Positions 1 to 64,000 of a stretch of DNA of 64,000 nucleotides are shown piece after piece. Position 1 is the stretch's first letter, and each line of letters opens with the position of its first letter. Source of the stretch: Oscillospiraceae bacterium (GTDB lineage Bacteria > Bacillota > Clostridia > Oscillospirales > Ruminococcaceae); assembly GCA_009780025.1 (NCBI GenBank), contig WRAV01000003.1, forward strand, positions 28,438-92,437, in the 5' to 3' direction. The translations under genes were made by a program, and so were the position numbers. Under the pieces are notes generated by a model. The model was not told where the DNA came from. It worked only from the letters and a program-made list of their open reading frames with translations, and made no database searches.

Positions 1-1054
1 AGAAATAGTCCAGAACCAGTATGACACCCACCGGAGGCAGTGTGGCGTTAAGGAAGCTAAGCCAACTGATGAAGTTGTTGTACAGCCAGAGCGAAGCTGC
101 AGTGGCAATAGCCCCGGAGATTAGGGTCATCGGCTTTTTGCGGATTTTGGTCATGTTGGAGAGTCCCAGACCAGCGGTGTAGAGGGCGTTGTCGTTGGTT
201 GTCCAGATATTGGCGCCCAGCACAATGATGGCCGGAATCGCAAGCCCTTGGGCTATCATGACGTAGAAAATATCGCTCTGGCCGGTGTAAGCGCCGCCTA
301 CCGCCCCGAACCAGAACATCAGGGTGTTGCCCAGGAAGAATGCGGCAATCGTGCAAATGACTGCAATCTTAACTGTTTTTGAAAAGCGGACAAAGTTTGG
401 TGTTGCCGTGCCTCCACTTATAAATGAGCCGACCACCATTCCGATTGCGACGGTTAAGGTCATCTCGCCCGAGTGCTGGGCAAAAATCGCGGTCAGTCCA
501 CCGCCCGATCTGCTAGCTGTGATCATTGAGTATGTACCAAGTATGGCGATAAGCGGGACGGAGATAGAGCTTATAACCGCCAGCCCCTTCATCCCGAAGT
601 AGGCGGTGCTGGTCATAAGTACGCCGACTACAACTACCAATACCCAAACATTTATGCCAGTCAGCTCACTCACCGGGTAGGCGAACATTCCAAGGCCGAC
701 ACCGAACCAGCCTATCTGGGTAAAGCTTATCATCGCTGAAGGCAGGAACGAACCCTTGGAGCCAAAAGAGCGTTGGGCGAGCAGATCCATGCTCAGGCTG
801 GTACGCTGCCCAACATATGCCAGCAGCCCTGTGTATACGCTCAAGATAACGCCGCCGATAATCATGGCCAGCACAAAGTTAGAAAGGTTGAGCCCGTTTG
901 CCATGCCCGCGCCAACGCTCATACTGGCCGAGAAGAAGGTAAAGCTCACAAGGATGACGAACATTGACCAAAAGCCCCTGCGCTCGGCGCAATTTTCCGG
1001 CACTGCCTCCAGTGAATACTCCGCGTCGTGCTTCTTGCCTACTTTTTCGCTCAT
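1..1054 (-). CDS. codB: NCS1-family cytosine/purine permease (CodB-like), C-terminus cut by window edge
   Basis: Reverse-strand translation MSEKVGKKHDAEYSLEAVPENCAERRGFWSMFVILVSFTFFSASMSVGAGMANGLNLSNFVLAMIIGG...; multi-TM, adjacent to codA; GAGGAGG RBS upstream of the ATG. Confidence 0.85.
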   Translation of the reverse strand, partial: MSEKVGKKHDAEYSLEAVPENCAERRGFWSMFVILVSFTFFSASMSVGAGMANGLNLSNFVLAMIIGGVILSVYTGLLAYVGQRTSLSMDLLAQRSFGSKGSFLPSAMISFTQIGWFGVGLGMFAYPVSELTGINVWVLVVVVGVLMTSTAYFGMKGLAVISSISVPLIAILGTYSMITASRSGGGLTAIFAQHSGEMTLTVAIGMVVGSFISGGTATPNFVRFSKTVKIAVICTIAAFFLGNTLMFWFGAVGGAYTGQSDIFYVMIAQGLAIPAIIVLGANIWTTNDNALYTAGLGLSNMTKIRKKPMTLISGAIATAASLWLYNNFISWLSFLNATLPPVGVILVLDYF

Positions 1055-1082
1055 TTTTATTCCTCCTCAATAATATCGTACT

Positions 1083-1149
1083 GTAGGGCGCGCTGTCCAC
1101 GTCGCGCCGTTATGGAAGTTTGCGGTGCGATGAAGACATCGCCCCCTAC
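1083..1149. repeat. GTAGGGG/CCCCTAC intergenic repeat
   Basis: GTAGGGCGCGC...TCGCCCCCTAC. Confidence 0.6.
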
Positions 1150-1174
1150 ATGGGATGGGCGCTGTCTGTTTGTG

Positions 1175-2452
1175 CTATAATTTAAAGTCGACGTTCTCTT
1201 TTATTTCGCTGGTGTCAATAGTCCGCAATGCCGGTGTTGTCCGGCAGATGACCTTGCCTTTTCGTAGTACATAAAGGCATTCACTTGTAAGGCGCAGGGC
1301 TTCTGCTTCGTCCTTGGCGTCGAGGATAACCAGGTCGGCTGGGTTGCCCTCTTTTATGCCATACTTGTCCTCAATACCAAGGGTTCTGGCCGAGCGATGA
1401 GTGATCATATCCATAAGTTCGAGCAGCTGGTCGTGGCCGTTCATGTGGGCGGTATGGGCCAGCAGATTTGCCGCCGCCAGCATGTTGCCCTTGCCCATTG
1501 AGTACCAAGGGTCCATAATTGAGTCGTGCCCGATACAGACGTTGACGCCTTTCTCAAGGAGCTCATCTACCCGAGTGTGACCCCGCTTTCTCGGATAGCC
1601 GTCAGTCCTGTTTTGGAGTACAGAGTTGTCGAACGGGTTGGTAATCATATTCATATCGGCTTTTTTAAGCACCCCTAGAAGCTTGAATGCGTAGTCGTTG
1701 TTGTAGTTGTGCATGGCGGTAGTGTGGCTGGCGGCGGCTCGACCTTGCCACCCACGCATTATGTTTTCCTTGGCCATGACCTCCACAAACCTAGAGTGGG
1801 TGTCACCGGTCTCATCTACGTGGATATCGATCATCCGGTCGAATTTTTCGGCATACTGGTAGACACACTCTACGTCTCGCACACCGTCTTCACGGGTGTA
1901 CTCTATATGCGGTGCGCCCCCGACGCAGTCTGCGCCCATCTCTAGAGCCCGGCGGAGCAGCCCCTCGCCCTCGGTGGAAGTGAATATCCCGTTCTGGGGG
2001 AAGGCAACCACCTGAATGTCGATCAAATCCCGCACTTCATCGCGGACTTCTATAAGGCTTTCAACCGTGAGTAGGGTAGGGTCGGAGCAGTCGGCGTGGG
2101 TACGCACTCTGAGGACGCCGTTGGCAATGTACCACTTTACGACTTCCCGTGCATTCTTTTTGAGAATCTCTTTTGTGAGCAACGGTTTGCGTTCGCCCCA
2201 GATGTCTATGGCCTCGAGGAGCGTGCCCGAGCGGTTGGGCCTGCTGAGGTCCCCGCAGGACAAAACGGCGTCCATGTGCACGTGCGGGTCAACGAAGGGA
2301 GGCAGGGTTAGGTTTCCGGCGGCATCGACTGTCGCCACGCCCTCACCTTGAATGTTTTCCGCTATTCTCACGAACTTGCCGTCCTTAATCAGCACATCTT
2401 GTAATTTTTGGAAATCCCTAAGCTTTGCGTTTTTAATTAGCAGCGCGCCCAT
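1175..2452 (-). CDS. codA: cytosine deaminase-like amidohydrolase
   Basis: MGALLIKNAKLRDFQKLQDVLIKDGKF...LPPFVDPHVHMDAVLSCGD...RTHADCSDP...; ATG preceded by GGGAGGTG. Confidence 0.88.
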   Translation of the reverse strand: MGALLIKNAKLRDFQKLQDVLIKDGKFVRIAENIQGEGVATVDAAGNLTLPPFVDPHVHMDAVLSCGDLSRPNRSGTLLEAIDIWGERKPLLTKEILKKNAREVVKWYIANGVLRVRTHADCSDPTLLTVESLIEVRDEVRDLIDIQVVAFPQNGIFTSTEGEGLLRRALEMGADCVGGAPHIEYTREDGVRDVECVYQYAEKFDRMIDIHVDETGDTHSRFVEVMAKENIMRGWQGRAAASHTTAMHNYNNDYAFKLLGVLKKADMNMITNPFDNSVLQNRTDGYPRKRGHTRVDELLEKGVNVCIGHDSIMDPWYSMGKGNMLAAANLLAHTAHMNGHDQLLELMDMITHRSARTLGIEDKYGIKEGNPADLVILDAKDEAEALRLTSECLYVLRKGKVICRTTPALRTIDTSEIKENVDFKL

Positions 2453-2469
2453 TTTACAGCACCTCCCGG

Positions 2470-2524
2470 CAAAAAAATAACCCATTCAGGATACCGACAA
2501 CAGCGGATAAATCCTGTATGGGTT
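2470..2524 (-). terminator. Intrinsic terminator in the codA leader (putative attenuator)
   Basis: Minus strand AACCCATACAGGAT-loop-ATCCTGAATGGGTT followed by ATTTTTTT, just upstream of the codA RBS. Confidence 0.75.
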
Positions 2525-2579
2525 TCTTTCGGCAATAGGCTGGAACGCCGGGTATCCTTTCCTTAACCACGAACCCTAC
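2516..2579 (-). promoter_or_regulatory. Candidate riboswitch aptamer/antiterminator in codA leader (class not recognised)
   Basis: P1 GTAGGGTT...AACCCATAC uses the same AACCCATAC as the 5' arm of the downstream terminator, so the two folds are mutually exclusive; internal GGT/ACC and CGGC/GCCG helices. Confidence 0.5.
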
Positions 2580-2653
2580 AAGCTTTCTCATGAGCGTTTT
2601 GCCTCCTCTCAAAGCGGGGGGTGTTTTGACACATACACACACAAATTGTCGGT

Positions 2654-2682
2654 ATTTTAACATAGCTGGGAAGGTTTGTCAA
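2654..2682 (-). promoter_or_regulatory. Sigma-A promoter for the codA leader
   Basis: Minus strand TTGACA-N17-TAAAAT. Confidence 0.7.
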
Positions 2683-2760
2683 GTGCGTTTGGAGCGGGAT
2701 TGCCGAGGCGCACATCATATGCTATACTTGTCTAACTCAAAAATTTGGAGAGTGAGCTTT

Positions 2761-4062
2761 TTGAAGATACTGGTTGTGGGCGGCGGTGGCCGGGAACACG
2801 CTCTGGTGCGAAAGATAAGTGAGAGTCCCAAAGTCAGGGAGATACACTGTATGCCGGGCAACGCTGGAATTGCAGCCCAGGGTGTTTGCTGTCGGCAAAT
2901 TAAAGCCGTCGACATTCCGGCCATTATTGATTACGCATATAAGAACGCCTTCGACCTAGTGGTTGTTGGGCCGGATGACCCGCTGGCGATGGGGTTGGTA
3001 GATGCCCTGGAAGCGCAGGGTATTCCGGCCTTTGGGCCAAGCAAAAGCGCTGCTGTTATTGAATATAGTAAAGTCTTCGCCAAAGAGCTGATGCTCCGCC
3101 ATGGTATACCCACCGCCGGTCACAAGAGCTTCGACTGCCACGAGGCGGCCGTCGAATATATACGCGGGTTAGGCAGCTGGCCGGCGGTCATCAAGGCGGA
3201 CGGCCTTGCTCTGGGGAAAGGCGTAATCATAGCCCGGAATGAAGCTGAGGCCCTGGACACCCTCCGACAAATGATGAAGGAGAGGGTTTTTGGCGAAGGT
3301 GGAACCAACGTTGTCATTGAGGAGTTCCTTACCGGCCCCGAGGTTTCGGTTCTGGCATTTTGCGACGGCAAAACCGTTGTACCTATGGTCAGTTCGATGG
3401 ATCACAAACGGGCTTATGACGGTGACACCGGCCCAAATACCGGCGGGATGGGCACTATCGCGCCCAACCCACACTACACACCCGAACTGGCCCAGCGCTG
3501 CATGGGCGAAATCTTTCTGCCCACTCTGCGTGCTATGCAGGCCGAAGGCTGCCCTTTCAAGGGTTGCCTTTATTTTGGACTGATGCTTACCGCCCAGGGC
3601 CCTAAGGTTATTGAGTACAACTGCCGATTTGGTGACCCTGAAACCCAAGTCGTGCTCCCTCTGTTAGAGAGTGACATAGTAGATATAATGCTGGCCGTAC
3701 GCGACGGCAAGCTGGATGAAGTCGACGTTAAGTGGAGAGACGGCGCGGCTGCTTGTGTGGTGATGGCAAGCGGCGGATACCCAGGGAGCTACCGGACTGG
3801 GCTGCCAATTGAAGGGCTTGATGCCACCGGGCAGCTACCTGCCGGCAAGGCTGAAATCTATCACGCGGGGACGTGCAAAGACGAGCAGGGCCGCTTCCTG
3901 ACTGCGGGGGGGCGAGTGCTGGGTGTAACGGCAATCGGGTCTAGCCTCACAGAAGCACTGGAGATTGCCTACGATGCAGTGGACTTAGTCTCTTTCGAAG
4001 AGGCGCATTACCGGAGGGATGTGGGGGCGGCTGCCCTTGGTCGTCCGCTCCTACCGGTATAA
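2761..4062 (+). CDS. purD: phosphoribosylamine--glycine ligase
   Basis: (TTG)KILVVGGGGREHALVRKISESPKV...CMPGNAGIAAQ...GPDDPLAMGLVDAL...FGDPETQVVLPLL; start trimmed from the listed ORF. Confidence 0.95.
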   Translation: MKILVVGGGGREHALVRKISESPKVREIHCMPGNAGIAAQGVCCRQIKAVDIPAIIDYAYKNAFDLVVVGPDDPLAMGLVDALEAQGIPAFGPSKSAAVIEYSKVFAKELMLRHGIPTAGHKSFDCHEAAVEYIRGLGSWPAVIKADGLALGKGVIIARNEAEALDTLRQMMKERVFGEGGTNVVIEEFLTGPEVSVLAFCDGKTVVPMVSSMDHKRAYDGDTGPNTGGMGTIAPNPHYTPELAQRCMGEIFLPTLRAMQAEGCPFKGCLYFGLMLTAQGPKVIEYNCRFGDPETQVVLPLLESDIVDIMLAVRDGKLDEVDVKWRDGAAACVVMASGGYPGSYRTGLPIEGLDATGQLPAGKAEIYHAGTCKDEQGRFLTAGGRVLGVTAIGSSLTEALEIAYDAVDLVSFEEAHYRRDVGAAALGRPLLPV

Positions 4063-4161
4063 TGCCGATTTGCGGACGACCAGGGCGGTCGTCCCTACAA
4101 ACAGCCCCGCAAGCTCTGTGCGAATGCACGGAACTTGCGGGGACAATTTTATGTTGCGTGT

Positions 4162-5619
4162 CTATTCAAGCTCTGTGGATAGCCGCGCTATGCCATCGTC
4201 TATCCGCGCGATACAATCTTTTTTACCCACAAGGACGGCCAATTCTGTCCCGCCGCCGGGGGTGACAGCCTTACCGCTCATGGCGGTACGCAGCGGCCAG
4301 AGCAATATCCCATTCTTGACCTCAAGTTTTTCGATCAGTCTGAAGATTGTACCGTGGACGCTCTCCTGTGTCCAGTCGGAGACCTCCAGCAGCACCGGGC
4401 GCAGGGCTCGCAGGGCCTCAAGGCTGGACTCTTTGGTGGTCTTCATCTTTTTGTGGACGTAGAGCTCGGTGTCGTAGTCTGGCAGTGCGTCGAAGAAGTC
4501 GACTTTCTCGGGTAGATCGCTGAGCATCTCGCAGCGGGCGTGTAAAAGTGTGGCAAGCATTCGGGTGTCTACGTCTTCGCGTGCTAGGGTTTTGCGCAGC
4601 CAGGGCAGCGCCAGCGCGTGGAAAGCATCGGCGTCTAGTGCGCGTATCCATTCGGCGTTAATGTGGCCCTGCTTCGCGCCGTCAAAGATTGCTGGGGATT
4701 TACTAAGACCGCTGGTTTTGAATGCCTCCACAAGCTCAGGCAGGGAGTAGATTTCCCGCTCACCGCCCGGTGACCAGCCCAGCAGTGCCACATAGTTGAG
4801 CACTGCCCCGGGCAGATAACCTTTCTCGATTAAATCTTGATAAGAAGCGTCACCGTGGCGTTTGGATAGTTTTTCGGTGGCATTTTTCATTACCGGCGCG
4901 CAGTGAATATATTCAGGCACCGGCCAGCCGAAAGCCTGGTATAGCAGGTTGTACTTGGGCGAAGAAGAGAGATATTCGTTTCCGCGCACTACATGGGTGA
5001 TGCCCATCAAATGGTCATCCACCACGTTTGCGAAGTTGTAGGTGGGCATTCCGTCGCTTTTTATGAGAATCTGATCTTCAAGCTCGGCGTTCTCGACCGA
5101 AATCTCGCCGTAGACAATGTCACGGAAGACGGTTCGGCCTTCGAGGGGCATCTTCTGGCGGATAACCCACGGTGCGCCGGATTCCAGCCGGGTGGCAATC
5201 TCTTCGGCGGAGAGGCGGCTGCAGCGGCCATCGTACTTGGTTGGGGGTTGTTGCATGTCCGGGACGCTCAGGGGCGGGTCTCCTACTTTAGCACAGAAAC
5301 AGTGGTATGCCGCACCCTTCTCCACTAAGGTGATGGCGTGCTCTTTATAGGTGCCCATCCGCTCGCTTTGGATATATGGGCCTACCGGACCACCGATATC
5401 CGGACCTTCGTCCCAAACGAGCCCGGCCTCACGTAGGGTGGCGTAGATTACCTCGACGCTGCCCTCGACTTTGCGGCCCTGGTCGGTGTCCTCTATGCGC
5501 AGTAAAAACTTGCCTCCGCCGCTCTTAGCGATGAGATAAGCGTACAGTGCGGTGCGCAAGTTCCCAAGATGCATGTACCCCGTAGGGCTTGGGGCGAAAC
5601 GTGTGCGGATTTCTTTCAT
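4162..5619 (-). CDS. gltX: glutamate--tRNA ligase
   Basis: [32 protein letters not shown]...RIEDTDQ...[12 protein letters not shown]. Confidence 0.96.
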
Positions 5620-5781
5620 GTTTAATGCTCCTTATTAAATGCTGTTTAATTTGCAAGTTTTATTAAAACTGATCCCAGATTTTGTGTGAAATTACTTGTC
5701 TGTGGCCAAATGTATGAGTGTAGCATATAGTGAACCATGGCTATTAGGCGGGTAGATGACAGGCAATAATGCAGACACTTG

Positions 5782-6258
5782 CTAGAGATTTACAATACTT
5801 ACAGCCAGATATTCTGGCTCTATATCAATAGTGGCGTAGCTGGGCGCACCATTGGTACGCGACTCGGCAACGCTGCCTGGGTTGAGCAGATAAAGTTTAT
5901 CCGCTTGTTCGTACAAAGCAGAGTGAGTGTGTCCAAAGCAGACGATATCTGCACCTAGATCGTTTGCTCGGATGATTAACTTTGCCAACCCTCGCTTGAC
6001 TTCGTACATATGCCCGTGAGTGAAAAAAATCCGCTTGCCGGCTACATTAATCATGTTCTCGTCTTTGGCGATAGAACTAAAGTCGCAATTGCCTCTCACA
6101 AAAAGTATCCGTTTTTGGGGGTAGAGGGTGCGCAGGTCATTCACTTCATATTCGCCGTCTCCCAGATGCAGGAAGATTTCGGCGTTCGGCTGAGCTTCAA
6201 TCACACGGCAAAGGTCATCAAAGCTGCCGTGTGAATCGGAAAAGACAACGACTTGCAA
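5782..6258 (-). CDS. YfcE/MJ0936-type metallophosphoesterase
   Basis: MQVVVFSDSHGSFDDL...FLHLGDGEYE...VRGNCDF...FTHGHMYEV...GHTHSALYEQ. Confidence 0.88.
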   Translation of the reverse strand: MQVVVFSDSHGSFDDLCRVIEAQPNAEIFLHLGDGEYEVNDLRTLYPQKRILFVRGNCDFSSIAKDENMINVAGKRIFFTHGHMYEVKRGLAKLIIRANDLGADIVCFGHTHSALYEQADKLYLLNPGSVAESRTNGAPSYATIDIEPEYLAVSIVNL

Positions 6259-6337
6259 ACCATAACCTCCAGATTATCGTAATACTGGTTTCTATCCTAA
6301 CATAAAAATATACTAAAGAAAATAGGGGTGCTAAAAA

Positions 6338-6586
6338 ATGTCGAACCTAAACCTAAACGAGATGAAGAAAAACGCGCTGCTGCAGATGGCGGGCAAGCAA
6401 CTGGGCAAAGATCCCGCCGAGCTCAAGCAAAAGCTGGAATCCGGACAGGTGCAAGACGTTGTAAATAGCCTGAGTGATGAGCAAAAGCAAAAGCTACAGA
6501 GCGTTCTGCAAAATCCTCAGCAGCTCAGTGCTTTGCTGGGCAGCGAGCAAGTGCAAAACCTGCTAAAGGCGATGGGCAATCGTTAG
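6338..6586 (+). CDS. Small Gln/Leu/Lys-rich protein of unknown function
   Basis: MSNLNLNEMKKNALLQMAGKQLGKDPAELKQKLESGQVQDVVNSLSDEQKQKLQSVLQNPQQLSALLG...; RBS-like AGGGGTG. Confidence 0.6.
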   Translation: MSNLNLNEMKKNALLQMAGKQLGKDPAELKQKLESGQVQDVVNSLSDEQKQKLQSVLQNPQQLSALLGSEQVQNLLKAMGNR

Positions 6587-6640
6587 GCTTTGCAGGGTCA
6601 GGCTTCCCCGCCCGGACAGCCCACCGTTTTTTCTATAATC

Positions 6641-6669
6641 TGCGGGCGGGGACAGAACCCCGCCCCTAC
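6641..6669. repeat. GTAGGGG/CCCCTAC-family hairpin
   Basis: GGGCGGGGacagAACCCCGCCCCTAC. Confidence 0.6.
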
Positions 6670-6691
6670 ACCGTGAGGAGGTTTGCCCGCT

Positions 6692-7966
6692 ATGGATGAT
6701 TTGTCCGCTATGATCAACAAGGTTCTCAGCGACCCTGAGAGTATGCGCAATTTACAGCAAGCGGCTGCCTCCCTTGGGCTCGGGACCGGCGATGGGTCGG
6801 GTGGGCAAGCGGTTACAGCCTTGCCACCGGCTCAGCCACCGCCACCACAGCAAAATGCACAGGGCTCATCAAGGCAACAGCCGCCGCCCCTTAACTGGAC
6901 AATGGGTGGAGGCAGTGGCCATGGAGGCGGGCGCGGCTCGTCTTCCCGCAGGCAAAGACAACAGCCCGAACCACCTCCACCTCGAGATAACGAGGATATA
7001 TCCTACATAAAAAACATGCTCGAGCAGCTGGTCGAGAACACCCGACAATCCCCGCAACCACCTGCCACCAGCCAGCCGGTGTCCGCACAGAATCAAAGCC
7101 AGCAAGGCCCCGGCCTCGATTTAAGCGCCCTTTCCGGGATTTTGGGTGAGCTAAGTAGCGGCCAAGCTCCCGGCCCGACTGCTACTGCTGGGGGAGGCGG
7201 CCCTGGACTCGACCTTTCTGCTCTCTCAGGGATACTGAGCGGGCTTACCGGTAGTGGGCAAGCCTCCAACCCATCTGATCCGGCTACCGGAGGCGGTCCC
7301 GGCCTCGATCTCTCGGCGCTCTCGGGTATCTTGAGCGGGCTGGGTGGTGGGCAAGCTTCTAGTTCGCCTGACCCGGCTACCGGAGGGAGCTCTGGCCTTG
7401 ACCTCAGCGCACTTTCGGGAATATTAGGCGGCCTTACCGGCAACCAAGGTAGCGGGGGAGGCAGCCCCGATTTAAGCGCTCTTTCCGGGATTTTGGGCGG
7501 CATCACCAGTGGTGTAGAGAAGCAGTCTGCGGCGCCGGCCAGCGGGGTTTCGGCCCTGACCGCTATGCTGGGTGGCAACGAGGGCTCGGCGGGAGGCAGC
7601 GGACCGCTCGGGATGAACATGAACATGCTTGCCAAATTCCAGCAGGCGATGAGCGGTATCAGTGCAAACGCTGGCAACGTACGCCTGATGATGGCGCTGA
7701 AAGGTCAACTCAAAGACCAGGCCCGTATCAACAAGGTGGATGACGCTGTCAAGGTGATGCAAATCATCCAATTTTTGCCTATTCTAAAAGAGAGTGGTAT
7801 CTTCGGCAAATTTGACGAGATACTGAACGGCTTTAAACTAGGTGGTCTACTTGGAGGCGGACAGCCTGGCACCGGTGGGTTAGGCAGCATACTTTCCGGG
7901 CTGACCGGCTCGGGCTCGGCGGGTGGGATTAGCAGCCTTTTGGGTTCGCTGACGGGGAGGAGGTAG
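6692..7966 (+). CDS. Low-complexity protein with repeated (G)LDLSALSGIL(G/S)GL units
   Basis: ATG after GAGGAGG; at least five LDLSALSGIL repeats; C-terminal helical block NVRLMMALKGQLKDQARINKVDDAVKVMQIIQFLPILKE. Confidence 0.75.
   Translation: MDDLSAMINKVLSDPESMRNLQQAAASLGLGTGDGSGGQAVTALPPAQPPPPQQNAQGSSRQQPPPLNWTMGGGSGHGGGRGSSSRRQRQQPEPPPPRDNEDISYIKNMLEQLVENTRQSPQPPATSQPVSAQNQSQQGPGLDLSALSGILGELSSGQAPGPTATAGGGGPGLDLSALSGILSGLTGSGQASNPSDPATGGGPGLDLSALSGILSGLGGGQASSSPDPATGGSSGLDLSALSGILGGLTGNQGSGGGSPDLSALSGILGGITSGVEKQSAAPASGVSALTAMLGGNEGSAGGSGPLGMNMNMLAKFQQAMSGISANAGNVRLMMALKGQLKDQARINKVDDAVKVMQIIQFLPILKESGIFGKFDEILNGFKLGGLLGGGQPGTGGLGSILSGLTGSGSAGGISSLLGSLTGRR
7112..7510 (+). repeat. Intragenic protein-level tandem repeat, mostly 31-32-codon period
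   Basis: LDLSALSGIL-type motifs begin near 7112, 7205, 7301, 7394 and 7463, with largely different synonymous codons. Confidence 0.8.
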
Positions 7967-7969
7967 CGT

Positions 7970-8518
7970 ATGGCACAGGCTAGGCAGAGTTATACCAGCA
8001 GCGATTTGAGCCGTTCCGCGCAGGAGGCGGTGGCGCGGGTTCGCCAGATGCAGGACAAAGTCCACCACACGCCACCGGGTGCGTCCGCCTTTCGCAACTG
8101 GAGCACAGACCCCAATGTTCGCCGTCGGGAGCCCCCCATTCAGCAAGAGCCGGAGCAACAAGTACCGTCCCCGCCACCTGAGCCACCAAGCTACACCCCA
8201 CCGCCTACACAAGAGCAGCCTGAAAACCCGACTGTGCCACCACATTCCAATCGGCAGTATGGGCAGCCCGGTCGACAAACCCGCACGGAGGCAGCGGGGG
8301 AGCAGCCCCGTCAGCCGCCACCACGCTCAAACAGGCAGCCCAACGCTGGCCCGAGCCAAAACCCGGAAAAACCAAAGGACACCACACTGCTGCAAGATGT
8401 TCTGGGTGGGGTGGGGCTGGACGACGACCGCATACTCATCCTGGGGCTTATACTCATCCTGATAAACGACAAGGCCGATACAACCCTTATATTGGCGTTG
8501 CTTTACCTGCTTTTGTAG
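7970..8518 (+). CDS. Pro/Gln-rich protein with conserved hydrophobic C-terminal tail
   Basis: ATG 3 nt after the upstream stop, GGGGAGGAGG RBS; tail LDDDRILILGLILILINDKADTTLILALLYLLL. Confidence 0.7.
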   Translation: MAQARQSYTSSDLSRSAQEAVARVRQMQDKVHHTPPGASAFRNWSTDPNVRRREPPIQQEPEQQVPSPPPEPPSYTPPPTQEQPENPTVPPHSNRQYGQPGRQTRTEAAGEQPRQPPPRSNRQPNAGPSQNPEKPKDTTLLQDVLGGVGLDDDRILILGLILILINDKADTTLILALLYLLL

Positions 8519-8594
8519 CAGGTCGCACTTGCCGGGGCAAAAACAAAGAACGCTTACCGAATGGTAGGCGCTCTCTTATTCGGTTGGGTGTCGG

Positions 8595-9140
8595 CTACTT
8601 AAAGTACCTATCCAGCAGCCCCTTTAAGGCGCAACCGTGGCGGGCGCGGTCTTTGCAGATTTCGTGCACGGTGTCGTGGACAGCGTCCAGGCCCAACTGT
8701 TTAGCTTTTGTGGCCACGCGCTTTTCGCGCTCGCATTCCTCGAACTCGGCGTCCAGGCTAAGCTGAAGGTTCTTTTTGGTGTCGTCAAAGACTTTTTCGC
8801 CTAATAGCTCGGCGAACTTTGCGGCATGTTCGGCCTTCTCATGCGCGATCCGTCTGTATACTTCGCTGGTCTCCGGGAATCCCTCCCGGTCGGCCTGGCG
8901 GCTCATGGCCAAATATATACCGGCTTCTGTGGACTGGGCAGCAAAGCTAGAGCGCAAATTCTCGAGAATTTCGGCGTCAATTCCCTCGGCTATACCAACC
9001 CTGTGCTCGTCTGCCCAGGCAAGGTCGCTCTGACCCATCAGTTTGAACTTGGAGACCGGGGCCTTACACTGCGGACAAACTTCCAGCTCGGTATCTCCCT
9101 CGTGAATATATCCGCAAACCAAACATATATTCTTTGTCAT
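8595..9140 (-). CDS. Rubrerythrin family protein (N-terminal rubredoxin-like domain, 'reverse' rubrerythrin)
   Basis: MTKNICLVCGYIHEGDTELEVCPQCKAPVSKF... then ferritin-like EAGIYLAMSRQADREGFPETSEVYRRIAHEKAEHAAKFAELLGE. Confidence 0.88.
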   Translation of the reverse strand: MTKNICLVCGYIHEGDTELEVCPQCKAPVSKFKLMGQSDLAWADEHRVGIAEGIDAEILENLRSSFAAQSTEAGIYLAMSRQADREGFPETSEVYRRIAHEKAEHAAKFAELLGEKVFDDTKKNLQLSLDAEFEECEREKRVATKAKQLGLDAVHDTVHEICKDRARHGCALKGLLDRYFK

Positions 9141-9177
9141 TGTGGTGGCAACTCCTTAGTGGTTAACTTTATAGTGC

Positions 9178-9225
9178 GTGTCACTTGCTTGCTGTAGCGC
9201 CAACGCTACAGCAAGCAAGTGACAC
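9178..9225. repeat. Perfect 22-bp inverted repeat, 4-nt loop
   Basis: GTGTCACTTGCTTGCTGTAGCG-CCAA-CGCTACAGCAAGCAAGTGACAC upstream of the rubrerythrin start. Confidence 0.95.
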
Positions 9226-9286
9226 ATCCTGACACATTGTACCATAATCTGACGGTAAATACAATCAGAGGCGCCTTTAATCTTTG

Positions 9287-9316
9287 GAATATATACACAA
9301 AACTTTGCCGATACTA
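9287..9316 (+). promoter_or_regulatory. Candidate sigma-G/sigma-F-type forespore promoter
   Basis: GAATA-N18-GATACTA (consensus GHATR-N18-CATWMTA, one -10 mismatch), about 7 bp upstream of the expected TSS and 31 bp upstream of the ATG at 9348. Confidence 0.5.
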
Positions 9317-9347
9317 TAAGGGAACAAAAGGGAGGTGAACCTAAAAA

Positions 9348-9497
9348 ATGGCCAAAAACAAAAACAAAGAAAAACCTAAACAAAACAAAGGGCAAACCGC
9401 CGAAGTGCAAAACGCAGCAACTAACAACAATGCCGGCAATACCCAAAAGAACCCAGGCGCTAAAAAAGATAACGCAGGCAAAGACTTCCACGCGTAG
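9348..9497 (+). CDS. 49-aa Lys/Asn/Gln-rich SASP-like small protein (not in supplied ORF list)
   Basis: MAKNKNKEKPKQNKGQTAEVQNAATNNNAGNTQKNPGAKKDNAGKDFHA*; strong RBS GGGAGGTG; own terminator at 9527-9555. Confidence 0.7.
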   Translation: MAKNKNKEKPKQNKGQTAEVQNAATNNNAGNTQKNPGAKKDNAGKDFHA

Positions 9498-9521
9498 AGC
9501 GCGGTTAGAACAAGACTCAGC

Positions 9522-9560
9522 CAAAAGGCCCCCAACTATCTTGTGGTCGGGGGCCGCCTC
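9522..9560 (+). terminator. Intrinsic terminator
   Basis: GGCCCCC...GGGGGCC hairpin after the small ORF. Confidence 0.6.
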
Positions 9561-9674
9561 ATTGCAGTTGCGATGGATAAGGGTTTTTTGACATAAATTT
9601 ACAATTGGATAATAGATAAAAGCCACGTACGCTATCTCAAATTTATCGATACCTCACAAAGGAGTTCTACAAGT

Positions 9675-10064
9675 ATGCGTAAAAATATTGCCATATGTCT
9701 GCTGCTGGCGCTGCTGTTGGCGGCCTGCGGCTCCCCGGCCGGGTACCAGGAAGTCCCGACAATTACTTCCCCCGAGCAGTACCTTCTGAATTATCCGGAA
9801 GCCGACATTATAATTGGCGAAGGCGGCACTTTTTTTGTTGAATCCACCAGGGTGCCCTGGGTGATGAACAGCCTCGATCTAACCGACGCCACCGCCGCGG
9901 GCGAAGTTCAGAGAAGCGGAATACAAGAGGCATTTAGACCCTGGGACGCCACTATTCTGCCGGAGGGCACCGAGATCATGCGCCACAATGGCGAGAACAA
10001 CGTTATGGTTGCTCGGGTAAATGGTCTGGGGCGGCCCTATCTAAAATATATGCCACACTCGTAA
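9675..10064 (+). CDS. Small lipoprotein of unknown function
   Basis: Signal peptide with lipobox MRKNIAICLLLALLLAACGSPAG; AAAGGAG RBS. Confidence 0.7.
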   Translation: MRKNIAICLLLALLLAACGSPAGYQEVPTITSPEQYLLNYPEADIIIGEGGTFFVESTRVPWVMNSLDLTDATAAGEVQRSGIQEAFRPWDATILPEGTEIMRHNGENNVMVARVNGLGRPYLKYMPHS

Positions 10065-10085
10065 ACACTGTAAAAAATGCTGTTT

Positions 10086-10127
10086 AATCCGCATGCTTCC
10101 TTCCCAGAAGGTGTGCGGATTTGTTTT
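10086..10127 (+). terminator. Intrinsic terminator
   Basis: AATCCGCA...TGCGGATTTGTTTT. Confidence 0.6.
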
Positions 10128-10186
10128 GTGCCAGATAATATCAATTTTCGCGGACAAGCTTTGCTAAAATGTGTTACAATGTGCGT

Positions 10187-11542
10187 ATGAAAATAACAAT
10201 ACCCAAATTCGTCGGTGAGTGTGTATCACTTTTGGAGGCGGGTGGCCACCCTACATATGTCGTGGGCGGCTGCCTGCGCGACAGCTTGCTCGGTAAGACT
10301 CCGCAGGACTGGGATATCTGCACCGCAGCTCTGCCTGAGCAGATGCAGGCGGCTCTTATAGGCATACGCACTGTACCCACTGGGCTAAGCCACGGTACTC
10401 TCACTATCCTTGGGGGAAAAATGTCGGTGGAGGCGACCACCTTCCGTCGGGATGGGCTCTACCTCGACCACCGCCGCCCGGACAGTGTCGATTTTTCCGC
10501 CAGTATTGAAGACGACCTTGCCCGCCGGGACTTTACTGTAAACGCCATGGCCTACAACCCCAAGGAAGGGCTTATCGACCCCTTTGGTGGGCAGCGAGAC
10601 TTGGCCGCTGGTCTGTTGCGATGTGTGGGTGACCCACTCCTGCGATTCGGTGAAGACGCTCTGCGCGTCTTGCGTCTGGTGCGCTTTGTCGCCCAGCTGG
10701 GCTTTGTGCCCCACCCTCAAACTCTAGCCGGGGCAAAGGAGCGGGCCGGCCTGCTCAGGGCCATTTCCGCTGAACGGGTGCAGGCAGAGCTGGACAAGCT
10801 GGTTATGGGGGAGCACGCCCTAGCTGCTCTCCGTATTGCCGCAGAGAGCGGCGTACTGGCTGAGATATTGCCGGAGTTTACCCACTGCATAGGATTCGAC
10901 CAGCGCAGCCCTTACCACAACCTCACGGTGGATGAACACAGCTTTGTGGCCCTTGTCAGCGCCCCCAAAGAGCTAGAAGTTCGCCTTGCTCTACTCTTCC
11001 ACGATATTGGCAAGCCTGCCACCGCAACGATTGACGAAGCCGGCCGAGGCCACTACAAAGGCCATGCCGGTGTGGGCGCCAAAATCGTTAGGAAAGTGCT
11101 GAAGCGGCTGCGTTACCCAACAAAAGTAGCCAAACACATCGAAAAGCTGGTAGCCTTCCACTCGAAGCAGCTGCCGCCCCGGCCCGACGTCATCCGTCGC
11201 TTCTTGGGAGAGCACGGCGAAGTGTTCACGCGCGACCTGCTAAAGGTCAAAGCGGCGGACAATTCCGCCAAAGCTCCCATATGCGGGGACAGGTCGCAGC
11301 TCTACAAGCAACTGTCCGGTATGATCGACGACCTGCTCGCCGCCGGTGATTGCCTGACCCTGGCGGGCCTTGCGGTAAACGGGGCTGATTTAGCTGAGCT
11401 TGCCCCCACGGGGCCGCAGACAGGCAAGGTGCTCCGCGAGCTTTTAAAGTTAGTCTGGCGCTACCCCGAAAAGAACACCCGGGAGTATTTGCTGGCTCAA
11501 GCCATTCGCTTGCTTGAGCAGAAAAAAACTGACAAAATTTAG
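10187..11542 (+). CDS. cca: CCA tRNA nucleotidyltransferase with HD domain
   Basis: MKITIPKFVGECVSLLEAGGHPTYVVGGCLRDSLLGKTPQDWDICTAALPEQ...RRDFTVNAMAYNP...LLFHDIGKP. Confidence 0.93.
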   Translation: MKITIPKFVGECVSLLEAGGHPTYVVGGCLRDSLLGKTPQDWDICTAALPEQMQAALIGIRTVPTGLSHGTLTILGGKMSVEATTFRRDGLYLDHRRPDSVDFSASIEDDLARRDFTVNAMAYNPKEGLIDPFGGQRDLAAGLLRCVGDPLLRFGEDALRVLRLVRFVAQLGFVPHPQTLAGAKERAGLLRAISAERVQAELDKLVMGEHALAALRIAAESGVLAEILPEFTHCIGFDQRSPYHNLTVDEHSFVALVSAPKELEVRLALLFHDIGKPATATIDEAGRGHYKGHAGVGAKIVRKVLKRLRYPTKVAKHIEKLVAFHSKQLPPRPDVIRRFLGEHGEVFTRDLLKVKAADNSAKAPICGDRSQLYKQLSGMIDDLLAAGDCLTLAGLAVNGADLAELAPTGPQTGKVLRELLKLVWRYPEKNTREYLLAQAIRLLEQKKTDKI

Positions 11543-11551
11543 GTTGAACAT

Positions 11552-12628
11552 ATGGATGAAAAAATCCGCAGCCGCCAAACTTTCATAATCAACACGGCGT
11601 ACTTTGCTCTTGTGGCTGCGCTGTTTTATTTGGCTGCCCGTTTTTTGGTGCCTTGGCTATTGCCGCTTATTCTGGGCTACGTCATCGCGATTTTGCTGGG
11701 GCCGGCTGTTCGCTTCCTGCGCCGCAGGGCTGGGCTGGGGCCCAAACTATCGGGGGCTGTGGTGGTTATTTTGGCCTATGCCCTCATCGGCCTATTGCTG
11801 ACCTGGGGGGGATTACTGGCCCTGACCCAAATCGGTCGGCTGTTTGCCGGACTTCCTTATTTCTACGAGAACACCATAGAGCCGGGCATCCGCGCGATAA
11901 GCCTCTATTTTAGCAACGCGTTCGGCGACTACATACCCGGTCTGGGAGATGAAGACGCCCTCGCTATCACCTTGCAGGACTTCCAGAGTGCGCTGCTTGC
12001 CATTTCTACCGGGGTGCTGGGTTTTCTGGGGGCGCTGGGCGCAAACATACCGGGCTTTTTGTTGGCCTTCTTCTTCACCATTATGTCCTCACTCATAATC
12101 AGCATGAACTACGGCCAAGTCACCGGTTTTCTCAGCCGGCAGATACCGGAGAAGTACCGCTCGTTAATCTCAAGGGTGCGCAGCGACGCGCAAAGAACGC
12201 TGGGCAACTATTTTGTGGCCTACCTAAAAATTATGTGCGTTACTTTTGTAGAGCTGGCGGTCGGCCTTACAATTTTGGGGGTGAGCGGTGCACCGCTGAT
12301 AGCGCTGGGCATTGCGGTGTTCGACTTCTTCCCGGTGTTGGGCACCGGCGGCATCATGATACCCTGGATAGTGCTCGAAATACTGCGCGGAGACTTCACC
12401 CTGGCAATCGGACTCGGGGTGCTCTATGCGATTGTAAGCGTGGTGCGCGGCTTTATCGAGCCCAAGATTGTGGGTGGTCAGCTGGGGCAGCACCCGCTGG
12501 TGACACTCTGCGCTATTTATGCGGGCTTTAGGGTGATGGGACTGATGGGGATGGTCTTTTTCCCTATACTGGCGCAGATACTGGTGGGGCTGCACCGTTC
12601 AGGGGTGCTCAGGCTTTGGAAGAACTGA
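11552..12628 (+). CDS. ytvI: AI-2E family / sporulation integral membrane protein YtvI-like
   Basis: Multi-TM; FFPVLGTGGIMIPWIVLEILRGDFTLAIGLGVLYAIVSVVRGFIEPKIVGGQLGQHPLVTL. Confidence 0.8.
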   Translation: MDEKIRSRQTFIINTAYFALVAALFYLAARFLVPWLLPLILGYVIAILLGPAVRFLRRRAGLGPKLSGAVVVILAYALIGLLLTWGGLLALTQIGRLFAGLPYFYENTIEPGIRAISLYFSNAFGDYIPGLGDEDALAITLQDFQSALLAISTGVLGFLGALGANIPGFLLAFFFTIMSSLIISMNYGQVTGFLSRQIPEKYRSLISRVRSDAQRTLGNYFVAYLKIMCVTFVELAVGLTILGVSGAPLIALGIAVFDFFPVLGTGGIMIPWIVLEILRGDFTLAIGLGVLYAIVSVVRGFIEPKIVGGQLGQHPLVTLCAIYAGFRVMGLMGMVFFPILAQILVGLHRSGVLRLWKN

Positions 12629-12794
12629 AGTCCTGCCACCCGCAACCCTGTAAATGGGTGCGATTTGCGGCCAAATTTGTCATTTTTGCTTGACAATGGC
12701 AAGTATTTGACGTAAACTAAAAGCTGGCTATATGGCCGAGTGAATAAGCAATTGGCATGTGTTTATGCGCATTCTAATAGAAGAGGGTGAGTGT

Positions 12795-13640
12795 GTGAGC
12801 TTTAAGGACGATTTTGTAGAGGCGTTGCGCAGTGTAAAGCGAGATTTATCGCAGGAGAAGGATCCCACGCAGGAGGGTGAGCCGGGTCAGGCTGAGCAAA
12901 CTGCGTCCGAGGCAGCTGCAGCGCAACAGGAAAGTTCTTCGCCTACCCCGCAAAGAGAGAGCGCGGTTCAAGGTTACACAGACGCAAGCTCCGCCAAAGT
13001 CGAGGCAGATGCTGGGCCCCTTAAGAGCAACGGCGCCGGTAAAACAGGCTCCGACACCTCGGGTGGCACATCTTCGTTTAGAAGATACGACGTCGGCGAG
13101 GCGTTGGTTTCCGGCGGCAATGGAAGCGGAAACGGAAACTACGGCGGCCAAGGCTACATAGATTTTGAAGACGGCGGCGTCTACGACGAGGGCAAGACCA
13201 TCATCTCCAAGAACACCGTTATTCGCGGTGCCCTGCAAACCGAAGACTCTGTTCGCTTGCTCGGCCAGGTTTTGGGAGACATTGAATGCCGCTCGAACAT
13301 AGTGGTGGCGGGCAAAGTGCGCGGTAACACCACCGCCTCCAATGCCTATATTTACGATGCCCAAGTGGACGGCGACATCCGCTGTGAAGACGTGATAACC
13401 ATCTCCAGCGACGCCTGGGTGCTTGGCAATATCCGCGCCCAACAAGCGGAGATTGACGGCAAGGTAAAGGGCAATATGGAAATCCGCCACATGGTCTCAA
13501 TCGGCGCTCAGTCGTCTATTTTGGGCGACATCACCACCGACGAGCTGGAAATCAAGCGGGGAGCGTTCATCAACGGTCAGATCATGATGTACTCGCCGGC
13601 GCGAGACGTAATCGACCGCTTCGATCGCTTCGAGGACTAA
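12795..13640 (+). CDS. Bactofilin-like polymer-forming cytoskeletal protein
   Basis: GTG start; disordered N-terminus then beta-helix GKTIISKNTVIRGALQTEDSVRLLGQVLGDIECRSNIVVAGKVRGNTTASNAYIYDAQVDGDIRCEDVITISSDAWVLGNI. Confidence 0.88.
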   Translation: MSFKDDFVEALRSVKRDLSQEKDPTQEGEPGQAEQTASEAAAAQQESSSPTPQRESAVQGYTDASSAKVEADAGPLKSNGAGKTGSDTSGGTSSFRRYDVGEALVSGGNGSGNGNYGGQGYIDFEDGGVYDEGKTIISKNTVIRGALQTEDSVRLLGQVLGDIECRSNIVVAGKVRGNTTASNAYIYDAQVDGDIRCEDVITISSDAWVLGNIRAQQAEIDGKVKGNMEIRHMVSIGAQSSILGDITTDELEIKRGAFINGQIMMYSPARDVIDRFDRFED

Positions 13641-13658
13641 GCACACTCAATAAACGTC

Positions 13659-13689
13659 AAAAGGGAACAGCTTAAGCTGTTCCCTTTTT
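13659..13689 (+). terminator. Intrinsic terminator
   Basis: AAAAGGGAACAGCTTAAGCTGTTCCCTTTTT. Confidence 0.85.
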
Positions 13690-13714
13690 ATGTGCTGTAG
13701 ATAAACCAGGTGAG

Positions 13715-13796
13715 CGGTCGGGCATGGAAGCCCGGCCCTACGAAAACATACCAAAATGTTGGAGCTGTAAGGGCAGGGCTCCATCCCTTGCCCGCC
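13715..13796. repeat. GTAGGGG/CCCCTAC-family intergenic repeat pair
   Basis: GGTCGGGCATGGAAGCCCGGCCCTAC ... GTAAGGGCAGGGCTCCATCCCTTGCCCGCC. Confidence 0.6.
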
Positions 13797-13840
13797 AATA
13801 ACAACCCTTTGTCATCACTCTCTGGGCTTCTATAGAAGAC

Positions 13841-14668
13841 TTAGTACAACCGCTCTATCAGCTCATCCGAGATTGCGAACTCGTGCTCGTTGGAGGGGAA
13901 CTCGCCGCTCTGTACCTCTTTGTGGTAAGCGGCAAAGGCGTTCTTCATAAGCTTGCCCATGCCGGCGTACTTCTTAACGAACTTGGGCGAGGCGCCCGCA
14001 AATACGCCAAGCATGTCAAGAGAGACAAGCACCTGGCCATCGCAGCCGCTCCCGGAGCCTATGCCAATGGTTGGAATGCTCAGTGACTGCGTTACCAGCC
14101 TCGCGAGTTTAGAGGGTACGCACTCCAGCACCACAGCAAAGGCGCCGGCTGCCTCTACGGCCTTTGCATCGTCGAGAAGCTTTCGCGCGGTCTTTTCGTC
14201 CTTGCCCTGGGCCTTAAAGCCGCCTAGCACGTTCACCGACTGTGGAGTCAATCCCAAGTGCGCAACTACGGGGATACCGGCTTCCACAATAGCCTTAATC
14301 TGCGGGCAGACACTCGCACCGCCCTCTAGCTTAACAGCGTTTGCTCCGGCTTCCTTGACCAGCCGTCCCGCGTTTACCACAGCGTCGTATACCGAAGACT
14401 GGTAGGACATGAAGGGCATATCAATAACCAACAGGGCGTTTTCTGTTCCGCGGGCGACCGCCGCACCGTGGTGGATCATGTCCTCCATAGTTACCGACAG
14501 AGTGTCTTTATACCCCAGTATGGCGTTGCCCAGGGAGTCGCCAACCAATATGCTGTTTACCCCGGCCTCGTCGATAAGCCTTGCGGTAGGGCAGTCGTAG
14601 GCTGTAAGCATAGAGATTTTGATGCCCTCTTCCTTCGCCTTTTGGAAGGTTATGACAGTGTTCTTCAT
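13841..14668 (-). CDS. panB: 3-methyl-2-oxobutanoate hydroxymethyltransferase
   Basis: [67 protein letters not shown]. Confidence 0.95.
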
Positions 14669-14827
14669 TTTGCATCGTCTCCGTTTAGAAAATATTTTGG
14701 GTGAGTTTTTCACCTGGTCAGTATAGCATTTTTTTTCGCGTAACACAAAGAATTTCGGGCGGCTTCCGACATGATGTGATTTCTACTGAGCGTATAATGG
14801 AGATAAGTTATTCTTTCGGAGGAGTGC

Positions 14828-15913
14828 ATGGAAAAACTAAAGCTACTTTATGGGGAAGCCTGGCGGGGCAGAGAGTTTGACGACAGCCCGACCGAACTTG
14901 TATTGGGAGAGGAGACCCGCCGGCTAGAGCGGAGCTTGGCGAGCTGGGTGGGCGCGGAGCACTGCGTGGCGGTGTCCGACCCGGTAAGCGGGATTGCCTT
15001 GGCTCTAAAAGCCGCCGGCGTCAATAGCGGTGACAGAGTTATCTGCCCGGCATTGGGGTGTGCACTGCCTGTGCAAGGGGTGCTGCTGGCCGGCGGAATA
15101 CCGCTCTTCGCTGACGTTAACCCGGATACATACACGTTAGATCCATTCCAGCTTGAATATACCTTGGATAAAATGCGCGGCGAGGGCGAAGGTGTGCCAA
15201 GCGCCCTCATCGCCAGCGATTTATTCGGCGGGCCTTGCCAACTAATCGAGCTTGAACAGATTTGCGAGAGCCACGGAGTAACCTTGATAGAGGATATGTC
15301 CGAGGCGTTTGGAGCCGAATACTTGGGCCGTAAAGTGGGAAGCTTTGTGCGGTTTTCGGTGGCATCATTCGCCACTAACAGTCTTTGGGATGAGCCGGGC
15401 GGGGGTGCTATCTTCTGCCGGGATGAGGAGGATGCTGTGAGGGTCGCGGCTCTGCGCAGGCAATGCAGAGAGCAGTCCTTGCAGCCCCGCAGCCGAATTC
15501 CTTATATGCGCAGCGCCGACGTCACACTTACCCACGCCCGGCTGGAAAGCTTTGAACAGGAGCAAGCCGGCAGACAAAAGGCCGCGCTGCGCTACCACGC
15601 AAACCTTGAGGGAAAGGTACAATTTCAGCAGCTTATTGAAGGCGGCGAGAGCGTGCATAGTCAGCTGGTAGTCACTCTGCCCGACCAGCGCAGAGGCGAA
15701 GTTATCCAGCGCCTAATTGGGATGGGCATTCCCTGCAACTTGCCGCATTGCGGGATTCAAACGCTCAGCGGCTACGATAGCGGGGAGCTGTTGGCAAACG
15801 CGAGCATATTGGCGGGTAGACTGCTCTGCTTGCCCATTTACTCCCACCTGAACGTAAAAGTGGTCGACTTTGTCTGTGAGGGGCTGCTGGAAGCACTGGG
15901 GCAGAGAATCTAG
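14828..15913 (+). CDS. DegT/DnrJ/EryC1/StrS-fold protein, PLP lysine apparently replaced by Asn
   Basis: [76 protein letters not shown]...[44 protein letters not shown]. Confidence 0.82.
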
Positions 15914-16542
15914 CGCTTATTCTCCAGCTGTTCCTTTACTCGGAAGAGCACCATCTCCCGGAGCAGGTCGTAAGGCATTGGTTTGTCGTAGGGGAGCTGC
16001 ACGGTGCCCTTAGAGTGCTTCAGCCCAAGCTGGGCTATCTGCCCGGAGAAGGCCGCGATAGCGCTGGGCGCAGGGTGAAAACCCATATGCCGCGTCTCCC
16101 CGGAGAAGTGCACAAGATTGCCGCCCAGCACAAAAGTGGCCATACCCCACGAAATCTTTTCGGTTATGTCGGGCGAGCAGCCGAGGATCAGCTCCCGCAG
16201 CTTTGCCATCCGCGCCCTCACATCTCCGTCGTAGCGGACGATGTACTCATCAACGGTGGTGTAATCCGGTGTCGGCAGGGTTCGCTCCCGCAGGGTAACG
16301 CGAACGCTGTCCCCAGGTTGCTTGGCAATCTTGGCCCGAATATCTTTGCGGATACCTATGATATGGCACTCGGTTCCCATCTTGACAAGCTGACCGTCAT
16401 AAGGCTGGCCGTCAAAGGTAGCGCTGACCGCTACCCGCCCCTTGCCAAACTCTGCATTTACATCAAAGGGAATCTCCACATAGGCTGCGTCCATGTCGGG
16501 GTTCTTTTTTATTTCTGCCAAAAACTCGTATAGTTTTTCCAT
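15910..16542 (-). CDS. DUF1905 + DUF1801 (iron-chaperone-like) domain protein
   Basis: Order: DUF1905-like barrel ([31 protein letters not shown]) then DUF1801-like ([39 protein letters not shown]). Confidence 0.72.
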
Positions 16543-16562
16543 GCCGAAACCTCCCAATAATT

Positions 16563-17000
16563 TTATACCTGCTCTAGGTGTGATTTTAAGTATATGATAG
16601 CCTGCCTATAGCCATCCAGGCCCAACCCTACAAAGTCCTTTATCGCAACTAGCCCTGGGTAAGAGAAGTGGCGGAAATCTTCCCGGAGGCTGATGTCGGA
16701 GATATGAACCTCCACCACAGGCAACCCGATAGCCTTGAGAGCGTCGTGTATAGCTAGGCTGGTGTGGGTGAATGCCCCCGCATTGATAACGATACCGTCA
16801 AAAGTCAGCCGCGCCTCTTGTATAGCGTCTATGATGACGCCTTCGTGGTTAGATTGCATTATTTCAACCTGAACATCCTCACTCCTGGCCGTATCACGTA
16901 TTAGTTGCTCTAAGGTGCTATAGTCCTGCCTTCCATAGATATCCGGTTCCCGGATTCCTAAGAGATTTAAGTTAGGGCCGTTGACTACCAGTATTTTCAT
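16563..17000 (-). CDS. aroQ: Type II 3-dehydroquinate dehydratase
   Basis: [31 protein letters not shown]...[14 protein letters not shown]...[17 protein letters not shown]. Confidence 0.95.
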
Positions 17001-17162
17001 GGCTTTACCTCACAGCAATGTTAAAAATCCTCTGAGATCATTGTACTATATTTAATCGGGCGGTTCAATTGCATCTTTTTTTAATTTTACAATGGAAAAT
17101 ATTTGTTAATTATGATAAACTGGTCGTAATGAATAATTTTATTCAATAAGGGCGGTGTAATT

Positions 17163-18611
17163 GTGGAACTTAAAAACAAGCGGCTCAGCAAGCAGGAATT
17201 TTACGCCCAGCGCGAAGAAGTATTGGCCCAGTGGCCGACCGGCCAGGGGGTGGACATACAGGCGGGTATAGACTACCACAAAAACCTGCCGGTGCACAAG
17301 GTGTTCTCACTCAAGCTAGGGGCGGCTAAGGCAGCGGGGGAGACGCTTATCCAGCCGAGGGCGGGGGTGGCGTTGATTCCGCAGCACATCGAGCTGCTGA
17401 GCTATCTGCAAAACGAGGGCGAGGCCGACCTTCTGCCCACTACCATAGACAGCTACACCCGCCAGAACCGCTTCCAAAAGGCTCAGGAGGGTATCGAGGA
17501 ATCGGTTAAGGCTGGCAAGTCGATGCTCAACGGGTTCCCGGCGGTCAACCACGGGGTAGAGGGCTGCCGCCAGATTATCGAGGCGCTGGATATTCCGGTG
17601 CAGGTACGCCACGGAACCCCGGACGCTCGCTTGCTCGCCGAGATTACCTACGCGGGTGGCTTCACCAGCAACGAGGGCGGTGGTATAAGCTACAACATTC
17701 CTTACGCCAAAAGCGCAGACTTAACTAAGACGATACTTGACTGGCAGTATGTAGACCGGCTGACCGGTATGTATGAAGAGGCGGGTGTGCCCATCAACCG
17801 CGAGCCGTTCGGCCCACTTACCGGAACCCTCGTGCCACCATGTGTCTCCCACGCGGTGGCGATTATCGAGAGCCTGCTAGCCGCTGAGCAAGGGGTGCGC
17901 AGTATAACTGTGGGTTACGGCCAGTGTGGCAACCTTATACAAGACGTAGCGGCTATACATACTCTTCAGACTCTGACCGACGAGTACCTGCAAAAATACG
18001 ATTACGCCGGCGCGGACGTTACCACCGTTCTCCACCAGTGGATGGGCGGCTTCCCGCCGGACGAGGCCAAAGCGTTTTCAGTCATCTCCTGGGGGAGCGC
18101 GGTTGCGGCTCTTTCGGGGGCAACCAAAGTCATTGTAAAGACCCCGCACGAGGCTCTGGGTATCCCAACTATGCAGGCCAACGCTCAGGGGTTGCGTTGC
18201 ACCAAACAGGTTATTTCCATGCTGCGCGACCAGGGCATCAACGCTGATGCATTAAAGGACGAGAAGGCGATTATCGCGGCCGAGACCCGCTGCATCGTGG
18301 ATAAAGTTTTTGAGCTGGGCGAGGGCGACGTTGCCGTGGGCATCGTGCGGGCCTTCAAGGCCGGAGTGATAGATATACCATTCGCCCCGGCGCGGGCAAA
18401 CGCCGGCAAAATGCTGCCGGTGCGCGACAACGACGGCGCGGTGCGCATTTTTAACCCCGGTGACCTGCCGCTTACATCCGAGCTGCGAGACTTCCACAAA
18501 GAAAAGGTGGCTGCTCGTGCAAAAGTAGAGAAGCGCGACCCATCCTTCCAGATGGTCATCGACGATGTATACGCGATCAGCAAAGGGCGGCTGGTGGGTA
18601 GGCCGTATTAG
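17163..18611 (+). CDS. glmE: Methylaspartate (glutamate) mutase subunit E
   Basis: [77 protein letters not shown]...[35 protein letters not shown]. Confidence 0.95.
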
Positions 18612-18625
18612 CAAAGGAAGTCTTC

Positions 18626-18654
18626 TTGACCACATAGCCTCTTGTTAGTATACT
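18626..18654 (+). promoter_or_regulatory. Sigma-A promoter for the putative toxin mRNA
   Basis: TTGACC-N17-TATACT. Confidence 0.65.
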
Positions 18655-18696
18655 TTACCTAGCAAGGGTTGCTCAGCCAACTTTGGCGGCGAAATT

Positions 18697-18798
18697 GTGC
18701 TCCCGAAAGGGGGTGATGCCTTAACTACATATGAAGCGCTTACCTTGTTGTTGGCCTTTAGTACGTTTGTAGTGGCGTTGCTAAACGCACGAAAATAG
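18697..18798 (+). CDS. Putative holin-like type I toxin (Hol_Tox/TxpA-like small TM peptide)
   Basis: Frame encodes (V)LPKGGDALTTYEALTLLLAFSTFVVALLNARK*; strong SD AAAGGGGGTGAT at 18706-18717. The SD-proximal family start position is TTA (18721); the nearest in-frame canonical start is GTG at 18697. Confidence 0.65.
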   Translation: MLPKGGDALTTYEALTLLLAFSTFVVALLNARK

Positions 18799-18830
18799 CC
18801 GCCCTGCCTCCAAGCTAAGCGGCTATTTTC
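18791..18830. terminator. Bidirectional terminator shared by toxin mRNA and antisense RNA
   Basis: GAAAATAGCCGC-N16-GCGGCTATTTTC perfect 12-bp arms with A/T-rich ends on both strands. Confidence 0.8.
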
Positions 18831-18893
18831 TTAAGACCTTATTGAAAGAAAATATCTAGTGCGGTTTGCCGACAGAGTTGTGCGGCCCTTGCT
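18793..18893 (-). ncRNA. Putative cis-antisense RNA antitoxin (about 100 nt), overlapping the toxin mRNA 3' end
   Basis: Minus-strand promoter at 18900-18929 and terminator at 18791-18830 define an antisense transcript convergent with the toxin ORF. Confidence 0.55.
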
Positions 18894-18899
18894 GTTTAT

Positions 18900-18929
18900 A
18901 TTATAGCACTCTACGCTCGAAGGTGTCAA
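18900..18929 (-). promoter_or_regulatory. Strong sigma-A promoter for the antisense RNA
   Basis: Minus strand TTGACA-N18-TATAAT. Confidence 0.7.
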
Positions 18930-18966
18930 CTGTCAACTAAACCAAAACTTTGGGAGTGAGGATACC

Positions 18967-20199
18967 ATGAAGATACTAAAGGCAGTGTGCGCCCCCGGGA
19001 AGACTGGTTTCTTCTTTGACGACCAGCGGGCGATAAAGGCGGGTGCTGTGGCCGACGGCGCCAGCTATAGGGGTTCTCCGGTGACACCGGGCTTTACGGC
19101 GGTGCGCCAGGCGGGGGAATCAGTCTCGGTTATGCTGATTCTCGAGGACGGCCAGGTAGCCCACGGGGACTGCGCGGCGGTACAGTATTCGGGGGCCGGG
19201 GGGCGCGACCCGCTCTTCCTGGCGGCGGACTTTATCCCGGTGATTGAGCGTGAGATTTTTCCTGCGCTGGTGGGCAGGGAGATCACCACCTTCCGCCGGA
19301 TGGCAAGCGAGCTGGAGAATATGTCGGTGGATGGCAAGCAGTTGCACACCGCCATTCGCTACGGTGTGTCTCAGGCAATTTTAGATGCTGTAGCTAAATC
19401 CAAGAATATGATGATGTGTCAGGTTATCGCTCGGGAGTATGGCACCGGGCTATCCGCGCGGCCGATACCCATCTTCACCCAGTCAGGGGATAGCCGCTAC
19501 GACAACGCCGACAAGATGATTCTCAAGGGGGCGCAAGTGCTGCCTCACGGGCTGATAAACAACGTGTCGACCAAGCTGGGCGAGAAGGGCGAGCTGCTGC
19601 TTGAGTACGTGGCCTGGCTGCGCAACCGGATTCTGGCCCTGCGCCGGGACGAGAGCTACGCCCCGGTGCTGCATATAGACGTCTATGGCACCATAGGCCA
19701 GGTGTTTGGCAACGACAACTACACCGGCATGGCCGATTATCTAGCCCAGCTGGAAGAGGCCGCAAAGCCATTCAAGCTACGGATCGAAGGTCCTATGGAC
19801 GTCGAAAACCGCGAAGGCCAGATGCAGGCGCTCTCCGTGCTGACCCGGTTGGTTGACCAGCGCAGTATTGGCGTCGAGCTGGTGGCCGACGAGTGGTGCA
19901 ACACTCTGGAGGACATCCGCTACTTTGCCGACAACAAGGCCGGCCACATGGTGCAGATAAAGACCCCCGACCTCGGCGGGGTTGGCAACACGGTCGAGGC
20001 CGTGCTATACTGCAAGCAAAAAGGCATCGGCGCATACCAAGGCGGCACCTGCAACGAGACCGACCGCTCGGCGCAGGTCTGTGTTCACTTGGCCATGGCC
20101 ACCCAGCCAGACCAGATTCTCGCCAAGCCTGGCATGGGTGTCGACGAGGGCTACATGATTGTAAACAACGAGATGCAGCGGATTATAGCGATGCTGTAG
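18967..20199 (+). CDS. mal: Methylaspartate ammonia-lyase
   Basis: MKILKAVCAPGKTGFFFDDQRAIKAGA...DGQVAHGDCAAVQYSGAGGRDPLFLA...HIDVYGTIGQVFGND...VQIKTPDLGGVGNTVEAVLYCKQKGIGAYQGGTCNETDRSAQVCVH. Confidence 0.95.
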   Translation: MKILKAVCAPGKTGFFFDDQRAIKAGAVADGASYRGSPVTPGFTAVRQAGESVSVMLILEDGQVAHGDCAAVQYSGAGGRDPLFLAADFIPVIEREIFPALVGREITTFRRMASELENMSVDGKQLHTAIRYGVSQAILDAVAKSKNMMMCQVIAREYGTGLSARPIPIFTQSGDSRYDNADKMILKGAQVLPHGLINNVSTKLGEKGELLLEYVAWLRNRILALRRDESYAPVLHIDVYGTIGQVFGNDNYTGMADYLAQLEEAAKPFKLRIEGPMDVENREGQMQALSVLTRLVDQRSIGVELVADEWCNTLEDIRYFADNKAGHMVQIKTPDLGGVGNTVEAVLYCKQKGIGAYQGGTCNETDRSAQVCVHLAMATQPDQILAKPGMGVDEGYMIVNNEMQRIIAML

Positions 20200-20268
20200 G
20201 GGCGCGCATTGCGTGTCCGCGAACCAGAAGCATTGCGTACACGGCAGACGGCCACTGGCCGCCCCTAC
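20198..20268. repeat. REPIN-like inverted pair of GTAGGGG repeats
   Basis: GTAGGGGCGCGCATTGCGTGTCCGCG ... GGCCACTGGCCGCCCCTAC. Confidence 0.75.
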
Positions 20269-20282
20269 ATGCCCGGCGAATA

Positions 20283-20461
20283 GGGACACTTTGCTCTGCA
20301 TGTACAAAGTGTCCCCCGCGTCCCTTTCGCCACCCAACTTACCATTATCTAACATTTCGGGTGGCGCGGGGGACGGAAGGGACGTTTATTAAAGCAGAGG
20401 CTTATCGTCCCCTACAGGCCAATAGGGTGACGCTTTGCCTGTGCATATAAAAGCGTCACCC
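20283..20461. repeat. Pair of related long hairpins (composite intergenic element)
   Basis: GGGACACTTTG-N11-CAAAGTGTCCC (20283-20315) and GGGTGACGCTTT-N13-AAAGCGTCACCC (20425-20461), both preceded by AATA and with TG(T)GCAT(A/G)TA in the loops. Confidence 0.8.
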
Positions 20462-20500
20462 GACACCTTGCTATTTACCATTGATTGACAGGAGGCGCGT

Positions 20501-21862
20501 ATGAGAGAAGAATTCCGGATTCTATCCACCACCGCGATACTGGGGTACGGCTTCCCAATGGCCGCCTTTGAGGAAGGGATGAAGCGCAACCCGCACCTAA
20601 TCGCTGTTGACGGCGGCTCTACCGACCCGGGGCCCTACTACCTGGGTGCCGGGGTCTCCTTCACCGACCGCGGGGCCGTAAAGCGCGACCTCGAAATCAT
20701 GATAAAGGCGGGGCTGGAAAGGCGCACCCCTGTTATTGTGGGCACTGCGGGAGGCTCGGGCGGGCGCCCCCACCTCGAGTGGTGCCGGGAGATTGTGCAG
20801 GAGATTTCCCGGGAAAACTCCCTGAGCCTCAGGCTGGCGCTCATTCACTCCGAGCTGGACAAAGACATGTTGCGCCAGGAGCTTGCGGCGGGCAATATCA
20901 CCCCCCTCTCACCCGCGCCTGAGCTGACCGCCAAGGAGCTGGACGCCACCAGCCGCGTTGTGGCCCAGATGGGCGTCGAGCCGTTTATTGCAGCCCTCGA
21001 CCACGCCCCGGATGTAATTCTGGCAGGCAGGGCCTACGACCCCACCTGCTTTGCGGCACTGGCCATCAAGCAAGGATACGACCCGGCGCTCTCGCTGCAC
21101 CTTGGCAAAATCCTGGAGTGCGCGGCTATATGTGCCACGCCGGGCAGCGGGAGCGACTGCATATTCGGCTACATAGGGGAGGACTATTTCCGGCTGGAGC
21201 CGCTCTCACCGGTGCGCAAATGCACCACGCTCTCGGTAGCCGCCCACACCCTTTACGAGAAGACAAACCCATACATTCTGCCAGGCCCCGGCGGTCATCT
21301 GGATTTACACGGTTGCAAGTTCGAGCAAGAGACCGAGAACACGGTGCGGGTGAGCGGCACAAAGTTCGTCCCCGCGAATCCCTACACCGTAAAGCTGGAG
21401 GGTGCCAAGCGGATCGGCTACCGTACCGTTTCCATAGCAGGCACCCGCGACCCGGTGATGATCGGGGGAATCGACGAGATCATCGAGGGGGTCAAGGCCC
21501 GGGTGGCCGACAATTTTGCCGGCAAGCTGGGCAGTTACCACCTGCGCTTTAATATCTACGGCCGCGACGGCGTCATGGCGGGGATGGAGCCAACCCCCAC
21601 CACGCAGGACTGCCACGAGCTCGGCATTATAATTGAAGCTACCGGCGACACCCAAAAGGAAGCCGACACCGTCTGCGCATTTGCCCGCTCGACTATGCTT
21701 CATTATGGCTACGAGGGCAGGCGCTCGACCGCGGGTAATCTGGCTTTCCCGTACTCGCCCAGCGACTTCCACGCCGGCGAAGTCTACGAGTTCAGCGTTT
21801 ACCATCTGCTAAAAGTGGAGGACCCGGCCGCGCTCTTCCCCATCGACATCATAGAGCTGTGA
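20501..21862 (+). CDS. DUF1446 / acyclic terpene utilisation AtuA-like protein
   Basis: ILGYGFPMAAFEEGMKRNPHLIAVDGGSTDPGPYYLGAG...VGTAGGSGGRPHLEW; followed immediately by DUF4387-like ORF. Confidence 0.82.
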   Translation: MREEFRILSTTAILGYGFPMAAFEEGMKRNPHLIAVDGGSTDPGPYYLGAGVSFTDRGAVKRDLEIMIKAGLERRTPVIVGTAGGSGGRPHLEWCREIVQEISRENSLSLRLALIHSELDKDMLRQELAAGNITPLSPAPELTAKELDATSRVVAQMGVEPFIAALDHAPDVILAGRAYDPTCFAALAIKQGYDPALSLHLGKILECAAICATPGSGSDCIFGYIGEDYFRLEPLSPVRKCTTLSVAAHTLYEKTNPYILPGPGGHLDLHGCKFEQETENTVRVSGTKFVPANPYTVKLEGAKRIGYRTVSIAGTRDPVMIGGIDEIIEGVKARVADNFAGKLGSYHLRFNIYGRDGVMAGMEPTPTTQDCHELGIIIEATGDTQKEADTVCAFARSTMLHYGYEGRRSTAGNLAFPYSPSDFHAGEVYEFSVYHLLKVEDPAALFPIDIIEL

Positions 21863-21872
21863 GGTGGCAACT

Positions 21873-22190
21873 ATGAAAACCAAACTTAACGACATCACCG
21901 AGGTTATCCGCAGCAAAAACGCGGGGCCCTACGAGCTCACTTTCGACATAATGTTCCGGGACTACGACGGGTTCGAAAGGGTCTGCAAAGCGGGCGTAAT
22001 AAACGAGCAGCTAGTCTGCGACATATTCAAAGTGCAGCGAGAGGACATCATAGGCATTGTCGAGTTCCACCCAGCCAAGGCGATGAAAATCACTATTAAG
22101 CGCCCAATCCCATCTGGCAATCTGGGCGAGACGGACGTCTACGGAGCGCAGCAGCACGCACCACTGTTGGGGCTGGAGTTTGATTTGTAA
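21873..22190 (+). CDS. DUF4387 domain protein
   Basis: MKTKLNDITEVIRSKNAGPYELTFDIMFRDYDGFERVCKAGVINEQLVCDIFKV...IVEFHPAKAMKITIKRPIPSGNLGETDVYGAQQHAPLL. Confidence 0.85.
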   Translation: MKTKLNDITEVIRSKNAGPYELTFDIMFRDYDGFERVCKAGVINEQLVCDIFKVQREDIIGIVEFHPAKAMKITIKRPIPSGNLGETDVYGAQQHAPLLGLEFDL

Positions 22191-22191
22191 T

Positions 22192-22276
22192 AGGGGCCGT
22201 GCCCCCGTGCGGACCTCGCCTTTATGCCCCAGCGTCATTGTAGTTATCGGGTCGCGCCCCTGCGCGACCCCTACAC
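22192..22276. repeat. GTAGGGG/CCCCTAC intergenic repeat
   Basis: AGGGGCCGTGCCCCCGTGCGGACC ... GGGTCGCGCCCCTGCGCGACCCCTAC. Confidence 0.6.
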
Positions 22277-22313
22277 CAAAGGTACGTGTGTTACTTGAAA
22301 AGAGGGGTGTACC

Positions 22314-22739
22314 ATGGAACGGAAAAAACTAATCATCGGCGTAATCGGCGCTGATGTTCACGCGGTGGGGAACAAGATACTCTACCACGCTTTTGAGGCC
22401 GCTGGGTTCGAGGTAATCAACCTGGGGGTCATGGTCTCCCAGGAAGAGTATATCGAAGCGGCCATAGAGTCGGCGGCTGACGCAATTATCGTATCATCCC
22501 TGTACGGCCACGGTGAGCTCGACTGCCGGGGCTTTAGGGAAAAGTGCGACGAAGCCGGCCTGGGCGGAATTCTGCTTTACGTGGGCGGCAACATCGTGGT
22601 GGGCAAGCAGCCCTTCGACGAAGTCGAAAACCGCTTCCTGGCCATGGGCTTCAACCGGGTTTACCCACCTGGCACCACGCCCGAGACCGCTATCGAACAC
22701 CTGCGCGCAGACTTGGGGATTAACTCAGGTGAGCGCTAA
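22314..22739 (+). CDS. glmS: Methylaspartate (glutamate) mutase B12-binding subunit S
   Basis: [47 protein letters not shown]; DxHxxG cobalamin motif. Confidence 0.94.
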
Positions 22740-24153
22740 AGCCGCACTTCTCATCGACTTTGGCAGCACGTTCACCAAGGTGAGCGCCGCCGGTCTGCAA
22801 AGCGGCGAGATAATCGGTACTGCGGCGGCCTACACCACGGTGGAAACCGACGTGGGCTATGGACTTGCGACCGCCCTGGCCGAGCTGCGCCGACAAACCG
22901 GCAACATAAACTTTGCTACCCGCCTGGCCTGCTCGAGCGCGGCGGGCGGCCTTAGGATGATTGCAAGCGGGCTGGTACCGGCCCTCACCGCCGAAGCCGC
23001 AAAGGTGGCCGCATTGGGGGCAGGTGCGAAGGTTGTCAAAGTTTATTCGTATGAGCTGACCGGTGAGGATGTCGATGAAATCGCAGAGGCAAGACCTGAT
23101 ATTTTCCTGCTGACCGGCGGCACAGATGGCGGCAACCGGGAGTGCGTCCTCCATAATGCGGAAATGTTGGCCGGCTGCAAAGCCGAGTTCCCGATTTTGA
23201 TTGCCGGCAACCGCTCGTGCGCGGCCCAGTGCGAAAAGCTACTCGCCGGGCGTGAGGTCTACCGCTGCGAGAACGTGTTGCCCGCCCTGGGCAAGCTCAA
23301 TGTAGAGCCGGCCGGGCAGCGCATCCGCGAGCTGTTTTTGCGCAAGATTATATACGCCAAGGGGCTCAGCCGGGAAGCCGAACTGCTCAGCGGTATAATG
23401 ATGCCTACTCCCGCCGCCGTTTTGTGTGGGGTGGAGCTGCTGGCCAAAGGCACCGACCGCCAGCCCGGCCTGGGCGAGCTGGTCGCTGTGGACCTGGGCG
23501 GCGCGACAACCGACGTCTACTCTATGGCGGAGGGCGCACCTACCCGGGAAAACACCGTGATAAAGGGCCTGCCCGAACCCTGGGCCAAACGAACAGTCGA
23601 GGGCGACATAGGTATGCGCTACACCGCCGCCGGAGTTCTGGATGCCGTAGGCTCGCAGCGGCTGGCCAAACTTTCCGGGCTTGAGCAGGACGCGGTGGAA
23701 GAGCTGGTGCGCCAAATCGAGAGAAACCCAGCCACCCTTCCGGACACCCCCCAACAATCGGCCTTGGACTTCGCCCTGGCAAGCGCGGCGGTTGAAGTGG
23801 CAACAGCCCGCCACGCGGGAATCATCGAAGAGCACTACACACCCACCGGCCAGGTATGGCTGCAAACCGGCAAAGACCTTACCCGGGTAAAGACGCTTAT
23901 AGCCATCGGCGGTGCGCTCATCAGGGGTAAGGACGCCGCGAAGATTGCCGCACACGCGCTGCACGACCCTGCAGCGCCTCAGTCCCTGCGACCAAAGTCA
24001 GCGCAGATACTGGTCGACCGGCGGTATATTTTATCCGCCGCCGGCCTCCTAGCCGGAGAACACCCCGAGGAGGCGCTTGCTATCATGAAAAAAGAGATTG
24101 TAGGGGACGCACACCCGGGCGTCCCGGCCATTTACATCCACCCGCCTATATAG
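22729..24153 (+). CDS. glmL: Glutamate mutase-associated MutL/GlmL ATPase-like protein
   Basis: GTG start inside the glmS end; [46 protein letters not shown]...[11 protein letters not shown]...[17 protein letters not shown]. Confidence 0.92.
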
Positions 24154-24176
24154 GGGCACCGCAGTACACGCCCCTA
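24101..24176. repeat. GTAGGGG/CCCCTAC repeat overlapping the glmL 3' end
   Basis: GTAGGGGACGCACACCCGGGCGTCCC ... AGGGGCACCGCAGTACACGCCCCT. Confidence 0.5.
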
Positions 24177-24204
24177 AAATCCACCCGGACAGGAGGACAA
24201 TCCC

Positions 24205-25134
24205 ATGGCCCAGAGCTACAACCCCTTGCAGCAGAACCATTTGTACAGCATGTTTTTCGCGCCCCGTGGCAGCAGACGAATGGTGCAGCTGGGTATGCAG
24301 CTGGGCCACCTGCATCTGAGTCCTTTCGACCAGCTTATTGGCGTTATGGGCGAGGCGGGCTCGGGCAAGAGCCTGTTGGTAAAGGGCATGTTCCCGGGGC
24401 TAGAGCTCACCAACGACGACGAGGGCGTCAACATCCGCCCCCTGCCCATACTGGATATAGAGAGTGCAGGCTTCTATTCAAGCCACACTTACCACATAGA
24501 TGTGCGCTTCGAGGCGGCCTTCACCCAGATGGGCGAGCTGGCCGAGGCTGTGCAGTCGGCACTAAAGCTTGGCAAGCGGGTGGTGGTCGAACACTTCGAG
24601 CTGCTTTATCCCTTCCTAGAAAAGCGCAACGCCGACATTTTGATTGGCGTTGGCGGGGAAATAGTTATCACTCGACCGTCAATATTCGGGCCATTACCGG
24701 ATGAAGTTGCCAAAATTTCCTTTGACACCATAAAGTTTCGCAAGATGGCTCACAGTGCTGAGGACTCGATGCAGTATCTGCTCTCGGCCATGACAGACGA
24801 AGACTACGAGCACGGGGACGTACGCAATGGTTTTGTGCTACGCTTTAGGAACAAACCGGAGCTCGATCTGCCGCTGCTCTCCAAACAGATGAAGGAGCTC
24901 ATAGCCAGCGACCTTTCAATATCCTATGCGGACGAACATCACATTTACATCGGCGACTACCTGCACCACTGCACCGGGCCGCGCATACATGTTCGCAGCA
25001 CCGGAGAGATCGAGGTGTTCAACCTGCTGGAGCGCATTCTGTACGACTCCCACGCGGACAGGTACCTGCTGGTAGGCCTGGTGGGCAAGCGCGGGCAGAC
25101 AATTGATGAGGATTTGAATCGGATTGTATTTTAG
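24205..25134 (+). CDS. P-loop nucleotide-binding protein with C-terminal AlaRS 'second additional domain'-like region
   Basis: Walker A GVMGEAGSGKSLLVKG; C-term YADEHHIYIGDYLHHCTGPRIHVRSTGEIEVFNLLERILYDSHADRYLLVGLVGKRGQ. Confidence 0.6.
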   Translation: MAQSYNPLQQNHLYSMFFAPRGSRRMVQLGMQLGHLHLSPFDQLIGVMGEAGSGKSLLVKGMFPGLELTNDDEGVNIRPLPILDIESAGFYSSHTYHIDVRFEAAFTQMGELAEAVQSALKLGKRVVVEHFELLYPFLEKRNADILIGVGGEIVITRPSIFGPLPDEVAKISFDTIKFRKMAHSAEDSMQYLLSAMTDEDYEHGDVRNGFVLRFRNKPELDLPLLSKQMKELIASDLSISYADEHHIYIGDYLHHCTGPRIHVRSTGEIEVFNLLERILYDSHADRYLLVGLVGKRGQTIDEDLNRIVF

Positions 25135-25145
25135 GAGGGTGTGCT

Positions 25146-25988
25146 GTGCGCGTAGTAGAAGCAGATAGAGTCACCGAGGCTGTCAGCCGCCTCTGCATAG
25201 AGGCAAACTGCCGCCTACCCGTGGACGTAAAGTCCTGCATTGAGGGCTGTCACGCAGTTGAGCAGTGGCCTATCGCCCGAGACACCCTGGGTAAGCTCAT
25301 CGAGAACTACCGCTTGGCGGAGGCGGATAGTCTGCCCATCTGCCAAGACACAGGCGTGGTCTGCGTCTTCCTGGAAATTGGCGAGGACGCATATATTTCA
25401 GGCAACATTGCCGCCGCAGTGGACGAAGGCGTGCGCCAAGGCTACCGAGAAGGCTACCTGCGCAAATCGGTGATTGCGGAGCCTATGTTTGAGCGCAAAA
25501 ACACCGGGGACAACGCCCCGGCTATGCTCTACACTGAGTATGTGCTGGGAGACAAAATCACTGTGACAGTTGCGCCCAAGGGCTTTGGCAGCGAAAACAT
25601 GAGCCGAATCAAGATGCTGCTGCCCTCCGACGGCGTGCAGGGCGTCATCGACTTTGTGGTTCAGACAGTTGAGGACGCCGGGCCCAACTCATGCCCGCCG
25701 ATTGTTGTGGGTGTAGGTTTGGGCGGCACCTTTGACAAAGCCGCGCTGATTGCAAAAAAAGCGCTGCTCCGCCAGGTTGGCCAGCCCCATGGAGACCCGC
25801 GCTACGCCGCACTGGAAGCCGAACTGCTGGAAAAAATAAACGCCCTGGGAATCGGCCCGCAAGGGTACGGCGGGCAAACAACGGCACTCTCGGTGGCCAT
25901 AGAGCACCTGCCCACCCATATAGCCGGGCTGCCCTGCGCAGTCAACATGAACTGCCACGCAGCCCGCCATGCCACGGAGGTGATTTGA
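25146..25988 (+). CDS. Class I fumarate hydratase/mesaconase alpha subunit
   Basis: ADSLPICQDTGVVCVFLEIGEDAYI...NTGDNAPAMLYTEYVLGDKITVTVAPKGFGSENMSRIKMLLPSDG...GVGLGGTFDKAALIAKKALLR; mesaconase role from context. Confidence 0.88.
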   Translation: MRVVEADRVTEAVSRLCIEANCRLPVDVKSCIEGCHAVEQWPIARDTLGKLIENYRLAEADSLPICQDTGVVCVFLEIGEDAYISGNIAAAVDEGVRQGYREGYLRKSVIAEPMFERKNTGDNAPAMLYTEYVLGDKITVTVAPKGFGSENMSRIKMLLPSDGVQGVIDFVVQTVEDAGPNSCPPIVVGVGLGGTFDKAALIAKKALLRQVGQPHGDPRYAALEAELLEKINALGIGPQGYGGQTTALSVAIEHLPTHIAGLPCAVNMNCHAARHATEVI

Positions 25989-26545
25989 TGGAGCATCATA
26001 TCCGGCTGCCGCTGACAAAAGAGTGCGCCGCGGCCATAAAAAGCGGGGACGCGGTCTACCTTACAGGCGAAATCTACGCCGCACGGGACGCCTCCCACAA
26101 GCGCATTGTCCAGTTGCTCAGCGAGGGTAAGGAGCTGCCTTTTCCGCTTCAGGATGCGGTTATCTACTACGTGGGGCCAACCCCTGCAAAGCCTGGGCAG
26201 GTCATAGGCTCGGCGGGGCCAACCACCAGCTCCCGGATGGATGCCTACGCCCCACAGCTGCTCAGGCTTGGCCTGCGCGGTATGATCGGCAAAGGCAAGC
26301 GCACGTCCGAAGTCGTCGCCGCTATGAAAGAGGCGGGAGCCGTCTACTTTGGAGCAATAGGCGGGGCGGGGGCGCTGCTGGCAAGCTGTATCAAAAGCTG
26401 TGAGGTCATTGCCTTTGAAGACCTCGGCACCGAGGCCGTTCATCGTCTTTATGTGGAGAACTTTCCGGCCCGGGCGATAATAGACGCCAATGGAGAGAAC
26501 TTGTACGAGACCGGACGGAGGGCTTACTTGGAGAGTGACAGCTAA
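25985..26545 (+). CDS. Class I fumarate hydratase/mesaconase beta subunit
   Basis: GDAVYLTGEIYAARDASHKRIVQLL...PFPLQDAVIYYVGPTPAKPGQVIGSAGPTTSSRMDAYAPQLL. Confidence 0.9.
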   Translation: MMEHHIRLPLTKECAAAIKSGDAVYLTGEIYAARDASHKRIVQLLSEGKELPFPLQDAVIYYVGPTPAKPGQVIGSAGPTTSSRMDAYAPQLLRLGLRGMIGKGKRTSEVVAAMKEAGAVYFGAIGGAGALLASCIKSCEVIAFEDLGTEAVHRLYVENFPARAIIDANGENLYETGRRAYLESDS

Positions 26546-26554
26546 ACCCGCGCA

Positions 26555-26709
26555 ACATGTCAATCTAGTTTTCATTAGTATAACAACAATATGGACTAGG
26601 TGTAGGGGATGCGCCCTAGCGCATCACGCCGATTACTGCAAACTTTACCGAAATGCGGAACACGCAGGGGCGTGTCCCCTACAATAGGGAGAGAATTAGA
26701 CTGACATGT
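26555..26709. repeat. MITE-like element with near-perfect 16-bp terminal inverted repeats enclosing a GTAGGGG/CCCCTAC repeat pair
   Basis: ACATGTCAATCTAGTT ... AATTAGACTGACATGT (2 mismatches). Confidence 0.7.
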
Positions 26710-26819
26710 CAGCACAATAAAAGAGCGCCGTACGGAAAACCGTGCGACGCTCTCAATTTATACTCATTCCACTTCAAAAGAAGCCCACTTTTGAAGGCGC
26801 GACAAAGAGCGTCGCGCAC

Positions 26820-26943
26820 CGGCGCACGCGCCGGGAAAGCCGTGTATACGTAAATCTTTGGCTGCGCCGAAAGCTCGCACAGAACGCGAGCTAACTTGAA
26901 AAACAAGGACGCTTTTTCAAGTTGATTGACTATATTATGCGTC
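26820..26943. repeat. Copy 1 of a duplicated multi-hairpin element (second copy 51125-51246)
   Basis: CGGCGCACGCGCCGG-GAAAGCCGTGTATACG-...-AACTTGAAAAA...TTTTTCAAGTT...GACTATAT..GCGTC. Confidence 0.75.
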
Positions 26944-28848
26944 CAGCTCACTCCACTGCTCAAGGCAGTCGTCCAACTCCGTTCGCCTAACCTCAAGCAG
27001 CTCGCATTTCTCCTGCAAAAGCTGGTAGTCGGAGGCGAGCTCCGGGCTGGCTATTTCCTGCTCAAGCTGCGCTATTTCGGTCTCAAGCGCGCCGATTTTG
27101 CCCTCAAGTTCTGTGAGTATCCGCCGGTGGGTCGCCTGCTCGCTGCGCTGTTTTTTGCTGCGGTAATTACCGCCGGGCTCAGTTTTTTTATCCGGCCTTT
27201 TGTCCGGGGGTGGCGCATCCTGTGCCTCCGCCCGCTTCCGGGCGATGTACTGCTCATACCTGCCCGGGTAAACCTTTACGCCGTCTGGGTGCATCTCGAG
27301 AATCTTATCGGGGAACTTGTCGAGCAAGTAACGGTCGTGAGAGACCACTAGCAGAGTGCCGTCGTACTCGGTGAGCGCTTTGTCCACGGACTCCTTAGAG
27401 CCGAGATCAAGGTGGTTGGTGGGCTCGTCCAGCAGCAGCACATTGCCATGCGAGAGCATAAGCTTGGCGAACTTGAGCCGCGCACGCTCACCACCGCTCA
27501 GCGTGCAGACCAGCCCAAATGCGCTCTCGCCAGACAAGCCCACCCGCCCCAGAGCCGTGCGCACTGTGTGCTCGTACTCGCGGGGGTAGGCGTCCCAGAG
27601 CTCGTCGAGCGCGGTCTTGTGCTCTTCAAAGCCGTCTTCGCCTTGGTGGAAGTAGCAGAGATCGCAGCCCCGGCCCCATTTAATCTCGCCACCATGTGGT
27701 AGCTCTCCCATGAGCGCACGGAAAAACGAGGTCTTGCCCACGCCGTTCGCGCCAATCAACGCCAGTTTTTCGCCTCGTTTGACCTCAAGGTTGAGGCCGC
27801 TGATGAGCTGTTTTTCACCATCGCCCTCGCCAACCGACAAGCTCAAATTTTCAATCGTGAGCACATCATTGACAGGGTCCCGCGACTTCTGGAACCGGAT
27901 GACCGGTGGCTTTGGCGGTTTTTTCGGTTTCTCCAGATTTTCCTCCAGGCGCTCAAGGGCTTTCTGGCGAGACTTGGCGCGGTTTGTGGTCGAAGCGCGT
28001 ACAATATTGCGCGCCACAAAATCCTTCATCTCAGCAATCTCCCGTTGCCCGGCCTCGTACTGCTGCCGGAGAAAAGTCTCCCGCTCGTCCTTTTGCAGCA
28101 GATAAGCGCTGTAGTTGCCGCTGTAGGCCAGCAGTTCGCCTTGGTGAAGTTCCCATATTGTGGTGCAGAGCCGGTCAAGGAAGTACCGGTCGTGGGAGAC
28201 AATGAGCAGCGCGCCCTTGTAGCCCGCGAGGTAATCCTCCAGCCACAGCAGCGTCTTGAAGTCCAAGTGGTTGGTCGGCTCGTCCAGAATGAGCAAGTCC
28301 GGCGTTTGCAGGAGCAGCTTGCAGAGCGCGAGCCTTGTTCGCTCGCCGCCGCTGAGCACCTCGACAGAGGTATCGCCGGCTACCCCACCGAAGCCCATGC
28401 CGGTGAGCACTGTAGCGATTTTAACCTCCGTGTGGTAGCCTTCCCGCGTCTCGAAATCAACCTGCAGCTCGGCGTAGCGCTGCTGGGTCTCATCATAGTG
28501 AGGGTCGTCCGGCGGTGTTCCGGCGATCTCGGTTTCAAGCCGGCGCATCTCCCGCTCCATCTCATGCAGGTGCTCGAAGACACCGCGCATCTCCGAGATA
28601 ATCGAACCTTGCCCTGAGAGCCCGCTGTCCTGGCGCAGCACACCGATACTCTTGCTTTTGGCGATAGCCAGCACACCGTCATCATGTTCAAGGTCGCCGC
28701 AGATGATATTCAGCAGCGTGGTTTTGCCCGCCCCATTTGCGCCTACTAGACCAATGCGGCTGCTCCCGTGCACCCGCGCGGTCACGCCGTCCAGTATAAA
28801 AGTTTTGTCGTCAAAGCTAAATCTAATATTCTCAAGTGATGCAATCAT
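26935..28848 (-). CDS. ABC-F family ATP-binding protein
   Basis: MIASLENIRFSFDDKTFILDGVTARVHGSSRIGLVGANGAGKTTLLNIICGD...LSGGERTRLALCKLLLQTPDLLILDEPTNHLD...; two ABC domains, ABC-F linker. Confidence 0.93.
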   Translation of the reverse strand: MIASLENIRFSFDDKTFILDGVTARVHGSSRIGLVGANGAGKTTLLNIICGDLEHDDGVLAIAKSKSIGVLRQDSGLSGQGSIISEMRGVFEHLHEMEREMRRLETEIAGTPPDDPHYDETQQRYAELQVDFETREGYHTEVKIATVLTGMGFGGVAGDTSVEVLSGGERTRLALCKLLLQTPDLLILDEPTNHLDFKTLLWLEDYLAGYKGALLIVSHDRYFLDRLCTTIWELHQGELLAYSGNYSAYLLQKDERETFLRQQYEAGQREIAEMKDFVARNIVRASTTNRAKSRQKALERLEENLEKPKKPPKPPVIRFQKSRDPVNDVLTIENLSLSVGEGDGEKQLISGLNLEVKRGEKLALIGANGVGKTSFFRALMGELPHGGEIKWGRGCDLCYFHQGEDGFEEHKTALDELWDAYPREYEHTVRTALGRVGLSGESAFGLVCTLSGGERARLKFAKLMLSHGNVLLLDEPTNHLDLGSKESVDKALTEYDGTLLVVSHDRYLLDKFPDKILEMHPDGVKVYPGRYEQYIARKRAEAQDAPPPDKRPDKKTEPGGNYRSKKQRSEQATHRRILTELEGKIGALETEIAQLEQEIASPELASDYQLLQEKCELLEVRRTELDDCLEQWSELDA

Positions 28849-28952
28849 GCCTATATAATAAACGATATTGCGTGCATTTGCAACTTGTACGGGTATGTGG
28901 GCAGGGCAAACCTCTGAATGCGATGTTGCACAAAAATAACACTGATTGGTTG

Positions 28953-29026
28953 TAGGGGCGCGCATTGCGCGTCCGCGGTCTTACCAACGCATGTGGTTAA
29001 TCGCGGACGGCTAATGGCCGCCCCTA
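28953..29026. repeat. REPIN-like inverted pair of GTAGGGG repeats
   Basis: GTAGGGGCGCGCATTGCGCGTCCGCG ... CGCGGACGGCTAATGGCCGCCCCTAC. Confidence 0.8.
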
Positions 29027-29103
29027 CAAAACACATGCCCCAGTTTGCATTTTTATCCATATAGTGGTAAAGTAGGGTGTGGAAAAGCAAGGGGGCGACA
29101 ACT

Positions 29104-31146
29104 TTGGCCGGGCTGACACAAAAAAGTGTACAATACCTCAAGGGTGTGGGGGAGAAGCGTGCCGGCTTCTACCGCAAGTTGGGTGTCGAGACCACCCTCG
29201 ATTTGCTCTACCACTTCCCGCGGGGCTACATAGATTTGAGCGCGCCATACCGGGTAGGGGAGGCACCTGTTTTTGAGCCCTGCGCCGTGCGCGCGGTGCT
29301 GAATTACAAGTCGGGTGAGCAGCGTATTAGGGGTGGGTTGAGCATTTTTAGGCTGCTTGCCAGCGACCACACCGGTGAGCTTGAGCTGACTATATTTAAC
29401 GCAAAGTACACTGTCGAGCGGCTTGAGCTGGACACCGAATACATATTTTACGGCAAGCTGACCGGTAGCCTTTTGCGCCGGGAGATGAGCTCGCCGGACA
29501 TATACCCCGCCGTTACAAGCACGCGGATTCTTCCGGTTTACCCGCAGACAGCCGGGCTTTCCAGCCGGGCTATAGCGGCCAATGTCAGCCAGATGTCCCA
29601 GGATATAGCCGAGATTCCCGACGCGATACCGCCGGCAATGCGTGAGGAAGAAGACCTACCAGAACTTGCCGTCGCTCTGCGGGACATTCACTTTCCGCCC
29701 GACCAGGATAGCGCGAACGCTGCCCGACGGCGGTTTATCTTTGAAGAGCTGCTTACGCTCAGCTGCGCTCTGGAAACATCCCGCATGGCACACCGCAAAG
29801 CTAAGATCCAGCCGATGGAGCCGGTTGACTTTACCGCATTATTTTCCAGCTTACCTTTCTCGCCGACAGGGGCACAGCTCAGCTGCATTGCAACAGCCGG
29901 GGCCGACATGACCGGCGACGTCCCCATGAATCGAATTATCCAGGGGGACGTGGGCTCGGGCAAGACCCTGGTAGCGCTAGCCTGCGCTTATATGGCGGCA
30001 AAAAATTCCCGCCAGTCAACGGTGATGGTGCCCACCGCTATACTGGCCGAGCAGCACTACACGACCATGAGCAAGATGCTTGCACCCTTTGGTATGCGGG
30101 TCGAGCTGCTTACCGGTAGCGTCCAGGCCGCGCGGAGAAGAAAAATCCTCGCTGAGCTAAAAGCCGGAGAGATCGATCTCTTGGTTGGCACCCACGCCCT
30201 GCTCTCGGACGGGGTTGAGTTTGCTCGCCTTGGGCTGGTTGTCACCGACGAGCAGCACCGCTTTGGAGTGGCGCAGCGGGCTAAGCTATCACAGAAAAAC
30301 GAGAGCGCCCACCTGCTTGTCATGTCGGCCACGCCCATACCGCGCACACTCTCATTGATTATTTATGGCGACCTCTCCCTCTCTGTGCTGGACGAAAAGC
30401 CGCCTGGGAGACAACCAATTGAAACCCTGTTGATTGACGGAGGCAAGCGAGCCCGGGCTATGGGCTTTGTTCGCCAAAACCTGGACGAGGGCAGGCAAGC
30501 GTATATAGTTTGCCCCCTCATCGAGGCCGGGGAGCTTGCCGACAACCTGCGCCCTGCGACCGAGTACGCGGCGGATCTTAGCGACGGCGAGCTCAGGGGG
30601 TACCGGGTAGGCCTTCTGCATGGCAAGATGAAGGCAAAGGACAAAGAAGATACAATGCGCCGGTTTAAGGCGGGGGAAATTCAGGTGCTGGTGTCAACGA
30701 CTGTGGTGGAGGTTGGTGTGGATGTGCCAGGCGCAACTATAATCATGATCGAGAACGCCGAGCGTTTTGGGCTTAGCCAGCTGCACCAGCTACGTGGTCG
30801 CGTTGGGCGCGGCACAGACAAGAGCTGGTGTATTCTAGTGACCGACAGCAAAGACCCGGTTACCCTGCGCCGGTTGGAGGTGATGAAAGCAGAGTCGGAT
30901 GGCTTCAAAATTGCGGAAGAGGATTTGTCTATCCGCGGGCCGGGAGATTTTTTTGGACGCCGACAACACGGTCTGCCCACCCTAAAAGTAGCCGACCTGG
31001 CCGACGATATTTCCATTATGCAGAGAGCCCAAGCCCAGGCAAAAGCCTTGTTGACCCGGGATTTTGCCCTTGCATTACCGGAGCACCAAGCGCTGGCCGA
31101 ACGGGTGGGTAACCTGCTCCACTCGGTGGGCGAACGGCCAAATTAG
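29104..31146 (+). CDS. recG: ATP-dependent DNA helicase RecG
   Basis: LAGLTQKSVQYLKGVGEKRAGFYRKLGVETTLDLLYHFPRGYID...RIIQGDVGSGKTLVALACAYMA...DEQHRFGVAQR...QLRGRVGRG. Confidence 0.95.
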   Translation: MAGLTQKSVQYLKGVGEKRAGFYRKLGVETTLDLLYHFPRGYIDLSAPYRVGEAPVFEPCAVRAVLNYKSGEQRIRGGLSIFRLLASDHTGELELTIFNAKYTVERLELDTEYIFYGKLTGSLLRREMSSPDIYPAVTSTRILPVYPQTAGLSSRAIAANVSQMSQDIAEIPDAIPPAMREEEDLPELAVALRDIHFPPDQDSANAARRRFIFEELLTLSCALETSRMAHRKAKIQPMEPVDFTALFSSLPFSPTGAQLSCIATAGADMTGDVPMNRIIQGDVGSGKTLVALACAYMAAKNSRQSTVMVPTAILAEQHYTTMSKMLAPFGMRVELLTGSVQAARRRKILAELKAGEIDLLVGTHALLSDGVEFARLGLVVTDEQHRFGVAQRAKLSQKNESAHLLVMSATPIPRTLSLIIYGDLSLSVLDEKPPGRQPIETLLIDGGKRARAMGFVRQNLDEGRQAYIVCPLIEAGELADNLRPATEYAADLSDGELRGYRVGLLHGKMKAKDKEDTMRRFKAGEIQVLVSTTVVEVGVDVPGATIIMIENAERFGLSQLHQLRGRVGRGTDKSWCILVTDSKDPVTLRRLEVMKAESDGFKIAEEDLSIRGPGDFFGRRQHGLPTLKVADLADDISIMQRAQAQAKALLTRDFALALPEHQALAERVGNLLHSVGERPN

Positions 31147-31207
31147 GTAAAACCGCAAACTGTGCTTGACATGGTCGCTTATTGTTGATATAATTACCAA
31201 TGCAAAC

Positions 31208-31294
31208 GCGGCTGTGGTGGAATCGGCAGACACGCTAGCTTGAGGGGCTAGTGGGAGCAATCTCGTGCAAGTTCAAGTCTTGTCAGCCGCACCA
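31208..31294 (+). tRNA. tRNA-Leu (anticodon GAG)
   Basis: GCGGCTGTGGTGGAATCGGCAGACACGCTAGCTTGAGGGGCTAG...GTTCAAGTCTTGTCAGCCGCACCA; class II variable arm, encoded CCA. Confidence 0.95.
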
Positions 31295-31302
31295 AATCAT
31301 TT

Positions 31303-31351
31303 AAATCCGAACTATTCGCCGATCTTGAAAATCGGCGAATAGTTCGGATTT
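31303..31351 (+). terminator. tRNA terminator, perfect 21-bp stem
   Basis: AAATCCGAACTATTCGCCGAT-CTTGAAA-ATCGGCGAATAGTTCGGATTT then ATCTTTT. Confidence 0.9.
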
Positions 31352-31394
31352 ATCTTTTATCCAGTTAATTATATGCCCCACACTCATCATACAT

Positions 31395-31428
31395 CAAGTC
31401 GCCCTGCTCACATGAGCAGGGCGACTTG
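31395..31428. repeat. Perfect 16-bp inverted repeat with 2-nt spacer
   Basis: CAAGTCGCCCTGCTCA-CA-TGAGCAGGGCGACTTG followed by AATTTTCT. Confidence 0.9.
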
Positions 31429-31467
31429 AATTTTCTGACGCACATCTCCACCGAAGCATAAAAATTT

Positions 31468-31527
31468 TTTACCTAAACTTTACACGCACCTGTATTTGAT
31501 TTTTACCTTCACCAGTTATGATTTACC
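31468..31527 (+). promoter_or_regulatory. Candidate PHO box-like direct repeats upstream of pstS
   Basis: TTTACC (31468), TTTACA (31479, 11 bp later), TTTACC (31502), TTTACC (31522). Confidence 0.4.
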
Positions 31528-31554
31528 TGTAACACAAAACTTGGAGGAAAAATC

Positions 31555-32493
31555 ATGAATAAACTTTTGGCATTAGTAGTAATCGTAACGCTTGTACTTG
31601 CAGCACTTGTCGGATGCGCCCAAGGTGGCCAGGCCTCTCAAGACAACCCAACCACGCAAGGGACAGAGAGCCCGCAGTCTGTTGTGGACCAAGACGCTTC
31701 AAACTTTAACACCAACAGAGAGATCACGGTTATATCCCGTGAAAGTGGCTCGGGCACCAGAGGTGCGTTCATTGAGCTGACTGGCGTCGAAGTTCGGGGC
31801 GAGGACGGTACCGTAACTGATATGACAAGCCTGGAAGCCACCATCGGCAACGGCACCAACGCGATCATGACCAACGTCTCGAGTGACGTCTATGCAATCG
31901 GATACATATCCACCGGTTCTGTTAACGATACGATAAGGCCCCTCAGTGTTGACGGTGTAGCTCCTACTGCAGAGAATATTCTGGCCGGAAGCTATGTAAT
32001 CGCCCGCCCTTTTATCATTGTCACCGCTGAAGATATTGACCCGCTGACGAGAGAATTTATCGACTTTATTATGTCTGAGCTGGGACAGGAAATAGTCGCA
32101 GAACGCTACATCCCCGCTGTACTTAATGCTCCCGCTTTCCAGAGCGCTGGCCACAGCGGCACTATCGTAATCGGCGGTTCCACTTCGGTAGCTCCTGTCA
32201 TGGAGCGTTTGAGCGAAGGCTACCGCGCCCTCAATCCCAATGCTAATATTGAAGTTCACGTCAGCGGTTCGGGCGCAGGCATTACTGGTACCATTGACGG
32301 GCTTCTTGACATAGGCATGTCCAGCCGTGAAATTAGAGATTCCGAAATGGAGCAGCTTGGACAACAAATTACTATCTGCATGGACGGAATCGCGGTAATC
32401 GTAAATAACAATAATCCAATCACCGATATAACAAGCGAGCAGGTTCGTCAAGTTTTTACCGGGGAACTTAGCAGATGGGCTGATATTCAGTAA
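31555..32493 (+). CDS. pstS: Phosphate ABC transporter substrate-binding protein, circularly permuted domain order
   Basis: Lipoprotein signal ...LAALVGCAQG; SRESGSGTRGAF...AIGYISTGS...YIPA precedes GTIVIGGSTSVAPVMERL...MDGIAVIVNNNNPITDITSEQVRQVFTGELSRWADIQ*. Confidence 0.92.
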   Translation: MNKLLALVVIVTLVLAALVGCAQGGQASQDNPTTQGTESPQSVVDQDASNFNTNREITVISRESGSGTRGAFIELTGVEVRGEDGTVTDMTSLEATIGNGTNAIMTNVSSDVYAIGYISTGSVNDTIRPLSVDGVAPTAENILAGSYVIARPFIIVTAEDIDPLTREFIDFIMSELGQEIVAERYIPAVLNAPAFQSAGHSGTIVIGGSTSVAPVMERLSEGYRALNPNANIEVHVSGSGAGITGTIDGLLDIGMSSREIRDSEMEQLGQQITICMDGIAVIVNNNNPITDITSEQVRQVFTGELSRWADIQ

Positions 32494-32510
32494 ACAAAAG
32501 GATAATACAT

Positions 32511-33383
32511 ATGAGTAAGCATGCAAGGGAAACGATTATGAAATACGTATTTATGCTGGCAGCAACCGCCTCTATTATGGCGGTGCTGCTAATATGCGTA
32601 TTTTTGTTTTGGAACGGCATACCGGCAATGGCCGAGATTGGCCCGTTCAACTTTCTACTTGGGCGCGTGTGGGCACCCGCCGATACCCCACAACTTTTCG
32701 GGATACTGCCCATGGTACTCGGCAGCATCTACGTTACGGCAGGTGCTATCATTGTAGGTGTACCAATTGGCATACTCACCGCGATATTTATGGCAAAATT
32801 TTGTTCGCCGACTTTGTATAAGATACTGAAGCCTGCGACCCAGTTGCTTGCAGGAATACCGTCGATTGTCTACGGATTCTTTGGGCTGGTTGTGATTGTA
32901 CCTTTTGTGCGTGAGGTTTTCGGAGAGCATTTTGGCGGCAGCGGGCAGAGCATCTTCACAGCATCTATTCTGCTTGGCATTATGATTTTACCTACCATTA
33001 TCGGTGTGAGCGAGGCGGCTATCCGCGCTGTTCCCGATAGCTATTACGAAGCTTCGGTGGCAATGGGGGCCAGCCATGAGCGCAGCGTGTTTTGGGCTGT
33101 TGTACCCGCCGCCAGCTCAGGGATTATGACCAGCGTAATTCTCGGTATCGGGCGGGCGATAGGTGAAACAATGGCCGTTATTTTGGTCGCGGGCAATCAA
33201 GCGCGAATGCCGACCGGCCTATTCAGAGGTGCACGTACATTAACGGCTAACATCGTCATGGAAATGGGATACGCCGCCGAGCTGCACCGCGAAGCGCTGA
33301 TTGCGACAGGCGTTGTACTGTTTGTTTTTATCCTGATTATAAACCTACTGTTTAACCTGTTGAGAGGGAGGAAGAAATACTGA
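32511..33383 (+). CDS. pstC: Phosphate ABC transporter permease PstC
   Basis: MTSVILGIGRAIGETMAVILVAGN; position between pstS and pstA. Confidence 0.95.
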   Translation: MSKHARETIMKYVFMLAATASIMAVLLICVFLFWNGIPAMAEIGPFNFLLGRVWAPADTPQLFGILPMVLGSIYVTAGAIIVGVPIGILTAIFMAKFCSPTLYKILKPATQLLAGIPSIVYGFFGLVVIVPFVREVFGEHFGGSGQSIFTASILLGIMILPTIIGVSEAAIRAVPDSYYEASVAMGASHERSVFWAVVPAASSGIMTSVILGIGRAIGETMAVILVAGNQARMPTGLFRGARTLTANIVMEMGYAAELHREALIATGVVLFVFILIINLLFNLLRGRKKY

Positions 33384-34249
33384 TGAACGCAATTAACACG
33401 CTTACATGGAAAGACAGGCTGCATGGGTACAAAAAGAACCCTGCTTCGGCAGTCTTATTCCTTCTTGTCGCGCTTGCGGCGCTTCTCACTTTCGCTGTTC
33501 TATTATTTCTCATCAGCTATATACTTGCCCGCGGCCTGCCTCACTTGACACCTAGCCTGTTTGAATGGGAACATAACACCACCAATGTTTCGATGATGCC
33601 GGCGATTATCAACACAATCATCATGGTGATTCTCGGGCTGATCTTGGCTGGGCCGCTGGGAATATTCAGTGCCATCTTTCTTGTGGAGTACGCGGGTACC
33701 GGCAGCAAGCTAATCAAGGTTGTGCGCATTACCACTGAGACGCTCTCGGGTATACCGTCCATCGTTTTCGGGCTTTTTGGTATGTTGTTCTTTGTCATGG
33801 CGCTGGGCTGGGGATTCTCTATGCTGGCAGGCGCGTTTACGCTGTCTATTATGATATTGCCGCTAATCATGCGTACAACCGAGGAAGCGCTGCTCTCGGT
33901 ACCGGTTTCTTACCGGGAGGGCAGTTACGCTCTTGGGGCAGGCAAGCTGCGCACCATATTCCGCATAGTGTTGCCCAGTGCTATGCCGGGTGTCTTAGCG
34001 GGCGTCATACTTGGTATGGGTAGGGTTGTGGGCGAGACCGCGGCGCTCATGTTTACAGCCGGTACAATAGCCCAGATAACGCCCAATGTTATGGACTCCG
34101 GCAGGACGCTCGCGGTACATATGTATGTTCTGGCCAGCGAGGGTTTCCATGTCAACCAAGCTTCAGCTACCGGCGTGGTGCTTTTGGTTATGGTTATAAT
34201 CATAAACTGGCTAAGCGGATTTGTCGCAAAGAAATTTACCAAATCGTAA
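33383..34249 (+). CDS. pstA: Phosphate ABC transporter permease PstA
   Basis: AMPGVLAGVILGMGRVVGETAALMFTAGT. Confidence 0.95.
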   Translation: MNAINTLTWKDRLHGYKKNPASAVLFLLVALAALLTFAVLLFLISYILARGLPHLTPSLFEWEHNTTNVSMMPAIINTIIMVILGLILAGPLGIFSAIFLVEYAGTGSKLIKVVRITTETLSGIPSIVFGLFGMLFFVMALGWGFSMLAGAFTLSIMILPLIMRTTEEALLSVPVSYREGSYALGAGKLRTIFRIVLPSAMPGVLAGVILGMGRVVGETAALMFTAGTIAQITPNVMDSGRTLAVHMYVLASEGFHVNQASATGVVLLVMVIIINWLSGFVAKKFTKS

Positions 34250-34261
34250 AGAGGTATCGAA

Positions 34262-35011
34262 ATGGATAAAATTATGCTTCGCAATGTAGAGTTGTGGTAT
34301 AATGACTTCAAGGCGCTCAAAAATGTCTCAATGAATATACAGGCAGGGGCCATCACGGCTTTTATCGGACCCTCCGGCTGCGGCAAATCTACACTGCTCA
34401 AGAGCTTGAACCGTATGAACGACCTTGTGGAAGGCTGCAAGATTATCGGAGAATTTCTGCTGGACGGTGAGAATATTTACGGTGAGATTGACATCAATTT
34501 GCTCCGCAAACGAGTGGGTATGGTGTTCCAAAAGCCTAACCCGTTCCCCATGAGCATCTACGATAATATCGCTTACGGCCCGAGGACACACGGCATAAAG
34601 TCAAAATATAAGCTGGACGAAATTGTTGAGAAGGCTCTGCAAGATGCAGTGATTTGGGATGAAGTTAAGGACAGGCTGAAAAAGAGTGCTCTTTCACTTT
34701 CCGGCGGGCAGCAGCAGCGACTGTGCATTGCGCGGGCACTGTCAGTTGCTCCCGAGGTATTGCTTATGGATGAACCGACATCAGCGCTTGACCCGATTTC
34801 CACGTCAAAGATAGAAGATTTGGTCACTGAATTAAAAAAGCAGTATACAGTCGTGATCGTAACCCACAACATGCAGCAGGCCACGAGAATCTCTGATAAG
34901 ACTGCGTTTTTCCTGCTTGGCGAAATGGTCGAGTACGGCGAAAGTGACCGGATTTTCTCTATGCCTAAAGACAAACGCACCGAGGACTACATCACGGGGA
35001 GGTTTGGTTAA
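34262..35011 (+). CDS. pstB: Phosphate ABC transporter ATP-binding protein PstB
   Basis: [43 protein letters not shown]...[15 protein letters not shown]. Confidence 0.97.
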
Positions 35012-35658
35012 TGCGCAGCAAATTTGAAGAGCAGCTCGCAGAACTTAACGACATGCTTGTTGAGATGGGCACGCTGATTGAAACCGCTATCGCGCTGGCA
35101 ACACAGGCGCTTAGAGAGCAAGATATAGAGCTTGCGAAAAAGGCCATTGCATATGAGCAGGAAGTTGACCAAAAAGAAAAGGACATAGAGGCGCTCTGCT
35201 TGAAATTGCTCCTGCGTCAGCAGCCGGTAGCACGGGATTTGCGCCTGATCTCTGCGGCAATGAAAATGATTACAGACATGGAGCGCATTGGCGATCAAGC
35301 TGCCGATATCGCCGAAATTACAATCATGCTTGCCGGAACACCATATATCAAAAAACTGGAACATATCCCGCTAATGGCGCAGGCCACGGTGAAAATGGTA
35401 ACAGACAGTATCGACGCTTTCGTGAAAAACGATTTAGAGCTTGCCCATGCGGTAATAAAATCTGATGATGTGGTTGACGATTTGTTCGGCAAGGTTAGAT
35501 CTGAATTGATAGCGCTTATCCACGCCGACATCACAAACGGTGAGCAGGCGCTGGATTTTTTGATGATTGCCAAATACTTTGAACGTATCGGTGACCATGC
35601 GGTGAACATCGCCGAGTGGGTTGTGTTTTCCATCACGGGCAGGAATGCAAAGGGGTAA
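35011..35658 (+). CDS. phoU: Phosphate signalling protein PhoU
   Basis: [34 protein letters not shown]...DLRLISAAMKMITDMERIGDQAADIAEI. Confidence 0.95.
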   Translation: MRSKFEEQLAELNDMLVEMGTLIETAIALATQALREQDIELAKKAIAYEQEVDQKEKDIEALCLKLLLRQQPVARDLRLISAAMKMITDMERIGDQAADIAEITIMLAGTPYIKKLEHIPLMAQATVKMVTDSIDAFVKNDLELAHAVIKSDDVVDDLFGKVRSELIALIHADITNGEQALDFLMIAKYFERIGDHAVNIAEWVVFSITGRNAKG

Positions 35659-35663
35659 CGACC

Positions 35664-36341
35664 ATGCGGAAAATCTATATTGTTGAGGATGACGAAGACA
35701 TCCGCGAGATTGTGATGTACGCACTCCGCTCTGCCGGATTTGAGGCAGCGGATTTTGAACGTGGCGAAGATTTTTTTGCAGCGCTGGACACCGGCCTGCC
35801 CGCTCTCGTTTTGCTCGATATTATGCTGCCGGGCGATGATGGGTTGTCTATACTCAAAAAGCTGCGAAATGCCTCGCAGACCAAGACACTGCCCATTATC
35901 ATGCTCACAGCAAAAGGCAGTGAGCTCGACAAAGTAAAAGGGTTGGATTTGGGCGCGGATGACTACATATCCAAGCCTTTTGGCGTCATGGAGCTAATTT
36001 CTCGTGTTAATGCTATGTTGCGAAGAAGCGGGACAACCTCCCGATCTAACGATCAAATAGAATACGGCGGCATCCTGCTCGACAATACCCGCCGCGCTGT
36101 AAGCATAAACGATGAAGGGGTAACGCTGACTTATAAAGAGTATGAGCTGCTCCATTATCTTATCCTCAACAGAGGGATGGCACTGGATAGGGAGAAAATC
36201 ATGGAAACGATTTGGGGATATGATTTTGTGGGAGAAAGCCGCACACTTGATATGCATATCCGATCGCTGCGACAAAAGCTGGGCCCGGCGGGTGGGCATA
36301 TCAAAACAATTCGCAACGTCGGTTATAAACTGGGAGAGTGA
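35664..36341 (+). CDS. phoB: PhoB-like OmpR-family response regulator
   Basis: MRKIYIVEDDEDIREIVMYALRSAGFEA...LDIMLPGDDGLSIL...; C-terminal winged helix. Confidence 0.9.
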   Translation: MRKIYIVEDDEDIREIVMYALRSAGFEAADFERGEDFFAALDTGLPALVLLDIMLPGDDGLSILKKLRNASQTKTLPIIMLTAKGSELDKVKGLDLGADDYISKPFGVMELISRVNAMLRRSGTTSRSNDQIEYGGILLDNTRRAVSINDEGVTLTYKEYELLHYLILNRGMALDREKIMETIWGYDFVGESRTLDMHIRSLRQKLGPAGGHIKTIRNVGYKLGE

Positions 36342-38011
36342 GCCGCTTGAAAAAACGCATTTACATTAGCTTTTTTGCTCTTGTTTTGCTATGTGCGTTG
36401 CTGCTGTCGGCATCGGTCAGCGGCATTATTTATAACGCGATAAGAAATAGAGAAATGGACGCTATCAGAGACAGGGCGAACCTCGCCGCCAACCTTTTGA
36501 ACAATTCCGTGCGGGCTGAGGGTTTTTCCGATTTTAACAGCCATGACTCCGATGCCGCGCGAATCACTATTATTGCACCGGATGGCACAGTGTTGCTCGA
36601 CAACAAGGCGCCTGCTGTGTTTCTCGAAGATCACAGCGACAGAGATGAGTTTAGGCAAGCTATGCGAACCGGGCGCGGCGAAGCGATACGCTATTCCGTC
36701 ACATTGGGCGCGGAAACTTATTACTATGCAATACGGCTTGACGACGGCAATATACTGCGCGTTTCAAAAACAATGGATCGCATATCCGGGGTATTTACCG
36801 CTGTGCTTCCCACTATTGTTGGTGTGGCAGCGCTCATCCTACTGTTGTCAATTGTAGTTGCACGCAGGCTTGTAAAAAACATCATTGACCCGTTAAACAA
36901 TATCAATTTTGATAGTGATGATACAAATGTATATGATGAACTCTTGCCCTATGTGAAAAAGATCGACCAGCAAAAAAGTGAGATCGCAAGTCAAATCGTA
37001 ATGCTAAAAAATCGTGCCGATACCATTGAGACAATAACCGGCAACATGAAAGAGGGGCTTATCTTAATTGACAAAGCCGGTATCGTTCTGGTTGCCAACA
37101 AAAGCGCATCGACTGCTTTTGCCCAAAAAGATATGCCTGGGAAAAGCATTCGGCATGTCTGCCGCGATATAGATTTTTCTAGCGGAGTAAAAGAATGTTT
37201 GTCCGGTGTAAACTCTGAGATTGTGTTTGTGCGTGGGGATAAAGTATACAGCGTATATTTCAGCTCTGTATACGATGGCGGGGAGCTCAATGGCGGTGTG
37301 ATTTTTTTGCACGACATTTCAGAAAAGCATGAAGCGGAAAAGCAGCGTAGGGAGTTTTCGGCAAATGTATCCCATGAACTTAAAACGCCACTGACTACGA
37401 TTTCTGCACTAAGTGAGATGATTGAAAACGGTATGGCCAAAGAAGGCGATATAAAAGTATTCGCCGGAAAAATAACCCTGCAGTCACAGCGGCTTATAAA
37501 CATTATAGAGGACATTATCAAACTTTCCGAATTTGACGAGGACAAAATATTTGCGCAGTTCACAGAGTTCGATTTATATGATTTGGCGCTATCCGTGGTG
37601 GAAATTTTGCGCGAAAAAGCGGATGAAAAGCATATAGCCATAGAGATAATCGGTGAGCACTTTCCGATGACAGCTAACAAGCAAATGATTGACGAGCTTT
37701 TGTATAACCTGATTGATAACGCAATAAAATACAATATGGATAACGGCTCTGTCACGATTATGCTGTCAAAAGAAAATGAGCTTCTTAAAATCGCTGTAGC
37801 TGATACTGGTATAGGAATTTCGCCAGAAGATCAAAGTCATGTGTTTGAAAGGTTTTATCGGGCGGACAAATCCCGTTCAAAGAAAACAGGTGGCACAGGG
37901 CTTGGCTTGTCTATCGTTAAGCATATCGTAGGACATCACGGCGGCAAAGTTGCGCTTACAAGCGATTCAAATATGGGCACAACGGTGGAATGTTGGTTTG
38001 TGGGTGGGTAG
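36338..38011 (+). CDS. phoR: PhoR-like sensor histidine kinase
   Basis: FSANVSHELKTPLTTISALSEMIENG...DNAIKYNMDNGSV...VFERFYRADKSRSKKTGGTGLGLSIVKHIV. Confidence 0.92.
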   Translation: MSRLKKRIYISFFALVLLCALLLSASVSGIIYNAIRNREMDAIRDRANLAANLLNNSVRAEGFSDFNSHDSDAARITIIAPDGTVLLDNKAPAVFLEDHSDRDEFRQAMRTGRGEAIRYSVTLGAETYYYAIRLDDGNILRVSKTMDRISGVFTAVLPTIVGVAALILLLSIVVARRLVKNIIDPLNNINFDSDDTNVYDELLPYVKKIDQQKSEIASQIVMLKNRADTIETITGNMKEGLILIDKAGIVLVANKSASTAFAQKDMPGKSIRHVCRDIDFSSGVKECLSGVNSEIVFVRGDKVYSVYFSSVYDGGELNGGVIFLHDISEKHEAEKQRREFSANVSHELKTPLTTISALSEMIENGMAKEGDIKVFAGKITLQSQRLINIIEDIIKLSEFDEDKIFAQFTEFDLYDLALSVVEILREKADEKHIAIEIIGEHFPMTANKQMIDELLYNLIDNAIKYNMDNGSVTIMLSKENELLKIAVADTGIGISPEDQSHVFERFYRADKSRSKKTGGTGLGLSIVKHIVGHHGGKVALTSDSNMGTTVECWFVGG

Positions 38012-38159
38012 TATGTAGTATGGGGTATTACCTAGAAACACCTTGGTTGGGCAGTATGCCAACCGCTTCTCTCGCGAAAATTATACTACGCAGTCTGTTT
38101 TCTATTATTGCGACCAAAGAATTTGTGCAACTTCCACTTTAAAACAAGATAATGCTGTG

Positions 38160-38193
38160 GTATAATGTTCTCAGAAGGACGCAAACATTATAC
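38160..38193. promoter_or_regulatory. Inverted repeat overlapping a -10 box (candidate operator)
   Basis: GTATAATGTT-N14-AACATTATAC, upstream of the 38283 dehydrogenase gene. Confidence 0.45.
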
Positions 38194-38282
38194 GGTGCGC
38201 AACGCCTCGCCTCTAAAGCGGCAGCTGGCTTTTTGGCGGACATTAGCAACCATAAAATTAGATTAGCGAGGAGAGCATAATT

Positions 38283-39167
38283 GTGGAGAGAATAGGCTTT
38301 ATTGGGCTAGGAATTATGGGCGTCCCCATGGCTGGGCATATAATGGGGGCGGGCTACTCCCTCAGTGTTTTTAATAGAACAAAAGCAAAGGCAAGCGGGC
38401 TTGCAGATAAAGGCGCAGCAGTGCTGGACACCCCGGCGGAAGTTGCCAAAGCAAGCGATATTATTATTGTCATGGTAAGCGATACCCCTGACGTGGAGCA
38501 GGTTCTTTTTGGCGAGGGCGGCGTGCATGACGCCCTAGAGCCAGGCAAAGTGGTTATTGATATGAGCACGATATCTGCGGAGGCTACCCGGAGCTTTTAC
38601 GCTAAAATCGCGGGAAAAGGCGCCTCCCTGCTTGATGCCCCCGTAAGCGGAGGAGAAATAGGTGCGATAAACGCTGCCCTCACAATTATGGTAGGCGGCG
38701 ACGAGGCTGTGTTTAACAGGTGCACTCCGCTCCTGAATACGATGGGCAAGACCGTTACTTATATGGGTCCGTCAGGGGCCGGACAAGCCTGCAAGATGTG
38801 CAATCAGGTATTGCTTATAGGTTCCTTGATGGGAATCTGCGAGGGTTTCTTGCTTGCCTCAAAAGAAGGACTGGACATTAATCGTTTTATTGACGTTGTA
38901 AGTGGAGGCGCCGCGGCGTCGGCTCAACTTAAAATCTGTGGCGAAAAGATCGCGAGAAGGGATTTCTCCCCTGGCTTCCTAATGGATCTTTTAGCCAAGG
39001 ATTTAGAGATTGTGCATCAAGCTCAAAGGGCAAACAAGCTCTTTTCTCCAGTTACCGCTCTGGGCACCCAGATTGTAAAATCTGTTCAGGCCCAGGATGG
39101 CGGCGGAAGGCTGGGCACCCAAGCGATGATGCTATCTTTTGAAAAGCTGTCCAGCCACGAGATATAA
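38283..39167 (+). CDS. 3-hydroxyisobutyrate dehydrogenase family / tartronate semialdehyde reductase-like NAD(P)-dependent oxidoreductase
   Basis: MERIGFIGLGIMGVPMAGHIMGAGYSLSVFNRTKAKA...DAPVSGGEIGAINAALTIMVGGDE. Confidence 0.9.
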   Translation: MERIGFIGLGIMGVPMAGHIMGAGYSLSVFNRTKAKASGLADKGAAVLDTPAEVAKASDIIIVMVSDTPDVEQVLFGEGGVHDALEPGKVVIDMSTISAEATRSFYAKIAGKGASLLDAPVSGGEIGAINAALTIMVGGDEAVFNRCTPLLNTMGKTVTYMGPSGAGQACKMCNQVLLIGSLMGICEGFLLASKEGLDINRFIDVVSGGAAASAQLKICGEKIARRDFSPGFLMDLLAKDLEIVHQAQRANKLFSPVTALGTQIVKSVQAQDGGGRLGTQAMMLSFEKLSSHEI

Positions 39168-39215
39168 GGCGGCTAGACATACATAAACAGGAGTGAACAC
39201 TCGCTCAAATCATTT

Positions 39216-39263
39216 AACCCGAGCTTATCCCGGCAGGTTTTGCCGTCAGGATAAGCTCGGGTT
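39216..39263 (+). terminator. Intrinsic terminator
   Basis: AACCCGAGCTTATCC-N18-GGATAAGCTCGGGTTTATTTTT. Confidence 0.85.
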
Positions 39264-39477
39264 TATTTTTCGTTCAAATAGAAATGATGGAAGCGCTTAC
39301 ATTTTTGAGCGTCGTCATTATATCCAATTACCCGGACTTATATATGTGATCATACCCAAATACACACGCTTACATGATGTTTTTTTGATAAAACTATTGT
39401 CTTTTACAATCGGGCATGATAAAATTGACAAAAATCAGTGTAAGAGGTTACATTGCCTTGAAGCGAGGTGGAGAGCT

Positions 39478-40449
39478 TTGAATATTTACGATATTGCGCA
39501 GGCTGCGGGTGTTTCGACCGCCACGGTCAGCCGGGTGCTCAGCGGCAGCGATAAAGTTAGCCCCCAAACCCGCGAAAAGGTACAAAGCATAATCGATAAA
39601 AATGGATTCGTCCCAAATGCTTTTGCTCAAGGGTTGGGGCTGGGGAGCATCAAGTTGATCGGCCTGCTCTGCACCGATGTGTCCGACGCTTTTTTTGCCA
39701 AGGCGGTGTCAAGCATAGAACAGCAGCTCAGACAATACGACTTAGCGGCGGTGCTGTGCTGTACGGGAGAAGAGCTTTCTGGCAAAAAGCAGAGCCTGGA
39801 ACTTTTGCTCAGCAAGAAAGTGGATGCGATAATTTTGATTGGCTCTCCCATGGGGGCGGGCAACGAGAACTCCCATCTTGTGGAGGCGGCCAAACAGTGC
39901 CCTTTGATTGGCCTCAACCTACACCTGGATATACCGGGATTCTACGGCGTGCTTAGCGACCAAGAGCAGGCCATGCGCGAGAACGTTGCCCACCTGCAAA
40001 AAGCCGGGTGCAATAAGATTGCCTACTTTTACGACGGCGACTCTCCCGCAAATCAGGCAAAGCTTGTTGGGTACCGCAAGGCGGCCAAGGACTTTGACGA
40101 GCGTTTGCTTGTCCAAACAAAAAAAGATTTAGACGCGGCGATGGAAGCTGCCGACAGCCTGTTCGACGACTGCCCGTTTGACGGTATCTTGGCCTCCGAG
40201 GATATTCTGGCTATCGGGGCTTACAAGGCTATGGCCGCACGCGGGCTAAGCCTGCCCACAATTGGATTCAACAACTCCGTTGTCGCGCGGTGTGCCACGC
40301 CGTCCCTCACCAGTATGGAGAACATGCTGGACAGCCTGTGTACAATTGCGGTTACCCAGCTGGTGGATGTGCTGAACGGCAAAAATGTTCCTCGGAAAAT
40401 ATCCATTGCCTGCCACTTGGTAGAGCGGGAAACTTTTCGGCTTACTTAG
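39478..40449 (+). CDS. LacI family transcriptional regulator
   Basis: (TTG)NIYDIAQAAGVSTATVSRVLSGSDKVSPQTREKVQSIIDKNGFVPNAFAQGLG; GAGGTGG RBS. Confidence 0.92.
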   Translation: MNIYDIAQAAGVSTATVSRVLSGSDKVSPQTREKVQSIIDKNGFVPNAFAQGLGLGSIKLIGLLCTDVSDAFFAKAVSSIEQQLRQYDLAAVLCCTGEELSGKKQSLELLLSKKVDAIILIGSPMGAGNENSHLVEAAKQCPLIGLNLHLDIPGFYGVLSDQEQAMRENVAHLQKAGCNKIAYFYDGDSPANQAKLVGYRKAAKDFDERLLVQTKKDLDAAMEAADSLFDDCPFDGILASEDILAIGAYKAMAARGLSLPTIGFNNSVVARCATPSLTSMENMLDSLCTIAVTQLVDVLNGKNVPRKISIACHLVERETFRLT

Positions 40450-40508
40450 AACCTGTGTTCATAGCTCACAGCCCCGCCCCGGCACTGCTCACTTATTAAC
40501 ACAGGTTC
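40449..40508. repeat. Inverted repeat with 38-nt loop between lacI-family gene and uxuA
   Basis: GAACCTGTGTT...AACACAGGTTC. Confidence 0.6.
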
Positions 40509-40541
40509 TTAACTTGCATTTAATTCGAGGAGGTCGCGCCA

Positions 40542-41615
40542 ATGAAAATGGGATTCCGGTGGTTCGGAGAGGGAAACGACACCATAAAGCTGTCGGACAT
40601 CAAGCAAATTCCGGGCGTTACAAGCATCGTATGGTCGCTGCACCATAAGCTGCCCGGCGAAATTTGGGAGGAAGCTGAGATCGCCAGGGTTCAAAAGCAA
40701 CTCGAGCCATACGGGTTTGACATGGATGTGGTGGAGTCGGTCAATATTCACGACGACATAAAGACCGCCGGGCCCGGCAGAGACCGGTATATCGCAAACT
40801 ACATACAGACTATCGAAAACCTCAGCAAGTTCGGTGTCAAGGTAATCTGCTATAATTTCATGCCGATCTTCGATTGGACGCGAACTAACCTCTTCTTCCC
40901 GCTCGAAGACGGCTCGACCGCTATGTACTACGAAAACGCGATAATTCAAGATGACCCCAAGCAGATGGCCGAGTATATTCTGAGCAAGCAACGAGACGGC
41001 ATGACCTTTCCAGGCTGGGAGCCGGAGCGGATGGCCCGTCTTGACGAACTCTTTGCGGCGTACAAAAATGTGAGCAAAGAGCAGCTCTGGGAAAACCTAA
41101 TATACTTCCTGGAGGCGCTAATGCCCGTCTGCCGCGAGCACAGCATAAAAATGGCCATTCACCCCGACGATCCGCCGTGGGACATATTCGAACTGCCCCG
41201 CCTGATTATCGACGAAGCGGCCATAGACAGGCTGCTAACCACAGTGGATGATCCCCACAATTGCCTGACCCTTTGCTCGGGCAGCTTCAGCGCAAACCCG
41301 GACAACAACGTGGCGGACATGGTGCGCAAACATTGCGATCGCATTGCCTTTGCGCACATACGCAATGTTAGGCATTATCCAAACGGCGACTTTGCGGAGG
41401 TTTCCCACCGTGACCGCGACGGCCACAGTGGGATTCTGGACATCGTCAAAGCTTACCACGACTGCGGGTTTGAGGGCTATATCCGCCCCGACCACGGGAG
41501 ACATATCTGGGACGAAAAGTGCAGACCGGGCTACGGACTCTATGACCGTGCCCTTGGAATCATGTACATGCTGGGCATTTGGGATATGCTTGACAAACTT
41601 GCGGAAAAGCGGTGA
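40542..41615 (+). CDS. uxuA: Mannonate dehydratase
   Basis: MKMGFRWFGEGNDTIKLSDIKQIPGVTSIVWSLHHKLPGEIWEEAEI...HPDDPPWDIFELPRLI. Confidence 0.95.
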   Translation: MKMGFRWFGEGNDTIKLSDIKQIPGVTSIVWSLHHKLPGEIWEEAEIARVQKQLEPYGFDMDVVESVNIHDDIKTAGPGRDRYIANYIQTIENLSKFGVKVICYNFMPIFDWTRTNLFFPLEDGSTAMYYENAIIQDDPKQMAEYILSKQRDGMTFPGWEPERMARLDELFAAYKNVSKEQLWENLIYFLEALMPVCREHSIKMAIHPDDPPWDIFELPRLIIDEAAIDRLLTTVDDPHNCLTLCSGSFSANPDNNVADMVRKHCDRIAFAHIRNVRHYPNGDFAEVSHRDRDGHSGILDIVKAYHDCGFEGYIRPDHGRHIWDEKCRPGYGLYDRALGIMYMLGIWDMLDKLAEKR

Positions 41616-41621
41616 GGCGCT

Positions 41622-43211
41622 ATGAAACTAACGGATATTCTAAAGCTCGGATTTGACCCGGCTCCCTGGGAAGAAAAGGGCTACCTGCTTCCAAAGTTTG
41701 ATGTGCAGTCTGTGCGGGAGAAAACCTACCGCGAGCCGACTTGGGTACACTTTGGCGCCGGCAATATCTTCCGTGCGTTTCCAGCTGCGCTCCTGCAAAA
41801 AGTCCTGGACGAGGGCGGGTACGACCGCGGCGTAATTGTTGTTGGTGGCCACGACACGCAGGCAATAGAGCGCGGCTACCGCGAATATGACAACCTGAGC
41901 CTTTTGGTCGAGTTAAAATCAGACGGCAGCGTAGAAAAGCGCGTCATCGCCTCCGTAACCGAGAGCCTTCGGGCAGACAGACAATTCGCGGAGGATACAG
42001 TCCGCCTTGCGAGTATATTCGAGAATGCCAGCCTGCAGATGGTCAGCTTTACAATCACCGAGAAGGGCTACGCCTCCCCAGAAGACGACCTTGCGCGCGG
42101 CCTCGCCCCCGAGCGCCCAATGGGAAAAGTCGCGGCCCTGCTTCTAAAGCGCTTCCTGGCCGGTGCTCATCCAATAACCCTGCAAAGCATGGACAACTGC
42201 GCCCGCAACGGCGACGTTGTGCGGGCCGCTATCTGCGCCTACGCGAGCGCGTGGTGTAAAGCCGGTCTGGCTCCCGACGCATTTTTGATATACTTACAGG
42301 ATGAAAAGCGTGTAGCCTGCCCCTGGAGCATGATCGACAAAATCACCCCTCGCCCGGACGAAGAAGTGCAAAAGATGCTCCATGCGGATGGTTTTCTGGA
42401 CGCCGAAATTGCTACAACAGAAAAAGGCACCCTCGCGAGCGCCTTCGTAAACGCCGAAGAAGTCGGCTACCTTGTTATGGAAGACAGTTACGCAAACGGC
42501 AGACCGCCACTCGAGCTTGGCGGGGCCATCTACGCAGGGCGCGACACTGTGGACTTAGTCGAAAAGATGAAGGTGGGTGCCTGTCTGAATCCGCTGCACA
42601 CCGCTATGTCGCTCTTCGGCTGCCTTTTGGGCTACACCCGCATCTCGGAGGAGATGAAGGACCCGGATATAGTGGACTTCATAACCAAGCTAGCCCACCG
42701 GGAGGCTCTGCCCATCATTAAGAACCCCGGTGTAATCTCGCCCGAGGAGTTCCTGGAAACAGTGCTGACAAAGCGTTTCCCCAACCCGTTCCTGCCGGAC
42801 GCGCCTCAACGCATCGCCACGGACACCTCGCAAAAGCTGCCAATCCGCTTCGGCGAAACCATTAAAGCATATTTAGAGCGCGGCATGGATGTGAAGGCGC
42901 TTACCCTGATTCCGCTCACATTTGCGGTGTATGCACGCTACCTCAGAGGAATCGACGATAGGGGAGTGCCATTTACCCCGTCCCCAGACCCCAAGCTCGA
43001 AGAGCTTTCGACCATTGTGGCGAGCTTCGAGGTCAGGGTCGGCCCGCAGGATATGAGTCCCTTACGGAGGCTGTTTAGCCGCAACGACGTATTCGGTGTA
43101 GACCTATACGAAGTCGGCTTGGGCGAAAAGATCGAAGGCATGGTAGCCGAGCTCTACAGTGGTCCGGGCGCTGTGAGAGAGACACTGCGCAAGTATGTAC
43201 AGCAGATGTGA
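41622..43211 (+). CDS. uxuB: Mannitol dehydrogenase family protein / fructuronate reductase
   Basis: WVHFGAGNIFRAFPAALLQKVLDEGGYDRGVIVVGGHDTQAIERGYREYDNLSLLVELKSDGSVEKRVIASVTESL; adjacent to uxuA. Confidence 0.85.
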   Translation: MKLTDILKLGFDPAPWEEKGYLLPKFDVQSVREKTYREPTWVHFGAGNIFRAFPAALLQKVLDEGGYDRGVIVVGGHDTQAIERGYREYDNLSLLVELKSDGSVEKRVIASVTESLRADRQFAEDTVRLASIFENASLQMVSFTITEKGYASPEDDLARGLAPERPMGKVAALLLKRFLAGAHPITLQSMDNCARNGDVVRAAICAYASAWCKAGLAPDAFLIYLQDEKRVACPWSMIDKITPRPDEEVQKMLHADGFLDAEIATTEKGTLASAFVNAEEVGYLVMEDSYANGRPPLELGGAIYAGRDTVDLVEKMKVGACLNPLHTAMSLFGCLLGYTRISEEMKDPDIVDFITKLAHREALPIIKNPGVISPEEFLETVLTKRFPNPFLPDAPQRIATDTSQKLPIRFGETIKAYLERGMDVKALTLIPLTFAVYARYLRGIDDRGVPFTPSPDPKLEELSTIVASFEVRVGPQDMSPLRRLFSRNDVFGVDLYEVGLGEKIEGMVAELYSGPGAVRETLRKYVQQM

Positions 43212-43226
43212 CAACTAGAGGCAGGC

Positions 43227-43772
43227 CTACCTTTTCTTGCGCCGATCGTGCAACTTTTCAGGCGGCAGCATTTTGGTGAGCATCTCCCAAAGGGCGTCCG
43301 TTCCCTCCAGTGCTTGCCCGTCGGGTAGCAGGAAGGCCTTGTTTGGCAACACGTACAGATAAACGCATCCGTCCACGCGGTAGACGCCGTAAAGGTTGTC
43401 CCACTCGTAGCGCAAAGGCTCGTCCCCGCCGCCGTGGTTGGTGACTTCGATCCCGTTTGGCTCTTGCGCAAAACAGAGCGAATACACAGTCTTGGGGTGC
43501 TCCAAATCATAGGCTTTTATCTGCATCTTTATCGAACGAAAAAATCCCCACACCTGAGACACCGGGATTACCAATCCAATAAAAAGCACCATACTGCCCA
43601 GCACTCTCTGGTCAAGAGGCGCGAAGAACACCCACGCAAGCGCCGACATGCCGACAGCGAAGCCGGCCGGCAAGAGCAAGCCGCGCTTCCTCACAAGATT
43701 ATCGAACACGGTAAACCGATGAAAGATTTTCGCGTCCACAACTACGTTTACCGTCACTGATTGGCTGTTCAT
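43227..43772 (-). CDS. YcxB-like membrane protein
   Basis: Two predicted TMs then EPNGIEVTNHGGGDEPLRYEWDNLYGVYRVDGCVYLYVLPNKAFLLP. Confidence 0.65.
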   Translation of the reverse strand: MNSQSVTVNVVVDAKIFHRFTVFDNLVRKRGLLLPAGFAVGMSALAWVFFAPLDQRVLGSMVLFIGLVIPVSQVWGFFRSIKMQIKAYDLEHPKTVYSLCFAQEPNGIEVTNHGGGDEPLRYEWDNLYGVYRVDGCVYLYVLPNKAFLLPDGQALEGTDALWEMLTKMLPPEKLHDRRKKR

Positions 43773-43930
43773 TTACCGCACCCCGTTCTCCTAATTCCTT
43801 GTTTATGTTTTGCTATAATAACATAAATCGGCCCCAATTGTAACTATCTATGTTAAATTAAGAGCCGTTTAATCCAAGCTAGTGTACAGCCGGCTCTTGA
43901 TTATATTAAAGTGAAAAAGGAGTTCTAGTA

Positions 43931-44998
43931 ATGAAGAAGATTGCAGCACTATTGTTGGTTATCGCACTGGTTTTGGCAGCTTGCGGTTCGCCAGCGCCGG
44001 CGCCCGCGACACCCGCAGCTCCGGCTGACCCGGCGGCCCCCGCTCCAGAGGGTGCAGACGGCGTAGAAAATGACCCGGTTGTCACGCTCACCTACGCCGA
44101 AGTCAACCCGCTTGACTCCCTTATGGGCCAAACCGCCCAGGAATTCAAGAGAGCGGTTGAAGAGCTTTCTGGTGGCTCGATCATCATCAACATTCAGGCC
44201 AGCGGCGTACTTGGCGCCGAAGGTGACGTGCTGGACAGTATGCTTGGCGGTGTTGGCATGATTGACCTTGCCCGCGTTTCCGCGTTTTCCCTTACCCCAT
44301 ATGGCGCGGCTCGCTCCTCCCTGCTCAGCGTACCCTTCACTTTTGAAGACCGCGACCACTTCTGGAGATACGCTTACAGCCCGCTTGCAGACGAGCTGCT
44401 CATGGAGCCCCACGACATCGGCCTTGGCATCCGCGGTTTGTTTTACGTTGAAGAGGGCTTCCGCCACTTTTTCACCAGAAGCGCAATAGCCGGCAAGGAT
44501 GATTTGGCCGGTCTGCAACTTCGCGTTTCCACCGACCCAATCATGGTTGGAATGGTTGAAAGCCTGGGCGCAACCGCTACTGTAGTGCCCTTCGGCGAGC
44601 TGTACTCAGCTCTCCAGACCGGTGTTGTTGACGGCGCAGAGCAACCCATCGTAAACTACCTGGCCAACTCCTTCCACGAAGTTGCCCCCTACATGATCCT
44701 GAACGCGCACACTCTTGGAGCCGCCCAAGTTGTCATGTCGGACGACGCTTGGAACCGCCTGACTGAGCGCCAGCAAGCTGTCATTATGGAAGCCGGCAGG
44801 ATTGCCAGCCAATTCAACAGGGGCCTGTCTGAGGACTTCGAAAACGAAGCTATTGACGCACTTATAGCTGACGGCGTTACCTTCGTTCCGGTCACCAATG
44901 TGCAGGAGTGGAGAGATGCGGCTGCCGGCGTAGAATCAATCGCCGAAGTCATCCGCGCCAATCAAGCCGATTACGACGCTATACTTGCCATGGCCTAA
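43931..44998 (+). CDS. dctP: TRAP transporter substrate-binding lipoprotein DctP
   Basis: Lipobox LVLAACGS; QTAQEFKRAVEELSGGSIIINIQASGVLGAEGDVLDSMLGG...VDGAEQPIVNYLANSFHEVAPY. Confidence 0.92.
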   Translation: MKKIAALLLVIALVLAACGSPAPAPATPAAPADPAAPAPEGADGVENDPVVTLTYAEVNPLDSLMGQTAQEFKRAVEELSGGSIIINIQASGVLGAEGDVLDSMLGGVGMIDLARVSAFSLTPYGAARSSLLSVPFTFEDRDHFWRYAYSPLADELLMEPHDIGLGIRGLFYVEEGFRHFFTRSAIAGKDDLAGLQLRVSTDPIMVGMVESLGATATVVPFGELYSALQTGVVDGAEQPIVNYLANSFHEVAPYMILNAHTLGAAQVVMSDDAWNRLTERQQAVIMEAGRIASQFNRGLSEDFENEAIDALIADGVTFVPVTNVQEWRDAAAGVESIAEVIRANQADYDAILAMA

Positions 44999-45036
44999 CC
45001 TTTAAAAGTTATAGACCTTTTACTTAGACTGCAACG

Positions 45037-45064
45037 TAGGGGCGGTACGTTGTACCGTCCCTAC
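45037..45064. repeat. GTAGGGG-family single hairpin between dctP and dctQ
   Basis: GTAGGGGCGGTACGTTGTACCGTCCCTAC. Confidence 0.7.
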
Positions 45065-45102
45065 GCTTTGCACAAGCGAATAATTACAAAGGAGGGGTTT
45101 GC

Positions 45103-45636
45103 ATGGATGCCACTGCTGTCTTTAACAAAATAGACAAAGCAAAGCCGTTATTTGACGTGGTGTATTTCATCGTCCTGCAGGTAGCGAAGCTATTTTTGGT
45201 TTCCACAGTTCTTATCGCCTGCCTGATGGTAGCAGGCCGATACATCGGTTTTATTCCGTCATTCCCGTGGACCGAAGAGGTTATACTCACATTTATGGCA
45301 TACATGACCTTGCTGGGTGCGGCTTTGGCTGTGCGGCGCAGCGCGCATATCCGCATGGTGGCCTTGGACCCTTTCCTCAACAAAACCGCAATTAAAGTTC
45401 TTGATCTTCTGGCCGACGTTGCCATTATATACTTCAGCATCTTGTTGCTTACCGAAGGTTGGACATATGCCATGACAATCGGCGGCAGAGGCTTCTTCAC
45501 AAGTATGCCAACCGTCTCATTGTTCTGGCGGTTTTTGCCCATGCCCCTTGGCGGTCTCTTCATGATATTCTTCAGCATTGAAGTGACTTGTAACCACATA
45601 AAAGCTTTCTTTGTAAAGGATGGTGAATTGAAATGA
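45103..45636 (+). CDS. dctQ: TRAP transporter small permease DctQ
   Basis: Four-TM protein, PSFPWTEEVILTFMAYMTLLGAALAVRRSAHIRM, between dctP and dctM. Confidence 0.92.
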   Translation: MDATAVFNKIDKAKPLFDVVYFIVLQVAKLFLVSTVLIACLMVAGRYIGFIPSFPWTEEVILTFMAYMTLLGAALAVRRSAHIRMVALDPFLNKTAIKVLDLLADVAIIYFSILLLTEGWTYAMTIGGRGFFTSMPTVSLFWRFLPMPLGGLFMIFFSIEVTCNHIKAFFVKDGELK

Positions 45637-46937
45637 CGCCGGATCCTAACGTGGCTATACTTATCCTCATAGGCGGCCTCTTGTTTTTGGTAGTGCTACG
45701 CTTGCCGGTAGTTTTCGCCGTCGGCATTTCGACCACTGCGTGCTTGCTTTACCTCGGTTTTACTCCGGCCGCTGTAGTCCAGCAGACTATAAGGGGCATC
45801 TCATCTTTCAGCTTAATGGCTGTTCCGTTCTTTATTACAATGGGTGCACTACTGGCCGCCGGGGGAATAGGAGACAGACTTGTTGTCTTGGCCCACACCA
45901 TGGTCGGCTGGATGCGTGGGGGCCTTGCGCAGGTTAACGTAATAAGCTCGATAATTTTCTCTGGAATTTCCGGCTCTGCCGGCGCTGACGTCGCCTCTAT
46001 CGGCAGTGTGATAATTCCTCAAATGGTGAAGAACGGTTACAAAGACGATTTCAGCGGCGCTTTGTCCATGTCTACCGCTTTGATGGCGTTGGTCAAGCCG
46101 CCCGGCCACAACATGGTCATATACGCCTCCGCCGCTGGCGGGGTCTCGGTTGGCGCTCTGTTTCTTGCCGGCTATATACCTGTAGCTATTATGGCGGTAT
46201 CTTTTATAATCACTGTGTATTTTTTATCAGTTAAGCGGGGTTACCCCAAAGGTGAAAGATTCAACATTATGGTCCTACTAAGGGAAATGTTCAAGTCTTT
46301 CTGGGCCATGGCGGTTATACTTATTGTTGTTATAGGGGTGGTTGCGGGCATATTTACCGCCACCGAATCCGCCGCTATTGCCGTAATCTACTGCCTGTTT
46401 GTCGGAATATACGTCTACAAGGGTTTGCAGTGGCGGAGGGTCTGGGGAGTACTCACCGAGGCCGTTAACATGCTGTCCGTTATAATGATACTAATCGGTA
46501 TTTCCTCTGCGTTTGGCTTTGCCCTCACCTTCTTAAGGGTTCCTGCAATTGCTGCAGAGCTGGTTACCGCCTTTACTGATAATCCGATTGTTATTTTTCT
46601 GCTCATCAACGTACTCCTGATGCTTATAAGCAGTATTATGGACATGGCGCCTGTTATACTTATAACCACGCCTATCCTGCTGCCGCTGGCTATGGAAGCC
46701 GGTATGCATCCGGTCACGTTCGGAATAATGATTATACTCAACTGCGGTATCGGCCTGATCACCCCGCCTGTCGGCACAGTGTTGTTCATTTGTTCATCTG
46801 TCTCAAAAGTGCCCGCTGAAAGGCTGATTAAGGCAAACATACCCTTCTATCTCTGCCTACTAATACCGCTGATGCTCATTACCTATGTTCCCGCAATCAC
46901 TCTGACACTTCCCCGCATATTTGGTTTAGTTTCGTAA
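45633..46937 (+). CDS. dctM: TRAP transporter large permease DctM
   Basis: LLFLVVLRLPVVFAVGISTTACLL...SSIIFSGISGSAGADVASIGSVIIPQMVKNGYKDDFSGAL. Confidence 0.95.
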   Translation: MTPDPNVAILILIGGLLFLVVLRLPVVFAVGISTTACLLYLGFTPAAVVQQTIRGISSFSLMAVPFFITMGALLAAGGIGDRLVVLAHTMVGWMRGGLAQVNVISSIIFSGISGSAGADVASIGSVIIPQMVKNGYKDDFSGALSMSTALMALVKPPGHNMVIYASAAGGVSVGALFLAGYIPVAIMAVSFIITVYFLSVKRGYPKGERFNIMVLLREMFKSFWAMAVILIVVIGVVAGIFTATESAAIAVIYCLFVGIYVYKGLQWRRVWGVLTEAVNMLSVIMILIGISSAFGFALTFLRVPAIAAELVTAFTDNPIVIFLLINVLLMLISSIMDMAPVILITTPILLPLAMEAGMHPVTFGIMIILNCGIGLITPPVGTVLFICSSVSKVPAERLIKANIPFYLCLLIPLMLITYVPAITLTLPRIFGLVS

Positions 46938-46966
46938 CATAACTCACCACAAGGAGGCTTGGACTT

Positions 46967-47809
46967 ATGGACATAAGATACAGTGCAAACCATAGAGATG
47001 TTAAACGCTATACTACCCAGGAGCTCCGAGACGAATTTCTCGTCACCGGCCTGTATAAGCCGGACGAAGTAACCGCCGTTTATTCCCACGTGGACAGGAT
47101 GATAATCCTGGGCATCATGCCGGTAAAGGAAGCTGTCTCCATTGACAAGGGCATAAACGTAATGAGCAGCTTCGGCACGGAATTCTTCCTCGAGCGGCGT
47201 GAGGTCGGCTTCTTTAACCTCGGCGGCCCTGGGGTTTGCACGGTGGACGGTACGGACTACGCCATGGGTTTGCGCGACTGCATCTACATCACCAAGGGCT
47301 CAAAAACGGTGATGTTTAAGAGTGCGAGCCCGGACAATCCCGCTAAGTTCTATGGCATTTCCGCACCCGCCCATAAGGTCTGCGAGACCCGCCTGTTAAC
47401 TATTGAGCAAGCGGCGAAGAGCCCGGTAGGCAGTATCGAAACTAGTAATAAGCGTGTAATCAACCAGTTCATCCATCCCGCTGTACTCGAGACCTGCCAG
47501 CTGATGATGGGCATGACAATTATGGAGCCGGGCTGTATTTGGAATACAATGCCCGCCCACACTCACGGACGTCGTATGGAAATCTACACATACTTTGATA
47601 TTCCCGAGGGTCAAGGGGTGTTTCATTTTATGGGTCAGCCCCAGGAAACGCGCCACCTTACTATTCAAAATTACGACGCTGTCATCTCACCCAGCTGGAG
47701 CATCCACTCGGGCTGCGGAACCGCCAGCTATTCCTTCATATGGGCAATGGGCGGGGAAAACCAGACCTTTACGGATATGGACACTATACCCATGCCCGAG
47801 CTTAGATAA
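46967..47809 (+). CDS. kduI: 5-dehydro-4-deoxy-D-glucuronate isomerase
   Basis: MDIRYSANHRDVKRYTTQELRDEFLVTGLYKPDEVTAVYSHVDRMIILGIMPV...MPAHTHGRRMEIYTYFDIPEGQGVFHFMGQPQETRHL. Confidence 0.96.
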   Translation: MDIRYSANHRDVKRYTTQELRDEFLVTGLYKPDEVTAVYSHVDRMIILGIMPVKEAVSIDKGINVMSSFGTEFFLERREVGFFNLGGPGVCTVDGTDYAMGLRDCIYITKGSKTVMFKSASPDNPAKFYGISAPAHKVCETRLLTIEQAAKSPVGSIETSNKRVINQFIHPAVLETCQLMMGMTIMEPGCIWNTMPAHTHGRRMEIYTYFDIPEGQGVFHFMGQPQETRHLTIQNYDAVISPSWSIHSGCGTASYSFIWAMGGENQTFTDMDTIPMPELR

Positions 47810-47823
47810 GGGGGCATGCATGG

Positions 47824-49236
47824 ATGAAGCCATTTATGGACAAAGACTTCCTGCTCAGGGGTGACACGGCAAAGGTGCTCTACCACGACTATGCTTCACA
47901 AATGCCTATCATAGACTACCACTGCCACATCAACCCCGCCGAGATCATGGAAAACCGCCGCTTTGACAACATCACCCAAGCTTGGCTGGGTGGCGACCAC
48001 TACAAATGGCGACTAATGCGTGCGGTAGGGGTCGAGGAGCGCTACATAACCGGAGATGCCCCCGATCGCGAAAAGTTCCAGAAGTTTGCCGAAACGTTGC
48101 CGTTCTGCATAGGAAACCCAATACACCACTGGACACACCTCGAGCTACGTCGCTACTTTGGCTGCGACCTCGTTATTAACGGCGACACAGCGCAGCAAGT
48201 CTGGGAACTGACCGAAAAGAAGCTAAAAGATGACGCCCTATCCGTCCGGGGAATCATCGCCAGCTCTGGGGTGCAGGCTATAGGCACAACAGACGACCCG
48301 CTGGACGACCTGCGCTGGCACAAAGCCCTGCGGGACGACCCCAGCAACAAGGCCGTTGTGTCGCCAACTTTCCGGCCGGACAAGGCAATCAACATCGACA
48401 AGCCGGACTTTGCCGACTACATCGCAAAGCTTGGTGCGCTTACCGGCAAGGGCATAAAAACAGTGGACGATCTGAAGGCCGCGCTGCTACAACGCATCAA
48501 CTTCTTCAACGAGATGGGCTGCCGTGCCTCGGACCACGGCTTGGATTACGTTATCTTCCGCCCGGCGGACGAGAGGACCGTTGCGTCTATCTTCCGGAAG
48601 GGACTTGAGGGGGCACCCATCACAGAGGCAGAAGCAGAATCCTTCAAAACCGCCCTCATGCTCTTCTTCGGTCGAGAATTCGCGCGCTTGGGCTGGATTA
48701 TGCAGCTGCATTACGGGGCGTTGCGGGGCAACAATACGGCCATGCTGGGCCGCCTCGGGCCGGACACGGGCTACGATGCCATCAGTACGCGCGAGTGCAG
48801 CCAAGCTGTAGCGGGCTTCCTAAACGCACTGGAGGTGGACGGCAAGCTTCCCAAGACCATACTATACTCTCTTAGCCCGAACGACAGCGCCATGCTGACC
48901 ACCGTTATGGGCTGCTTCCAAGGGGCCGGAGCAATGGGTAAGATTCAGCACGGTTCGGCCTGGTGGTTTAACGATACAAAAATAGGCATGGAGCAGCAGA
49001 TGCTAAACCTCGCGAACACCGGCGTATTGGGCACGTTTATCGGAATGCTCACCGACTCAAGGTCATTCCTCTCCTACACCCGCCACGAGTACTTCAGGCG
49101 GATTCTCTGCAACCTGTTGGGAGATATGGTCGAGCGGGGCGAGCACCCGGCGGATATGAAAGTTCTCGGCGAAATGGCGAAGAATATCTCATACCGCAAT
49201 GTGGCGCGATATTTTGGCTATGAGGTCTTAGCGTAA
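47824..49236 (+). CDS. uxaC: Glucuronate isomerase
   Basis: MKPFMDKDFLLRGDTAKVLYHDYASQMPIIDYHCHINPAEIMENRRFDNITQAWLGGDHYKWRLMRAVGVEE. Confidence 0.97.
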   Translation: MKPFMDKDFLLRGDTAKVLYHDYASQMPIIDYHCHINPAEIMENRRFDNITQAWLGGDHYKWRLMRAVGVEERYITGDAPDREKFQKFAETLPFCIGNPIHHWTHLELRRYFGCDLVINGDTAQQVWELTEKKLKDDALSVRGIIASSGVQAIGTTDDPLDDLRWHKALRDDPSNKAVVSPTFRPDKAINIDKPDFADYIAKLGALTGKGIKTVDDLKAALLQRINFFNEMGCRASDHGLDYVIFRPADERTVASIFRKGLEGAPITEAEAESFKTALMLFFGREFARLGWIMQLHYGALRGNNTAMLGRLGPDTGYDAISTRECSQAVAGFLNALEVDGKLPKTILYSLSPNDSAMLTTVMGCFQGAGAMGKIQHGSAWWFNDTKIGMEQQMLNLANTGVLGTFIGMLTDSRSFLSYTRHEYFRRILCNLLGDMVERGEHPADMKVLGEMAKNISYRNVARYFGYEVLA

Positions 49237-49256
49237 TAATGGGGGAGGGCACGTAT

Positions 49257-49592
49257 ATGAACGTCAAGTACAGCGACGCCTTTGTGCAAACATCAAGCGA
49301 GAACATGACCAGGCGGATACTGGCGCACGGCGAAAACATGATGCTGGTGCACGTGACTTTCCACAAGAAGAGCGACGACCCGGGTTTGCACAGCCACCCC
49401 CACGAGCAAATCATCTACGTGGAAAAGGGCAGGCTTGAATTTATCCAAGAGGGTAAGGAGAGCAGCATAATCGGGGAAGGGGACTCGGTTTATGTCGAGC
49501 CGAGCGTAGTGCACGGCGTAAAAACGCTCGAGGACAACTGCATACTCCTGGACATCTTCACGCCACAGAGAGAGGACTTTTTGAAGTTATAG
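49257..49592 (+). CDS. Cupin-domain protein, KdgF-like
   Basis: HVTFHKKSDDPGLHSHPHEQIIYVEKGRLEFIQEGKESSIIGEGDSVYVEPSVVHGVKTLEDNCILLDIFTPQREDFL. Confidence 0.82.
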   Translation: MNVKYSDAFVQTSSENMTRRILAHGENMMLVHVTFHKKSDDPGLHSHPHEQIIYVEKGRLEFIQEGKESSIIGEGDSVYVEPSVVHGVKTLEDNCILLDIFTPQREDFLKL

Positions 49593-49653
49593 TTGACGAG
49601 CTTCAAAATTGCCCTAAGGGTTGGGAGGGTTTTGAGGTCAAGGAAGGTCTAAC

Positions 49654-49950
49654 GTTGTAGGGGATGCACTGGGCATCCCGGCGCTTCCCGTGAACCTGTC
49701 GTTGTAGGTGCGATTTTCAACCGCCCGGGGTTTACCTCATGCTTGTCCGCTGTAGCAGTACGGTACGCGCCCCTGCGCGTACCGATGTTTCCCCACAAAC
49801 CCGTGGTACTCCTGGGCGTCCTACCTTTCCCCACGAGCCCATCGTTGTAGGGGCTGGATTCTCCCGCCCATGGTTTACATCGGCCCCCATGCTTTACCCC
49901 AACCTGGCGCTGTAGGGTCGGGGTTCCATCCCTGACCGCCAGGGTCAAGT
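49654..49950. repeat. Tandem array of divergent G(T/C)TGTAGGGG-type units
   Basis: Unit starts near 49654, 49701, 49749, (49803 degenerate), 49844, 49909. Confidence 0.6.
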
Positions 49951-50051
49951 TTCAAGGTCAAGGGCCTAATATTAACTCAGCCTGCGGGCTGGGAATGCTG
50001 GGGAAGCTCGCTGGTGGCCATCGGCTAAAATTCAACCTACGGTGCGGATAT

Positions 50052-51032
50052 TTAACATAAAAGCTCAAGCAGCTCCCCAGGCGTCATGCCGTGTATGTAC
50101 TGCCCTATATCTAGGTTTTTAATGGCGCACTCTATATAGCCTCGCTCGTGGCGTACCCCGCGCAGGACTTCTTCAAGGCCGTGCTTGTCCAATATACCAA
50201 AGAAGTCGCCGTAAAAGCTCGCATCCTCGATAACTCCGGCGCTCACGTTTAACCTCACGTCCACCGAGCCGAATGGGTAACGGCCGCTGTTTTCCCAGTT
50301 GTACGGGGGCGATTTACCGAAGTTCCAGTCCCAGCGGGAATACTTCTCGTCCGCCAGTAGGCGGGTGGCGCTTATATCATCATTTGTGAGTTCATACTCG
50401 CGTATACCCTCCACACTCGTGTGGAAGTAGCCCGCAAGCCCATCAAAAAACTGCTCGGGAGACATAGAGTTCTTGAGGTGTGCGCTTACGTTAGTCACCC
50501 TACTACGCACCGATTTAATTCCCTTGCTCTCAATTTTTCCGGCTCTCGGTTTAAGCGAGCGGGCAAGATCGGTAAAGTCTGCGTCAAAAAGTATACACCC
50601 ATGGTGCATGATGCGTCCTTTTTTTTGTGCCTGCGCGTTGCCGCAAAACTTTTGGCCGTTTATAACAAGGTCGTTGCGGCCGCTGAACTGTGCGTTTACG
50701 CCCAAGGTTTTAAGGTACTCGCAGACCGGGGCTGTAAACGCCTCGTACCCTCCAAAACTGCCCCCGGTGCTCGCGTGGATTATGGTAAAGTTTATATTGC
50801 CCAAGTCATGGAAGACAGCGCCGCCGCCTGACTGCCTGCGAACAACCGCAATACCGCGCTCGCGGACATAGTCTGCATCAATTTCTTCTATCGCGTTTTG
50901 GTTGTTGCCTATAATAACAGCTTTAGAGTTGCGCCAGAGCATAATAAGATCAAGTGTGGTCGCGCTCAGCAGATACTCCTCCAGCGCCAGGTTAAATGCC
51001 GGCTCGTGGAATGGGTTTAGAATTAGATTCAT
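50052..51032 (-). CDS. lplA: Lipoate--protein ligase
   Basis: MNLILNPFHEPAFNLALEEYLLS...LMLWRNSKAVIIGNNQNAIEEIDADYVRERGIAVVRRQSGGGAVFHDLGNINFTII. Confidence 0.94.
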   Translation of the reverse strand: MNLILNPFHEPAFNLALEEYLLSATTLDLIMLWRNSKAVIIGNNQNAIEEIDADYVRERGIAVVRRQSGGGAVFHDLGNINFTIIHASTGGSFGGYEAFTAPVCEYLKTLGVNAQFSGRNDLVINGQKFCGNAQAQKKGRIMHHGCILFDADFTDLARSLKPRAGKIESKGIKSVRSRVTNVSAHLKNSMSPEQFFDGLAGYFHTSVEGIREYELTNDDISATRLLADEKYSRWDWNFGKSPPYNWENSGRYPFGSVDVRLNVSAGVIEDASFYGDFFGILDKHGLEEVLRGVRHERGYIECAIKNLDIGQYIHGMTPGELLELLC

Positions 51033-51124
51033 TTGACTCACCTCCGAGAAACAATCAAGCCCGCGACAAAAGGTCGTGGGCTTGGGGATTAATGCGTGTT
51101 TTTATTCGCTCAGCTTGCCGCAGT

Positions 51125-51246
51125 CGGCGCTATGCGCCGGAAAGCCCGTGTATACGCCATTTGCGGCGTTGCCGCCACACACTCTCCGAGTGTGTAAACT
51201 TGAAAAAGAAAGTGTTTTTTCAAGTTTAATAGCTATATAAGCGTCT
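51125..51246. repeat. Copy 2 of the duplicated multi-hairpin element (first copy 26820-26943)
   Basis: CGGCGCTATGCGCCGG-AAAGCCCGTGTATACG-...-AAACTTGAAAAA...TTTTTTCAAGTTT...GCTATATAAGCGTC. Confidence 0.75.
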
Positions 51247-51271
51247 AGTATTTGCTTTGCTGCCGGTGGTG

Positions 51272-52270
51272 CTACCGCGCCATTTCTCGAATAACCGAGT
51301 CGGTAAAGGCATCGGTGCCCAGGCTGCCGCCTAGGTCGCGGGTAACTTCACCCCGCTGGATGAGCGCCACAATAGCGGATTCAACTTTGTCGGCCGCGGC
51401 GGCTTCGCCCAGATGCCGCAGCATCATCGCGCCGGATAAAATCACCGCGGTGGGGTTAGCGATGCCTTTGCCGGCTATGTCCGGCGCGCCGCCATGGATC
51501 GCCTCGAAAACCGAGCAGCCCACGCCGATATTCGCCCCAGGTGCGATTCCGAGCCCGCCTACCAGCCCGGCACAAAGGTCGGAGACAATATCGCCGTAGA
51601 GATTGGGCAACACGAGCACATCGTAGTTTTCGGGCGTCTGCACCAACTTCATGCACATGGCGTCCACAATTACGTCCTCGAATTGGATGGCCGGGTACTC
51701 CTTCGCGACCTCGCCCACCACCTTCAGAAATAGACCATCGGTGCACTTCATAATATTGGCTTTATGAACCGCTGTCACTTTTTTGCGCCCGTTCTTGACC
51801 GCGTAGTCAAAGGCAAACCGCGCAATTCTTTCGCAGCCCTTACGGGTGATAATCTTGATGCTCTCGGCGGCGTCTTCGCCTACCATGTGCTCAATGCCGG
51901 CGTAGAGATCTTCGGTGTTTTCGCGCACAACTACAATGTCCACGTTCTCGTAGCGAGACATAATATTGGGGATAGTCTTAGCCGGGCGTAGGTTGGCGTA
52001 AAGATCAAACTTTTGCCGCAGCAAGACATTCACGCTACGAAAACCGCCGCCCTTGGGTGTGTTAACCGGCCCCTTGAGCGCGAGCTTGGTGCGCTCAATA
52101 GAGTGCATGGTTTCCTCAGGCATAGGGCTGCCGTGGATTGCTATCTGAGCCTCACCGGCCTGCTGGATGTCCCAATCAAACTTGACGCCGGTTGCCTCTA
52201 GTACCCTGCGGGCGGCGCCGGTGACTTCCGGGCCTATGCCATCGCCGGGAATTAATGTTACGTTATACAT
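51272..52270 (-). CDS. NAD-dependent isocitrate/isopropylmalate dehydrogenase family (IDH from context)
   Basis: VTLIPGDGIGPEVTGAARRVLEATGVKFDWD...NLRPAKTIPNIMSRYENVDIVVVRENTEDLYAGIEHMV. Confidence 0.9.
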   Translation of the reverse strand: MYNVTLIPGDGIGPEVTGAARRVLEATGVKFDWDIQQAGEAQIAIHGSPMPEETMHSIERTKLALKGPVNTPKGGGFRSVNVLLRQKFDLYANLRPAKTIPNIMSRYENVDIVVVRENTEDLYAGIEHMVGEDAAESIKIITRKGCERIARFAFDYAVKNGRKKVTAVHKANIMKCTDGLFLKVVGEVAKEYPAIQFEDVIVDAMCMKLVQTPENYDVLVLPNLYGDIVSDLCAGLVGGLGIAPGANIGVGCSVFEAIHGGAPDIAGKGIANPTAVILSGAMMLRHLGEAAAADKVESAIVALIQRGEVTRDLGGSLGTDAFTDSVIREMAR

Positions 52271-52411
52271 AGGTGTAGCCTCCTTGTAAGGGATGCGCCT
52301 CCGCGCGTCCCTTCGCTTTATTGCGATGTCCGTTTGTCTGGCTGAGCTGCGTGAGCGCGCAAACCCTGCAACACAGCGTGCGGAGTCCCGACCTGCCTTG
52401 CATCAGATAGC

Positions 52412-54340
52412 CTACCCGTTCGCCTTAATTTCAGCCAACAGCCCACCCGCCAGCAGCATCCCAGCATGGCGTGGTGAGAGCGCCGCATTTGTTGCAAACG
52501 ACACACCCTTGGTGAGATTACGTATGGTTATCGCTTTGCCGTCAACAGCGCCGCGGGTTTGCTGTGGCGCGTCCTCAATCAGCAGCTCGTCCTCCGGGTC
52601 GATTTTGTCGTAGTCAGCGGGGCTTACAAAGGTCAACGGCAGAATGCCATTGTTAATCAAATTGGCCTGGTGAATGCGAGCGAAGGACTTGACCAGCACT
52701 GCGCGCACACCCAGGTAAAGCGGCACAAGCGCCGCATGCTCCCGGCTGGAGCCCTGCCCGTAGTTTTCGCCGCCAACGATTATACCGCCACCCGCCGCCT
52801 TTGCCCTTGCCGGGAACTCCGGGTCGCAGGGGCTCAGGCAATATTCCGCCTGGTATGGAATATTCGAGCGGTAGGGCAGCAGCTTGGCCCCGGCGGGTGC
52901 TATGTGGTCGGTGGTGATGTTGTCTTCCAATTTTATAAGCACCTTCCCGGAAACAGTACCCGGCATCACCTTCCCAATCGGGAAGGGCTTGATGTTCGGC
53001 CCGCGCACAACTTCGACCTCACTGCCCTCCGGCGCCGGCGGTATAACCATGTTATCGTTTAGAGGGAAGCTTTCCGGCTCTTGCATTGCCGGTAGTTCAC
53101 CCAGCGTGCGCGGATCGGTCATCACGCCGGTTATGGCTGAGGCTGCCGCGACCTCCGGGCTGACCAGGTAGACCTGTGCCGAGGCCGTTCCGCTGCGTCC
53201 GGGGAAGTTTCGGTTAAAGGTACGCAAGCTGACAGCGTCGGTAGCAGGCGACTGCCCCATGCCTATACATGGCCCGCAAGCCGCCTCCAAAATTCGCGCG
53301 CCGGATGCCATGATTTTGGCCAGTGCGCCGTTTTGCGCCAGCATATCCAGCACCTGTCGAGAACCGGGGGCGACCACCAAACTGACGTGCTCTGCCACAG
53401 TTTTGCCATCTAGGATAGCGGCGGTTTTCATCATATCTGTAAAGGACGAGTTTGTACAGCTGCCAATGGCAACTTGGTCCACCTTGAGGCCGGGTATCTC
53501 GCGGACAGGCGCAACGTTATCCGGGCTGTGGGGCCTTGCGGCCAATGGCTCGAGCTCGCTAAGATTTATGGTGATGGTCTCTTCGTAATCGCCGTCATTT
53601 CCGCTGAGCAGCTCCTGCCAATCGCCCTCGCGGCCCTGAGCCTTTAGAAACTGGCGGGTCGTCTCATCGCTGGGGAAAATGGAGGTGGTTGCGCCCAGTT
53701 CCGCGCCCATATTGGTGATAGTCGCGCGTTCAGGCACACTGAGAGTGGCTACCCCCGGCCCCGCGTACTCAATAACTTTTCCCACCCCGCCTTTAACAGT
53801 CAGGCGGCGCAAAACTTCGAGAATCACGTCTTTAGCCGAGACCATAGAAGGCAGCTTGCCTTCCAGCCAGACGCGGCAGACCCCCGGCATCAACAGGTAG
53901 TAGGCCCCACCGCCCATGGCAACGGCCACGTCCAGTCCGCCCGCGCCTATAGCGCACATACCGATTCCGCCGCAGGTGGGGGTATGGCTGTCCGAGCCCA
54001 GCAGGGTCAGCCCCGGCTTACCAAAGCGCTCCAGGTGTACTTGGTGACAAATACCGTTGCCCGGCCGGGAAAAATATACGCCATGTTTCTTTGTTACCGT
54101 CTGGATGTACTTGTGGTCGTCGGCGTTTTCAAAGCCGGTTTGCAGGGTGTTGTGGTCGATATACGCCACCGACAGCTTGGTCTTAACCCGGGGTATGCCC
54201 ATCGCCTCAAACTGCAAATAAGCCATGGTTCCGGTGGAATCTTGTGTTAAGGTTTGGTCAATGCGGATAGCAATTTCACTGCCGGGGGTCATCTCTCCGG
54301 AAATCAAATGCTCCGCGATAATCTGTTTAAATATGCTCAT
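52412..54340 (-). CDS. Aconitate hydratase
   Basis: MSIFKQIIAEHLISGEMTPGSEIAIRIDQTLTQDSTGTMAYLQFEAMGI...GIGMCAIGAGGLDVAVAMGG...GSCTNSSFTDMM...YGQGSSREHAAL. Confidence 0.95.
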   Translation of the reverse strand: MSIFKQIIAEHLISGEMTPGSEIAIRIDQTLTQDSTGTMAYLQFEAMGIPRVKTKLSVAYIDHNTLQTGFENADDHKYIQTVTKKHGVYFSRPGNGICHQVHLERFGKPGLTLLGSDSHTPTCGGIGMCAIGAGGLDVAVAMGGGAYYLLMPGVCRVWLEGKLPSMVSAKDVILEVLRRLTVKGGVGKVIEYAGPGVATLSVPERATITNMGAELGATTSIFPSDETTRQFLKAQGREGDWQELLSGNDGDYEETITINLSELEPLAARPHSPDNVAPVREIPGLKVDQVAIGSCTNSSFTDMMKTAAILDGKTVAEHVSLVVAPGSRQVLDMLAQNGALAKIMASGARILEAACGPCIGMGQSPATDAVSLRTFNRNFPGRSGTASAQVYLVSPEVAAASAITGVMTDPRTLGELPAMQEPESFPLNDNMVIPPAPEGSEVEVVRGPNIKPFPIGKVMPGTVSGKVLIKLEDNITTDHIAPAGAKLLPYRSNIPYQAEYCLSPCDPEFPARAKAAGGGIIVGGENYGQGSSREHAALVPLYLGVRAVLVKSFARIHQANLINNGILPLTFVSPADYDKIDPEDELLIEDAPQQTRGAVDGKAITIRNLTKGVSFATNAALSPRHAGMLLAGGLLAEIKANG

Positions 54341-54405
54341 GGATAAGGTTCCTCCTTGGTGGTTGTTGGGCGCCGCGCCCCACTTGGTCAGGGGCTGTCG
54401 GCCTG

Positions 54406-54492
54406 TGTAGGGGCGCATCGCGCGCCCTCTTATCACCACAGCGGCCCCGTAGTTGCGCGCATCCCCCGAACGACCGGGCGCTCGTCCCTATA
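54406..54492. repeat. GTAGGGG-family intergenic repeat
   Basis: GTAGGGGCGCATCGCGCGCCC ... GACCGGGCGCTCGTCCCTA. Confidence 0.55.
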
Positions 54493-54512
54493 TGGTGTGC
54501 CATGCACCTTTG

Positions 54513-55883
54513 TTATTTGCTAGTGTAGCTCGCTATGCCCAGCTCGTCAGCCGCCGCGTGCATTTCAATAGAGCTTATGGTGGTTACCCGACCTGCGGCG
54601 TACTGGGCGTCAATCCAGCCCTTAAGTTTTTCGACACGGGGATCGCCTTTTCCTATAGTTTCGTTTGTAAAGATGTTTTTGCCCAGCCACATAGCAACGC
54701 CTGCGCTGCCGGAAGTAGAGGTAATCGCCACGCCGGGAGGGCTTTTCAGCATCCGGGTAGTGTCAAAAATATTATAGATTTCCTCATCCTTGAGTATACC
54801 ATCGGCGTGGATACCGGCTTGGGTCATATTGAAGTCGCGCCCGACAAACGGGGTCTGCGGCGGGATAGTGTGCCCGAGTTCCCGCTCGTAGTAGTCGGCT
54901 ATGTCGCGGATAACTGTCGTGTCCATGCCGTCGAGAGTTCCGCGCAGCTGGGCGTACTCTATTACCATGGCCTCCAGCGGGGTGTTGCCGGTGCGCTCGC
55001 CGATTCCAAGCAGTGAGCAGTTGACACCGGATGCACCGTACAGCCAAGCCATAGCGGAGTTTACGACAGCTTTGTAGAAATCGTTGTGGCCGTGCCACTC
55101 AAGCTGCTCAGACTCATAGCCCGCGTAGTTGCGCAACCCGTATATGATGCCGGGAATACTGCGCGGTAGCGAGGCGCCCGAGTAGGGGATACCATAACCC
55201 AACGTGTCGCAGGCGCGGATTTTAACAGTAAAGCCTGTCCCTCTGGTAAGGTTGTTGAGCGCGTGGGCAAATGGCACAACAAAGCCGTAGAAGTCGGCGC
55301 GGGTTATGTCCTCAAAGTGGCAGCGCGGTCGAATGCCCACGTCCAGCGCCTGAGCCACAATGGAGAGGTACTGGTCAATTGCCTGTCCGCGGCTCATCTT
55401 CAGTTTATTGAATATATGGTAGTCCGAGCAGCTCACAAGGATGCCGCACTCTTTGAGTCCCAGATCCTTCGCGAGCTCAAAGTCTTTTTTGGTCGCCCTA
55501 ATCCACCCGGTAATCTCGGGGAACGACAGGCCGAGCTCCTGGCATTTGCGCAGCGCTGTCTTGTCGCTCTCGCTGTACAAGAAAAACTCCGACTGGCGGA
55601 TAACGCCCCTGGGGCCGCCAAGCTTGCTCAGCATCTTAAAGAGTGTGACGATTTGGTCGGGTGTGTATGGAGCGCGGCTCTGCTGGCCGTCACGGAAAGT
55701 TGTGTCGGTAATCCAAATCTCGTTTGCTGGGTCGATTGGATTAATGCGCTGGTTAAAGGTGCATTTGGGAATCTCCTTGTATGGGAAGATGTCGCGGTAC
55801 AAGTTTGGGTCTTCGCGCTCCTGCAAATCGTAGCGGTACTGCGATTCCATCAAGAGCTTTCTCTTTTGGTCAAAATAAATCAT
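54513..55883 (-). CDS. Re-type citrate synthase / homocitrate synthase-like HMGL-family enzyme
   Basis: ANEIWITDTTFRDGQQSRAPYTPDQIVTLFKMLSKLGGPRGVIRQSEFFLYSESDKTAL...EWHGHNDFYKAVVNSAMAWLYGASGVNCSLLGIGERTGNTPLEAMV; upstream of aconitase and IDH. Confidence 0.85.
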   Translation of the reverse strand: MIYFDQKRKLLMESQYRYDLQEREDPNLYRDIFPYKEIPKCTFNQRINPIDPANEIWITDTTFRDGQQSRAPYTPDQIVTLFKMLSKLGGPRGVIRQSEFFLYSESDKTALRKCQELGLSFPEITGWIRATKKDFELAKDLGLKECGILVSCSDYHIFNKLKMSRGQAIDQYLSIVAQALDVGIRPRCHFEDITRADFYGFVVPFAHALNNLTRGTGFTVKIRACDTLGYGIPYSGASLPRSIPGIIYGLRNYAGYESEQLEWHGHNDFYKAVVNSAMAWLYGASGVNCSLLGIGERTGNTPLEAMVIEYAQLRGTLDGMDTTVIRDIADYYERELGHTIPPQTPFVGRDFNMTQAGIHADGILKDEEIYNIFDTTRMLKSPPGVAITSTSGSAGVAMWLGKNIFTNETIGKGDPRVEKLKGWIDAQYAAGRVTTISSIEMHAAADELGIASYTSK

Positions 55884-56267
55884 GTTTTACCCTCCCTAGT
55901 GTATTGAGACGGATATATAGTTGACGGGGTGATTTTCAAGTCCGTTAACTATATCCACCATGCCCTTCTGCTCGCGCCTCTCTGTGGGTATTATAGTATG
56001 TATCGTGAAGATAATCAACAGTATTTCAAATACTATGCAATAACGACACGAAGATTGCAGTATATTGGATGCGAATCAGAGTGATACATATGCAAGATAA
56101 TTGCGGTGCGGTATTGTATATTGCCTTCCATAATTGTATAATGATGGAAACCCCGAATTGCAAGCTGGGCGTTAACTTCATTTGGCTATGCCGTCAGTTA
56201 AAGCGGTTAGTGGGCAATTTTCGTTATTGAATGCAGGTTCCAAGACAACGCGATAGGAGGACTTAAT

Positions 56268-57017
56268 ATGTACTGCCCTGAATGCTCCAACAAAATTGAC
56301 GGTGACGAGCTCAACTGCCCATACTGTGGCTGCGAATTCGACGAGCCGGAAGTGCAGCCCGAGCGCCCGCGTATAAAGGTAAAGACAATCGTCATTATAT
56401 GTGTGGCTGTGGTGCTTGTAGCCGCCTTAGTTTTCCTGGTACTTAGCATACTTGATTTCGCGGAGAACCCGCGTCCGCCGCAGCCGACGCCGGAAACGTC
56501 TCAGGATGATCCGGTCGCACCCGACGGACCGCCGGAATATCCGGTTGGACCGGGAGCAGGCGCACAGGCGGAACAAGCGGCCCGCGTGAACGCCGGCGGC
56601 GGATTGCGAATGAGAGAAGGCCCCGGCGTAGACTACGACATAGTTGTGCTAATACCTAACTACGAACACATCACTATCCTTGAAGAAGAGGGCGGCTGGG
56701 CCCTGGTGGAGTATAGCAACGCCTCCGGCTGGGTCAGCGCTGAGTTTCTTATCCGGGAGGGAGACCCCAGATTCTTGGAGGAGCCGGTAGAACACGAAGT
56801 CACATCAGGAACCCGCAGCATGAACCCAAGCTCAGCGCGGATAAACGCCGAGGGCGGCCTGCGCATGAGAATGGGTCCCGGAACGAGTTACCACGTGGTT
56901 ATGGTAATCCCTGATGAGCAAGCCGTATTCGCGCACGATGAGAGCGATGGCTGGGTCTACGTTGAGCACCTCGGTCACTGGGGCTGGGTCAGCGCCGACT
57001 TCCTTATCGATGAGTAA
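56268..57017 (+). CDS. Zinc-ribbon, single-TM, double SH3-domain protein
   Basis: MYCPECSNKIDGDELNCPYCGCEF; TM; two SH3b repeats NAGGGLRMREGPGVDYDIVVLIPNYEHITILEEEGGWALVEYSNASGWVSAEFL and NAEGGLRMRMGPGTSYHVVMVIPD... Confidence 0.85.
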   Translation: MYCPECSNKIDGDELNCPYCGCEFDEPEVQPERPRIKVKTIVIICVAVVLVAALVFLVLSILDFAENPRPPQPTPETSQDDPVAPDGPPEYPVGPGAGAQAEQAARVNAGGGLRMREGPGVDYDIVVLIPNYEHITILEEEGGWALVEYSNASGWVSAEFLIREGDPRFLEEPVEHEVTSGTRSMNPSSARINAEGGLRMRMGPGTSYHVVMVIPDEQAVFAHDESDGWVYVEHLGHWGWVSADFLIDE

Positions 57018-57044
57018 TAGAATATATTGATTTTTGCTTGTGAA

Positions 57045-57085
57045 AAGACAGCCCAATCTCTTTTAGAGGTTGGGCTGTCTAAATG
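57045..57085 (+). terminator. Intrinsic terminator
   Basis: AGACAGCCCAA...TTGGGCTGTCT. Confidence 0.75.
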
Positions 57086-57209
57086 ATAACACACATGTGA
57101 AAAAATAGACAAAGATTGGAGTGCTTACGGCCTTGAAATTTGTCGCTATTTACTATATAATAGTGAGGTTAAGACGACGATACACGCCCCGGGAGGAGAC
57201 GGTTGTATA

Positions 57210-58517
57210 TTGAAAAAAATAAAAGGGTTACACATACCACACTGTAAAAATACGGCGCAGCTTGTGCCGGAGACAATGCCGATACCCCCAGAGGTTCGAT
57301 TGTCCATGTCTATGCATGGTGGCGCACCTGCAAAGCCTGTTGTTGCTGTGGGGGATCAGGTAAAAGTTGGGCAGCTTATCGCAGAGGCGGACGGCAAGGT
57401 TTCTTCGCCGGTTCACGCCAGCGTTTCGGGCAAAGTAAAGAGCATAGACGAGTTCGACCCCATAACGGGCGAAAAAGGAGAAAAGTCAGCTTCTATCGTT
57501 ATAACCGCCGACGGCGAGCAAACGATTTTCGAGGGCTTATCGCCGCCGGTTGTCACAAACACCTCTGAATTTTTGGCCGCCGTGCGGGACAGCGGCGTGG
57601 TGGGACTTGGCGGTGCGGGCTACCCGACAGCGCCGAAGCTCACCCTCAGGGAAGGGACTAACCTGGATTACATACTGATCAACGGCGCGGAATGCGAGCC
57701 GTACATCACTTCAGACACAAGGACTATGGTTGACGACGCCGAATATGTCTTCGAGGGCAGTATGCTTTTGAAGAAATACCTGGGCCCAAAAAAAGTTATC
57801 ATCTGCATTGAGGACAACAAGCCGGAAGCGATTGAGAAGCTAAAAGCGCTCACGGTAGATTCAGACGGGCTTGAGGTTTGTCCGTTGCCTTCCAGATACC
57901 CCCAGGGCGAGCGGAAGGTGCTTGTGTACAATGTTACAAATCGGATTGTTCCGGAAGGTGGGCGGCTAACAGACGTTGGGTGCATCGTTGTAAACTGCAC
58001 GACCGTTGCGGTGTTTGCAAGATACATAAAGACGGGCATGCCCCTTACACACAGGAGCATAACTGTTGACGGCTCGGCTGTAAAGTCTCCCAAGAACGTT
58101 ATCGCTCCAATCGGAACGCCGATAAGGGCGCTGTTCGAGTTCTGCGGCGGCATTAGCGAAGACGCAAAGAAGATTATCATGGGCGGCCCGATGATGGGTT
58201 CTGCCGTTCCAAGTTTGGATATGCCTACGGTTAAGGTGACGGGCTCTGTCATGGCGTTCACAGCTAAAGACGCCAAAGCTTTTGAACCGACACCGTGTAT
58301 AAAGTGTGGGCGCTGCATTCAGAATTGCCCTATCAACCTAATGCCCTCCCACATTGAAGACGCATATGAGCTCAAAAACGTGGATTTGCTGAACAAGTAC
58401 AAGGTCAACATGTGCGTTGAGTGCGGTTGCTGCGCGTATGTCTGCCCTGCAAGACGACCACTGTCCCACGTGATGGTACTCTCCAAAAACATGCAGTGGG
58501 AGGCCAGGCAAAAATGA
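57210..58517 (+). CDS. rnfC: Rnf complex subunit RnfC
   Basis: GVVGLGGAGYPTAPKLTLREGTNLDYILINGAECEPYITSDTRTM...CIKCGRCIQNCPINLMP...CVECGCCAYVCPARRPLSHV. Confidence 0.96.
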   Translation: MKKIKGLHIPHCKNTAQLVPETMPIPPEVRLSMSMHGGAPAKPVVAVGDQVKVGQLIAEADGKVSSPVHASVSGKVKSIDEFDPITGEKGEKSASIVITADGEQTIFEGLSPPVVTNTSEFLAAVRDSGVVGLGGAGYPTAPKLTLREGTNLDYILINGAECEPYITSDTRTMVDDAEYVFEGSMLLKKYLGPKKVIICIEDNKPEAIEKLKALTVDSDGLEVCPLPSRYPQGERKVLVYNVTNRIVPEGGRLTDVGCIVVNCTTVAVFARYIKTGMPLTHRSITVDGSAVKSPKNVIAPIGTPIRALFEFCGGISEDAKKIIMGGPMMGSAVPSLDMPTVKVTGSVMAFTAKDAKAFEPTPCIKCGRCIQNCPINLMPSHIEDAYELKNVDLLNKYKVNMCVECGCCAYVCPARRPLSHVMVLSKNMQWEARQK

Positions 58518-59497
58518 CAGATAAATTAACAGTTTCGTTCTTTCCACACATTCGACACAAAACGACAACAAGCAACATAATGCTCGATGTCGTGATTGCT
58601 CTCATCCCCACGTTTATAGCCTCGATACTAATTTTTGGGCCACGCGCTGCGCTGGTAACGGCTGTCTGTGTTTTTTCCTGCGTCGGGTTCGAGGGCATAT
58701 GCCAGAAGATTCTGAAAAGGCCTGTAACAGTAGGTGACTTTTCCGCTGTTATAACAGGACTGCTCATCGCGTTTAATCTGCCGGTGACCATTCCGCTTTG
58801 GCAGGCTATGTTTGGTTGTTCTGTGGCGATCATCCTGGTCAAGCAACTCTATGGCGGCCTTGGCAAAAATTTCGCAAACCCTGCGGTGGTGGCAAGGGTT
58901 GTTATGTTCCTTGCGTTTTCGGCCACTATGACCGCCTGGAACCTTCCCGAATATACCCCCAGCTGGGTGCTGCTCTCTGACACCATGGCGGCCCCAACGC
59001 CCACTATGGCCGGTCCAACACCACTTGCACTCCTAGCTAGAGGCGAGGTGGAATACCTGCCCAGCATGTGGCATATGTTTGCCGGCATCCGCGGCGGCTC
59101 CTTAGGCGAGACCAGCGCGCTTGCGTTGCTCTTAGGCGGCGTCTACTTGCTTGTTCGCCGTGTTATTACATGGCATATACCTGTAACGTTTATCGCGACC
59201 GTTGCTGTTCTGTCTTTCCTTTTCGGTAGCCTGTCGCTTGATTTTATGCTCTTCCATATGTTTGCCGGCGGCTTGTTCCTGGGCGCTATCTTCATGGCGA
59301 CAGATTATGTCACATCGCCCCAGACAAGCAAAGGGCGAATTATCTTTGGCATAGGCTGCGGCTTTTTGACTGTTATCATCCGGCTGTTCGGCAGCTACCC
59401 CGAGGGCGCGTCCTTCGCTATTTTGTTTATGAACGTGCTTGTCCCCTTCATCAACAAGGTGACTATGACCAAGCCGCTGGGGGGGAAGGGAATATGA
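58514..59497 (+). CDS. rnfD: Rnf complex subunit RnfD
   Basis: FPHIRHKTTTSNIMLDVVIALIPTFIASILIFGPRA...GRIIFGIGCGFLTVIIRLFGSYPEGASFAILFMN. Confidence 0.95.
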   Translation: MTDKLTVSFFPHIRHKTTTSNIMLDVVIALIPTFIASILIFGPRAALVTAVCVFSCVGFEGICQKILKRPVTVGDFSAVITGLLIAFNLPVTIPLWQAMFGCSVAIILVKQLYGGLGKNFANPAVVARVVMFLAFSATMTAWNLPEYTPSWVLLSDTMAAPTPTMAGPTPLALLARGEVEYLPSMWHMFAGIRGGSLGETSALALLLGGVYLLVRRVITWHIPVTFIATVAVLSFLFGSLSLDFMLFHMFAGGLFLGAIFMATDYVTSPQTSKGRIIFGIGCGFLTVIIRLFGSYPEGASFAILFMNVLVPFINKVTMTKPLGGKGI

Positions 59498-60006
59498 AAA
59501 AAGAATTTGTGCTGCCGATACTTGCACTGTCTCTAATCTGCCTTGTTATGGCGGGTGCGCTGGCGATGGTAAACAGCATCACTTACCCAATAATTGCGGA
59601 GGGTGCCGCCCAGCGGGCCGAGGCGGCGAGAAGGGAAGTAATACCTCACGCGGAAGGGTTTATACCGGTAGACATCGAGTCACTGTCCACGTCGGTTCTC
59701 GCGGCGTATGCGACAACAAATGACGCCGGGTATGTCTTTATTGTATCGGTTAGGGGCTACGGCGGCGAGATGCGAATCATCGTCGGTGTGGACGAGGACG
59801 GCGCAATAATCCGGTCAGTGGTGCTCGCCCACTCGGAGACCGTAGGCCTGGGAACCGGGATTTTCGATGTGGCCTCGGATAGGGAAAACCAAGGCGGCAG
59901 TCTCCTTGATGTTGATGCTATATCTGGGTCTACGATTACACTTCACGCTTACCAAGAAGCGCTTGGCGGCGCGCTTGAAGCATTTGAAACCATAAGGGGG
60001 GCCTAA
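59494..60006 (+). CDS. rnfG: Rnf complex subunit RnfG (FMN-binding)
   Basis: SVVLAHSETVGLGTGI...DVDAISGSTITLHAYQEAL flavinylation-type motif. Confidence 0.93.
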   Translation: MKKEFVLPILALSLICLVMAGALAMVNSITYPIIAEGAAQRAEAARREVIPHAEGFIPVDIESLSTSVLAAYATTNDAGYVFIVSVRGYGGEMRIIVGVDEDGAIIRSVVLAHSETVGLGTGIFDVASDRENQGGSLLDVDAISGSTITLHAYQEALGGALEAFETIRGA

Positions 60007-60007
60007 G

Positions 60008-60679
60008 GTGAACAAGATGAGCAAACTTTCGATCTTCACGAAGGGCATCGTAAAAGAGAACCCCGTGCTGGTACTGATTCTCGGCATCTGTCCGGTGCTT
60101 GCGGTGTCAACCCAGGCCACAAACGCCGTGGGGCTGGGCCTTGCGACTACATTTGTTTTGCTAGGTGCGAACATAGTAATATCTTTATTGCGCAATGTGA
60201 TTCCTACAAAAGTGCGTATTCCGTGCTATATTGTTCTGATCTCCGGATTAGTTGCTCTTGTGCAAATGATTGTAGAGGCGTACGCCTTTGAGTTGCACCT
60301 GGCGCTGGGTATATTTCTGCCGTTAATTGCGTGTAACTGCGTTATATTCGCCCGCGCTGAAATATTCGCTAACAAGAACACAGTCGGTAACTCGATTATA
60401 GATGCCCTTGGGATAGGTCTCGGCTTTACGCTGGCCATACTTGCGATAGCGTCGATACGCGAGGCCTTCGGTGCAGGTACACTGTTTGGCTTTGACTTGC
60501 CGGGCCTGAGCTACGTCAACATTCCTATTCTGACTTTGGCTCCCGGTGGGTTTATAGTATTCGGCTGCCTGATTGCCCTGGTCAACAAAATCTCAAAGGG
60601 CACGGCAATCAAGAAAAAAGAGTTCGGCTGCGACAACTGCCCCTCGGCCCTTGTCTGCGGGAAAGGGGGCGCTAAGTAG
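60008..60679 (+). CDS. rnfE: Rnf complex subunit RnfE
   Basis: IFTKGIVKENPVLVLILGICPVLAVSTQATNAVGLGLATTFVLLGANI. Confidence 0.95.
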   Translation: MNKMSKLSIFTKGIVKENPVLVLILGICPVLAVSTQATNAVGLGLATTFVLLGANIVISLLRNVIPTKVRIPCYIVLISGLVALVQMIVEAYAFELHLALGIFLPLIACNCVIFARAEIFANKNTVGNSIIDALGIGLGFTLAILAIASIREAFGAGTLFGFDLPGLSYVNIPILTLAPGGFIVFGCLIALVNKISKGTAIKKKEFGCDNCPSALVCGKGGAK

Positions 60680-61275
60680 TGGATTTTCAAGCCTTGGTCG
60701 TAATTATGATGAGCGCGGTGCTGGTCAACAACTACGTCTTGCGACAATTTCTGGGTATCTGCCCGTTCTTAGGCGTCTCTAAAGAGCTGAAGAACTCGGT
60801 CGGCATGAGCCTTGCGATTATCTTCGTTATGATGCTGGCATCCGCCGTCACCTGGCCGATTCAGAGGTTTCTGCTCGACCCGCACGGCATGGGTTTTATG
60901 CAGATTGTCGTGTTTATTCTGATAATAGCCGTACTGGTGCAGTTTATCGAAATCGTATTGAAAAGGTATGTGCCGGCGCTATACAAAGCTTTGGGCGTAT
61001 TTCTCCCGTTGATGACGACGAACTGCGCGATTCTGGCGGTTGTAATTGTAAACATAAACGAAGGGTTCACCTTTATAGAGGCCTTGACAAACGCTTTTGG
61101 CGCGGGGCTCGGGTTCCTGCTGGCTATGGTCATGTTCTCGGGGATTCGCGCGTACACAGAAAACGCCGACCCGCCCGAGTCCTTCAAAGGGTTGCCGATG
61201 GCGCTTATTTCGGCGGCGATTCTCTCGATGTCGTTTTTCGGCTTTACCGGTGTGGCGGAAAATTTATTCTCGTAA
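60679..61275 (+). CDS. rnfA: Rnf complex subunit RnfA
   Basis: GTG start; MSAVLVNNYVLRQFLGICPFLGVSKELKNSVGMSLAIIFVMMLASAVTWPI. Confidence 0.95.
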   Translation: MDFQALVVIMMSAVLVNNYVLRQFLGICPFLGVSKELKNSVGMSLAIIFVMMLASAVTWPIQRFLLDPHGMGFMQIVVFILIIAVLVQFIEIVLKRYVPALYKALGVFLPLMTTNCAILAVVIVNINEGFTFIEALTNAFGAGLGFLLAMVMFSGIRAYTENADPPESFKGLPMALISAAILSMSFFGFTGVAENLFS

Positions 61276-61293
61276 TGTGAGGGGGGAGCAGAA

Positions 61294-62103
61294 ATGAACA
61301 GTATGGTAGTTGCTGTCTCTTCTGTAACAATAATCGCGACGGCTTGCGCGGCCTTGCTATGTATAGCTTCGAAGGTCATGTATGTTCATGTCGATGAGCG
61401 TCTGGAGAAAATCCAGGAAGCGCTGCCGGGGTCTAATTGCGGTGCGTGCGGGTACGCCGGCTGCTCGGGTTACGCCGAAGCTCTTATTTCGGGGGAAGGC
61501 GTGAAGTCAAATCTTTGCCCGCCGGGCGGGGAAGACGCCATAAATCGCATAAGCGAAATCCTCGGCATTGAACCCGAGGAGGCTATCTTCATAATCGCTG
61601 TTGTCCGCTGCGGGGGCAACCAGACGGCACGGCAGAGCAAGATGAGCTACGAAGGCATACAGACTTGCTATGCGGCAAAGCAGGTGTTTGGCGGCGAGAG
61701 CGCATGTGCCTATGGCTGCATGGGCTTCGGTGACTGCGTTGCCGTCTGCCCAGACGACGCTATCTGCATGGATGACGGCCTTGCCCGTGTGAACAGAAAA
61801 CTCTGCAGAGGCTGTGGGATGTGCATAAAGGTTTGCCCGAATAAAATTATCGCAATGGAAGATGGTAGACGGAAGACATTTATCGCCTGCAGCAACCTGG
61901 AAAAGGCCGCGCAGGCGCGCAAAAAGTGCACAAACTGCTGCTTCGGTTGCGGCAAGTGTATGCGTGAATGCCCAGAAAAGGCGATTACAGTCGAGAACAA
62001 CTTAGCCAAGATAGACTACGAAAAATGTACTGACTGCGGTCACTGTGCCGAAACTTGTCCCACCAAATGTGTGCATGAGTTCAACCGAGAGCCGGTCAGT
62101 TAG
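61294..62103 (+). CDS. rnfB: Rnf complex subunit RnfB
   Basis: ALPGSNCGACGYAGCSGYAEALISGEGVKSNLCPPGG...; multiple 4Fe-4S motifs. Confidence 0.96.
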   Translation: MNSMVVAVSSVTIIATACAALLCIASKVMYVHVDERLEKIQEALPGSNCGACGYAGCSGYAEALISGEGVKSNLCPPGGEDAINRISEILGIEPEEAIFIIAVVRCGGNQTARQSKMSYEGIQTCYAAKQVFGGESACAYGCMGFGDCVAVCPDDAICMDDGLARVNRKLCRGCGMCIKVCPNKIIAMEDGRRKTFIACSNLEKAAQARKKCTNCCFGCGKCMRECPEKAITVENNLAKIDYEKCTDCGHCAETCPTKCVHEFNREPVS

Positions 62104-62229
62104 AGGCTGTATTCATAAGCTAAGCGTGTCGTAAATTGCAGCAAGGCTTGTATATTCAACTAACATTTGCGAATATAAATTGCAAATTATGTTCCATGTG
62201 AAACGGTAAACTTACAAAACATTCAAAAA

Positions 62230-62273
62230 AAAACGCCACCCAAACGGAAACAACCGTGCTAGGGTGGCGTTTT
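62230..62273. terminator. Bidirectional terminator between convergent rnfB and apbE
   Basis: AAAACGCCACCC...GGGTGGCGTTTT. Confidence 0.85.
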
Positions 62274-62279
62274 AAGCGA

Positions 62280-63332
62280 CTAGGACAGGTCTTTTAGTTC
62301 GCGGGAAAGGGCCTGGTACCCGGGGGTGGCGAACCAGTTGCCCTCTAGGTCAATCCAGAGGGCCTCAGCGCCGGCGGCTGCGACTAGTTCAGCTCCCTCT
62401 GCCTGGGGCAGAATGAACAGGGCTGTGGAGAGCACATCTGCCAGCCAAGACGATGGGTGAATGACCGCCACCTGCTTGTACAGATTTGCAGGCATGAGGG
62501 TGCTGGGGTCGATTATATGCCCAAAGGTTTGCTCGTCAACAACATAAAATCGCTGATGGACGCCGCTAATGGATACAGTGGCGTCTGTTAAATATATGGT
62601 GTCAACAGCGGGGGATGCGCCGTCAAGGTCCGCCTCAGGGTTCTGGATGGCGACGTTCCAATGATCCCGCCCGTGAGGGGAGCCCACTGCCACCACGTGG
62701 CCGCCAACGTTCAGCAGCGCGGACTCCAGGCCGGCTTGCGTGGCTGCGTCCATAGCCAGCCCCGCCGCGTATCCTTTGGCCACTGAGCCCACATCAAGGG
62801 ACATGTCTTGGTGGCGCAAGAACACAGTCATCTTCTCAGCGTCGATGACGACGTCTGCCATAGATATATGAGCCGCGGCCTCTTCGAGCGCCGACAGGGA
62901 GGGCAGCTGCGCGACGTTGGGCTCTGCCAACGCCTGCGCGCGGTAGTCATGCCAAATGCGAAGCACCGGCCCGAGAGCCGCGTTGGTCTGGCCCCCAGTA
63001 AGGTCATAGGCTTCCCTGGCAACTGTAAGCATATCAACAATTTCCTGCGACACGCCCACCGGAAAAATACCGGCCTGGGCGTTTATTGTGTGCAAATTGT
63101 TAAGGTCCCCGTAGCCGCCGAAAATATCGTATAGTTGATGCAGATATTCCAAACGCTCGAAAACAAGGGCTGAGTATCGGTCAAAGGCAGCCGGACTTTG
63201 GGCATAGCCTATGAACACAGTAACCGTGTCAAATGGCCCTATAATCTGAGCCTGAAAGCGGTGGTAGCTCGGCGAGCAGGCCGTAAGGCTTATCAGCAAC
63301 GCCGCAAGAACTGCCAGAAGGCGAAGCCGCAT
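62280..63332 (-). CDS. apbE: FAD:protein FMN transferase
   Basis: Lipobox ISLTACS; DVGSVAKGYAAGLAMDAATQAGLESALLNVGGHVVAVGSPHG...HIIDPSTLMPA. Confidence 0.94.
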   Translation of the reverse strand: MRLRLLAVLAALLISLTACSPSYHRFQAQIIGPFDTVTVFIGYAQSPAAFDRYSALVFERLEYLHQLYDIFGGYGDLNNLHTINAQAGIFPVGVSQEIVDMLTVAREAYDLTGGQTNAALGPVLRIWHDYRAQALAEPNVAQLPSLSALEEAAAHISMADVVIDAEKMTVFLRHQDMSLDVGSVAKGYAAGLAMDAATQAGLESALLNVGGHVVAVGSPHGRDHWNVAIQNPEADLDGASPAVDTIYLTDATVSISGVHQRFYVVDEQTFGHIIDPSTLMPANLYKQVAVIHPSSWLADVLSTALFILPQAEGAELVAAAGAEALWIDLEGNWFATPGYQALSRELKDLS

Positions 63333-63333
63333 T

Positions 63334-63852
63334 TTATTCCCTCCTTATTCTTGTGAGCGCCGGCATTAAGGTTTTTAGCAGCGTGCCGGTTAGCAGCCCG
63401 GTGACAATTCCGGATATGATTAGCGTGGGCAAAAAATATACCATAGCCGGTGTGGACAGAATTACCATTACGGCGGCAAACTGCCCTATATTGTGGGAGA
63501 TTGCCCCGGCCACGCTTAAAGACGCGTAAGACATTTTCCCACCGGCCCCTTTACCGTCAAACAGTTTTAATAGCAGAACGATAACAGCTATGGAGAGCAT
63601 ACCACCGCATAGGCTTAGCAGGCCAGCTGTCGGCCCGCGCGTGAGCAAGACGAACAGAGATTTGGCGGCATTTAAACCAACGGCTTGCCTGTATCCCACG
63701 CAGAGCAGACAATACATAACTGCTATATTAGAAAGCCCCGGCCTTGCGTGTGGGGGCAAAAAAGGCAATGTCAGCAGCAAAGACTCCATGGCGGAGAGGA
63801 CAAAAACTATGGCCAGCACAATACCTAAGAAGGTAATCTGTCTTATTTTCAC
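63334..63852 (-). CDS. Gx transporter family protein
   Basis: FLPPHARPGLSNIAVMYCLLCVGYRQAVGLNAAKSLFVLLTRGPTAGLLSLCGGMLSI; adjacent to apbE. Confidence 0.82.
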   Translation of the reverse strand: MKIRQITFLGIVLAIVFVLSAMESLLLTLPFLPPHARPGLSNIAVMYCLLCVGYRQAVGLNAAKSLFVLLTRGPTAGLLSLCGGMLSIAVIVLLLKLFDGKGAGGKMSYASLSVAGAISHNIGQFAAVMVILSTPAMVYFLPTLIISGIVTGLLTGTLLKTLMPALTRIRRE

Positions 63853-64000
63853 GGTTCACGTATAATGGAGTTATCTTTTTTCAAGGGGTATCTCCATTAC
63901 TTTTCCTTTCGTAGATTTTGTTATATTGGCGGGAGTAGCTACCCGGCAGATATAATAGATGTGGCGCTGCGGATTTGTATCATGTTTATACGGCTTTGAC

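Follow-up and report, generated by a model that had tools for sequence, protein, structure and literature searches.

Is a phosphate-binding protein whose two halves are encoded in reverse order the product of a broken or misassembled gene, or a natural circular permutation that still serves a phosphate importer? An open reading frame (ORF) within a 64,000-nucleotide stretch of Oscillospiraceae bacterium contig WRAV01000003.1 (the window) raises this question, as an earlier note, made from the sequence, had described its product as a circularly permuted PstS. Here we show the half order, intactness, operon, predicted fold and ligand-residue conservation of this protein, and its co-inheritance with PstC. 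We consider it very probable that this protein serves a Pst ABC importer as its phosphate-binding lipoprotein, and that its type II substrate-binding fold has undergone a natural circular permutation.

Half order of PstS and the operon it heads

The ORF lies exactly where it had first been placed (31555-32493, plus strand). It starts with ATG, is preceded by a GGAGG at ~31543, and encodes 312 amino acids in an intact reading frame. The protein begins MNKLLALVVIVTLVLAALVGC, a lipoprotein signal with the lipobox LVGC, and thus carries the signal peptide and lipobox cysteine (Cys21) of an exported protein. The gene heads an intact pstSCAB-phoU-phoBR operon encoded on one strand, with pstC, pstA, pstB and phoU alongside (Table 1). 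As the listed ORF of the response regulator overlaps phoU, its real start is probably an ATG 3′ of the listed one.

Table 1. Features of the permuted pstS gene and of the pst operon, in window coordinates
Feature	Position	Strand	Basis
pstS, circularly permuted phosphate-binding lipoprotein, 312 aa	31555..32493	+	profiles, structure matches, model
lipoprotein signal peptide, lipobox LVGC, lipidated Cys21	31555..31617	+	sequence; Cys21 invariant across 59 permuted homologues
tether of low complexity and predicted disorder, residues 22-54	31618..31716	+	pLDDT mostly <60
canonical C-terminal half, residues 55-187, with R62/S66/G67/T68 of phosphate site	31717..32115	+	matches 4q8r 118-243
new linker, residues 188-200, old C-terminus to old N-terminus	32116..32154	+	10-15 aa in 109/110 homologues
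canonical N-terminal half, residues 201-312, with S209/S211, S239, S257 of phosphate site	32155..32490	+	matches 4q8r 4-113
pstC permease	32511..33383	+	BPD_transp_1; operon position; PstC trees
pstA permease	33383..34249	+	BPD_transp_1
pstB ATPase	34262..35011	+	ABC_tran
phoU	35011..35658	+	PhoU domain x2
PhoB/PhoP-type response regulator	35616..36341	+	Response_reg + Trans_reg_C
PhoR-type histidine kinase	36338..38011	+	HisKA + HATPase_c

Upstream of pstS is a tRNA-Leu gene (31208-31294), and between the two are two strong hairpins that resemble intrinsic terminators (31304-31350 and 31394-31429) and possibly insulate the pst operon from upstream. A promoter and terminator scan of the window gave nothing decisive, with about as many terminators as in shuffled sequence, and a scan for a PHO box upstream of pstS (four TTAACA-like repeats with 11-bp spacing) did no better than the window background.

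Two profiles, Pfam PF12849 and NCBIfam TIGR02136, each match the window protein twice, with the two matched stretches in exchanged order. The stronger one (residues 196-310 for PF12849, 201-311 for TIGR02136) corresponds to the first half of the profile yet is located C-terminally; with both halves matched, TIGR02136 reaches 194 bits (E 2.6e-57), identifying the protein as a PstS homologue. When aligned with canonical PstS from C. perfringens (4q8r), residues 202-311 matched chain residues 4-113 (E about 1e-23) and residues 55-187 matched chain residues 118-243 (E about 1e-21). The alignment with PstS2 of S. pneumoniae (SP_2084; 4H1X) was single and colinear over residues 50-311 (E 1.4e-54). 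As 4q8r aligns in two pieces and 4H1X in one, the halves are transposed with respect to canonical PstS, and a solved structure shows the same arrangement. The C-terminal half therefore precedes the N-terminal half, as the note had read it, in place of the canonical N-to-C order. The pieces matched in 4q8r are complementary, and both halves are complete.

Predicted fold and position of the cut

An AlphaFold2 model of the window PstS, built on 59 permuted homologues, had a pLDDT of 90.5 (about 97 across the folded part). In a Foldseek search of the PDB, the top match was 4H1X (E 4e-35, TM 0.97 on the target, 1.2 Å over 259 columns), while the canonical structures 4gd5 and 4q8r matched over 132 columns only, corresponding to one half (TM 0.41-0.42). 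The shorter matches are expected, because Foldseek, on which our fold comparison rests, is a sequential aligner that here meets a permutation. The predicted structure thus overlays a permuted crystal structure, and the failure to superpose that the note had named as refuting its claim did not occur. Its reading of a circular permutation, not a truncation, agrees with the sequence, the model and many relatives elsewhere.

The position of the cut differs from that first proposed. By predicted secondary structure, the chain is broken between helix 294-302 and strand 58-62. We placed this break on X. citri PhoX through the phosphate ligands, with R62, G67 and T68 corresponding to Arg159, Gly164 and Thr165 of PhoX (PMC5439949). 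In PhoX, domain II comprises residues 101-251 and the hinge strand residues 93-108 (PMC5439949). The break falls at about PhoX residues 145-153, within domain II and well beyond the hinge strand, where the earlier note had located it. The cut would therefore lie inside lobe II, an assignment made from predicted secondary structure and the published domain limits of another PstS rather than from coordinates. The further statement that both lobes are complete, with only their order swapped, holds for the halves, which are complete. However, the halves are not the lobes, as each contributes to both. Two long predicted strands, 150-157 and 270-283, would be the lobe crossings, judging from type II topology.

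In the arrangement we favor, the chain would begin at the lobe II strand bearing the RxxxSGT phosphate loop (ITVISRESGSGTR), traverse the remainder of lobe II and then lobe I's C-terminal helices, and pass through a ~13-residue linker to the old N-terminal lobe I strand (TIVIGGSTS). It would then re-enter lobe II and stop at the helix that precedes the former junction (FTGELSRWADIQ). The linker that joins the old ends, 10-15 residues long in 109 of 110 permuted homologues, is predicted to close the former ends in lobe I. Canonical PstS of the ptsS_2 subfamily (TIGR02136; 4GD5 and 4Q8R, Clostridium perfringens) has homologous halves, the same ligand loops and the same operon, but the opposite half order, with its N-terminus and tether in lobe I. 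In the permuted protein, both free ends, and hence the lipid tether, would have moved to lobe II.

Distribution and history of the permuted form

Counting a genome as permuted if one colinear match spans both halves, we found permuted PstS in about 20 of 61 genomes sampled from the family, 32 of 147 from the order and 11 of 300 from the phylum. In a named collection, the best 80 loci were all colinear over both halves; most were from Clostridia, such as Gemmiger, Coprococcus, Dorea and Intestinimonas, and some from Coriobacteria and Treponema. The guess that this order is present in other Clostridia was therefore correct. In the initial set of loci, 110 proteins were of C-N order and 30 of N-C order, and pstC was directly 3′ of permuted pstS in 99 of the 110 (about 90% of those first collected). 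The permuted form is thus widespread in pst operons, for which the note had suggested a survey. One Anaerotignum genome contains two permuted pstS genes in tandem (L077:319-2327, plus strand). In Treponema saccharophilum, permuted PstS is encoded with pstCAB-phoU on the complete 382-kb plasmid pTS2 (L207:5932-8514, plus strand). We infer cross-phylum transfer of permuted pst, and the pTS2 operon possibly came from Clostridia. Permuted pst loci were also present in metagenome-assembled genomes (MAGs) labelled Helicobacteraceae (L043 and L045), whose PstC sequences cluster with that of a Treponema MAG; these records may be mis-binned or mislabelled contigs.

The distribution bears on whether the gene could be a local artefact, either a misassembly or the fused fragments of two broken pstS genes, as might be suspected because the window's source is a 72-contig draft genome. 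However, the same half order is found in all 59 aligned homologues, in a protein from another assembly (L033) that is 61% identical to the window's, in 79 further named loci, in the crystal structure 4H1X and on the complete T. saccharophilum plasmid; the linker length is also nearly constant. Since the halves are complete, the frame is intact and 59 homologues share the order, it is not due to chance or assembly. The independent genomes and 4H1X already refute a local artefact, to which we give next to no credence; we found no assembly rearrangement, which had been named beforehand as grounds for abandoning the permutation.

How many times the permutation arose was examined with loci gathered by PstS similarity to the window protein. 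For the PstS tree, permuted sequences were rotated back and aligned with canonical PstS. A single branch (support 90/83), recovered in 92% of bootstrap trees, set all 37 permuted rows, including 4H1X, apart from the rest, and this joint tree needs one order change. In a tree of PstC, which bears no trace of permutation, the 32 rows adjoining permuted PstS formed one clade (100/100), as did 38 permuted-locus rows in a second tree with treponemal, Coriobacterial and other records added (100/99); 4H1X was placed in the PstS tree only. PstC of canonical loci from the same taxonomic family fell outside the permuted-locus clade, while the window PstS and its PstC group with those of other permuted loci. 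Because PstC of permuted loci form one clade, permuted PstS and its permease have been inherited together. Were the junction easily made, several independent permutations in different Pst lineages could be imagined, and both the fused and unfused tandem PstS found elsewhere in the phylum and a tree of the PstS N-half alone, which needs three changes and does not recover a single origin, are consistent with this. However, single-half trees are too short to resolve PstS history, and all permuted PstS resemble one another at the junction and linker. Together with the single change in the joint tree and the single PstC clade in both PstC trees, this renders several origins improbable. The PstS tree gives one origin moderate support, and we hold that, as judged from these sequences, the permutation arose once within the sampled set, alongside a distinct PstC clade. 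The permuted form now occurs across Clostridia, in a streptococcus and in some treponemes.

Duplication, fusion and loss of the outer halves is the classical route to circular permutation. In the phylum, tandem genes, fused double PstS and permuted proteins are all visible, showing that this route was available. One genome (L202) carries two adjacent canonical pstS genes. Fused double PstS proteins with the order N-C-N-C (531-544 aa) are encoded in two genomes of one genus, g262 (L123:1102-2733 and L206:2132-3724, both minus strand). The L123 protein has 544 aa, and its adjoining gene is pstC; the L206/L171 protein is 74% identical to it along its length. Permuted proteins align colinearly to the middle of double PstS, whose internal C-N order is that of permuted PstS, but the double proteins have four halves and a canonical placement in the tree. 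As they sit among the canonical rows and are not basal to the permuted group, we rejected them as direct ancestors of the permuted form and regard them as parallels. A candidate third fused tandem PstS (G508) was also rejected, as it consists of two adjacent separate ORFs. The permuted lineage most likely arose through tandem pstS duplication and in-frame fusion, followed by loss of the outer halves.

Phosphate binding, related systems and significance

Residues R62, S66, G67, T68, S209, S211 and S257 are invariant in the 59 permuted proteins, and S239 is nearly so. These residues, drawn from both lobes, correspond by position to the PhoX site. In S. pneumoniae, genetics identified Pst2, whose binding protein is PstS2, as active in phosphate import and under PhoU2 regulation (PMC4913102), and 4H1X is the structure of PstS2. 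As the ligand residues are kept and the homologous Pst2 imports phosphate, the window PstS is expected, from homology and Pst2 genetics, to bind phosphate and pass it to PstCA like an ordinary PstS. With fold and phosphate residues retained, binding would occur through the usual Venus-flytrap closure, and phosphate would be delivered to PstCA in a step powered by PstB. One residue, S257 at the position of PhoX Asp80, could be taken to indicate a permuted binding protein with a changed ligand, such as a phosphate ester or other oxyanion, rather than a phosphate-binding PstS. However, the same serine (IGMASRD) is present in canonical C. perfringens 4q8r and is therefore a subfamily trait not tied to permutation. 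In addition, the remaining site residues are conserved, the operon includes pstCAB, phoU and a PhoB/PhoR-like pair, and Pst2 takes up phosphate (PMC4913102). We regard a changed ligand as very unlikely and phosphate as the expected substrate.

The window PstS belongs to the 4H1X-like permuted group, being colinear over the whole mature protein. S. pneumoniae PstS2 has the same order and a pst operon context, but is only about 40% identical and comes from a different organism. Binding proteins are seldom circularly permuted in nature; here, the permutation has been inherited with an entire transporter lineage and occurs widely in gut Clostridia. Another case is TpMglB-2 (Tp0684) of Treponema pallidum, a natural permuted type I glucose-binding protein, whose authors proposed that the permutation may relate to membrane tethering (PMC4990184). 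It too is a naturally permuted, tethered binding protein, of treponemes and Gram-positives, and ligand binding is retained in TpMglB-2 (PMC4990184). However, it differs in its type I fold, sugar ligand and cut site (a fourth hinge crossing), and the event was unrelated. By homology and model, the window protein is a type II PstS, not a type Ic protein (type I fold with a permuted N lobe). Permuted PstS is the type II counterpart of TpMglB-2, cut elsewhere.

A permuted homologue had already been crystallised, as 4H1X was released in 2012. The papers searched name the S. pneumoniae protein "PstS 2" and nowhere mention a permutation, and we found no description of permuted PstS in the open literature searched (subscription journals were outside its scope). 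The novelty claimed by the earlier note thus stands as to description, but is smaller than supposed given the structure. Permuted PstS is real, widespread, evolutionarily old and present in a crystal structure, yet apparently undescribed as such. There is also a gap in annotation. All eight permuted proteins scored, from the window, Clostridia, Coriobacteria and Treponema, fell below the curated TIGR02136 cut-off of 206.6 bits, with the seven others at 177-204 bits; for the window protein this is expected, since a single profile has to match it as two pieces in exchanged order. Among canonical proteins, one scored 228 bits and a divergent canonical PstS from contig C21 of the window's genome scored 177. 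RefSeq calls two permuted proteins merely "substrate-binding domain-containing protein." Through this cut-off and such vague names, phosphate-binding genes are overlooked.

The C21 protein belongs to a second, divergent pstS-pstC-pstA-pstB operon of canonical order (L203:2236-5663, minus strand). Therefore, both kinds of Pst coexist in this genome, as in the pneumococcus. A speculative reading, which we consider rather unlikely, is that permuted PstS marks a distinct Pst lineage in which the shift of the free ends and lipid anchor from lobe I to lobe II altered presentation to the permease, PstC and probably PstA co-adapted, and the permuted and canonical binding proteins are not freely interchangeable. 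If so, the pneumococcus would retain both Pst1 and Pst2, one of them canonical and the other permuted, because of this limited interchangeability, and the window's genome, with its canonical pst operon beside the permuted one, would be the same case. With both systems in one cell, these bacteria offer a natural setting in which to ask if an ABC importer is sensitive to where the lipid anchor and chain ends are placed.
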